Below are positions 1 to 40,305 of a stretch of DNA of 40,305 nt, piece after piece. The translations under genes and the position numbers were made by a program. The notes under the pieces were generated by a model. The model was given only the letters and a program-made list of their open reading frames with translations, was not told the origin of the DNA and did no database searches. Origin of the DNA: Gemmatimonadota bacterium (GTDB taxonomy: Bacteria > Latescibacterota > UBA2968 > UBA8231); contig PATE01000085.1 of assembly GCA_002712305.1 (NCBI GenBank), positions 1-40,305 on the forward strand. The letters run 5' to 3'. Each line of letters begins with the position of its first letter. Position 1 is the stretch's first letter.

Positions 1-1113
1 GCGGCGGGGGGGGTGGGGCCGCCGGCCCCCGCCGTAGCCGAGGCCGCCCCGGCTGCGCAGACGCCTGCTCAAGAGCCCGCTCCCGCAGCAGCAGCGCCTG
101 CGGGATCCGATCTGAGTGATTTGAGCCCTGCTGTCCGTCGACTGGTCGAAGAGAACGGACTCGATCCCAGTCAGATCGCGGGCACCGGACGCGGCGGACG
201 ACTCATCAAGCAGGATGTGCTGGCCTTCCTCAAGCAACGCGAGCGCGATGAACAGGACAGCCAACCGGCTGCAGCGACGGCTCCGTCCTCTCCTGCTCCG
301 ACTCCTGTCGCACCGACACCTCCGCCAGCGCCACCGGTCCAGACACCGGCAGCACAGACCGCGCCAGCTCCTCCACCGGCTCCGGCCGCACCGGCACCTG
401 TGGCGACCGGATCAAACGGTACGAGGCGGGAGCCCATGTCGAGGCTCCGCAAACGCGTCGCCAGCCGGTTGGTCGAGGCTCAGCAGACGGCAGCGATGCT
501 GACGACCTTCAATGAGGTCGATCTGTCACAGGTCATGGCCGTGCGCAAGCGACACAAAGAAGCATTTCAGGAAAAACACGGTGTATCGCTGGGATTGATG
601 TCGTTTTTCTCCCACGCCGTCGTGATCGCTCTGCAGGAGCTGCCCGCCGTCAACGGCTCGATCGACGGCGACGAGATCGTCTACCACGATCACGTCAATC
701 TCGGGATTGCCGTATCTACCGAGCGTGGACTGCTGGTGCCGATTCTGCGAAATGCCCAGTCGCTCTCGATGGCCCAGATCGAGGGTGAGATCAAACGGCT
801 CGCCCTGGCCGCCCGCGACAACAAGCTGGCCCTCGACGAGTTGAGTGGCGGCACGTTCTCGATCACGAACGGTGGCGTCTTCGGGTCCATGATGTCGACG
901 CCGATTCTGACGCCTCCGCAGAGTGGCATCCTCGGGATGCACGCCATCAAGGACCGGCCCATCGCCGTGGATGGGCAGGTCGTCGTGCGACCGATGATGT
1001 ACACGGCGCTCACCTACGACCATCGCCTCGTCGACGGTCAGCAGTCGGTGACCTTCCTCGTGCGCCTCAAGGAATTGCTCGAGGATCCAGCACGACTCAT
1101 GCTGGAGATCTGA
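1..1113 (+). CDS. sucB: Dihydrolipoamide succinyltransferase, E2 of the 2-oxoglutarate dehydrogenase complex (5' partial)
   Basis: E2 transfers the succinyl group from lipoamide to CoA in the TCA cycle. The reading frame is open to the window edge. A GTG at 13 is not a credible start, because the lipoyl domain expected in front of the linker is missing and must lie outside. Visible parts are an Ala/Pro-rich linker, a peripheral subunit-binding domain ([20 protein letters not shown] and following residues), a second Ala/Pro/Thr linker, and the catalytic domain. That domain begins near the motif [14 protein letters not shown] and carries the active-site motif DHRLVDG. The C-terminus, [12 protein letters not shown], resembles SucB/OdhB more than pyruvate dehydrogenase E2. 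lpdA follows 7 bases downstream, as expected for an E2-E3 pair. The E1 gene is not in the window. Confidence 0.93.
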
Positions 1114-1120
1114 GGTCGTC

Positions 1121-2503
1121 GTGAGCCAAGCGTATGAACTGATCGTCATCGGCGCCGGACCCGGTGGTTACGTCGCCGCTGTACGCGCTGTACAACTCGG
1201 CATGCGTGTCGCCTGTGTCGACAAGGGTTGGGTGGGTGGAACGTGTTTGCAGGCGGGTTGTATTCCCAGCAAGGCCCTTCTTGAGTCAAGCCAGCGCTTT
1301 CACGAGATCCATGCCGGACTCGGCGATCACGGCATCGTGACCGAAGGCGTGCGCCTCGACCTGTCGGCGATGATGACCCGCAAGCAGCGAATCGTCGATA
1401 CCATGACCAAGGGAATTCACGGCCTTTTCAAAGGCAGCAAGATCGACTACGTAGAAGGCACTGCGCGCGTTGCCTCTGCGTCGCAGGTGGAAGTGACCAC
1501 CGCCGATGGTGTGCAGAGTTTGACCGCTGAGAAGATTTTGCTGGCCACGGGGAGTGTGCCCGTCGAACTGCCAGACCTGCCCTTCGACGGAACCCACATT
1601 CTCAGTTCGACGGAGGCTCTGGCTCTCGACCAGGTACCTGCCCGGCTCGCCGTGGTCGGTGCGGGAGCGATCGGCCTGGAGTTGGGATCGGTCTGGGCCC
1701 GTCTCGGTTCCGAGGTTCAAGTCATCGAGTTTACAGACGGCGTTCTGCCTGGCATGGATGCAGAGGTCTGCACTCAAGTGCAGCGCCAACTGAAGCGTCA
1801 GGGGCTCAGCTTCGAGTTGGCGACCAGTGCTGCCGGTGCGCAGATCGATGCCGAGGGTGTCAACCTGACGCTCGTGCCCCGTGATGGCGGCGAGGAACGC
1901 CAACTGGCGTGTGATCGGGTTCTGGTGGCCGTGGGGCGTCGCCCCTTCGCCCAGGGGCTCGGGCTCGACGATGTTGGTGTCGTTTGTGACGAACGTGGAT
2001 TCGTTCCTGTCGATGAAAACTATCGCACCAACCTCGAAGGGATCTACGCCATCGGCGATCTCACACCTGGCCCCATGCTGGCCCACAAGGCCGAAGCCGA
2101 GGCTGTCGTGGCCGTCGAGCGCATGGCGGGTGTTGCGGCCAGCGTCAACTACGACGCGGTGCCGAATGTCGTGTATATCCACCCTGAGGTCGCCAGCGTC
2201 GGCCTCAGCGAAGAAGACGCCGCCGAGGCAGGTGAAGACATCCGGGTTGGTAAGATGCTGTTCCGTGCCAATGCACGAGCACATGCCATGGATGGGATCG
2301 ATGGGTTTATCAAAGTGATCGCCGCGGCCGATTTCGACCGCGTGTTGGGTGTTCACATCTTCGGTCCGCAAGCCTCTCATCTGATCGCCGAAGCCGTGCT
2401 TGCGTTGGAGATGTGTGCCAGCGCCGAGGATCTGGCGCGCACGATGCATGCACATCCGACGCTGTCCGAAGTTCTTCGCGAAGCTGCGGCTCACGTCGGC
2501 TAA
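1121..2503 (+). CDS. lpdA: Dihydrolipoyl dehydrogenase (E3)
   Basis: This flavoprotein reoxidises dihydrolipoamide and reduces NAD+ as the shared E3 of 2-oxoacid dehydrogenase complexes. It has 460 residues, normal for the family. The N-terminal FAD-binding motif is GAGPGG (residues 11-16). The redox-active disulfide lies in GGTCLQAGCIPSK (Cys42 and Cys47). The NAD-binding motif GAGAIGLELG is in the middle, and a second FAD motif ends in YAIGDL. The C-terminal catalytic dyad is in HAHPTLSE (His445, Glu450). The start is a GTG 7 bases after the sucB stop, preceded by a purine-rich GAGGTCG. Placement next to sucB suggests service to the 2-oxoglutarate dehydrogenase complex, though it may be shared with others. 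Confidence 0.95.
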   Translation: MSQAYELIVIGAGPGGYVAAVRAVQLGMRVACVDKGWVGGTCLQAGCIPSKALLESSQRFHEIHAGLGDHGIVTEGVRLDLSAMMTRKQRIVDTMTKGIHGLFKGSKIDYVEGTARVASASQVEVTTADGVQSLTAEKILLATGSVPVELPDLPFDGTHILSSTEALALDQVPARLAVVGAGAIGLELGSVWARLGSEVQVIEFTDGVLPGMDAEVCTQVQRQLKRQGLSFELATSAAGAQIDAEGVNLTLVPRDGGEERQLACDRVLVAVGRRPFAQGLGLDDVGVVCDERGFVPVDENYRTNLEGIYAIGDLTPGPMLAHKAEAEAVVAVERMAGVAASVNYDAVPNVVYIHPEVASVGLSEEDAAEAGEDIRVGKMLFRANARAHAMDGIDGFIKVIAAADFDRVLGVHIFGPQASHLIAEAVLALEMCASAEDLARTMHAHPTLSEVLREAAAHVG

Positions 2504-2663
2504 TCGTTCTATGTTGTTCTGCTGCAAGGCGGTACGAAAATCAAGCAAGTTCTCAGGGCGAGTGTTCCGTACAGAGGGGAAAACAGACACAGATTATTTC
2601 TTGACGCCTAGCTAGGATGGGTCTTAATTGGAACGTCCGTTGCACTGCACATCGTGCTGCTGA

Positions 2664-2717
2664 CGCCGGGTGTAGGAAGGTTGGTGCGCGACCTTTCGAT
2701 CCGAGGCGGGCCCGGCG
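2664..2717 (+). ncRNA. Possible small structured RNA (nested hairpins)
   Basis: An outer stem pairs CGCCGGGT (2664-2671) with GCCCGGCG (2710-2717), 8 pairs including one G-U. Inside it, GGAAGGT (2675-2681) pairs with ACCTTTC (2691-2697), 7 pairs including one G-U. The pattern could mark a small RNA ending at the terminator at 2817-2841. No known RNA family was recognised. The strand is assigned only because the terminator U-tract is on the plus strand. In GC-rich DNA such stems also arise by chance. Confidence 0.2.
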
Positions 2718-2816
2718 CCAAAGCGAAGCAAGATGTGCTAAATGCAAGATGCCAGATGTCGGATGTCAGGTATCTCAGTCGCCCAAATCTTGACGGGGCG
2801 CAATAGATCAGACGAG

Positions 2817-2841
2817 GGCCCGGGATCGTTCCCGGGCCTTT
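2817..2841 (+). terminator. Intrinsic terminator
   Basis: A perfect 9-bp stem, GGCCCGGGA (2817-2825) with TCCCGGGCC (2830-2838), closes a 4-base loop and is followed by TTT and a T-rich stretch on the plus strand. It lies about 310 bases after lpdA and 46 bases before the methyltransferase start. It separates the two plus-strand units and may end either the lpdA transcript or a separate small RNA. Confidence 0.75.
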
Positions 2842-2886
2842 CGTATTTCACCGATCAGGTACGATCAATCCTCAACGGACGCCGCC

Positions 2887-3618
2887 TTGTACAAACTGTC
2901 CGCCCACGACTACGATCTGCTCTACTCGCAGAAGGACTACGAGCGCGAGGCGCATACGCTACGTGAGCGATTGTGGCGCATCGACGCGGGTCTGCATTCC
3001 ATCCTCGACGTTGCGTGTGGTACCGGTGCACACGACGAAATCCTGTGTCAGTACTACGAAGTGGATGGGCTGGATCTACACGCGCCGTTCCTCGAGTGTG
3101 CTCGATTGCGCAATCCAGGTGGGACCTACCATGAGGCAGACATGTGTGATTTTCGCCTCGATCGTATGTATGACGCCATCCTGTGTTTGTTCGGATCGAT
3201 CGGCTACACACAGACCTATGGTCATCTCGTGGCGGCTTTGCGGTGCTGTCGGGACCATCTTACGCAGCGAGGTGTCGTCATCGTCGAGCCATGGGTCGAA
3301 CCAGAACGATGGCAGAGCGACCACGTCTGGCAGACGCACAGCGAGCGCGAAGGAGTTCACATCACGCGCATGACCCACGGCCATCGAATGGGTGGCATCT
3401 GCGCCATGGACTTCTACTACCTGATCGGATCTCCTGCAGCTGGGATCATTCACCAGCAGGAACGCCATGAATTGGGCTTATTCACCAAGGAGCATATACG
3501 TCAGGCCTTGATCGAAGCGGGCCTCACGCACGTCGATTACGATGCCGATGGCCTCGGTCATGGTCTGTACACGGCAAGGGTCCCCGAATCTGGAACGGCG
3601 GGCACTGGCAGCGGGTGA
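2887..3618 (+). CDS. Class I SAM-dependent methyltransferase, sugar N-methyltransferase-like
   Basis: This 243-residue protein shows the SAM-binding motif ILDVACGTG (residues 39-47), the acidic post-strand-2 motif GLDLH, and ADMCDF and ILCLFGSIGY further on. The N-terminus (MYKLSAHDYDLLYSQKDY) and these motifs recall the DesVI/TylM1 group, which dimethylates amino sugars in antibiotic pathways. The substrate here is unknown and the resemblance is from memory of the family. The only in-frame start is TTG at 2887; no ATG or GTG occurs between it and the upstream terminator. Its stop overlaps the next gene's ATG by one base (TGATG), implying translational coupling to the lipoprotein gene. Confidence 0.75.
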   Translation: MYKLSAHDYDLLYSQKDYEREAHTLRERLWRIDAGLHSILDVACGTGAHDEILCQYYEVDGLDLHAPFLECARLRNPGGTYHEADMCDFRLDRMYDAILCLFGSIGYTQTYGHLVAALRCCRDHLTQRGVVIVEPWVEPERWQSDHVWQTHSEREGVHITRMTHGHRMGGICAMDFYYLIGSPAAGIIHQQERHELGLFTKEHIRQALIEAGLTHVDYDADGLGHGLYTARVPESGTAGTGSG

Positions 3619-4820
3619 TGTCTTCTTCGACCCACTCATCGATCACCGCACTGTGCGTCATGACACTGATCCTGATGGTGGGTGCATGCGGCGGAGACGC
3701 GTCGCCCTCGGCGGCAAAGGGGAATAAGGACCACGTGAGTCCGTATGCCTCATGGCCCAATGGGCCCGATACCGATGCGGCACACTTTCCCGTCGGCGTA
3801 TGGCTCCAGAGCCCGTCCAATGCAGAGGCCTATCGTCAGATCGGGGTGAATCTCTATGTGGGATTGTGGAAGGGCCCCACACAGGCGCAGCTCGACGCGT
3901 TAACCGCCGCCGGCATGCAAACCATATGTGCCCTCAACGACGTCGGTCGCCAGAATCTGAACAACTCGACCATCGTTGCATGGATGCATGGAGACGAGCC
4001 CGACAATGCTCAGGCGAATCCCGAAGGAGGCTGGGGAGGCGCTGTACCGCCGGCATCTATTCAATCCGATTACGACAGTCTGCGCACCGTCGATCCATCT
4101 CGTCCGATCTGGCTGAACCTCGGTCAGGGCGTCGCCAACGACGAGTGGGTTGGTCGCGCGGCGCCCCGCGAAGACTATCCGGAATACGTGGCGGGCACGG
4201 ACATCGTGTCCTTCGACGTCTACCCCGTGTCAGGGATCCGGAAGGACGATGGCGAACGCTTCCTCTGGTATGTCGCCAAGGGCGTCGACTCCCTTCGTGT
4301 GTGGGGGGGTGAGGAGGCCATCGTCTGGAATGTCATCGAGACGACGCGAATCAATTCCGACCATGGCCCGACGCCGCAGCAGGTGAGAACAGAGGTGTGG
4401 ATGTCGATTATCCACGGCTCACAGGGCATCGTCTATTTCGCCCACGAATGGAATCCCGTCTTCCGCGAGGCCCGGCTTCTCGAGGATGAGGCGATGCGAC
4501 AGGGCGTGAGTGCCATCAACGAGCAGATTCATCGGCTTGCGCCGATTCTGAATGCGGGCTCCGGCAACGTCGAGGTCAGCGTGGTCTCGAGCGATCCGCA
4601 GGTCCCGGTGGATGTGATGGTCCGTGAGGTGGACGGCGAACTCTACGTCTTCGCCGTCGGTATGCGGTTGGCGTCGACAAGTGCTACTTTCTCGATCGAC
4701 GGCGCCAAATTGTCGCGAGTCACCGTCGTGGACGAGGATCGCACACTGCAGTTTGAAGCTGGCGCCTTCACTGACCACTTCGATCCGTATGACGTTCATA
4801 TCTACCACCTGAGCAGGTGA
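3618..4820 (+). CDS. Putative lipoprotein with a glycoside-hydrolase-like TIM-barrel domain
   Basis: The 400-residue product begins with a hydrophobic signal segment and a lipobox VGAC (Cys24), so it is probably an outer-membrane lipoprotein. The n-region lacks Lys/Arg, which is unusual. The body looks like a clan-A glycosidase barrel. AWMHGDEPD places Glu127 where the acid/base would sit, SFDVYP (198-203) is a typical strand motif, and VIET places Glu241 where the nucleophile could sit. HGSQGIVYFAHEW and a small beta-rich C-terminal domain follow. Catalytic roles are inferred from motif layout only. GTG at 3615 is an alternative start; ATG at 3618, overlapping the previous stop, is preferred. 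The aminotransferase gene starts 9 bases downstream. Confidence 0.6.
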   Translation: MSSSTHSSITALCVMTLILMVGACGGDASPSAAKGNKDHVSPYASWPNGPDTDAAHFPVGVWLQSPSNAEAYRQIGVNLYVGLWKGPTQAQLDALTAAGMQTICALNDVGRQNLNNSTIVAWMHGDEPDNAQANPEGGWGGAVPPASIQSDYDSLRTVDPSRPIWLNLGQGVANDEWVGRAAPREDYPEYVAGTDIVSFDVYPVSGIRKDDGERFLWYVAKGVDSLRVWGGEEAIVWNVIETTRINSDHGPTPQQVRTEVWMSIIHGSQGIVYFAHEWNPVFREARLLEDEAMRQGVSAINEQIHRLAPILNAGSGNVEVSVVSSDPQVPVDVMVREVDGELYVFAVGMRLASTSATFSIDGAKLSRVTVVDEDRTLQFEAGAFTDHFDPYDVHIYHLSR

Positions 4821-4829
4821 GGTCCTCCT

Positions 4830-5987
4830 ATGAATCGGATCTACGATTTCGGCAGCGGGTGTACGAATCCCGACACCTTCCCCGTGGAGGAACTTGCCAA
4901 GGCCGCCGCCTCGGGAATTCGCGAAGTGGGCGCCGAGTTCAGCCGCTATCCTGGAGACCTCGGGCATCTCGGCATGCGTCAGATCCTGGCACGTCGTGAA
5001 TCAGATCGTGAAGGGATCGCCATCGATCCTGACCATGTGGCGCTGACAAATGGCTCCATGCAGGGCGTGACACTGACGGCGGAGGCTTTCCTCGTCGACG
5101 GTGAACCCAACATCATCGTCACCGAGGAGCTCACCTACTCGGGGACCATCGGGGCTTATCGGCGGCTCGGCGTGCAGATGGCTGGTGTCCGCGTCGACGA
5201 GCAGGGGATGTGCATCGACGATCTGGAAGCGGTCCTGCAGCGTCTTCAGCATGCCGGAACGCCACCACGTTTCATCTACACCCTGCCCACCTATCAGAAT
5301 CCGACGGGCAGCGTCATGCCACGCGAACGGCGGCTTCAATTGATCGAGGTGGCCCATCGATTCGGCATCCCCATCGTCGAAGACAACTGCTATGCCGACG
5401 TCCACTTCGAGGGCGACAAAGAGCCCGCCCTCTATACGCTCGATGACACCGATCATCCTCACATCTATCTGTGCTCGTTGTCGAAAATCCTCGGCCCCGG
5501 AGTGCGCCTCGGATACGTCTACGCCAAGCCCCCGATGCTGAAAAAGGTTCTCGACCGGCGCTACGATGGCGGCAACAGCCTTCTGGCCGCCTCCGTTCTG
5601 GCGTCGTTTTTCGGTGATAGGCTGTGGGATCATGTGAACCGGATGAATATCGCGCTGAAGGAGAAGCGAGACGCGGTTTTCGCAGGCCTGCAGACCTATC
5701 TGGGTGACGTGTGCACGTGGTCGCATCCGGTGGGTGGTCTGTTCATCTGGGTACACCTGCCCGACGATGTGGATCACCAGAAGCTTCGCCAACTCGCCGA
5801 CGAGGCCAACGTGCGGTATGCGCCCGGCTCCGCCTTTCATATCGAGGGGGTCGACCTGCCAAATCTCCGCCTCGCTTTCGGATACCCACCTCTCGACGCG
5901 ATCCACGAGGGGATCCCCGTCCTCGCAGAAGGGATCCGTTCTGCGAGTGGGGTCGCCGACAGCGGCGAACGCGCCGCAGCTGGCTAA
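4830..5987 (+). CDS. PLP-dependent aminotransferase, class I/II (2-aminoadipate-type)
   Basis: This fold-type I aminotransferase has 385 residues. Key residues are visible: TNGSMQGV for phosphate binding, QNPTG (Asn157), VEDNCYAD (Asp185), the PLP lysine in SLSKILGPG (Lys219), and the substrate-carboxylate arginine in NLRLAFGY near residue 355. The sequence groups by eye with LysN/ARO8-like and MocR C-terminal domains, but no GntR DNA-binding domain is attached, so it should be an enzyme rather than a regulator. The amino donor is not predictable. ATG 4830 has a GAGG-type ribosome-binding site just upstream. nadE follows after 7 bases. Confidence 0.85.
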   Translation: MNRIYDFGSGCTNPDTFPVEELAKAAASGIREVGAEFSRYPGDLGHLGMRQILARRESDREGIAIDPDHVALTNGSMQGVTLTAEAFLVDGEPNIIVTEELTYSGTIGAYRRLGVQMAGVRVDEQGMCIDDLEAVLQRLQHAGTPPRFIYTLPTYQNPTGSVMPRERRLQLIEVAHRFGIPIVEDNCYADVHFEGDKEPALYTLDDTDHPHIYLCSLSKILGPGVRLGYVYAKPPMLKKVLDRRYDGGNSLLAASVLASFFGDRLWDHVNRMNIALKEKRDAVFAGLQTYLGDVCTWSHPVGGLFIWVHLPDDVDHQKLRQLADEANVRYAPGSAFHIEGVDLPNLRLAFGYPPLDAIHEGIPVLAEGIRSASGVADSGERAAAG

Positions 5988-5994
5988 GCCGTTC

Positions 5995-7980
5995 ATGGCC
6001 GTCGTCCACCTCCCGCGTCTGGCCCTGGCCCAGATGCGGGTCGTGCCCGGCTGTGCCGAGGCCAATGTGGATCGGATGCTGCGCCTCATCGACACGGCGC
6101 GAAGAGCGGCAGCCGAGGTCGTCGTTTTCTCGGAGATGTGTGTTCCCGGCTATCTGATCGGTGATCTGTGGGAAGTGGACGCCTACGTGACCGAATGGGC
6201 ATCGCACTCTCGGCGCCTGTGTGATGCCAGCAAGGGACTCACCCTGCTGTTCGGCAATGTAGCCACCGACGCCGACGCCATCGGCGAGGATGGCCGCCTG
6301 CGGAAATACAACGCCGTCGTGGTCTGCAACGACGGACACTTTGTCGAGCGTGATGTCCCAGCCGGTCTGCCACCCGGTGTCCACCCCAAGACCCTGCAGC
6401 CCAACTACCGATTCTTCGATGACGATCGGCACTTCTACTCGCTGCGCAACCTCGCCGATGACGCGGGACGATCCGTCGATGACTGGATCGTTCCCTTCGA
6501 GGTGCCTACGGTGTCGGGCTCGTTCCGGTTCGGGGCGCAACTGTGTGAGGATCTCTGGTGTGACGATTACACCTCCCATGGCGATCCCCTCGACACGTAT
6601 GGCCTCTTTGCTCAGCGCCAGGTGGACGCGGTTTTCAATCTCTCAGCATCGCCCTGGACGTGGCAGAAAAACGACAAGCGGCATCGCACCGTTCGGCAGA
6701 CTCTGACGCGCCAGGGTGAGAGCGGAGCGCCCGTCCCCTTCCTCTACGTCAACCAGGTGGGTGCCCAGAACAACGGCAAGAATGTCCTCGTCTTCGACGG
6801 CGACACGACGGCCTATGAAGCCGACGGGACCCTCGCAGCGCAGGCTGCGCCCTGGCGAGAGAGTATCCTATGTGTGGGGGGAGGTGCCGACCCCGATCTA
6901 TTGGCTGTCGAGCCATCAGCGGTCGTCACCGTTCCTGTCGATGAAGCGATCGGCCCTCGGACGAGCACGACGGAAGCCGAGTCCGTGCTCAGTGCGACCG
7001 TGGCTGGCCTGCATCATCTGGATGAACTTCGAGGGGGAGGCCGATATCTGGTCGCTCTCAGTGGAGGGATCGATTCTTCGGTGGTGGCGTGTCTGCTCGA
7101 ACGCGCCTTTGGTGCCGAGCGTGTGTTCGCCGTCAACATGCCGACACGGCACAACGCAGAAGTCACCCAGGACAATGCGCGCCAGCTGGCCGCCTCATTG
7201 AGAATCGACTACTTGAGCGTTCCCATTGAAGATCTCTACGGCACGGTGGCCGATGTCATCGGCCCTCTCGAGTTTTCACGGTCCAAAGGGAAGTACACGC
7301 GGCTGGTTGATGAGAATATCCAGGCACGGATTCGTTTCTCCGACATCCTCTCCGGGATCGCAGCCAAGCATGACCTTCTGTTCACCAACAATGGAAACAA
7401 GACCGAATTGGCCCTGGGGTACACAACCCTCTACGGCGATCTGTCCGGTGCCGTCGCACCGATTGCCGATCTCTACAAGGTGCAGGTCTTCGAACTTGGT
7501 GAATACCTCAATCACGTGTACGGTGAACAGATCATTCCGCGGAACCTCCTCGACCAGGAAACGGTGCCGAGTGCGGAACTGTCTGAGGAACAGGATGTGA
7601 CACGTGGGCTTGGTGATCCGATCAAATACGGATATCACGACGCGGTTCTGCGGCAGTTGATCGAATACAGAAGACACCCTGTCGATTTGATTCGCTGGAT
7701 GTTGCAGGGCACGTTTTTCGAACACCTCGGGTGGGAGGATACGGAGACCTTTGCGGGGTATTTCCCCGATGCGTCGAGCTGGCTCGATGATCTTGAGTGG
7801 ATCGAACGCCAGTTGAGAGTCAGTTATTTCAAGCGTATACAAGCACCTCCGCTGATCGTTCTGTCGAAGCGAGCCTTCGGTTTCGATCTGCGGGAAACTC
7901 AATGGTCGGGCGCACGGCCCGCCATCTACGACGAGTTGGCCGAAGGAGCACGTCAGCTCGCATCATGGCCGCCCATGTAG
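5995..7980 (+). CDS. nadE: Glutamine-dependent NAD+ synthase
   Basis: NadE converts deamido-NAD to NAD using ATP and ammonia drawn from glutamine, the last step of NAD synthesis. The product has 661 residues in two domains. The N-terminal nitrilase-type glutaminase shows Glu47 (FSEMC), probable Lys132 (before QPNYRFFDDDRHF) and Cys184 (GAQLCEDLW). The C-terminal synthetase has the ATP pyrophosphatase motif SGGIDSS near residue 360 and NNGNKTELALGY. The frame is open far upstream, inside the aminotransferase gene, but homology starts at ATG 5995, 7 bases after the previous stop. It lies in a five-gene plus-strand run with no other NAD biosynthesis gene. Confidence 0.95.
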   Translation: MAVVHLPRLALAQMRVVPGCAEANVDRMLRLIDTARRAAAEVVVFSEMCVPGYLIGDLWEVDAYVTEWASHSRRLCDASKGLTLLFGNVATDADAIGEDGRLRKYNAVVVCNDGHFVERDVPAGLPPGVHPKTLQPNYRFFDDDRHFYSLRNLADDAGRSVDDWIVPFEVPTVSGSFRFGAQLCEDLWCDDYTSHGDPLDTYGLFAQRQVDAVFNLSASPWTWQKNDKRHRTVRQTLTRQGESGAPVPFLYVNQVGAQNNGKNVLVFDGDTTAYEADGTLAAQAAPWRESILCVGGGADPDLLAVEPSAVVTVPVDEAIGPRTSTTEAESVLSATVAGLHHLDELRGGGRYLVALSGGIDSSVVACLLERAFGAERVFAVNMPTRHNAEVTQDNARQLAASLRIDYLSVPIEDLYGTVADVIGPLEFSRSKGKYTRLVDENIQARIRFSDILSGIAAKHDLLFTNNGNKTELALGYTTLYGDLSGAVAPIADLYKVQVFELGEYLNHVYGEQIIPRNLLDQETVPSAELSEEQDVTRGLGDPIKYGYHDAVLRQLIEYRRHPVDLIRWMLQGTFFEHLGWEDTETFAGYFPDASSWLDDLEWIERQLRVSYFKRIQAPPLIVLSKRAFGFDLRETQWSGARPAIYDELAEGARQLASWPPM

Positions 7981-8000
7981 GCGGCGAGGGATCAGGAAAG

Positions 8001-8963
8001 ATGAAGATCTGTCTGGTGGGAGAGGGAGCACAGGGACTGACCCATATCGAAGCACTTCGCGAGATGGAAGACGTCGAAATCGTCTCCCTCGCAGGTGGCC
8101 TGAAAGACGACACGGAAGCCTTCGCCAAACAATGGGAGATTCCCCATTGGACCCTCGACTACGAAGAGGCGATTTCACGCCCCGGGGTGGAAGCGGTCGT
8201 GTTGACCTCGCCCAATCACATCCATGCGGAACAGACCGTAACAGCCCTTGAGGCGGGGAAACACGTATTGCTAGAGCTGCCCATGGGGCTGAATCTGGCC
8301 GACTCACAGCGTGTCGTGGAAGCTGAGAAGGCGTCGGGGAAGGTGGCCATGGTATGCCACACGCAGCGCTACAATCCGCCATTTCGAAAGGTCAAGGCGA
8401 TGATCGATGCAGGCGATCTGCACCTGCACCACATCGTGCAGCAGACCTTCTTCTTCCGCCGCATCAACGAGAATCGCTTCGGGCGGCCCCGTACGTGGGT
8501 CGACGATCTGCTGTGGCACCAGGCGTGCCACATGGTGGACATGGTGTATTGGCTACTGGGAGATCCGAACATGGACGCGTGGGGCCGAATGGGGCCGATT
8601 CATCCCACACTGAATATCCCCATGGACATCACCATCAGTCTGCAGTCTGCCAGCGGGGCGATGGTGACGGCGGCGCAGTCCTTCAACAATCACGGACCGA
8701 TCCTCGGATACTATCGATTCATCGGTGAGGAGGAGACGTATATCTCCGACAAGGGTGGATTAACTGACCACAAAGGGAATCCCGTACCCGTCGACGACGG
8801 GCCGTCAGGCGTAGACCTGCAGGATGCCGAGTTCTTCGCAGCCATCCGGGAAGGTCGCCCAGCTCTTACGTCCTGTTCGGAGTGTCTACCGGTGATGGAG
8901 ACGATCGATCGGATCCAGCGAGCCATGAACGGCGCTGATGGGGCACCGAGTATGCCGCGCTGA
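8001..8963 (+). CDS. Gfo/Idh/MocA family oxidoreductase, LigC-like
   Basis: This NAD(P)-dependent dehydrogenase has 320 residues. It has an N-terminal Rossmann motif VGEGAQG (residues 6-12) and the family's C-terminal sheet domain. The usual EKP lysine motif reads ELP here (residues 92-94). Together with HTQRYNPP, QTFFFRR, WVDDLLWHQACHMVD and MDITISLQS, this resembles LigC, the 4-carboxy-2-hydroxymuconate-6-semialdehyde dehydrogenase of protocatechuate 4,5-cleavage. That comparison is from memory; no other lig gene is present, so the substrate is uncertain. ATG 8001 has AGGAAAG directly upstream. The stop lies 3 bases from the stop of the convergent Rrf2 gene. Confidence 0.75.
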   Translation: MKICLVGEGAQGLTHIEALREMEDVEIVSLAGGLKDDTEAFAKQWEIPHWTLDYEEAISRPGVEAVVLTSPNHIHAEQTVTALEAGKHVLLELPMGLNLADSQRVVEAEKASGKVAMVCHTQRYNPPFRKVKAMIDAGDLHLHHIVQQTFFFRRINENRFGRPRTWVDDLLWHQACHMVDMVYWLLGDPNMDAWGRMGPIHPTLNIPMDITISLQSASGAMVTAAQSFNNHGPILGYYRFIGEEETYISDKGGLTDHKGNPVPVDDGPSGVDLQDAEFFAAIREGRPALTSCSECLPVMETIDRIQRAMNGADGAPSMPR

Positions 8964-8966
8964 AGA

Positions 8967-9476
8967 TCAGCTTCCCTCAACCTGCAGAAGGGCGGACGTC
9001 TCGGCGGGTCGCTTCGTTTCACCTGAGGGGTTGTCGCCGTGGGCCAGTTCGTGCTGCTCGGCTGCACGCAGCAGATCCTGCAGCGTCGTCTCACGCAACA
9101 CGGTATCGACTGCACCCTGAACACGCATCCATACATCCCGGATGGAGCAGTCGATGGCCGTGTGCTGGCAGGCGTCGCCCGTGCCTGTGAAGTGGTCGCA
9201 GAAAGAGGTGTCGTAGAGAGGGCCGCCCAAGGCAGCCACCACATCGGCCACACAGATGTCGGATGCCGGCCTCGCCAGGGTATACCCCCCGTGTTGGCCG
9301 CGCTCACTGTCGACAAATCCCGCCCGTCGCAGGATCGACAGATACTTTGCGACATTGTGAGGGGACACACCCTCGGTCTCAGCGATCTCGGGGATCGTTG
9401 CACTCTCACCACGTGATCGCCGTGCCAGTTGGACCAGGCAGCGAAGCCCGTATTCCTCCTGCGCGCTCAGCTTCAC
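8967..9476 (-). CDS. Rrf2 family transcriptional regulator, IscR-like
   Basis: The 169-residue product starts MKLSAQEEYGLRCLVQLAR and has the Rrf2 winged helix (AETEGVSPHNVAKYLSILRR, then GQHGGYTLARP). Three cysteines, Cys93, Cys103 and Cys110, lie where IscR-type proteins bind an iron-sulfur cluster, although the C-X9-C-X6-C spacing differs from the usual IscR X5-X5. It probably senses cluster availability and controls the suf operon it belongs to. The start is GTG 9476, overlapping the stop of the DUF59 gene by one base (TAGTG). A longer in-frame reading extends into that gene but lacks homology. It is the last gene of the suf operon, whereas such regulators often come first. Confidence 0.87.
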   Translation of the reverse strand: MKLSAQEEYGLRCLVQLARRSRGESATIPEIAETEGVSPHNVAKYLSILRRAGFVDSERGQHGGYTLARPASDICVADVVAALGGPLYDTSFCDHFTGTGDACQHTAIDCSIRDVWMRVQGAVDTVLRETTLQDLLRAAEQHELAHGDNPSGETKRPAETSALLQVEGS

Positions 9477-9820
9477 TACATCATCCCCAGTTGCAGTTTG
9501 GCCGCCTCGGACATCATGTCGATGGTCCACGGCGGATCCCACGTAATGTCGACTTGAGCATCATCCAACTCATCGACACCTTCGGCGATCTTGCGCTGAA
9601 CCTCCGGGGGCAGCGTTCCGGCCACCGGACAGGCGGGGGAGGTCAGGGTCATGCTGATCCGGGCCTTCTTGCCACCTTCCTCTGCCTCTTCGACGCCAAT
9701 GTCGTAGATCAGACCCAACTCGTAGATGTCGACGGGGATCTCGGGGTCGTAGCAGGTCTTGATCACCGTGACAATCTTGGATTCGACACTGTCTTCGGGG
9801 TATTCCTTGTGCATTTCCAT
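9476..9820 (-). CDS. sufT: DUF59/MIP18 family iron-sulfur maturation protein, SufT-like
   Basis: This 114-residue protein has the DUF59 signatures DPEIPVDIYELGLIYDI and MTLTSPACPVAG, with the conserved Cys64. SufT and its relatives help load Fe-S clusters into target enzymes and often sit in suf operons. The long reading frame begins at 9907, but ATG 9820 is chosen because AGGAGA lies 7 bases upstream and family homology begins just after it. It starts 11 bases after sufU and overlaps the Rrf2 gene by one base. Confidence 0.87.
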   Translation of the reverse strand: MEMHKEYPEDSVESKIVTVIKTCYDPEIPVDIYELGLIYDIGVEEAEEGGKKARISMTLTSPACPVAGTLPPEVQRKIAEGVDELDDAQVDITWDPPWTIDMMSEAAKLQLGMM

Positions 9821-9831
9821 GGATGGGTCTC

Positions 9832-10290
9832 CTATTCTGTCGTGATCTGCGAGTCGTGTTTGCCATCGAGAGCGGACTTCATCGTATGCCAGGCGAGGGT
9901 TGCACACTTTACCCGCATGGGGAACTCCCGAACCCCTGCAAAGACAGCCAGTTTTCCCACCTCTTCCAGATCGACGGGTGTATCCATCTCACTGGTCACG
10001 AGGCTCTGGAAGCGTTCGAACGCATCACGCGCTTCCTGCGCCGTCTTGCCCTTCACCATTTGGGTCATCAATGACGCAGACGCCTTGGAGATGGCACATC
10101 CCGACCCGTCGAAGTGGATATCCGTGATCAGATCTTCACCATCAACATTGAGGTATATGTGAAGATGATCGCCGCACAGGGGATTGTAGCCCTCCTTGTG
10201 ACGATCGGCATTCTCCAGCGCACCGAAGTTCCTCGGATTTCGATTGTGATCGAGAATCACCTGCTGATACAGTTCACGCAGTTCTGTCAT
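9832..10290 (-). CDS. sufU: SufU: sulfur-relay/scaffold protein of the SUF system
   Basis: This 152-residue SufU/IscU-fold protein has conserved ligands Cys39 and Asp41 (NPLCGD), Cys65 (GSGCAISKASASLM) and Cys129 (RVKCATLAWH). The segment between the second and third cysteines is longer than in IscU, which is typical of SufU. SufU proteins bind zinc and accept persulfide sulfur from SufS to pass to SufBCD. Its ATG overlaps the sufS stop by four bases (ATGA), so the two are probably translated together. Confidence 0.92.
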   Translation of the reverse strand: MTELRELYQQVILDHNRNPRNFGALENADRHKEGYNPLCGDHLHIYLNVDGEDLITDIHFDGSGCAISKASASLMTQMVKGKTAQEARDAFERFQSLVTSEMDTPVDLEEVGKLAVFAGVREFPMRVKCATLAWHTMKSALDGKHDSQITTE

Positions 10291-11573
10291 CCGCCAAGGA
10301 CCTCTCGAATCTTGCCAATACCCGTCACGAGGGCGTCAACCTCATCGCGGGTGTTGTAGAAGGCGAAGGAGGCACGCGCCATGGCGGGCACACCGAAGCG
10401 CGACATCAATGGCTGCGCACAGTGATGACCCGTGCGAACAGCGATGCCCTCCATATCGAGGATCGTGCCGATGTCGTGAGGGTGGGCGTCGGCCAGTGCA
10501 AAGGCAACGACGGACACCTTGCCGGGCGCCGTGCCGATGAGGCGAATCCCGTCCACGTCGGCCAGTCTCTGATGTGCATACTCGAGCAGCTCGTCTTCGT
10601 AGGCAGCGATCGCCTCCATGCCAAAACGATTCAGATAGTCGACGGCGGCGGACAGACCAATGGCACCGGAGATGTCCGGTGTGCCGGCCTCGAAACGAGT
10701 CGGCACGTCGGCGTAGGTCGAAGACTCCAGGGTGACGGACTGAATCATGGAGCCACCCCCCTCGTAGGGAGACATGTCGTCGAGCAGTGCATGCTGGCCC
10801 CACAGGACTCCGATGCCGGTTGGGCCGAACAGCTTGTGTCCGGAAAAAGCGTAGAAGTCGCAACCGAGTTCCTGCACATCAACGGGCAGATGCGGTGCAC
10901 CTTGCGCCCCGTCTACGAACACGACTGCGCCGTGACGATGGGCAAACTCGGACATCTGGCGAATCGGGTTCACCGTGCCCAGGACATTTGAGGCGTGGGC
11001 GACGGCGACGAGGCACGTCTTGTCGTTCAGCAGACTCTCATACTCTTTCAGGTCGAGGACACCCTCGTCATCGATCGGGACCACCCGCAGTGTTGCACCC
11101 GTCGCTTCACACAACAACTGCCATGGGACGATGTTCGAATGGTGCTCCATGTGGGTGATGATGATCTCATCCCCCGGGCCACATCGCGGCCGGCAATATC
11201 CATGGGCAACCAGATTGGTCGCCTCCGTCGTGCCACGCAGGAAGATGCACTCACTACTTTCAGGCGCATTGATGAACGTCGCGATCCGGCCACGGGCCCG
11301 TTCGTAGGCGAACGTCGCCTGCTGGCTGAGCAAGTGGACACCTCGGTGGATATTGGCGTTGTCCTCTTCGTAGAATCTCTCGATCGCTTCGATGACGGAA
11401 CGAGGTTTCTGTGTCGTCGCCGCATTATCGAGATAGATCAGGCGCCGATCACGAACCGCCCGGCCGAGGATCGGGAAATCACGCCGGATCGATTCGACGT
11501 CGAGTCCACCTCCGGTGGTCTGGCCGACCTGAGGTGAGATCATCGGTCTTTGCTGGGCAACGGTCACAGTCAT
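10287..11573 (-). CDS. sufS: SufS cysteine desulfurase (group II)
   Basis: SufS is a PLP enzyme that removes sulfur from cysteine as an enzyme-bound persulfide. The product has 428 residues, with about 20 extra at the N-terminus before LDVESIRRDFPIL. The motif LIYLDNAATTQKP, the PLP lysine in SGHKLFGP (Lys247), and the active-site cysteine in RTGHHCAQP (Cys385) are all present. The compact loop around this cysteine is the group II pattern, in line with the adjacent sufU. ATG 11573 has GGGGGA just upstream and overlaps the sufD stop (ATGA). Confidence 0.95.
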   Translation of the reverse strand: MTVTVAQQRPMISPQVGQTTGGGLDVESIRRDFPILGRAVRDRRLIYLDNAATTQKPRSVIEAIERFYEEDNANIHRGVHLLSQQATFAYERARGRIATFINAPESSECIFLRGTTEATNLVAHGYCRPRCGPGDEIIITHMEHHSNIVPWQLLCEATGATLRVVPIDDEGVLDLKEYESLLNDKTCLVAVAHASNVLGTVNPIRQMSEFAHRHGAVVFVDGAQGAPHLPVDVQELGCDFYAFSGHKLFGPTGIGVLWGQHALLDDMSPYEGGGSMIQSVTLESSTYADVPTRFEAGTPDISGAIGLSAAVDYLNRFGMEAIAAYEDELLEYAHQRLADVDGIRLIGTAPGKVSVVAFALADAHPHDIGTILDMEGIAVRTGHHCAQPLMSRFGVPAMARASFAFYNTRDEVDALVTGIGKIREVLGG

Positions 11574-12922
11574 TCCCCCGAATCGAGCAGTTGATCCAGG
11601 CGCTGAGTGACCAGCGCCTCTACATGGGCTCGGATCGCATCGTGGCTGATGCGCTCCACCAGTTCATCTGCGAAGGCCCGGGTCAGTACCCGACGAGCTG
11701 CTGCCTCACCGATTCCACGGGCGCGCAGATAAAAGATCGCCTGCTCGTCCAATTCGCCCGTCGTGGATCCGTGGGAACACTTCACGTCATCCGCATAGAT
11801 CTCGAGTTGTGGCTTGGACATGATCTCGGCATCATCACCCAGAAGCAGATTCTGATTCGACTGATATGCGTCGGTCTGCTGGGCGATCTGGTGTACGTGG
11901 ATCTTACCCCGGAAGACGCCATGAGACTTGTCGGCCAACACGCCTTTGTAGAGTTCGTGACTCTCACACCCAGGTGCCGCGTGTTCGATACTGGTATAGT
12001 TGTCAACATGCTCCTCGCCCCGTGAGAGGAACAGACCGTTCAAGGTCGATTCGATGCGTTCACCGGCCAGAACAGTGGTCACATCATTGCGAACGAACCC
12101 TCCACCCAGACCCAGACTGTGCGATGTGAAGTTCGAGTCCTGTGCTTCGTTGACGAACAACAGCGACGCATGATGCCCCTGATGGGTGTCGTTCTGAATC
12201 CGAGTGTGTTCCACGCGTGCCTCGTCACCCAGCGAGATCTCCGTGACCGGTGCCGTCAGATGCTCGCCTTCACCAAGGCTCACGAAGGTTTCTACCAACT
12301 GCAGGCGACTGCCCTGTGCGGCTACGACGAGGGTTCGGGGCGTGACGAGTGTCGCCTGTTCGCCGGGTGTCGTGAGATAGATGATCTCCACCGGTGTGGT
12401 GTAGTCGATACCCGACTCGACAGCGATCAGGGCTCCATCGTCGATGAAGGCTGTGTTCAGCGCGGCAAGACCGCCCTCCTCCGACGAGGCGATGCGGCCG
12501 AGAAAGGACGCCACAGCGGCATCACCGTTGGCGATTGCTTGCGACAACCGTCGAATGCGCACGCCGTGCGGCGTATCTGGCAGTCTTGAGGCAGATTCAT
12601 CGAACTTGCCATTGATGAAGACCAGACGAGCGCCCTCGGTGAGGCCCGCCACCGTCCACGTGGAGAGGGTCCCGTCGTCAGGTCGCGGTGCGTCCACGGG
12701 GCCAAAGAGTCCAGACGAGATAGGGGCAGGGTTCGTATGCCGCCATGCTTCGTCTCGTCGAGTGGGAAAGCCCTCTCGACGCAAGGCCTCCAAAGCTGCC
12801 CGTCGCACGTCGTGGATGGCATGGTCAGACCCGCCGTTGAGACCAGTCTCGAAGGTCTGAAAGAGGTTCGAATAGTGATCGATGCTCGGAGTCGTTTCAG
12901 AGACGCTCATCTGGCCGCTCAC
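11570..12922 (-). CDS. sufD: SufD: Fe-S cluster assembly scaffold subunit
   Basis: SufD pairs with SufB and SufC in the SufBC2D scaffold. The 450-residue protein has the SufD N-terminal helical region (PTRRDEAWRHTNPAPI) and the beta-helix core. The C-terminal block contains AEIMSKPQLEIYADDVKCSHGST and LDEQAIFYLRARGI, shared by SufB/SufD proteins. The GTG at 12922 overlaps the sufC stop (GTGA) and fits the coupled pattern of this operon; an ATG four codons later (12910) is an alternative. The function follows from family and operon position. Confidence 0.93.
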   Translation of the reverse strand: MSGQMSVSETTPSIDHYSNLFQTFETGLNGGSDHAIHDVRRAALEALRREGFPTRRDEAWRHTNPAPISSGLFGPVDAPRPDDGTLSTWTVAGLTEGARLVFINGKFDESASRLPDTPHGVRIRRLSQAIANGDAAVASFLGRIASSEEGGLAALNTAFIDDGALIAVESGIDYTTPVEIIYLTTPGEQATLVTPRTLVVAAQGSRLQLVETFVSLGEGEHLTAPVTEISLGDEARVEHTRIQNDTHQGHHASLLFVNEAQDSNFTSHSLGLGGGFVRNDVTTVLAGERIESTLNGLFLSRGEEHVDNYTSIEHAAPGCESHELYKGVLADKSHGVFRGKIHVHQIAQQTDAYQSNQNLLLGDDAEIMSKPQLEIYADDVKCSHGSTTGELDEQAIFYLRARGIGEAAARRVLTRAFADELVERISHDAIRAHVEALVTQRLDQLLDSGE

Positions 12923-13686
12923 GCTCCCACCGTCTGCTCGGCGACTTCTTCTCGAATCCAGTCGTATCCCTGTTCTTCCAGCTTCAGTGCCAGTTCCTTC
13001 CCACCAGACCGCACGATGCGACCGTGAATGAGCACATGCACATAGTCGGGGACGATATAGTCGAGCAGTCGCTGATAGTGGGTGACAATGACGGTGCTGC
13101 GATTCGGAGCACGCAGTTGATTGACACCCTCTGCGACGACCTTGAGAGCGTCGATGTCGAGACCGGAGTCCGTCTCGTCGAGGACGGCGAGTCGGGGCTC
13201 GAGGACCGCCATCTGCAGCACTTCGTGACGCTTCTTTTCGCCGCCCGAGAATCCTTCGTTGACCGAACGCTTGAGGAAACTCTCGTCCATCTCGACGAGC
13301 TTCAATTTCTCGCGGATCAACTGGAGGAAGTCGATGGCGTCCATCTCTTCCTGTCCGCGCGCCTTCAGAATTTCGTTGAGGCCCGTGCGCAGGAAATACG
13401 CCGTATTGACACCCGGGATCTCGACGGGATACTGAAAGGCAAGGAACAAACCCTCACGAGCGCGGTCCTCCGGGGACATCTCGAGCAGGTCCTTGTCCTC
13501 GTAGCTGACGGAGCCCTCGGTGACCTCGTAGGCTTCGTGGCCTGCCAGAACCTGGGCGAGGGTGCTCTTGCCGGATCCGTTTGGACCCATGATGGCGTGA
13601 ACCTCTCCCGCCGCCACGTCGAGATTGATCCCTTTCAGGATCTGTGTGTCTTCGACGGAAGCGTGGAGGTTGGAAATCTTCAACAT
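12919..13686 (-). CDS. sufC: SufC: ABC-type ATPase of the SUF complex
   Basis: SufC hydrolyses ATP to drive rearrangement of the SufBCD scaffold and has no transmembrane partner. The 255-residue product has Walker A GPNGSGKST (residues 34-42), the SufC-type signature GFSGGEKKRHE (usually KKRNE), Walker B RLAVLDETDSGLD (165-177) and the switch His203 in THYQ. The frame is open to 13743, but ATG 13686 is chosen because MLKISNLHA is the normal family start and AGGAGA lies upstream. It begins about 70 bases after the sufB stop and overlaps sufD. Confidence 0.95.
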   Translation of the reverse strand: MLKISNLHASVEDTQILKGINLDVAAGEVHAIMGPNGSGKSTLAQVLAGHEAYEVTEGSVSYEDKDLLEMSPEDRAREGLFLAFQYPVEIPGVNTAYFLRTGLNEILKARGQEEMDAIDFLQLIREKLKLVEMDESFLKRSVNEGFSGGEKKRHEVLQMAVLEPRLAVLDETDSGLDIDALKVVAEGVNQLRAPNRSTVIVTHYQRLLDYIVPDYVHVLIHGRIVRSGGKELALKLEEQGYDWIREEVAEQTVGA

Positions 13687-13755
13687 ACTCTGTGGTCTCC
13701 TGTAGTAGTTCATCTCATGCTTCGGCACACCCGGTGCCGCCATGTCCTGTGTTTT

Positions 13756-15243
13756 CTAGCCGACACTTCCTTCAAGGCTGATGCCGAGCAACTTCGTCGC
13801 TTCTACGGCAAACTCCATGGGCAACTCGGCGAGCACTTCCTTGCAGAAACCATTGACGATCATGCTCACCGCGTCCTCCGTGCTCAGCCCCCGCTGATTG
13901 CAGTAGAAGATCTGATCCTCGCCGATCTTGCTGGTACTGGCCTCGTGCTCGACGGTGGAGGATGCGTTGCGAACGGTGATGTACGGGAACGTGTGGGCGC
14001 CGCACTGATCGCCGATGAGCATGGAGTCACACTGAGTAAAGTTCCGCGAGTCTGTCGCCTTTTTCATGATCTGCACCGCGCCGCGATAGGTGTTCTGACC
14101 TTCCACCGCGGAAATGCCCTTGGAGATGATCGTACTCTTCGTGTTCTTGCCGAGATGGATCATCTTCGTGCCCGTATCGGCCTGCTGTTTTCCTGAGGTG
14201 ACGGCAACGGAGTAGAATTCGCCGACCGAATCGTCACCCTGCAGAATGCAGCTTGGATACTTCCAGGTGATGGCCGACCCGGTCTCGACCTGGGTCCAAC
14301 TGATCTTCGAGCGGTCACCGCGACATGCACCACGCTTGGTGACGAAGTTGTAGATCCCGCCTACACCCTCTGCATTGCCTGGATACCAATTCTGGATCGT
14401 CGAGTACTTGATCTGCGCGTCCCCGAGGGCCACTAGTTCGACGACGGCAGCGTGTAGCTGATTCTCATCACGCATGGGTGCCGTGCAGCCCTCGAGATAG
14501 CTGACATAGGCCCCCTCATCGGCCACGACAAGGGTGCGCTCGAATTGACCTGTGTTGGCTGCATTGATGCGAAAGTAGGTGGACAACTCCATCGGACACC
14601 GAACACCGGGCGGGATATAGACGAAGGACCCATCGGTGAACACGGCGCAGTTGAGGGCGGCGAAGTAGTTGTCATTGGTGGGGACGACGGACCCGAGATA
14701 TTTCTGCACGAGATCCGGATGGTTGTGCACTGCCTCGGTGAAGGAACAGAAGATGATCCCCAACTCGGCGAGTTTGTCCTTGAAGGTGGTGGCCACCGAG
14801 ACCGAGTCGAAGACAGCGTCCACGGCCACACCGGCGAGCATCATCTGCTCCTGAAGCGGAATCCCGAGCTTGTTGTAGGTCTCCAGAATCTCCGGATCGA
14901 CTTCGTCCAGGCTATTGAGGGCTTTCTTTGGGGCGGAGAAGTAACTGATCGCCTGATAGTCGATTTCTGGGTACTGAACCATCGCCCAGCGCTGCGAGGC
15001 CTTCTGCGCTGTGGGGTCTTCCATCGTCAGCCACTGCCGATAGGCTTTCAAACGCCATTCCAGCAACCACTCCGGCTCCTGCTTCTTGGCGGAGATAAAG
15101 GCGATGGTCTCTTCGTTGAGTCCGGGAGGCGCCGAGTCCGTCTCGACATCGGTGACGAAACCCTCTTTGTATTCGCGTTGTGCGAACTCTTCGAGGACTT
15201 CCGTATCCGACAGGGGGGCGGCTTGCGACGAAGGCTCTGGCAT
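13756..15243 (-). CDS. sufB: SufB: Fe-S cluster assembly scaffold subunit
   Basis: SufB is the main scaffold on which clusters are built. The 495-residue length is normal. Characteristic blocks include [15 protein letters not shown] near residue 60, [35 protein letters not shown], and [20 protein letters not shown], whose first cysteine matches the essential Cys405 region of E. coli SufB. It is the first gene of the suf operon. ATG 15243 is preceded by a moderate ribosome-binding site (GGGAC). The 253-base gap upstream holds the candidate promoter and operator. Confidence 0.96.
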
Positions 15244-15323
15244 GATGTGTCCCGGTCTTGATGGGGGAACTGTTCAGTGTCGTAACTGGTTGTTTTTACA
15301 ACAAAATCAGGAAATAGATCAAG

Positions 15324-15349
15324 GAATCTTGCGGAAAGTAGCAAGATTC
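15324..15349. promoter_or_regulatory. Candidate operator: perfect 9-bp inverted repeat upstream of sufB
   Basis: GAATCTTGC (15324-15332) and GCAAGATTC (15341-15349) form a perfect inverted repeat with an 8-base spacer. The half-site CAAGATTC recurs at 15420-15427, overlapping the predicted -35 element, and a shorter AGATTC lies at 15439-15444. A smaller repeat, GTTGT-N4-ACAAC, is at 15289-15302. Position and spacing suit a dimeric Rrf2 regulator, such as the one encoded at the end of this operon. The assignment is inference; the motif does not match a published consensus I can quote. Confidence 0.45.
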
Positions 15350-15393
15350 AATCCCCAAAGGAGGTCGGACGCACCCGCGACCGACTCAGCAAG

Positions 15394-15422
15394 AGTATGC
15401 TCAATCCTGCGAAAAAAGTCAA
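15394..15422 (-). promoter_or_regulatory. Candidate sigma-70 promoter of the suf operon
   Basis: On the minus strand TTGACT (15417-15422) and CATACT (15394-15399) are separated by exactly 17 bases. They match the -35 and -10 consensus at 5 and 4 of 6 positions. Transcription would start near 15387, giving a leader of about 145 bases before sufB. The CAAGATTC half-site overlaps the -35, and the palindrome at 15324-15349 falls within the early transcribed region. Confidence 0.5.
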
Positions 15423-15496
15423 GATTCGGGGTGGAAGCAGATTCGGGACCGATCTCACCGGCGAAACCCGTCCAGACCCTCTCCCTGCCGGAGGTG

Positions 15497-16420
15497 TTAC
15501 CCGATACGTTTCCGACGAACCAGATAGTGGCTCAAAGCATGGTCGAACGGGGTGGAGGTGTCGAACAGCGCGTAGTCGATTCCCGCTTCGGCACACCCTG
15601 TTGAATAGCGGTGGATGAGGGCCTCCATCTGCGCCTGATAGGCCTCCTGAATGTGCCACGGTTGTGTCGTGATGTCGGCGTCTGCATCCTCGAGATCGAC
15701 GAAGCGCGTGTCATTGCGGCGGAAGTCGAGGTCCCGTTCGCGGGGATCGAGAATCTGCATCGCCACAACCTCGTGTCCACGATGTCGGAAATGACGCAGA
15801 CCCGACAGGACCTGTTCCGGGTCGTCGAGCATATCGGACAACAGAATCACCAATCCGCGACGTGATAGACGTTCGGCCAGATCGTGGAAAGCGGGTGCCA
15901 TCTGCGACTTGGTGTTCGGCTCGGCCTTCGTCAACTCCAGAAGGAGCGTCTGCAGGTGGCTGCGAACCGAACGCGGTCTCACGAACCGAGTGACCCGATC
16001 ATCGACCAGGGCAAGTCCAACCGCGTCACGCTGGCGCAGCATGAGCAGACTCAAGGCGGCTGCCAGACAGGTGGCGTAGCGAAACTTCGTCAGCCGGCCA
16101 TCCTCGCCGAAACTCATGGACCCACTGATATCGACGATCAGGTAGGCGCGCAGATTCGTCTCTTCCTCGTATTGCTTGACGTAGAGTCGGTCCGTCTTGC
16201 CGAGAGCTTTCCAGTCAAGATTGCGCAGCGAGTCGCCGGGCATGTAGGGACGGTGCTCGGAAAACTCGACCGAGAAACCATGATAGGGCGAGCGATGCAG
16301 GCCCGTGATAAAACCTTCCACCACACGCCGAGCGACCAGGTCGAGGCGACCCAGACTCGAGGCGAAATCCGGCGACAGATAGTCGGTCAAACTCGGCGGA
16401 TTGGGTTGGGATTCGCTCAT
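15497..16420 (-). CDS. DUF58 / von Willebrand A-like domain protein
   Basis: This 307-residue protein has the DUF58 core motif HRPYMPGDSLRNLDWKALG, then TDRLYVKQYEEETN (residues 57-89), and a MIDAS-like metal site DISGS starting at Asp97. No membrane segment is evident, so it is probably cytoplasmic. DUF58 proteins are regular partners of MoxR ATPases. The start overlaps the moxR stop by four bases, confirming the pair. It is the last gene of the long minus-strand chain; no convincing terminator was found behind it before the suf promoter. Confidence 0.9.
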   Translation of the reverse strand: MSESQPNPPSLTDYLSPDFASSLGRLDLVARRVVEGFITGLHRSPYHGFSVEFSEHRPYMPGDSLRNLDWKALGKTDRLYVKQYEEETNLRAYLIVDISGSMSFGEDGRLTKFRYATCLAAALSLLMLRQRDAVGLALVDDRVTRFVRPRSVRSHLQTLLLELTKAEPNTKSQMAPAFHDLAERLSRRGLVILLSDMLDDPEQVLSGLRHFRHRGHEVVAMQILDPRERDLDFRRNDTRFVDLEDADADITTQPWHIQEAYQAQMEALIHRYSTGCAEAGIDYALFDTSTPFDHALSHYLVRRKRIG

Positions 16421-17415
16421 GCGCTGTCGGGTTGGATGTCCTCGAGCAAACGACGGGCGATGTCGTCCGCATTCGTACTCTGGGCTTCGGCATGGAAGTT
16501 GACGACGATACGGTGACGCAACACGGGCAATGCCATGGCATCAATGTCCTGCTGGCTGACGGCGTGACGCCCATCGAGTGCCGCTCGAGCCTTGGCTGCG
16601 AGGGCCAGGTATTGAGAGGCTCGAGGACCGGCGCCCCAGTTCACCATCTCGCGCACGTAATCTGGCGCCACCTCGTCTGCCGGACGTGAGGCTCGTGCCA
16701 GTCGCACCGCATACCGGATCAGGTGATCGGCGATGGGGACCTGGCGCACGAGTCGCTGAAATGCGATGATCCGCTCGCCATCGAGCACCGATTCGACCGG
16801 CTCCTGGTCGAGGGCCGTCGTGGTGCGCACGATCTGTTCCTCTTCGGCGATAGACGGATAGTCGATACGCAGTTCGAAGAGAAAACGGTCCAGCTGGGCT
16901 TCTGGCAGGGGATAGGTTCCCTCTTGCTCGATGGGATTCTGCGTGGCCAGAACGAAGAAGGGCTCTGGCAACTTCATCGTTTGTCCAGACGCCGTCACCG
17001 CATGTTCCTGCATCGCCTCCAGCAGGGCAGCCTGCGTCTTGGGTGGGGTACGGTTGATCTCGTCAGCCAGGATGATGTTGGCGAAGATCGGCCCCTGGAC
17101 AAATCGGAAGACTTTGTGCCCCGTCTGCGGATCCTCCTCCAGAACATCCGTGCCGGTAATGTCTGAGGGCATCAGATCGGGTGTGAACTGAATACGCCCA
17201 TACTGAAGGTCAAGGGCCTGTGCCAAGGTGCGGATGAGCAGTGTCTTGGCCAGGCCCGGCACGCCAACCAGCAGGCAGTGACCTCCTGCGAGCAACGCGA
17301 TCAGCAGGCTTTCCACGATCTGCCTCTGGCCGATGATGACACGCGAGATCTGTTCTTCGAGAGTCTGACGCGCTCGCTGGAGTTCGGCGACGGCGTCGAC
17401 GTCCGACTGCGTCAT
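16417..17415 (-). CDS. MoxR family AAA+ ATPase
   Basis: The 332-residue protein has Walker A GVPGLAKT (residues 51-58), Walker B IILADEINR, and the MoxR-typical NRTPPKTQAALLEAMQE and PLPEAQLDRFLF blocks. MoxR ATPases act as chaperones or assembly factors, usually with vWA/DUF58 partners. The client here is unknown. It starts 9 bases after the preceding secreted-protein gene and overlaps the DUF58 gene. Confidence 0.95.
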   Translation of the reverse strand: MTQSDVDAVAELQRARQTLEEQISRVIIGQRQIVESLLIALLAGGHCLLVGVPGLAKTLLIRTLAQALDLQYGRIQFTPDLMPSDITGTDVLEEDPQTGHKVFRFVQGPIFANIILADEINRTPPKTQAALLEAMQEHAVTASGQTMKLPEPFFVLATQNPIEQEGTYPLPEAQLDRFLFELRIDYPSIAEEEQIVRTTTALDQEPVESVLDGERIIAFQRLVRQVPIADHLIRYAVRLARASRPADEVAPDYVREMVNWGAGPRASQYLALAAKARAALDGRHAVSQQDIDAMALPVLRHRIVVNFHAEAQSTNADDIARRLLEDIQPDSA

Positions 17416-17424
17416 GGAGATTCC

Positions 17425-18690
17425 TTAGGTCTTACGCGGCTTCTTCTTTGCCGCGGGAAACAAAACGTTGTTGAGGATCAGCCGATATCCCGGCGAGTTC
17501 GGAAACAGGGAGAGCTGGGTTGCAGGGTCACCTACGTGGTGCTTGTGGTCTTCGGGATCGTGTCCGCCATAGAAGGTAAACGTACCGCGCCCAACCTGTC
17601 CGTGGATGTATTTGACGGCGTCCGTGTCCTCTTCTTCGGCCAGACGCACCACGGCATCCTTGATCAAGTGTCTCTTGAAGGCCGTTGTCTGACCGAGAAA
17701 ACCATTCACCACATTGGTATGGCATTGCGTCAGCATGGTCGGCACGGGATCGTGTTTGGCGGAAAACTCGAACAGAGTGAAGTACTCAGCTTCTGCCGAA
17801 CGAATTCGTCGCACATCTCTCGGTGTCGTATCCACGTCAGAGTGTTCGTAGACCATGGGGTGGGTCTCGAGGCGGAATCCCTCGAAGGCGACGGTTCGGC
17901 TGTAGTCGAGCATCTGCTGAGCACCGTGGGCAGGCGGATCACCATCAAAAGGCGTCGCCACGATATCTACGTCGCCGGCAGCCAGCGCGATGTCGAAGGT
18001 ATCGGTGGCAGAGCACATGGCAAAGAGGAACCCTCCACCGGCGACGTAGTCATAGATCCGCTGGGCCACGGCATGTTTCATCTGCCACACCTTGGTGAAA
18101 CCGAGGCGAGCCGCATCGGCTTCGTAGAGACGCTGCTGGTCACGATACCAGGCGTCGTTACGAAAGCTGGCGTAGAATTTTCCATACTGCCCCGTGAAGT
18201 CCTCATGATGCAGATGGATCCAGTCGTACTCGCTCAGCTTGCCACTCAAGACATCTTCGTCCCAGAGTTTTTCGTAATCGATGGACGCGTACTCCAGCGC
18301 CATGGTCACCGCGTCATCCCACGGCTGCGAGTTGGGTGGTGTATACACCGCAATGCGTGGGGATTTCTCGAGGCGCACCACATCCATGTTGGCCGCATCG
18401 ATCTCGGCGTAGACGGAAGCCATGTTTGCCTCGTCGATTCTCTGATAGGAGACGCCCCGCAACTGCGCCTCGCGAGCGATGAGATCGATGGCATCGACGG
18501 AAAACGCTCCACCGCGATAGTTGAGAAGCCATTCGACGGTGACCTCGTGCTCAAGAATCCAAAAGGCCAACCCGTAGGCCTTCAGATGGTTCGTCTGTTG
18601 GAGATCCATGGGAATCAGCAGTCGCTCGGCGCTGACTGGCGCAACCAGGCCGACCATCACAACTGCCACCCACAGTGTCTTACGTACCAT
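17425..18690 (-). CDS. Secreted protein of unknown function, possible class I amidotransferase-like fold
   Basis: The 421-residue product has a cleavable signal peptide (residues 1-21, ending PVSA). The mature part opens with ERLLIPMDLQQTNHLKAYGLA. Relatives I recall in Bacteroidota sometimes carry the label asparagine synthetase B, but no ATP pyrophosphatase or N-terminal amidotransferase motif is visible, so that name is not adopted. The motif VAGGGFLFAMCSATDTFD (216-233) resembles a nucleophile elbow with Cys226, and a His-rich FYGGHDPEDHKHH follows near the C-terminus. Export and operon position suggest a role with the DUF4159 and DUF4175 proteins. ATG 18690 overlaps the TPR gene stop by one base; a TTG directly before it is less likely. 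Confidence 0.6.
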   Translation of the reverse strand: MVRKTLWVAVVMVGLVAPVSAERLLIPMDLQQTNHLKAYGLAFWILEHEVTVEWLLNYRGGAFSVDAIDLIAREAQLRGVSYQRIDEANMASVYAEIDAANMDVVRLEKSPRIAVYTPPNSQPWDDAVTMALEYASIDYEKLWDEDVLSGKLSEYDWIHLHHEDFTGQYGKFYASFRNDAWYRDQQRLYEADAARLGFTKVWQMKHAVAQRIYDYVAGGGFLFAMCSATDTFDIALAAGDVDIVATPFDGDPPAHGAQQMLDYSRTVAFEGFRLETHPMVYEHSDVDTTPRDVRRIRSAEAEYFTLFEFSAKHDPVPTMLTQCHTNVVNGFLGQTTAFKRHLIKDAVVRLAEEEDTDAVKYIHGQVGRGTFTFYGGHDPEDHKHHVGDPATQLSLFPNSPGYRLILNNVLFPAAKKKPRKT

Positions 18691-20390
18691 CAACCCTGCT
18701 CCAATTGAAGCTGCAGTCGCTGTAACTCAGTCAATGCGATGGGTACCCGTGGATCGTCCGGCCACTGCAGCAGCAGCCTCTGCAGCCGATCGATCGCCTC
18801 GACCACCCGGCCTTCTACAGACTGGAGGCGAGTCAGGGCCAACGTGGCGGTGAAGCGGATGTCGCCGCCGACCTGTTGGTGGGACAGAATCTGCTCATAT
18901 AGGACCATGGCGGCAGCAGGTTCGTCCATCTCGAGCCCTCGAGCTGCCGTGATTCGAAGTCGATGGGCCAGGTCGGAAAAACCGTCCTGCTCCAGGTTCT
19001 TCCAGATGGCTGTCGCTTGATCCAACCGCCCCTGTCGCAGCCGCAGCCGTCCTGTGGCAAACTGCTGCAGGGCGTCGGGTGACTCGATATGTGCGTCGAA
19101 CAGTCTCAGCCACAGAAGGGCGTCGTTGGCCTGTGCCGTTTCAGGTTTCGTGGTGACGAGACTGTCCGCGTAGGGGCGCCCTAGTTCCACAGTGCCCTCG
19201 AGTACGGCCAGTTCGGTGAACCCTACAGATGCGACGGCGAATCCTGCGGGAGACTGGGCCAGACGCTCGAGGGTGTTGCGAACGACCTGCAGATCATCCC
19301 GTTGCCAGCCACTCTCAGCGAGCAGCTCCAGCGCCTGGAGACGCTCGCGCTCACTCAGGTCGAGGGAGATCGCGAGTCGCTGGAGGATGTCCTGGCTCTG
19401 CTGCGCCTGGTGGGTGGACAGCAGCAGGTCCGCCAGTTCGAGCTCGAAGGCAGCTGCATCCGATGGGCGAGCGGCGGCGCTGACCAGTTGGCGGTAGAGT
19501 GTGATCGCACCCTCCAGGTCGCCACGCCGAGTGTGCATTCTGGCACGCCGATGCAGCGAGGTGGTGCTGAAACTCGGATCCCCGGTGATCTGCGCCAACA
19601 GGCGATACGTACGCGACACGGTCTGCTGATACCCCAATCGTTCACTGCGCTGAGCAAACTGAATCAGGCCATCGGTGACCACGTCGACATGCGGGCCAAG
19701 CCCCCGTTGGTTCAGTTTTGCCAGGACGATGAACCCCTTCTTCGGTTGCCCCGAAGCCAGCAGTGCATGAGCGAGCAACAGAGACTCAGATGGCTCAATC
19801 TGCCGGTCGTTTGTCGCTTGAAGGGGTGTGATGTATCGCTCCCACCGATCTCGACTTGCTTCGCCATCCTGATCCTGCAAGGCCATCACGTCGAACAGTC
19901 CCAGGATCTGAAGGAGACGATGAGGTTCGAACTGCACCAATTGCCGATGGACGCGCACCGCATCACGGGGATTGCCGGTTTCCAGATAGAGCTCTCCCAG
20001 ATCCCAGAGGAAAGGACGTTCGTCGTCGAGTTTCTCAACGCCTTCGATCAGCAAGTCGAGGGCCTCCTGAGACCGTCCCAGACGGCGGATCCGGCGGGCC
20101 ACGTTCACATAGTGATCGGGCCGCGGATCAACCTGTGAGATCATGTGTCGCCATTGGACGATCGCTGCCTCGACTTCTCCTTTGTGCGCGAGCAGATCAC
20201 CCAGACTCAGGCCGATGGCGGCGTCGTTGGGATGGGTTTCCAGAAAGCGACGAATCAAGCTCTCGGCGCCGGCCAGATCACCCGCACGGCGTCGTTCGGC
20301 CGCTTCGCGCATGACCGTGCTGCGATCCTGCGCTTGAAGCATTGCCGCACACAGAAGCAGCATGAGGAGAAGGTGAGAGGTACGCCTCAA
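18690..20390 (-). CDS. Exported tetratricopeptide-repeat protein
   Basis: The product has 566 residues. A signal peptide (MRRTSHLLLMLLLCAAMLQA) supports the unusual TTG start at 20390, which also overlaps the DUF4175 stop by four bases. The mature protein is almost wholly alpha-helical with degenerate TPR units, for example GDLAGAESLIRRFLETHPND, NPRDAVRVHRQLVQFEP, and DLEGAITLYRQLVSAA. TPR arrays bind other proteins, so this is probably a periplasmic adaptor for the surrounding cassette. The partner cannot be named from sequence. Confidence 0.8.
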   Translation of the reverse strand: MRRTSHLLLMLLLCAAMLQAQDRSTVMREAAERRRAGDLAGAESLIRRFLETHPNDAAIGLSLGDLLAHKGEVEAAIVQWRHMISQVDPRPDHYVNVARRIRRLGRSQEALDLLIEGVEKLDDERPFLWDLGELYLETGNPRDAVRVHRQLVQFEPHRLLQILGLFDVMALQDQDGEASRDRWERYITPLQATNDRQIEPSESLLLAHALLASGQPKKGFIVLAKLNQRGLGPHVDVVTDGLIQFAQRSERLGYQQTVSRTYRLLAQITGDPSFSTTSLHRRARMHTRRGDLEGAITLYRQLVSAAARPSDAAAFELELADLLLSTHQAQQSQDILQRLAISLDLSERERLQALELLAESGWQRDDLQVVRNTLERLAQSPAGFAVASVGFTELAVLEGTVELGRPYADSLVTTKPETAQANDALLWLRLFDAHIESPDALQQFATGRLRLRQGRLDQATAIWKNLEQDGFSDLAHRLRITAARGLEMDEPAAAMVLYEQILSHQQVGGDIRFTATLALTRLQSVEGRVVEAIDRLQRLLLQWPDDPRVPIALTELQRLQLQLEQG

Positions 20391-23300
20391 GGTTGTTCAG
20401 CCTCGGGTTGAGTCAGGTCGGAATAGACCGTCTCATAGTAGCGCCGAACGAGACGGCGATAGCCGGCAGGATAGTCACCGGAGAGCGCCTCACCCATGGC
20501 CTGTCGCCAGCGATCAGGTGTCTGTCCAAGGTTCTCGGGCAACCAGCTCGGGCCATCCATCGCATGTTGTGTGGCGACCTGAGAGCGTCGCTTTTTCTCG
20601 AATCCACGGGCATGGATCGAACGACTGGCATCGAGCATACGCTGCAGGATTCGCTGCTGCCGCTGCGGCAGATTCTGATTCGGACGCCGCTGCTCCAGTT
20701 GCTGGAGGACGTCGCCCATCTCTTTCTGGATCTGTCCCACGCGCTCCTGCAGTGAACGCTGGCCGCGTAACCCACGCTCCAACTCCGACAGGGCCTGGTA
20801 GATCCGTCGCTGCTCTGCGGCAAGGCGAGAGATCATCTCCTCCTGACCCCCACGGCCCTGCTGCCCCTGCTGCCGGCCTTGCTGTTGCAGGGCTTGTTGC
20901 GTCGCCTCGTTGAGAGCGGCCTGCTGTTGGGACAATCCCATCATGCGCTCCATGGCTTCGGCAAAGCCGGACGGCATCTGCGATTGGGCAAGATCCTTGG
21001 CCGATTCACGCAGCATGAGAACGGCCTCGTTGAGGCGACGCATGGCTTCGTTCTGCAGTTCGAGTGCACGATGTCGCTCCTTCTGACTCAGATGCCCCGC
21101 CGCCCCCTCAGCATTCTGCAATGCGTAACCGAGTGTCGTCGGCAGGCCTGGGTGCAACGACATCGTCTGCCGTCCGATCTCGGCGAGGGCCATAATCGAT
21201 CGGCGAAGACTGGATCCCAGCGCAAACTGTCGTGGAGCTTCGAGCAATGCCCGGGGGCTGTCGAGGGTGTCGATCTGTCGGCGCAATCGTTCCTGCCTGA
21301 ATGACAATTGGAGAAGATCGGCGGCGATCTCCCGAATGGCCCCCATCAGGTTTTCCCGCTGTCCGGCGGAGAACTCGCCCTGGAGTTCCTGCATCGCCTC
21401 AGACAGCCGCCCCAGATCCTCCTCCAGCCCCTCGCCCTGGCGGCGGGCCATCTGCGACTCACCTGCATCGAGCTGCTGCTCCATCATCCGCATTCGCTCA
21501 TTCAGCTTTGCCTGCTCCATCATCTGGGACTGTGCCTTGAGTCCCTGTGATGTGGGCGGATGGATCTGATCCATCTCCTCAGCGAGTTCATCCAGCTCTT
21601 GCTGCAGTTGATCGGTATCGGCCGCCAGACGGCCTTCTTGATCCGCCAATCGCTGCGCATCTGAAGGATCTCCCGCATCGAGACTCTCGTCGATCTGCTG
21701 CTGACGCTCTTCGAGATCCTGAGCCTGCTCGGTGGCGGCCATCAGTCGCTGTTCGGCGTGAATCTGCTGCAGAAGCGAGATCGTCCGGTCGAGGCGCTCC
21801 TTGAAGCTCTGCTGATCCTGTTGGAACTCGCGAAGTGCTTCGGCCAACTCCTGAGGATTGAGTTCTCCCTGCGCTGCTTGCTGCAAAGCCTCGAGGGCTT
21901 CCTGCATCTCGGGCGAGGCAACGGCCGCCATCAACTCACGAATCTGCTCCATCTTGTCGAGTAGCTGATCCGACCCCAGGCCACTCTTCTCGAGTTGGTC
22001 CATGGTCTCGGCCATCTCGCGGGCCAACTCCTGTACGGCTTCGGCTCGTTCAGAAGCAGCCTCCAGAGCTGCATCGAGCTCCTTTTTCTCCTGCCAGCTC
22101 AGATCGTCTGTCTTGAGGACCTCGCGACGCAGCTGTTCGACGATGTCGTGTGCGTCCTGCTCTTGCTCGGCGATCTCTTCCAGGGTTTCCAACTGCTGCT
22201 TCTGCTCGATGGACACCTCATCGAACAATTCGTAGAGCGAGGGGAAACGCAAGGTGTAGGCCGAGCTGAGTCCCTTCTTCGGACCACCTACCGCATCGTT
22301 GTCGAAGGCCTCGGCGTGATACGTCACGCGATCTTCGGGCAGCAACTGATGGGGCGTCAGATCCCAGATGTGATGGAGGGAGATACGCGGTTCAGCGGGC
22401 GAGTCGAGACGAGTACGCAAAGGGGGGCCGTCATTGATCTGATACACCAGGTCGATTCGGCCAATTCCGAAATCGTCCATCGCCTCAATCCCAAGAGCCA
22501 CCTGCTGCGATTCGGGCAGGTCGGCGTCGTGACCCGGGTTGACGATGTTCACCACCGGAACCTCGTCGTCAAGAATGTCGATGGCGTAGCGGATCGGCTC
22601 GCGGTTTTCGATCCCGTCGATGTCGGTGAGGTGAATGTGATACTGGTGACGGCGGGCGTCGTGAGTCATCACGGCAGGAAGGACCCAGTCCACCACGGCG
22701 GCACGATCGACGATCTGTGCCGGGATCCTCACCAAGTCGTCGATGACCATTTCGGCCGTGCCAAGTCTCTTGTTCGACGACGCTTCGAGACGGACTGCGG
22801 TACCTGCCAGAGCGCGCAGATCTCCACCTTCCTCCTCAACGCGAGCAGGCAATCCGCTGTAGTCAGGATACTCGAAGGACAACCTGAGGCCCGTCACGAC
22901 GGGAGGATCGATGACCTTCACCGTGTGCAGCAGGGTTTCGCCATCGCCGGCAAAGCCCTGCACCTCAAAAGACTGTCTCACGTCATCCCAGGCGAAACGT
23001 GCATTCGCCCGAATGTCGCCTGAGGCCTCGGTGCCAGACTCCTCTGCAGATGCTTCAGAGACCCGCTCCTCCACGAGCAGTTCCTCCTCCAGCCAGGCCG
23101 TTTCTCCCACATAGCGGTGACGCAGCGTGGCCGTCGTCGGGATGTCGCCGGAGATGGCGAGGTGAAGGTCAAGATCGTCACCTGCCACGACGACGCCCGT
23201 GGCCATCTCGAGTGTGACATGCGTCTGCTGGGGGGGGCTGAAGGCAAGCGTGGGGTGGGCCCAGCGATGGGCGATGCCCGCGGCACCATCCGGGAAGCGG

Positions 23301-23800
23301 GATCCCAGAATGACGGTGATCACAAGGGCTGCGGCGGCAGCCCAAAAGGCAAAACGAGGCCGCCTTCGAGAGGCGATCTGCTCGGGTGATGTCTCCAGCA
23401 GTGACTGCAGCGCTTCGTCACGAGTGATCGCCAGAAGTGCTTCTGAACAGGGGGCGCTGTCGTCCAGTTCGAGGGCCGTGATCAATCGCTGACGCAGCGA
23501 CGGAACACGCTTCTCGACATACAGCGCCATGGAGTGCGTGTCGTGTACTCCCTTGAGCCCAACCCGCAATACGCCACCGGCCACGATCACGGCCCCCAGC
23601 ACGACGAGTCCGGGAGGTACGAGACGTACGATGGGCGGCAGATAGGCGATGGCTTCGACGCCAGCAGCGAGCCACCCTCCCACCATCAGTCCACCGAATG
23701 CCCACAGCAGGGCACGTGCGGACTCGATGGCCACGAATCGAACGCGCAATCGTCGCAGACGGTGATGGATCTGGGGCAGGGGCATCTGATCAGGTGTCAT
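20387..23800 (-). CDS. Large DUF4175-type membrane protein with Gln-rich coiled coil
   Basis: The 1137-residue product has three predicted membrane segments (about residues 28-52, 58-78 and 150-167). A beta-rich, Ig-like region follows to about residue 510 (for example SFEYPDYSGLPARVEEEG), then a very long Gln/Glu-rich coiled coil (about 515-1060). The C-terminal block DYPAGYRRLVRRYYE is typical of DUF4175 proteins. Topology suggests a membrane-anchored periplasmic rod or scaffold. It is the largest member of the DUF4159-to-DUF58 cassette. ATG 23800 follows the DUF4159 gene by 33 bases. Biochemical function is unknown. Confidence 0.85.
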   Translation of the reverse strand: MTPDQMPLPQIHHRLRRLRVRFVAIESARALLWAFGGLMVGGWLAAGVEAIAYLPPIVRLVPPGLVVLGAVIVAGGVLRVGLKGVHDTHSMALYVEKRVPSLRQRLITALELDDSAPCSEALLAITRDEALQSLLETSPEQIASRRRPRFAFWAAAAALVITVILGSRFPDGAAGIAHRWAHPTLAFSPPQQTHVTLEMATGVVVAGDDLDLHLAISGDIPTTATLRHRYVGETAWLEEELLVEERVSEASAEESGTEASGDIRANARFAWDDVRQSFEVQGFAGDGETLLHTVKVIDPPVVTGLRLSFEYPDYSGLPARVEEEGGDLRALAGTAVRLEASSNKRLGTAEMVIDDLVRIPAQIVDRAAVVDWVLPAVMTHDARRHQYHIHLTDIDGIENREPIRYAIDILDDEVPVVNIVNPGHDADLPESQQVALGIEAMDDFGIGRIDLVYQINDGPPLRTRLDSPAEPRISLHHIWDLTPHQLLPEDRVTYHAEAFDNDAVGGPKKGLSSAYTLRFPSLYELFDEVSIEQKQQLETLEEIAEQEQDAHDIVEQLRREVLKTDDLSWQEKKELDAALEAASERAEAVQELAREMAETMDQLEKSGLGSDQLLDKMEQIRELMAAVASPEMQEALEALQQAAQGELNPQELAEALREFQQDQQSFKERLDRTISLLQQIHAEQRLMAATEQAQDLEERQQQIDESLDAGDPSDAQRLADQEGRLAADTDQLQQELDELAEEMDQIHPPTSQGLKAQSQMMEQAKLNERMRMMEQQLDAGESQMARRQGEGLEEDLGRLSEAMQELQGEFSAGQRENLMGAIREIAADLLQLSFRQERLRRQIDTLDSPRALLEAPRQFALGSSLRRSIMALAEIGRQTMSLHPGLPTTLGYALQNAEGAAGHLSQKERHRALELQNEAMRRLNEAVLMLRESAKDLAQSQMPSGFAEAMERMMGLSQQQAALNEATQQALQQQGRQQGQQGRGGQEEMISRLAAEQRRIYQALSELERGLRGQRSLQERVGQIQKEMGDVLQQLEQRRPNQNLPQRQQRILQRMLDASRSIHARGFEKKRRSQVATQHAMDGPSWLPENLGQTPDRWRQAMGEALSGDYPAGYRRLVRRYYETVYSDLTQPEAEQP

Positions 23801-23833
23801 TCCAACACTTCGTCTGCCGAATCAATGTGCCAA

Positions 23834-24529
23834 TCAATGTGTCAGGGCCCACACGACGATGTTCGTGCCCATCTGCAGTGCAGCCACGCGTGAGGGCTCA
23901 GGGTCATTGTGAATGTGAGCATCTTCCCAACCATCGCCCAGATCGGCCTCGAACGTGTAGAGGACGACGATCCTGTCTTCCTCGAACAAGGCCAGTGCCT
24001 GGGGACGCTGGCCGTCGTGTTCGTGGATCTTTGGCAGACCATGGGCGAATTCGAAGTGACAATTGAACAGACCGTGGTCGGCCGGCAACTCGACGAAGTC
24101 CTTGCTCGGGTAGACCCGTTTCATCTCGCGGCGGAAAGACTCATCCATGCCGTAGTTGTCGTCTGCGTGAAGAAACCCACCCGCATCTAGATAGTGACGC
24201 AGCCGGTCAACCTGTGGTTCGGAAAGACGGACATTGCCGTGTCCCGTCAGATACAGATAGGGATGGGAGAACAGATCCTCGTCGTCGAGATGGACGCGCG
24301 CCGGTTCCTTGGCCATGACGATCGTCGTGTGCTCCGTCAGAAAAGCCATCAGATTTGGCAGGGAAGAGGGGTCACTGTACCAGTCACCGCCGCCATCATA
24401 TTGAACACGGGCGATGGAGAAGCCTCTTGTGTGGTCCTGGGTCTGAGCCTCAGCGGCCGGACAGATCGCGAAGTCCAGCATCCCACAAATCGCACAGGCC
24501 ACGATCAGGCTGCGGACGATCATCGACAT
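23834..24529 (-). CDS. DUF4159 domain protein, exported
   Basis: The 231-residue product has a signal peptide (MSMIVRSLIVACAICGMLD, continuing to AEAQ) and the DUF4159 signature ARVQYDGGGDWYSDPSSLPN at the start of the mature part. YLYLTGHGN and YLDAGGFLHADDNYGMD follow, a Rossmann-like arrangement related to class I amidotransferases but without an obvious catalytic cysteine. A GTG at 24562 would add 11 residues; ATG 24529 gives a better signal peptide and is preferred. DUF4159 genes commonly travel with MoxR, DUF58 and DUF4175 genes, as here. The molecular role is unknown. Confidence 0.85.
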   Translation of the reverse strand: MSMIVRSLIVACAICGMLDFAICPAAEAQTQDHTRGFSIARVQYDGGGDWYSDPSSLPNLMAFLTEHTTIVMAKEPARVHLDDEDLFSHPYLYLTGHGNVRLSEPQVDRLRHYLDAGGFLHADDNYGMDESFRREMKRVYPSKDFVELPADHGLFNCHFEFAHGLPKIHEHDGQRPQALALFEEDRIVVLYTFEADLGDGWEDAHIHNDPEPSRVAALQMGTNIVVWALTH

Positions 24530-24565
24530 GGCGAGAGTCCATCTATCACAGGCAGGACTCACGAT

Positions 24566-26800
24566 TCACGGGTTGCTTCCATCGATCACGGCAAAGCGTC
24601 CCCGTACGGGCGACGATGACGGAGCCTGTGCGGCGTAGAGGTAAATCCCGGATCCTACGAGGAATCCCGCATCGTTGAGACCATTCCAACTCACCGAACC
24701 TCGTCCGATGCCAGCATCGAGAGAGGTAACCAGCTCTCCCTGAAGCGTGTAGATCTGCAAGGTCGCACCGAGGGGCAGGCCTGAGAAGGTTAGTCGGTCT
24801 CGCCCGTCCGTGACGAAGGGATTCGGAAACACGCCACTGCTGGCGATAGGATTGCCACCATCGACCGGGGCTGTACCAAGTCGCAATCGATTGAGGCCAT
24901 CGAACGTGCCGATCCAGAGTTCGTTCGAGTCTTCATCAAACAAGAGTCCCGTCACTCGATCATTGATCAGTCCCGAGTTGGTCGACGTCAAGGTGAAGGC
25001 CACCTCGCCATCGTCAATTCGACTTAGGCCTGAACCTGTGGCCACCCACAAGTGTCCGTCACCGTCCAATTCGAGCGCGTTGATCTCATCGGAGGGGAGT
25101 CCGTCGAGGGTGTTGTACACACGCCAGCTGTCTACATCAAATCGTCCGGCCGTGCGATCGTAGGAACCCTGGATGGCATTGAGCCCACTATCGGTAGCGA
25201 GCCACAACACGCCATCTTTGTCTTCGATGAGATCGAAGGCTCGATTGCTGGACAGCCTCGTCTCGGCGGCAGTATTCACCACGACGATCTGGTCATCACC
25301 GCCGGTGAATGGAGTGCCGCCATCGTCGAGAATGACCAGACCGTCCGTGCGACTGGCCACCCACTTGTGGCCGGCCTGGGCCAACCCAATGCGGTACAGA
25401 TCCAGCCGGGAAGGCTGACCAAGGGCCACCTGATCGAAGAGATAACCCTGCGTCTGTGGATAGCCGTCGATGACGGCGATGCCCACGGCAACATTGACGA
25501 CCCAGAGGTTCCCCTGGGCGTCTCGCTGAACATCACCGACGGCAACAAAGTCTTCATTTGGGCCGATCCCGCGCAGAACCGAATTCTGCTCGTCCAGTTC
25601 GACCCACTGATTTCCATCGAGGATCGCAACGCCGCCGCCCCAGCTGCCAATCCAGACCCGATCCTCACGATCGGTCTCGATGGCCACCAGTTCGTCATTT
25701 GGCATCCCCGTCGACTTGTCGAACACCGTCCACGACCCTTCGTGGAGTTGATAGACGCCGGCGGAGAGCGAACGCTGCTGATCGTCGGGAACGCTCGCTG
25801 CCCAGAGATCCCCATCGACAATGCGCAGATCATAGAATCTGCTGGAACCAGGCTCACCGGCGGGGGCCGGCGCCTCGGCTCCGAGCACCCGCAGCCCCGT
25901 CCCCGTGGCCAGCCAGACGGAGCCATCGTCGATCGTAGAGACCGCTCGTACGTTGTTGATCACCGGCGCACCCATGCGTCGCCAGATCTGTACACCAAGG
26001 CGTCGCATGAAATTGCCGTCCGCCGTGGCGGCCAACGTCAAACCATTCACGCGCCCCAGCCCGACGACGACCTCTTCATTGTAGTCGAGAGAAAACTGGT
26101 CTGTGATGGGGTCGTATGTGAACACGCCCAAGGCTGTGGCGGCCGACACGGTACCATCGTTTACCACCAGATCTCTCACATTCCCCAGATTTCTTACCGA
26201 GTTCCAGCTGTCCGGATCCTGCAGGTTCGGCTGGGACAGACTCGCCCATGCCAGTCCCTCAGATGTCCCCACAAACAGGAGCTCATCGTGAACGGCCAGG
26301 GCATGAACGGCAGCGTCCTTAGAGATCAAGCCCAATCGACGATAGCTCTCCTTCACCTCCTGTTTATCAAGCAGGAAGACACTGACACCACGATCGGTGC
26401 CGACAAACAAACGATCGTTGTGAGGCCGGAGTGTCAGAATGTCCCGATCGCGAAACTCGAGAAAGGGCGGATCAAAGTGAGATGCGCCCGCCCGCATGCG
26501 ACTCAATCCATTGGCTGCCGTCCCCACCCAAAGATCGCCCACGTCGTCTAGGGTCACCGAAAGCAACTGATTGCCGCCAAGGCCATCGAGGCGTGTAAAC
26601 CGACGATAGGTCTGGGTCGACCGATCGTAGTGCAACGCCCCGCCCCCCGTCGCCAGCCACACATCATCACCACGCGCAACCACGTCATTCGCCTGGGTCA
26701 TGCTCGTAAATGCAGCCCACTCTGAGTCGACGACCAGCTGGGCCGACAGTGAACAGGCCAGTCCCAATAACAGGAAGAGGGTGATATGCAGTGGTCTCAT
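24566..26800 (-). CDS. Exported beta-propeller protein with FlgD/Por-like C-terminal domain (PorZ-like)
   Basis: The 744-residue product has a signal peptide (MRPLHITLFLLLGLACSLSA). About a dozen two-component-regulator-type propeller blades follow, such as DLWVGTAANGLSRM, RVWIGSWGGGVAILDG, LWLATDSGLNAIQG and ELWIGTFDGLNRL. The last 90 residues form a FlgD-like Ig domain ending in GSGIYLYAAQA, the kind used as a sorting domain in type IX secretion lineages. The architecture is like PorZ of the type IX system, though many FCB propeller proteins look similar. It lies between priA (15 bases) and the DUF4159 gene (36 bases). No kinase domain is attached. Confidence 0.75.
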   Translation of the reverse strand: MRPLHITLFLLLGLACSLSAQLVVDSEWAAFTSMTQANDVVARGDDVWLATGGGALHYDRSTQTYRRFTRLDGLGGNQLLSVTLDDVGDLWVGTAANGLSRMRAGASHFDPPFLEFRDRDILTLRPHNDRLFVGTDRGVSVFLLDKQEVKESYRRLGLISKDAAVHALAVHDELLFVGTSEGLAWASLSQPNLQDPDSWNSVRNLGNVRDLVVNDGTVSAATALGVFTYDPITDQFSLDYNEEVVVGLGRVNGLTLAATADGNFMRRLGVQIWRRMGAPVINNVRAVSTIDDGSVWLATGTGLRVLGAEAPAPAGEPGSSRFYDLRIVDGDLWAASVPDDQQRSLSAGVYQLHEGSWTVFDKSTGMPNDELVAIETDREDRVWIGSWGGGVAILDGNQWVELDEQNSVLRGIGPNEDFVAVGDVQRDAQGNLWVVNVAVGIAVIDGYPQTQGYLFDQVALGQPSRLDLYRIGLAQAGHKWVASRTDGLVILDDGGTPFTGGDDQIVVVNTAAETRLSSNRAFDLIEDKDGVLWLATDSGLNAIQGSYDRTAGRFDVDSWRVYNTLDGLPSDEINALELDGDGHLWVATGSGLSRIDDGEVAFTLTSTNSGLINDRVTGLLFDEDSNELWIGTFDGLNRLRLGTAPVDGGNPIASSGVFPNPFVTDGRDRLTFSGLPLGATLQIYTLQGELVTSLDAGIGRGSVSWNGLNDAGFLVGSGIYLYAAQAPSSSPVRGRFAVIDGSNP

Positions 26801-26815
26801 CTCAGATCGCAGGTG

Positions 26816-29272
26816 TCACATCGTGGTCTGTGGATCAACGACGACAGCAAGATCGACGTCAAAGCGGCTCGATGCCTGGCGCATGGAGGTCAGAGCCGTC
26901 GAGGTGGTCTGGCGCAGAGCCTGTGCAGAGGGCCCCATCAGCAGAGCCTGCCATCGATGGCGTCCGCGCAGGCGGGCAAGTGGCGCCGGAGCAGGCCCCA
27001 GGAGTTGGACACCGGGTTTACAGGTCTGACGCAAACGGATCACCCCTTCATGGGCCGCGCGCTCCACGGCCGCGATCTGGTCACCCCGCCAGCGGAACAC
27101 GACAAGTCGGCCGAAAGGCGGGAATCCCGCAGCCCGTCGTTCGACAAGCTCATTCTCGACAAAAGCATCGAAGTCCTGTCGGGCAGCAGCTTGCAGTACA
27201 GCCTCGTCAGGCAATCGTGTCTGAATCACAACCTCACCTGGCTGATCACCTCGACCAGATCGACCTGCAACCTGCGTCAGAAGCTGAAAACTCCGCTCCG
27301 CAGCCCGGAAATCGGGCATGTGTAGCCCTGTGTCTGCTGAGATCACACCGACGAGGGTGACGTCCGGGAAGTCGAGCCCCTTGGCAACCATCTGCGTCCC
27401 GAGTAGAACATCCGCTTCGCGCCGACGGAACCGTTCCACCAATTCGTCATGGGCACCCTTCCACCCCGTCGTGTCCACGTCCATACGAATGACGCGGATG
27501 TCGGGAAACTGTTCCTCGAGGGCTGTCTCGACCTTCTGTGTGCCCACGCCCTGCAGCTTGACCTCCATGCTCTGACAGTGAGCGCATCGATCAGGGACAG
27601 GCTGCCGGTGATCGCAATAGTGGCAACGGAGGTCCTGAATCTGGGCGCCGTGACACGTCAACGAAACACCACAACGAGGACACTCCACCGACTCGCCGCA
27701 ATCTCCGCATTGGACCACTGGTGCGAAACCCCGTCGATTCTGCAACAACACGATCTGCTCACCACGCTCGAGTCGCTTGTGAATCTTGAGTCGCAGCGTT
27801 TTCGAAAACAGTACTCGCTCGCGCCGCTGAAATGGCTCCTGACGCATATCGACCACCTCGACCGTCGGGAGCGGCCGATTGTCCACGCGAGATGGCAATG
27901 CCGCGAGGCGGTATTTGTCGCGACGGACATTCCAGAATGACTCTAGACTGGGGGTGGCCGAGCCCAGGACCACGGCTGCGCCGGCCAGGCGGGAACGCAC
28001 GACGGCCAGGTCACGGGCCGAATACGCCAGAGGCTGTTTCGAATCCAGGTCGTCCTGAAAATACGAGCCATCATGCTCTTCGTCGACGACGAGAATCCCC
28101 AGATCGCGAACCGGGGCAAACAGGGCGGAGCGGGCGCCGATCACAATGCGCTGCTCGCCACGCCGAAGACGTTGCCAGGTATCGAAACGCTCACCAAGCG
28201 AGAGCTGACTGTGCAGAACGGCCACCTGTTCACCGAAGTGAGTTCGAAAGCGTCGTACCATTTGCCAGGCGAGAGCGATCTCCGGTACGAGGACGATGGC
28301 GCTTCGATTCAACGACAGTGCATGTTCGATGGCACGAAGGTAGACGAGGGTTTTTCCTGACCCTGTTACACCGCGCAGAAGGATGGGTGTGCTGTCACTT
28401 TTCTCTACCGCGGCTGACACCGTGTCGAGAGCCGCCTGCTGGTCCTGCGTAGGCACCAGATCGGGGGCGTCGAGATTGGTCAGATTGGCCAGTGGGTCGC
28501 GGATGACCTGCTCGTCAACGGTGTCGACGATCCCGCGTCGCTGCAGAGCCTGAAGGATCGCATATCCGTAGCCGTCCTCCACGAGTTGCTGTTTGGGCAG
28601 GCGACCCCCGGCGGCGGCGAGGGCGGTTACACACGCTGCCTGACGGGGGGCGCGACTCAGCTCTGCGGCGACCTCCTCTGCCGGACGAGGATCGATCAAT
28701 TGGACAGTCTGTCGCATTCGCTGCGAGACACTAGCATCCTGCAAGTCGGGTTGCACATCGATCGCGCCGGCTTGACTCAGGCGACGCAGGGCGGCTTCAA
28801 GACCGCGACCTCCGAGCCGCCTCTTGAGGGTTGTCACCGTGAGGGGGGAAGCGGCGGCACTCACCTCGTCTATCAGGCGCTGAGAGAGTGGGTCGAGGCC
28901 ATCGACGGGAGGTTTGGTCCCCCGTCGAACCCGTCGCCGTGACGTGATGTGCACGCCTGGTGGCAGGGCCGCCGCAAGGGCAGATCCGAGGGGAGCCAGA
29001 TAGTATTCGGCGAGGAAATGGCACAGTTGCACGATTTCCGGACTCAGAAGAGTTCCATCGATCAGCTGACTGATCTCTCGGATCGCTCGCTCGCTGAGAT
29101 CGCCCGCTGGTGGATCTTCGGCAACCACGAAACCGGTGACCAGTCGCTGCTGAACCGGCACCAGCACCACGGAGCCGAGGCCGACGGTTTCGGTCAATTC
29201 TGAAGGGACAGCATAGGTCAGTTGGCGAGCCAGCGGCGGGGGCAATGCCACTTCCACCAGGCGGCGGCTCAC
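26816..29272 (-). CDS. priA: Primosomal protein N' (replication restart helicase PriA)
   Basis: PriA reloads the replisome at stalled forks. The 818-residue product has the N-terminal DNA-binding domain, Walker A GVTGSGKT (residues 301-308), the DEEH box (397-400), and the PriA zinc region. That region has eight cysteines (522, 525, 531, 534, 550, 553, 563, 566) inside the helicase core. The C-terminal block GPAPAPLARLRGRHRWQ is typical. The GTG start overlaps the rodZ-like stop (GTGA). Confidence 0.96.
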   Translation of the reverse strand: MSRRLVEVALPPPLARQLTYAVPSELTETVGLGSVVLVPVQQRLVTGFVVAEDPPAGDLSERAIREISQLIDGTLLSPEIVQLCHFLAEYYLAPLGSALAAALPPGVHITSRRRVRRGTKPPVDGLDPLSQRLIDEVSAAASPLTVTTLKRRLGGRGLEAALRRLSQAGAIDVQPDLQDASVSQRMRQTVQLIDPRPAEEVAAELSRAPRQAACVTALAAAGGRLPKQQLVEDGYGYAILQALQRRGIVDTVDEQVIRDPLANLTNLDAPDLVPTQDQQAALDTVSAAVEKSDSTPILLRGVTGSGKTLVYLRAIEHALSLNRSAIVLVPEIALAWQMVRRFRTHFGEQVAVLHSQLSLGERFDTWQRLRRGEQRIVIGARSALFAPVRDLGILVVDEEHDGSYFQDDLDSKQPLAYSARDLAVVRSRLAGAAVVLGSATPSLESFWNVRRDKYRLAALPSRVDNRPLPTVEVVDMRQEPFQRRERVLFSKTLRLKIHKRLERGEQIVLLQNRRGFAPVVQCGDCGESVECPRCGVSLTCHGAQIQDLRCHYCDHRQPVPDRCAHCQSMEVKLQGVGTQKVETALEEQFPDIRVIRMDVDTTGWKGAHDELVERFRRREADVLLGTQMVAKGLDFPDVTLVGVISADTGLHMPDFRAAERSFQLLTQVAGRSGRGDQPGEVVIQTRLPDEAVLQAAARQDFDAFVENELVERRAAGFPPFGRLVVFRWRGDQIAAVERAAHEGVIRLRQTCKPGVQLLGPAPAPLARLRGRHRWQALLMGPSAQALRQTTSTALTSMRQASSRFDVDLAVVVDPQTTM

Positions 29273-30501
29273 GGACGCTCCGTATCGACGGACTCCGCTA
29301 TGGGATCGGGGGACAGAGAGGTGAAGGACCCCAGGGGTTCGAGTTCAGGTCCCAGCATCTGATATCCGTCGGTCACACCCCGGAAGCGAAGAACCTTCGT
29401 GGCGTCGCCAAGTCGACCAGCGCCCAACAGGGATCCCTGGAGGCGAAAGTGCACGCCGTGAGCGCGGCCGGCGCGAACCATGAAGAATTGGTTGGCAAAC
29501 CAGTGCCGGATTTCGCCTTTGGGGATGATCTCTTCGATTCCGTCCACACCGTCCCACTGCACCTGTACCCATGTCGAGTCGATGGCGCGTGCTTCCAGAA
29601 CGATGGCATCCGCCGTGTCCAACACGATTGGTGATGCGCCCAGGGCCGTATCGGCAGCCACGGTCAGGACCTCGGTCGGATTTTGTGCCTGCGTCGGGTT
29701 GGGATCGTCTTGCGGCGCTTGGCCGGCCCGACCTGTTGCGGCGACCTGCCTCGCCGGAGCGTCTGCCGGCGGCGTCTCTGTCTCTTGACCGGAAACCACT
29801 TCGGTCTGTCCGACCGAAGCTGCTGCCTGCGTATCTTGGGTCTGCGTATCTGGGGTCTGGGTGTCTGCGGTCTGGGTTTCCGGGGGCCTGGTGACTTCAG
29901 GCACGACAGCATCGGCAACGGCGACGGCTGTGTTCGGCTGCGCCGCATCCAGATCTTGAGCAGGTTCCCGATTCGTACCGGGGGAGTCAGGCGTCGCCTC
30001 CTGCGCAGATCCGGTTTCCTGCGGGGCTTCGGAGGCGAGCGGGCTGGACAGGTATTCGTCGGATTGCTGATAGCTCTGTGATGGTGCCTCGTCTCGCAGC
30101 AACACGATCGCCACCACGATGATCGCCACGAGCAGGATCGCGGCGCCAACGAGACGACTCAACGGCTGACGTTCAAGGAGGGAGACCCACGCGGGGGACG
30201 CGGCGACGGGAACAGGCGCCGACTGATCGGCACGCATGATGACCGGTTCTTCCGGAAGGCCGATTTCCTGCTCAAAACGGGCATCCATGGCATCGCCGCT
30301 CAACCCGACATGTTCGGCATAGTGCCAGACGGCGAGGCGTGCGTAGATCGGCTCGACGACGTCGAACTGTCCCGCCTCGATCCCTTCCAGGATCTTCAGC
30401 GAAACACCAAGTCGTTGCTGTACTTGCTCGAGGCTTTCGCCGCGCTCTTCACGACCACGGCGCAGTGCCTCGGAGATGGAAAGGTCGCTCTTCTCCGTCA
30501 T
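29269..30501 (-). CDS. rodZ: RodZ-like membrane protein with helix-turn-helix and DUF4115 domains
   Basis: The 410-residue product has a cytoplasmic HTH_25 domain (about residues 8-70, LEQVQQRLGVSLKILEGIEA) and a single membrane segment (117-135). A long Pro/Thr/Gln/Ala-rich linker with a five-residue tandem repeat precedes a C-terminal beta-rich DUF4115 domain (about the last 110 residues, WVQVQWDGVD onward). This is the RodZ architecture; RodZ couples MreB to the elongation complex that shapes the cell. Neither mreB nor other rod genes are in the window. ATG 30501 overlaps the maf stop by four bases. Confidence 0.85.
   Translation of the reverse strand: MTEKSDLSISEALRRGREERGESLEQVQQRLGVSLKILEGIEAGQFDVVEPIYARLAVWHYAEHVGLSGDAMDARFEQEIGLPEEPVIMRADQSAPVPVAASPAWVSLLERQPLSRLVGAAILLVAIIVVAIVLLRDEAPSQSYQQSDEYLSSPLASEAPQETGSAQEATPDSPGTNREPAQDLDAAQPNTAVAVADAVVPEVTRPPETQTADTQTPDTQTQDTQAAASVGQTEVVSGQETETPPADAPARQVAATGRAGQAPQDDPNPTQAQNPTEVLTVAADTALGASPIVLDTADAIVLEARAIDSTWVQVQWDGVDGIEEIIPKGEIRHWFANQFFMVRAGRAHGVHFRLQGSLLGAGRLGDATKVLRFRGVTDGYQMLGPELEPLGSFTSLSPDPIAESVDTERP
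29825..29884 (-). repeat. Four imperfect 15-bp tandem repeats inside the rodZ-like gene
   Basis: Four 15-base units (starting at 29825, 29840, 29855 and 29870) encode the five-residue repeats PETQT, ADTQT, PDTQT and QDTQA in the periplasmic linker. In-frame unit length suggests slippage-driven length variation of the linker without loss of frame. Confidence 0.8.
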
Positions 30502-31124
30502 GCACGATCGGGCTTGAATGGGGTGTCGACGTCGAAACCGGCAGCCGCGAGGAGGGTGGTCAGTCGGTGCAGCGGCAGACCGACCACATTATAGTAACAG
30601 CCCTCGATTCGTTCAATAAAACGGGCACCAAGTCCCTGGATCCCATAACTGCCTGCCTTGTCGAGAGGCTCGCCCGATTCGATGTAGTCGGTGATGGCCG
30701 ATTCGCTCAAGGGAGTCATGTGCACGCGAGTCACCTCCGCTGCTTCATGGGCCGCTCCGTCGGGTGAAAGCACACAAAGCCCCGTGCAGACCGAGTGCTG
30801 TCGCCCGCTGAGCAAGCCAAGCATACGGGCAGCATCGTCGACGGACGTGGGTTTTCCCAGCAACTCGTCTTCCAGCCAGACCACCGTATCGGCGCCGACC
30901 ACGAAGGTCCCCCGATCTCGTGGCAGATTCTCAGACACTGCCTCTGCCTTGGTTCGGGCAGAATGGATCGCGTGTTCCACGGCCTCACCTTCGGGCGCAG
31001 GTTCGGGTGCCGGACTCACGATCTGCTCGAAAGGCAGCCCCACCTGCTTCAGCAACGCGACGCGCCGAGGCGAGGCCGAAGCCAGAACCAGTGTTCCCTT
31101 ACTCACTGTGGCGACTTTACTCAC
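30498..31124 (-). CDS. maf: Maf family nucleoside triphosphate pyrophosphatase
   Basis: Maf proteins hydrolyse non-canonical or excess nucleoside triphosphates (dTTP/UTP in the YhdE group) and are linked to septum control. Motifs are LASASPRR near the N-terminus, FVVGADTVV, and GSYGIQGLGARFIERIEGCY. Two starts are possible: GTG 31124 (208 residues, overlapping the dtd stop) and GTG 31106 (202 residues). They lie in the two copies of an 18-bp tandem duplication. Neither has a good ribosome-binding site, so translation probably depends on coupling to dtd. The rodZ-like gene overlaps its 3' end. Confidence 0.92.
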   Translation of the reverse strand: MSKVATVSKGTLVLASASPRRVALLKQVGLPFEQIVSPAPEPAPEGEAVEHAIHSARTKAEAVSENLPRDRGTFVVGADTVVWLEDELLGKPTSVDDAARMLGLLSGRQHSVCTGLCVLSPDGAAHEAAEVTRVHMTPLSESAITDYIESGEPLDKAGSYGIQGLGARFIERIEGCYYNVVGLPLHRLTTLLAAAGFDVDTPFKPDRA

Positions 31125-31136
31125 TGTGGGGACTTT
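31101..31136. repeat. 18-bp tandem duplication across the dtd/maf junction
   Basis: Two adjacent 18-base units, 31101-31118 (actcactgtggcgacttt) and 31119-31136 (actcactgtggggacttt), differ at one base. The distal unit contains the dtd stop region and the first maf GTG; the proximal unit repeats the GTG AGT AA sequence, giving maf two in-frame GTG starts six codons apart. Confidence 0.9.
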
Positions 31137-31566
31137 CGATCAGAAGTGTCACGGGGCCATCATTGTCGATCAGAACCCGCATATGGGTGCCAAAAACGCC
31201 GCGTTCGACCCGTACGCCATGACTCTCAACACGTTGGATATACATCTCATAGAGTCGTTCGGCGACTTCGGGTTCGGCGGCGGTACCAAAGCTGGGACGC
31301 CGTCCCTTGCGACAGTCGCCATACAGGGTGAATTGAGATACGGCCAGAACACCACCACCCGATTCAAGGACCGATCGATTCATACGCCCATCGTCATCCG
31401 GGAAGATGCGCAGATGGACGGTCTTGTCCGCGCAGAATTCGATGTCCCGATCCGTGTCGTCCACATGGACCCCGACCAGCACGGCGAGTCCAGACTGAAT
31501 CTGACCGCAAACCTCACCATCGACTTCGACCGAGGCTTTTCGTACCCGCTGAACGACGAGTCTCAT
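31117..31566 (-). CDS. dtd: D-aminoacyl-tRNA deacylase
   Basis: DTD removes D-amino acids (and glycine from tRNA-Ala) from mischarged tRNA. The 149-residue product starts MRLVVQRVRKASVEVDG, has the catalytic SQFTLYGD motif and a C-terminal NDGPVT motif, and is of normal length. The open frame extends to 31842, but ATG 31566 is the family start and overlaps the lptD stop by four bases (ATGA). Confidence 0.95.
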   Translation of the reverse strand: MRLVVQRVRKASVEVDGEVCGQIQSGLAVLVGVHVDDTDRDIEFCADKTVHLRIFPDDDGRMNRSVLESGGGVLAVSQFTLYGDCRKGRRPSFGTAAEPEVAERLYEMYIQRVESHGVRVERGVFGTHMRVLIDNDGPVTLLIESPHSE

Positions 31567-34103
31567 GAGCCGATCCGACGGCGGTCGCCGCGCTCTAAAC
31601 GCAACTGGGGAATCTCCTTGAACTGAGCCTTGAAGTAGAAGGCTCGATTGTCGACCAGGCCACTGGGTTCCACGTTGAGGGTTGCTGTCCAATCGTGGAA
31701 CTCGCGCTGGACCGAAAGCAGCTCGGCTGTGATTCGATCTCGATGGCCCAGGGCAACGCCCGGTGCATGGAGATTGTAGTTGATCGAGTAGTTCACGTGC
31801 CAGATCTGTGACAGCGTCATCCCCAAGGAGCCACGAATCCACGAACGCTCAGACGTGCCCGCGGCAGATCGGCGACGGGAGTAATAGTGGCTTGTGTGGA
31901 AGGTTCGACCGCGATCGCGCGCATCGATGTCCTGCTGCAGGCCGTTCTCATATCCGAATCCATCGCTACGATCGTTGCCAAAGCGTTCCTGGTAGCTGCT
32001 GGATGACGAACGGTTCTGGGATCCGCCTTGGGACGAACCGCTGCGGGACCGACCACTTTGGCGATTGTCTCGCAGCGTCCGCAACGTCGTGGTGACCTCG
32101 AACTGACGCAAACGGGGAAGGGTCAGCAGGTCATCCTCGTCGTCATAGAATTCGGAGCGCAGGCTCAGTCGGGAGTTGAGACGGCGGCCGGCCTCGACGG
32201 TGAAGCTGGTGACCAGATCCGACAGGGGTCGCCGATCACGATCGAAGTCGTAGGAAGTGGACAGATTCAACTGGGCAAGTCGTGCTTTGGCCTCCTCCTC
32301 ATCGTTCTGCAGATACTTGACCCAGAGGCTGTTGCTCAGGCGAAGCGTGAGCCGGCGATTGGCCTTCCATGGTCCCCCTCGCCCGGTGAAACCCACGCCC
32401 CCAGTGTCGGAACGGGTCGCGCCAAAACTGAACCCCACATCAGGTTTCAGCACATGTCTCAGGGCCGTCACGCGCCCAACCCGCGGATGGAACAGGCCAT
32501 ACACGGTCTGCGACACGGTGGCCGACGTCGATAGCTGATCGGACCGGACGCCTTCCTCCGACCCCGAACGAAGATTCTGGTCACGCCACCCGCTATTGAA
32601 GGAGGCATTCAGATTGAGCCAATCTGCCGGGCGCTGCTGCGTGGAAAGTCTGAGACTGGCATCGGCGCGCGTACGGTCGGTCTGTGATGTAGCTGTCGTC
32701 TGTCTCGTGTTGCGCATCCGTGCGTTGCCATCGTAGTAGAAACGGGTATACCAGGGCCCGTTTCGTCCGGCGTCTCCAAACAGTGCCTTTCGACTGGCAC
32801 GCAGACTGATTTCCGGCAAGACCAGATCTGATCGATCGAGATCGAGATTCTTGGTCTGACTGGCGCCCGCACTCAGGGACCATCCCGCTTCACGCCATCT
32901 CTTGTCGTAACGGACATTCGAGCGCAGCGTGCGATTGAGGCGATCATCGAGTCCCGTGCCATTGTCTCGCAGGAAGTCCTGTTTTCCCTGGAAGGTCCCT
33001 GAGCCCTGAAGACTGGCCGACGAGCCCAACTGTTGGCGGTGGCGCAGCGAGAGCGACCAGGCCCGCTGTCCGACATCACCATCCTGGCGATTTTGCACAT
33101 TCGCCTGGATCGAGCCATTGAAGCGATAGCGCCACGCGTAAGACAGAGCCCCCCGTCCGACCCAGCCCGTCTGCTGTCGCAGATCGGCGGCCAGGGTCAG
33201 ATCCCAATAGTCGCTCGGGGCGAAATAGTAACCCAGATTCCGCACTTCCCATTCGGTCGTCGTGCTGCCAAAGGAGAGGGGGCGACGCCCGAAACCAGGG
33301 GTCAACACACCGGACTGCCGGTCTTCACGGAGAGAGAACACGTAGAAAGGAATCCACAGCAACCGGCTCTCAGCGATGCGGAAGTAGACGGGGCGTGCGA
33401 TCGCCATATCCCCCACAAGAACCTTGATGCGGGGGGAATAGAAGTCGAAGTGAGGATCGTCATCGTCACAGGTCGTATAGGACCCCGAGCCCACGAGGAA
33501 CTCCTCATCGGACAGTGCTCGAATTCGCCGTCCGGCGAAGAATCCATCATCGTGAGCGATCCGCCCGTCTGTGATCCAGCCTTCTCCTGTCTCGGTGTCG
33601 TAGAGGATGACATCTCCTTCCAACACGTCATCACCCCGTGACAGCCGCGGACGGGTGCCTGGGCCCTGCTGTGCTGTGGAATCCAAACCCAGTCTGCTGG
33701 AGTCGGCCGGTCCTGCAACCTGATCGACCGTGCGGCGACTGGAGTCTTGCTCGCTTGCTCTGGACGTGGACGTCGCCACAATGACATGACGGTCCCTGAA
33801 GAAAACCATCCGGTCCGCTTCGAGACGCGCACCCTTGTGCAGAACAACAGCGTGCCCTTCTAACACCAGAGAATCACCATCGACGTGGTCGATGAAGCGA
33901 TCCGCCTCGTACTCGAAGGCTGCTTCTGTGGTGCTTTGCGCAGATTCCAGCAGGCGGGTGACTGCAAGCAGCTCCGTGTCAGCCCTGGCTGCCGATGAGG
34001 TGTCCGTGCTGGTCGGGCTGGCACCAACCCTATCCGTCGTCGCCAAACTGGTGGTGACCAGGCCGGTCGTGATCAGGAGACGCAGAACGGAAAAGGCTTT
34101 CAC
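31563..34103 (-). CDS. lptD: LPS-assembly outer membrane protein LptD
   Basis: LptD inserts lipopolysaccharide into the outer leaflet of the outer membrane. The 846-residue product has a signal peptide (about residues 1-28) and an OstA/LptA-like N-terminal domain (for example LVLEGHAVVLHKGARLEADRM). The LptD block LLWIPFYVFSLREDRQSG and TPGFGRRP leads into a long barrel of alternating beta strands rich in Arg and Ser. Disulfide cysteines of the E. coli type are not obvious, as in many non-proteobacterial LptDs. The GTG start overlaps the rlmB stop (GTGA). It shows that the organism is diderm with LPS or a similar lipid. Confidence 0.88.
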   Translation of the reverse strand: MKAFSVLRLLITTGLVTTSLATTDRVGASPTSTDTSSAARADTELLAVTRLLESAQSTTEAAFEYEADRFIDHVDGDSLVLEGHAVVLHKGARLEADRMVFFRDRHVIVATSTSRASEQDSSRRTVDQVAGPADSSRLGLDSTAQQGPGTRPRLSRGDDVLEGDVILYDTETGEGWITDGRIAHDDGFFAGRRIRALSDEEFLVGSGSYTTCDDDDPHFDFYSPRIKVLVGDMAIARPVYFRIAESRLLWIPFYVFSLREDRQSGVLTPGFGRRPLSFGSTTTEWEVRNLGYYFAPSDYWDLTLAADLRQQTGWVGRGALSYAWRYRFNGSIQANVQNRQDGDVGQRAWSLSLRHRQQLGSSASLQGSGTFQGKQDFLRDNGTGLDDRLNRTLRSNVRYDKRWREAGWSLSAGASQTKNLDLDRSDLVLPEISLRASRKALFGDAGRNGPWYTRFYYDGNARMRNTRQTTATSQTDRTRADASLRLSTQQRPADWLNLNASFNSGWRDQNLRSGSEEGVRSDQLSTSATVSQTVYGLFHPRVGRVTALRHVLKPDVGFSFGATRSDTGGVGFTGRGGPWKANRRLTLRLSNSLWVKYLQNDEEEAKARLAQLNLSTSYDFDRDRRPLSDLVTSFTVEAGRRLNSRLSLRSEFYDDEDDLLTLPRLRQFEVTTTLRTLRDNRQSGRSRSGSSQGGSQNRSSSSSYQERFGNDRSDGFGYENGLQQDIDARDRGRTFHTSHYYSRRRSAAGTSERSWIRGSLGMTLSQIWHVNYSINYNLHAPGVALGHRDRITAELLSVQREFHDWTATLNVEPSGLVDNRAFYFKAQFKEIPQLRLERGDRRRIGS

Positions 34104-34873
34104 GTCGAATCGACCGGTGCCTGACGCTGGCGGAAGATCTCATAGAGGACGATACCAGCGGCGACGGAGGCATTGAAGGAGCCCGCTTCGGGGCGGGCCA
34201 TAGGCAGTCGTGCGACGAAGTCGCAACCTTCCCGGACCAGGCGGCGAAGACCGCTTCCTTCGGCACCGATGACGAGCCCGACATTGCCATGAAAATCGAT
34301 GTCAGCCACCTCCCGATCGCCTTCGGCGGCCAGACCCGTGATCCAAATGCCCGACTCACGCGCTTCATCGAGAGCCCGTCGAAGGTTTCCCACCCGACTG
34401 ACCGGTAGCCGATCGACAGCACCCGCAGATGCCCGGGCCACCGCGGCGGTGACACCGCTGACTCCGCCGCGCTGAGGTAGTACCACGCCATCTGCACCGA
34501 CTGCATGGGCACTGCGAATGATGGCCCCGAGATTGTGCGGATCCTGGATACCATCTAGGTAGACGAGGAAGGGATTCTCCATCTGGAGCAACTTGCCATA
34601 CTCGGTGTAGGATCGGGCCGCCAACATGGCCACGACCCCCTGGTGTTTCACGCCCTGTGCTGCCCGATCGATGGCTACACGGTCCACCATATCGAAAGGA
34701 ACACCAGCCGCTCGAGCACGCTCACGAATGGAGTCGATTACCTCACCGTGGGCCCCGCGTGCCAACAGCAGGCGTCGAATCGGCTGGCCCGCCTCCAGCG
34801 CACCCAGGACCGCGCGTCGTCCTGCGAGGGTTTCCTCAGCAACCGTGGAGTCGGTGTTCGGGTCTGGGCTCAT
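34100..34873 (-). CDS. rlmB: SpoU/TrmH family rRNA 2'-O-methyltransferase, RlmB-like
   Basis: This enzyme probably methylates G2251 of 23S rRNA. It has 257 residues: an N-terminal substrate-binding domain (AGRRAVLGALEAG) and the knotted SPOUT domain. The latter shows motif 1 DPHNLGAIIRSA, motif 2 VIGAEGSGL and motif 3 SFNASVAAGIVLYE. It is the first gene of the long overlapping minus-strand chain, so the promoter for that chain should lie in 34874-35220. I could not pick out a convincing one. Confidence 0.9.
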   Translation of the reverse strand: MSPDPNTDSTVAEETLAGRRAVLGALEAGQPIRRLLLARGAHGEVIDSIRERARAAGVPFDMVDRVAIDRAAQGVKHQGVVAMLAARSYTEYGKLLQMENPFLVYLDGIQDPHNLGAIIRSAHAVGADGVVLPQRGGVSGVTAAVARASAGAVDRLPVSRVGNLRRALDEARESGIWITGLAAEGDREVADIDFHGNVGLVIGAEGSGLRRLVREGCDFVARLPMARPEAGSFNASVAAGIVLYEIFRQRQAPVDST

Positions 34874-35220
34874 GCGGGTGCGGTCATCTTGGATCGGGAG
34901 GAAGAGAGGGGAGGCTCAAGGGGAGAGATTTCCCTCTCAGCGGCTCATGAAAGAACGAGCTCGTAGATAGCAGGGCATTGTTTTTCATGGACTTACGAGT
35001 AAGAAGGAGGTTCCGGCCCACAGATTGCTGATCGAGTGTGTCGCAAAGAGATTTCGCTTGTTTCACGAATCTGCCCACGGAGTCCCCAGTGGATACCATG
35101 ACCTTGCTGATCGAATTGGGGCTCGGCCTCGCCGCTTTGACTGCGGTCACCCGCGCCCTCGTCGAACGAGTCCACGAGCACCAGTAGTCGGCTCCTGATC
35201 CGCCGTCTGTCGTGGCGGAT
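34874..35220. other. Intergenic region upstream of rlmB
   Basis: This stretch should hold the start of the rlmB transcript and the end of the mutS transcript. Visible are a short plus-strand open frame (35089-35187), a perfect AAGGAGG (35004-35010) with no well-spaced start codon, the palindrome CGAGCTCG near 34957-34964, and a hairpin at 35197-35221. No promoter on either strand is convincing by eye. Confidence 0.5.
35089..35187 (+). CDS. Possible small hydrophobic protein (32 residues)
   Basis: GTG 35089 lies 6 bases after a GGAG and opens a 32-residue frame with a hydrophobic core (TLLIELGLGLAALTAVTRAL) and a charged tail ending VERVHEHQ. It is on the opposite strand to its neighbours. 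Size and composition suit a small membrane protein, but the frame is short enough to occur by chance. Confidence 0.2.
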   Translation: MDTMTLLIELGLGLAALTAVTRALVERVHEHQ

Positions 35221-35221
35221 C
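35197..35221. terminator. Hairpin at the 3' end of the mutS unit
   Basis: GATCCGCC (35197-35204) and GGCGGATC (35214-35221) form a perfect 8-bp stem with a 9-base loop, touching the stop codon of the FliG-N-like gene. No T-tract follows on either strand, so it may be a weak or factor-assisted terminator or an RNA-stabilising 3' hairpin. Confidence 0.35.
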
Positions 35222-35706
35222 TATCGACGATCATCCGACGGCCCTTTGAAGCCGTCGCCGAAGTCGTATCCTGCTCGTCCCCAGTCGATCTTGCCCGGAT
35301 CCAATCGTCGCCGCAAGTGCTCGAGGGTGTGGAGGATTGCCTGTTCTTCGCCCTGAGAGTCTTTTGACGCCGAATCCGATGCCCCTAAAGACCCCAGATC
35401 CACCGGCTGTTGAGGTGAGGTTGGTGGGGCCGGAGAGGGGGGCGGTGTCGCTGGTGATGTCAGCGGGGGTAGGTCAATTGGGGCACCCGCGGTGAGGGGT
35501 TTGTCCTCGTAGAAGAAGTGTGCGAACTCCAACATCACACCGGCCTTTTCCTCGGGTGTGATCTCCCCCAGATATGCCATTGCCGCATTGACCTGCTGTA
35601 CCGTGTCGAGATCGACATCGGCGAGGATCTCGCGCGTACGTTCCTGCCCCAGGGCGATGAGGAAAATCGCCACCTTCTGCATCTTCGTGAATCGGTCCGT
35701 TCCCAT
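35221..35706 (-). CDS. Orphan FliG N-terminal-domain-like protein
   Basis: The 161-residue product opens MGTDRFTKMQKVAIFLIALG, followed by an all-helical region ending near YEDKPL. The pattern (KVAIFLIALGQERTREIL, AMAYLGEITPEEKAGVMLEF) resembles the N-terminal domain of the flagellar switch protein FliG. The FliG middle and C-terminal domains are absent, replaced by a Pro-rich linker (about residues 78-100) and a short charged tail. No flagellar gene is nearby. ATG 35706 overlaps the mutS stop by one base (TGATG); longer readings of the frame run inside mutS. Function unknown; the FliG-N relation is by eye. Confidence 0.6.
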   Translation of the reverse strand: MGTDRFTKMQKVAIFLIALGQERTREILADVDLDTVQQVNAAMAYLGEITPEEKAGVMLEFAHFFYEDKPLTAGAPIDLPPLTSPATPPPSPAPPTSPQQPVDLGSLGASDSASKDSQGEEQAILHTLEHLRRRLDPGKIDWGRAGYDFGDGFKGPSDDRR

Positions 35707-38363
35707 CACGCGTCCTCTTGTTTTCGGTGCGCCTGCGACGCGGGGGGCGGCTGTTCCCCCTCCAATCGTTGTTTCCACTCTGACAGGCGATTGAGTGCGT
35801 CGAGGGGCGTCGTCCGCGTCACATCCAATTGACGTAGCTCCTCCATCAATTGTACCAATGCGGGCGTCGAGCCGCCGCCAAATAGATCCATCTGAGGCGT
35901 GGCCCGTTCTTTCGACAAGCCTTCGGGGGAGGCGTCCGTCTCCAGTTCCTCCAGTAGTGCGGTGGCCCGTCTCACAACCTGCGACGGCATGCCGGCCATC
36001 TGCGCCACGTGAATGCCGTAGCTGCGATCGCACGGCCCAGCAGCCAACCGATGCAGGAAGACCACACGATCCTCCTCTTCCCGAACCAGCACGTTGAAGT
36101 TACACACACGCTCCAATCGACTCTCCAGTTCGGTCAGTTCGTGATAGTGTGTGGCGAACAGGGTGCGAGGCTGTGCTTCGGGATGATCGTGCAGGAATTC
36201 GACGATCGCCCAGGCGAGGCTGAGTCCGTCATAGGTGGACGTACCCCGCCCGAGTTCATCCATGAGGATGAGAGATCTCGGCCCGATGTTGTTCAGGATG
36301 GTCGATGCCTCGTTCATCTCCACCATAAACGTGCTCTCGCCGCGAACCAGATTGTCCGAGGCGCCGACGCGTGTGAAAATGCGGTCGACGACACCTACGC
36401 GCGCCTTCTTTGCCGGTACGTAGCTACCCATCTGGGCGAGCAGGACGATCAGTCCTGCCTGACGAATGATCGTGCTTTTGCCCGCCATGTTGGGCCCCGT
36501 GATCAGCATGATCTGCTGCTGGTGGGTATCCAAACGCAGGTCGTTGGGCACGAAACGCCCGTCACGCAGCTGACTCTCCACAACCGGATGACGGCCCGCA
36601 TCGATCTCGAGGATGGTCGAGTCATCCACCTCAGGACAGCAGTAGTTCTCGATCTCCGCCAACTCGGCGAAGCAGGCCAGCACGTCGATCTGGGCCACGG
36701 TTCGGGCTGCCTGCTGCACGGGCGCCGCGAATCCTGCCGCTTCGTCGCGCACCCGCACAAAAATCTCCGACTCCAGTTCGGCGATGCGTTCCTGCGCCTT
36801 GAGCACCTTCGCTTCATGCTCCTTCAACTCCGGCGTGATGAAACGTTCCGCATTGGCCAGTGTCTGTTTGCGTGTGTAGTCATCGGGTGCACGGTCGAGA
36901 TTCGCCTTGCTGATCTCGATGTAGTACCCAAATACCTGATTGTAGCCAATCTTGAGACTGCTGATGCCTGTGCGTTCACGTTCGGTGACCTGCAGTTGGG
37001 CGATCCAATCGCGTCCTCCGGCGGCGACGGCGCGCAGATCATCGAGTTCCTCATCGTAGTCATCGCGAATCACACCACCATCAGCCAGTCCTGCAGGTGG
37101 TTCGTCCACAAGGGCCTTGCTGAGCAGCTGCAGCAGGTCCTCCACGAAGGGCAACTCTTCGCCGCCCAGGCTGCAGGCCAGAGGGGACTCGAAGATCGTC
37201 GTTGCCGCACCGACGTCCGGCAGGGCCGCCAAAGAAGCTGCAAGTCCACTCAGGTCTCGTGGGGAGGCACGATGACAGCAGACTCGAGCCATCATTCGCT
37301 CCAGGTCTCCGATTCGCTCCAATTGTTCTCGAAGTCGGGCACGGTGTGTTCGACCGGTCACCATGGTCGTCACCGTCTGCAGCCGGGCTTCTATCCGCTT
37401 CGGGTCTCGGAGGGGCGCTGTCAGCCACTGGCGTAGAAGCCGCGCCCCTAAAGCGGTGCAGGTATGGTCAACGACGCTCAGCAGCGTCCCATCCCGGCTG
37501 CCGTCATGTTGGTTGCTGAGCAGGTCGAGATTCCTCTGCGCCGCCGCATCCAGCAGAAGGTGATCTTCGCGGCGTCGCCGCCGCAGCCGGTTGATGTGGT
37601 CGATGGCACTTTCGCGCTGATGATCACGCAGATAGGCTAGGGCTGCACCGGCCGCCCGCAGCCCCAGATCCAGATCGTCGCAGTCGAAGCCTTTCAGTGA
37701 ATGCACGTTGAACTGTTCCAACAGCAGTTCGCGCGCGCTGTTGTATTCGAAGTGCCAGTTTTCTGCATGGGAGACGGCCACACCCGGCAGTCGTGTCGTC
37801 AGGTGGGTCAGCAGCGTTTCATCTGAATTTTCGGGCAGCAGAAGTTCTGCCGGCGCCATACGTTCGATCTCATCGCCCAGCAGATCACGCGCGATCTCGT
37901 CGACGGAGAAGTCGCCCGTGGACAGATCGACCAGAGCGATCCCGGCTGTGTCATCGTTTGCGCACACGGCCGCGGTGAAGTTGTTGCGCTGCTGGTCAAG
38001 CATCGAATCTGACAACGCCGTCCCTGGAGACACGACTTCCACGACGTCGCGTTTGACGATCCCCTTTGCCCTCTTGGGGTCCTCAACCTGCTCACAGATG
38101 GCAACCTTCCGGCCCAGTCCGATCAGGCGGGCGACATACCCCTCCATCGCGTGGTGGGGGACACCCGCCAGTGGAATATCACCTGACGTCTTGCCGTGAT
38201 TCCGCGATGTCAGCGTCAGGCCGAGGAGGCGTGCTGCCTCCTTGGCATCCTCGAAGAACATCTCGTAGAAGTCACCCATGCGAAAAAAGAGGATCGCATC
38301 CTCATGCTCCCGCTTGAAGCGCATATACTGCTCCATCGCTGGGGATAGCTTGGGTGACGCCAT
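35706..38363 (-). CDS. mutS: DNA mismatch repair protein MutS
   Basis: MutS recognises mismatches and starts repair. The 885-residue product has the mismatch-binding Phe-X-Glu (FYE, residues 32-34, in FFRMGDFYEMFFEDA), connector, lever and clamp domains, and the ABC-type ATPase with Walker A GPNMAGKST (623-631) and LILMDELGRGTSTYDG. The frame is open to 38444, but ATG 38363 gives the canonical N-terminus. The FliG-N-like gene is coupled to its stop. Confidence 0.97.
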   Translation of the reverse strand: MASPKLSPAMEQYMRFKREHEDAILFFRMGDFYEMFFEDAKEAARLLGLTLTSRNHGKTSGDIPLAGVPHHAMEGYVARLIGLGRKVAICEQVEDPKRAKGIVKRDVVEVVSPGTALSDSMLDQQRNNFTAAVCANDDTAGIALVDLSTGDFSVDEIARDLLGDEIERMAPAELLLPENSDETLLTHLTTRLPGVAVSHAENWHFEYNSARELLLEQFNVHSLKGFDCDDLDLGLRAAGAALAYLRDHQRESAIDHINRLRRRRREDHLLLDAAAQRNLDLLSNQHDGSRDGTLLSVVDHTCTALGARLLRQWLTAPLRDPKRIEARLQTVTTMVTGRTHRARLREQLERIGDLERMMARVCCHRASPRDLSGLAASLAALPDVGAATTIFESPLACSLGGEELPFVEDLLQLLSKALVDEPPAGLADGGVIRDDYDEELDDLRAVAAGGRDWIAQLQVTERERTGISSLKIGYNQVFGYYIEISKANLDRAPDDYTRKQTLANAERFITPELKEHEAKVLKAQERIAELESEIFVRVRDEAAGFAAPVQQAARTVAQIDVLACFAELAEIENYCCPEVDDSTILEIDAGRHPVVESQLRDGRFVPNDLRLDTHQQQIMLITGPNMAGKSTIIRQAGLIVLLAQMGSYVPAKKARVGVVDRIFTRVGASDNLVRGESTFMVEMNEASTILNNIGPRSLILMDELGRGTSTYDGLSLAWAIVEFLHDHPEAQPRTLFATHYHELTELESRLERVCNFNVLVREEEDRVVFLHRLAAGPCDRSYGIHVAQMAGMPSQVVRRATALLEELETDASPEGLSKERATPQMDLFGGGSTPALVQLMEELRQLDVTRTTPLDALNRLSEWKQRLEGEQPPPASQAHRKQEDA

Positions 38364-38415
38364 CGTCGTGGGTGCTCTGGGGGAATGTGTTGGTAGGTCG
38401 GTGACGGTAGGAAGG

Positions 38416-38444
38416 AAGATAACCGGGGGGCGTCGCTGCCTCAA
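38416..38444 (-). promoter_or_regulatory. Candidate mutS promoter
   Basis: On the minus strand TTGAGG (38439-38444) and TATCTT (38416-38421) are separated by 17 bases, each matching 4 of 6 consensus positions. Transcription would start near 38409, about 46 bases before the mutS ATG. It lies just beyond the rpsA terminator, where an independent promoter is expected. Confidence 0.4.
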
Positions 38445-38479
38445 AGGGACGACGGTGGCACGATCGGACTGAGCCGGCG

Positions 38480-38518
38480 AAAGACAAAAGGGAGCGTCGC
38501 CAGATGGCCACGCTCCCT
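38480..38518 (-). terminator. Intrinsic terminator of rpsA
   Basis: On the minus strand AGGGAGCGT and ACGCTCCCT (38510-38518 with 38489-38497) form a 9-bp stem with an inner GCC/GGC extension. TTTTGTCTTT follows (38480-38489). It lies about 38 bases after the rpsA stop. Confidence 0.85.
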
Positions 38519-38555
38519 CATTTTCAGCAGATGGTTGAAGGACAGGTCGTGCGAA

Positions 38556-40305
38556 TTACTCGCCGGCACCCCAACTCTCCATCTCTTCGTCTCGATCACG
38601 TTCCTCTTCGTCTTCCTCCTGCTCTGGCACTTCCTGGATCGGGTGTGCCTCAACATAGGCGTCGACCTCTGCCTGATCCTTGTCACGCAGGAACTCGATG
38701 ACACTGAGGACGATCTTCTTCTGCTCTTCGTCGAAATCGATGACCTTCAGCGGGATCTGCTGACCACCGTCGAATGCTTGTCGTGGCGTCTCCAGCCCAT
38801 CGATGCCCAACTGCGAGAGGGGGACGAAACCGTCGACGTCGTTTTTGAGACTCACTACGACTCCACGCTCAAGAATGCGCGAAATCGAACCTTGTGTCTC
38901 CGTGCCGACGGCGTGGCTTTCGGACAGGGTGGGCCATGGATTCTCGAAAGCCATCTTGTGGCTCAGCGAAATCCGGCGTCGCTTCACATCGATATCGGTC
39001 ACGACGACGGGAATGACATCACCCTTTTTGAACATCTCGCTCGCCTGGCGAATGCGGCGGGTCCACGACATGTCCGAGATGTGGACGAGCCCATCGATAC
39101 CTTCTTCGATCTCCACGAAGGCGCCGAAGTTGGTCAGACTCTTGACGGTACCCTCCAGGCGTGTGCCTGAGGGGTAACGAGCGTCGAGTGTCTCCCAGGG
39201 ATCGGGATCGGTCTGCTTCATGCCGAGGGAGATCTTCTGATTCTCCACATCGAGCTTCAGCACCACTACATCGACCATGTCACCGATGGAAACCAGCTTC
39301 GACGGATGGCGCACGTGCTGCGTCCACGACATCTCGGAGATATGGACCAGGCCCTCGATACCCTCTTCGAGTTCCACGAAGGCACCGTAGTCGGTGATAC
39401 TGACGACTTTGCCCTGCGTCGTGGTCGTTTCCGGGTACTTGTCGCCAATGTTCTCCCACGGGTGGGGCGTCAGCTGCTTGAGACCCAGAGAGATACGCTC
39501 GCGTTCACGGTCGTAGTTGAGAACCTTTACGCGAATCCGGTCACCGATGGAGACCATCTCTGAGGGATGGCTGACACGACCCCACGACATGTCGGTAATG
39601 TGCAGGAGTCCGTCGAGACCGCCGAGATCAATGAAGGCACCAAAGTCGGTGATGTTCTTGACGACGCCCTCGCGCAACTGACCGTCCTCGAGTTCGGACA
39701 CCAACTCGCCGCGCATCTTCTCGCGCTCTTCTTCAAGTACGGAGCGGCGGGAGACGACGATGTTGCGACGCGCCTTGTTGAGCTTGATGATTTTGAATTC
39801 GTATTCGTTGCCGAGATACTGGTCGAAGTTCTTGACCTGGCGGATGTCGATCTGCGAACCCGGCAGGAAGGCCTCGACGCCGAGAAGATCGACGACGATT
39901 CCACCCTTGATCCGCCGCATCAGGCGCCCGCGAACCGTCGTGCCATTGTCGTGGGCTTCCTTGATCCCGTCCCAGACGCGCATGAAGTCGGCCTTCTGCT
40001 TCGACAACACGACGCGACCCTCGAGGTCTTCGACATTCTCGAGGAAGACTTCAACTTCCTGGCCGATCTCAATCGATGTCGGGTCGTCGCCAAACTCGCG
40101 GATTGAGATGGCACCTTCCGACTTGAAACCGATATCGACGAGGATTTCGTTGGGATTGATATTGACGACGCGGCCCTGGACGATCTCGCCCTGCCGGATC
40201 CCCGAGAAGCTCTCGTCGTACATCGCTTCGAGTTGTTCCTGCTCGGTCTCCGAGTATTCTGAGACCTCGAACTCCTCGATGCTGATCTGGCCGTAGACGG
40301 GCTTT
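38556..40305 (-). CDS. rpsA: 30S ribosomal protein S1 (5' partial)
   Basis: S1 binds mRNA and helps start translation. The frame is open to the window edge; an ATG at 40223 is internal, because the 27 codons before it (ending in the acidic SEYSETEQEQLEA) match the N-terminal region of Bacteroidota-type S1. Six S1 repeats are visible, for example REGVVKNITDFGAFIDLGG, GKVVSITDYGAFVELEEG, GTVKSLTNFGAFVEIEEG and GSISRILERGVVVSLKN. The C-terminus is a Glu-rich tail (PEQEEDEEERDRDEE). The terminator at 38480-38518 closes the unit. Confidence 0.95.
   Translation of the reverse strand, partial: KPVYGQISIEEFEVSEYSETEQEQLEAMYDESFSGIRQGEIVQGRVVNINPNEILVDIGFKSEGAISIREFGDDPTSIEIGQEVEVFLENVEDLEGRVVLSKQKADFMRVWDGIKEAHDNGTTVRGRLMRRIKGGIVVDLLGVEAFLPGSQIDIRQVKNFDQYLGNEYEFKIIKLNKARRNIVVSRRSVLEEEREKMRGELVSELEDGQLREGVVKNITDFGAFIDLGGLDGLLHITDMSWGRVSHPSEMVSIGDRIRVKVLNYDRERERISLGLKQLTPHPWENIGDKYPETTTTQGKVVSITDYGAFVELEEGIEGLVHISEMSWTQHVRHPSKLVSIGDMVDVVVLKLDVENQKISLGMKQTDPDPWETLDARYPSGTRLEGTVKSLTNFGAFVEIEEGIDGLVHISDMSWTRRIRQASEMFKKGDVIPVVVTDIDVKRRRISLSHKMAFENPWPTLSESHAVGTETQGSISRILERGVVVSLKNDVDGFVPLSQLGIDGLETPRQAFDGGQQIPLKVIDFDEEQKKIVLSVIEFLRDKDQAEVDAYVEAHPIQEVPEQEEDEEERDRDEEMESWGAGE

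Follow-up and report, generated by a model that had tools for sequence, protein, structure and literature searches.

Do the six tightly packed genes of a Latescibacterota MAG, encoding a DUF4159 protein, a DUF4175-like protein (D4175), a TPR protein, an exported protein, a MoxR AAA+ ATPase and a DUF58 protein, make up a single envelope machine, as was proposed in an earlier note on this DNA, and if so, which of them form its core? The fourth product, described in that note as a "secreted protein of unknown function", is named SecX here. Positions refer to the window, the whole stretch of 40,305 nucleotides that was analysed.

Organization of the locus and encoded proteins

All six open reading frames were confirmed on the minus strand, where they follow one another from DUF4159 to DUF58 with a 33-base gap, two 4-base overlaps, a 9-base gap and a further 4-base overlap, in agreement with the adjoining frames and gaps of 33 bases or less reported earlier. 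Three bases upstream of DUF4159 lies a PorZ-like gene (24566-26800, minus strand) encoding a two-propeller protein with a C-terminal FlgD/T9SS-type domain, whose match to NF052228 (182 bits) falls below the cut-off of 260; the sufBCDS genes begin 253 bases downstream of DUF58. A scan for promoters and terminators did no better than shuffles, and a search for RNA families and tRNAs found none.

The DUF4159 protein (23834-24562, 242 aa) belongs to Pfam family PF13709 (225 bits, cut-off 25.9), has a PDB sequence relative in 4i66 (Hoch_4089; E=4.9e-19) and carries a hydrophobic export signal with no further transmembrane anchor; the reading frame extends to 24562, and the ATG at codon 12, which lies at the end position given earlier (24529), could plausibly begin the signal peptide. 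D4175 (20387-23800, 1137 aa) is a DUF4175-like inner membrane protein with three hydrophobic segments in the hydropathy profile, an Ig-like beta region at about residues 194-518 and a long helical coil at about 522-1079. Its AlphaFold2 model (pLDDT 78.6, low pTM of 0.42) yielded generic Ig and long-helix matches only in Foldseek. The window protein scores 16.3 bits against DUF4175 (PF13779; cut-off 27.3), and a DUF4175 match was obtained for 16 of the 16 members of its full-length cross-phylum alignment (E<=0.01, best 2.4e-28). The TPR protein (18690-20390, 566 aa; Pfam TPR families), weakly conserved in sequence, and SecX (17425-18693, 422 aa) also carry hydrophobic export signals. These features fit the topology proposed earlier, that of a membrane scaffold with a long coil accompanied by three exported proteins.

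MoxR (16417-17415, 332 aa) is assigned to the AAA+ ATPases by its AAA_3 (212.9 bits) and AAA_lid_2 (64.4 bits) Pfam domains, its Walker A (GVPGLAKT) and Walker B (ILADEIN) motifs and the overlap of its gene with that of a vWA-type DUF58 protein. The latter (15497-16420, 307 aa, no transmembrane segment), hereafter cassette-type DUF58, belongs to PF01882 (166.9 bits, cut-off 23.4) and displays a vWA-like DxSGS metal-site motif (D97, S99, S101) which, together with D196, is invariant in the alignment. Elsewhere, the window's genome encodes another MoxR-DUF58 operon, which includes a BatA-domain protein (contig C130), and seven further DUF4159 paralogues, whose surroundings differ and contain no MoxR, SecX or D4175.

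Conservation of gene order

A gene-neighbourhood survey revealed that the order DUF4159-D4175-TPR-SecX forms one operon-like run in several FCB phyla, as anticipated by the claim that parts of this neighbourhood recur in FCB bacteria; given that the order is found in 30 or more loci of other genomes, the cluster is not due to chance. The TPR gene occupies position -1 relative to SecX in 35 survey loci from several phyla, and the DUF4159 and D4175 genes are neighbours both in Latescibacterota and at eight or more loci from genomes of the Ignavibacteria/Kapabacteria type. D4175 is present in 56 of 60 Latescibacterota, 47 of 50 other SecX-bearing genomes and 83 of 118 Bacteroidota. Nearly all Latescibacterota have SecX and D4175, mostly in one copy each.

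The six-gene cassette "built around MoxR" of the earlier note, by contrast, is not the conserved unit: the conserved operon is the four-gene run, directly after which MoxR-DUF58 was seen only in Latescibacterota. MoxR lies directly downstream of SecX in 16 loci of this phylum, whereas MoxR-DUF58 directly follows SecX in none of the 13 loci with enough flank outside it, and the cassette-type DUF58 of Bacteroidota stands alone with no neighbouring MoxR. No consistent pattern was found around SecX in other phyla, the neighbours being housekeeping genes (UPF0047, FAA hydrolase or GNAT downstream, ClpX or DnaB upstream). The PorZ-like gene, found beside the cluster in three of four loci sampled from family f1 and not in families f3, f4 and f6, is outside the conserved module. 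SecX and D4175 map to different contigs in two genomes of the Latescibacterota family f7, and several genomes, two of them 95-97% complete MAGs, carry D4175 without SecX; both observations weigh against the module proposed below. In Bacteroidota the genes are unlinked, with SecX following dnaB in eight loci and D4175 and DUF58 located elsewhere.

Predicted fold and invariant residues of SecX

SecX, 52-69% identical between phyla, has no sequence relatives above chance in Pfam, NCBIfam or the PDB, and was not found on plasmids; Bacteroidota SecX proteins presumably carry the RefSeq label "asparagine synthetase B". In the predicted structure (pLDDT 87.7), residues 110-418 adopt a class I glutamine-amidotransferase (GATase)/ThuA-like fold, which places SecX, by the fold of the model, in the class I GATase-like superfamily. 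The best Foldseek E-value was 5e-8, and GATase-like, ThuA-like and HTS chains were matched with VIA Z scores of about 12 (up to 12.6) over 180-226 residues at about 10-17% sequence identity; the absence of a given family from the fold-search matches was not taken as negative evidence. Unlike class I GATase/ThuA-like proteins, SecX is exported and has an extra N-terminal alpha/beta part.

The 67 aligned SecX sequences, which come from many phyla, share Cys227, His378, Asp379, Glu381 and Asp382 without exception (67/67). In the model, Cys227 occupies a nucleophile-elbow position, preceded by strand 222-226 and followed by helix 228-239, and the invariant GHDPED motif (G377, then H378-D-P-E381-D) follows strand 370-375. 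Whereas class I GATases have an H-x-E spacing, that of SecX is H-x-x-E. The predicted fold, combined with the invariant Cys and His/Glu residues, suggests that SecX is a candidate thiol hydrolase or amidase with a substrate in the envelope. DUF4159 is probably GATase-like as well but lacks a corresponding Cys; a 16-column match between the SecX and DUF4159 profiles (strand "YV.GGFLFA", E 2.4e-4, probability 44%) is suggestive, short of proof, of a fold common to both.

Joint inheritance of SecX, D4175 and cassette-type DUF58

Independent scattering of the genes in relatives had been named in the earlier note as an observation that would refute one machine, and scattered they are in Bacteroidota; for SecX, D4175 and cassette-type DUF58, however, this is overridden by their co-inheritance. 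SecX and D4175 occur in the same 83 of 118 Bacteroidota genomes and are both missing from the same 35, with none of the 118 carrying just one of the two. Cassette-type DUF58 is present in 82 of the 83 SecX-bearing genomes (the exception, G211, has SecX and D4175) and in 0 of the 35 others. As a control, DUF58 as a whole is near-universal (110/118), and losses of SecX are not accompanied by loss of the other DUF58 type. A tree of rpoB from 80 of the 118 genomes indicated six independent losses, each removing all three genes, and none of 100,000 simulated sets of independent losses matched the observed one under either of two weightings. Because the three genes are unlinked in these bacteria, a single deletion cannot explain their joint losses. 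That they are kept or lost together even where far apart makes it highly likely that SecX, D4175 and cassette-type DUF58 function jointly in the cell envelope. The earlier interpretation is partly supported, in that it proposed a set of cooperating envelope-associated proteins, but not in its choice of the six genes as the unit.

Alternative explanations

Shared ecology might produce the same pattern from three uncoupled genes, should core FCB genes be lost jointly when lineages streamline or change their envelope. While most genomes devoid of the three genes do fall in one clade of 26, mostly small genomes, and D4175 and SecX are near-universal elsewhere, the five further losses are spread over unrelated lineages, and genomes of 3.9-5.1 Mb (G111, G140, G121, G183) are among those affected. 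This, the strict pairing of SecX with D4175 and the different pattern displayed by T9SS and generic DUF58 make uncoupled loss an unlikely reading. Another alternative is a supporting role in type IX secretion, in which SecX, D4175 and DUF58 would serve cargo export or surface attachment and which would explain the adjoining PorZ-like gene. In the window's genome there are two PorU sortases of full length and numerous T9SS C-terminal domains, and PorU and SecX are correlated across the 118 genomes (77 with both, 6 and 6 with one or the other, 29 with neither). Their discordance in 12 of 118 genomes runs in both directions, though, T9SS being kept without the module in three clades (G183/G218, G121/G202, G140/G222) and the module without T9SS in six genomes (G106, G187, G206, G168, G215, G188), such that the presence of the module does not track that of T9SS; the PorZ-like neighbour, moreover, is confined to the window's family. 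A T9SS link through this neighbour was rejected as the main explanation on account of the PorU discordance, and we consider a supporting role in T9SS highly improbable.

A further alternative concerns SecX activity rather than the module: SecX and DUF4159 could be non-catalytic GATase-like (GIFT-like) domains holding a polymer or lipid on D4175, the SecX cysteine being structural or metal-binding. Consistent with this are the lack of the cysteine in DUF4159, the occurrence of GIFT and DUF4350 domains in the genome's other MoxR-DUF58 operon, and the presence among the best SecX fold matches of ThuA-like proteins and GH42 GATase-like domains, which are not known to be amidotransferases. Five residues invariant across so many phyla are nevertheless more than a mere binding fold would predict, and we find this alternative rather doubtful.

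A proposed envelope module

The best explanation, in which we have moderate confidence, is that of one FCB envelope module with D4175, SecX and cassette-type DUF58 as its core. D4175 would be anchored in the inner membrane by its three transmembrane segments, with its Ig-like domains and long coil reaching into the periplasm as a scaffold, and exported SecX would act there on an envelope substrate. On the other side of the membrane, the vWA-like, cytosolic DUF58 would contact the part of D4175 that faces the cytosol and assemble or remodel the complex together with a MoxR ATPase, whose gene is adjacent in Latescibacterota and which presumably comes from elsewhere in other phyla. This ATPase step is the weakest link, since MoxR is not adjacent to cassette-type DUF58 outside Latescibacterota. 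MoxR, DUF4159 and the TPR protein are best read as lineage-dependent partners, the latter two probably as accessory exported ones. Whereas the analysis establishes gene order, protein families, co-inheritance and predicted folds, the physical contacts, the remodelling from the cytosol, catalysis by SecX and a role in envelope maintenance are inferences.

More tentatively, SecX may found an unrecognised family of periplasmic GATase-fold thiol amidases or hydrolases which, with the D4175 scaffold and the DUF58 cofactor, would constitute an FCB-characteristic, T9SS-independent envelope machine. If so, MoxR-DUF58 ATPase modules would provide the energy for a partner enzyme in the periplasm. Few bacterial modules without an assigned job are as widespread as MoxR-DUF58 clusters, and inheritance gives one variant defined partners: a giant membrane scaffold, SecX and a specific DUF58 type. 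A vague neighbourhood thus becomes a testable complex, for which Bacteroidota amenable to genetics (Flavobacterium, Pedobacter) offer suitable hosts.

Comparison with known systems

MoxR-vWA conflict systems (VMAP, iSTAND, bpMoxR) share with the window locus the pairing of MoxR with a vWA protein (PMC7159879) and differ from it by an effector or third component that the locus lacks. Given that none of their domains was found in the six proteins, that the window MoxR scores 213 bits against AAA_3 and 50 bits against bpMoxR, and that almost the whole phylum has SecX and D4175, generally as single copies, the locus does not belong to these systems. The Bacteroides aerotolerance (Bat) operon (MoxR, DUF58, BatA-E) likewise combines MoxR, DUF58 and exported or TPR proteins; the cassette, in contrast, is devoid of a BatA/BatB vWA membrane protein, and a search for the BatA/BatB-type vWA genes of Bat/Cmd operons found none among the six genes or their neighbours and located them elsewhere in the genome. 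Deletion of the bat genes of Leptospira, a related MoxR-type cluster, caused no growth or morphology phenotype (PMC3557215), which we count against an envelope module. In E. coli, RavA-ViaA likewise pairs a cytosolic AAA+ MoxR protein with a soluble vWA protein, and the pair works on membrane complexes (PMC3893208, PMC10585395), although it involves no DUF58, its targets are respiratory enzymes and the abstracts report no periplasmic partners. While the text of the papers citing the Rhizobium leguminosarum RL3499-RL3502 (CmdA-D) operon makes no mention of SecX, D4175 or a TPR array, these papers describe an MRP-subfamily MoxR protein accompanied by DUF58, vWA and transmembrane proteins, and report that morphology and the integrity of the envelope depend on this operon, mutants being defective in both (PMC5118466, PMC5700661, PMC3893208), a precedent that favours the proposed module.

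Gene organization and conservation of the cluster

The six closely spaced genes described in the earlier note were confirmed by ORF analysis; all lie on the minus strand (15497-24529) with intergenic gaps of 33 bases or less. Pfam assignments are clear for the DUF4159 (D4159), MoxR, DUF58 and TPR proteins. The 1137-residue membrane protein D4175 of the window scores on its own under the DUF4175 cut-off; that family is matched by 16 of the 16 members of the D4175 cross-phylum alignment (best E 2.4e-28). SecX, our working name for the exported 422-residue protein encoded at 17425-18693, had no match in Pfam, NCBIfam or PDB sequences, and its closest named relative is encoded in JAJEIO010000049.1, a record titled Candidatus Latescibacterota.

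A gene at 24566-26800 (minus strand), 3 bases upstream of the DUF4159 gene, encodes a PorZ-like protein with two propellers whose C-terminal domain is of the FlgD/T9SS type; priA comes next, and sufBCDS lies downstream of the cassette. In our neighbourhood survey (20 relatives plus 80 named loci, the latter mostly from other FCB genomes), the PorZ-like neighbour was confined to the window's own family. This Latescibacterota family is rich in T9SS components, since the window's genome encodes two full-length homologues of the sortase PorU and many T9SS C-terminal domains. On contig C57 of this genome (L140, 3-5604), a second PorZ-like gene and a PorU-type gene overlap; a paralogue of DUF4159 lies about 2.6 kb beyond them.

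A search of 60 related genomes found SecX in 54 and D4175 in 56; in several MAGs of Latescibacterota one of these proteins is missing, in some cases perhaps because the MAG is incomplete. The proposal that parts of this neighbourhood recur in FCB bacteria held for the order D4159-D4175-TPR-SecX, which recurs in records bearing the names KSB1, Neomarinimicrobiota, Eisenbacteria, Gemmatimonadetes and others, D4175 being upstream of SecX in 19 non-Latescibacterota loci. MoxR follows SecX, usually with DUF58, in 16 Latescibacterota loci; 13 loci of other phyla had 3.6 kb or more of sequence downstream, and MoxR followed SecX in none of these. The D4159-D4175 pair is kept together in Ignavibacteria and Kapabacteria, and in several Ignavibacteria (loci L076, L101, L112, L114, L121, L130) the TPR gene is separated from secX by clpX. 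In one Ignavibacteria genome (G073; L206, 5723-12404), D4175 is immediately preceded by a MoxR gene and a gene for a 703-residue protein lacking Pfam matches, which links MoxR to D4175 independently.

Co-inheritance in Bacteroidota

Adjacency fails in Bacteroidota: dnaB precedes SecX in eight loci, D4175 occupies a separate neighbourhood with no D4159, SecX or MoxR alongside, and no MoxR adjoined the cassette-type DUF58 (the DUF58 type encoded in the window) at the neighbourhoods examined. We therefore asked about co-inheritance there, using 118 evenly drawn genomes (95% completeness requested). SecX (worst E 2e-174) and D4175 (worst E 6e-90) occur in an identical set of 83, and neither gave any hit at 1e-20 in the remaining 35. 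With an E-value limit of 1e-50, the cassette-type DUF58 profile found 82 genomes; every one belongs to this set, G211 being the sole exception among the 83. As DUF58 in general is present in 110 of the 118, it is the cassette type rather than the family that tracks SecX and D4175. PorU also occurs in 83 genomes, but 12 are discordant with the SecX/D4175 set. D4175 is also encoded in 47 of 50 SecX-bearing genomes drawn from Bacteroidota and other FCB phyla.

An rpoB tree was built from 80 of the 118 genomes, comprising the 35 without SecX/D4175 and 45 with them. On it the absences form six clades of 26, 3, 2, 2, 1 and 1 members, the multi-member ones supported at 0.98-1.0, and all three genes are missing from each. 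When losses were placed independently on the tree, neither of two weightings reproduced the observed pattern in 100,000 trials, and the nearest simulated pattern was 4 tips away. Nor can a single deletion explain the joint loss, as the three genes lie far apart in genomes with one large contig (at 1.56, 0.75 and 2.92 Mb in G114, for example). The SecX-D4175-DUF58 link is well supported.

Predicted structures of SecX and D4175

SecX shares 52-69% identity with the window protein across 66 aligned sequences from FCB phyla. Residues 110-418 of its structure model (pLDDT 87.7, pTM 0.88) match class I GATase-like chains (Foldseek E down to 5e-8). VIA gave Z scores of 10-12.6 against ThuA-like proteins, PdxT, homoserine O-succinyltransferase and the GATase-like domains of GH42. 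The GATase nucleophile usually sits between a strand and a helix, as modelled for Cys227 (strand 222-226, helix 228-239), and the GATase His and Glu are located where SecX has GHDPED (377-382, after strand 370-375). Cys227 and the GHDPED stretch are invariant. Residue pattern and fold together predict a GATase-type active site, and SecX may be an enzyme. A short profile match suggests a fold common to SecX and DUF4159, which has an Asp at the position of the SecX Cys. The C-terminus of SecX is a basic tail that hardly varies, reading K..KKxRKT in many members; exported proteins do not usually carry such a tail.

D4175 has three hydrophobic segments near its N-terminus. Its model shows a beta region, for which Foldseek gave Ig-type matches, and a helical coil some 550 residues long. 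The model is fair locally; its pTM is low, leaving the overall shape uncertain.

Proposed function

D4175 probably serves as a membrane scaffold. Its putative periplasmic partners are SecX and, in many phyla, also the DUF4159 and TPR proteins. DUF58, plus MoxR where present, would act from the cytosolic side, MoxR possibly contributing an ATPase step. A separate MoxR-DUF58 operon in the window's genome (L155, contig C130:1-12000) encodes a BatA-vWA protein, a DUF4340 protein and a GldG/ABC_transp_aux protein that carries DUF4350, GIFT and DUF7088 domains; domains of the GATase-like (GIFT) kind seem to recur with MoxR-DUF58. Other MoxR-vWA pairs work on their targets from the cytosol (PMC3893208, PMC10585395). 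By analogy, we infer that the module probably functions in envelope maintenance, because Rhizobium reportedly needs a related operon for its morphology and an intact envelope, as stated in papers that cite the original work (PMC5118466, PMC5700661, PMC3893208).
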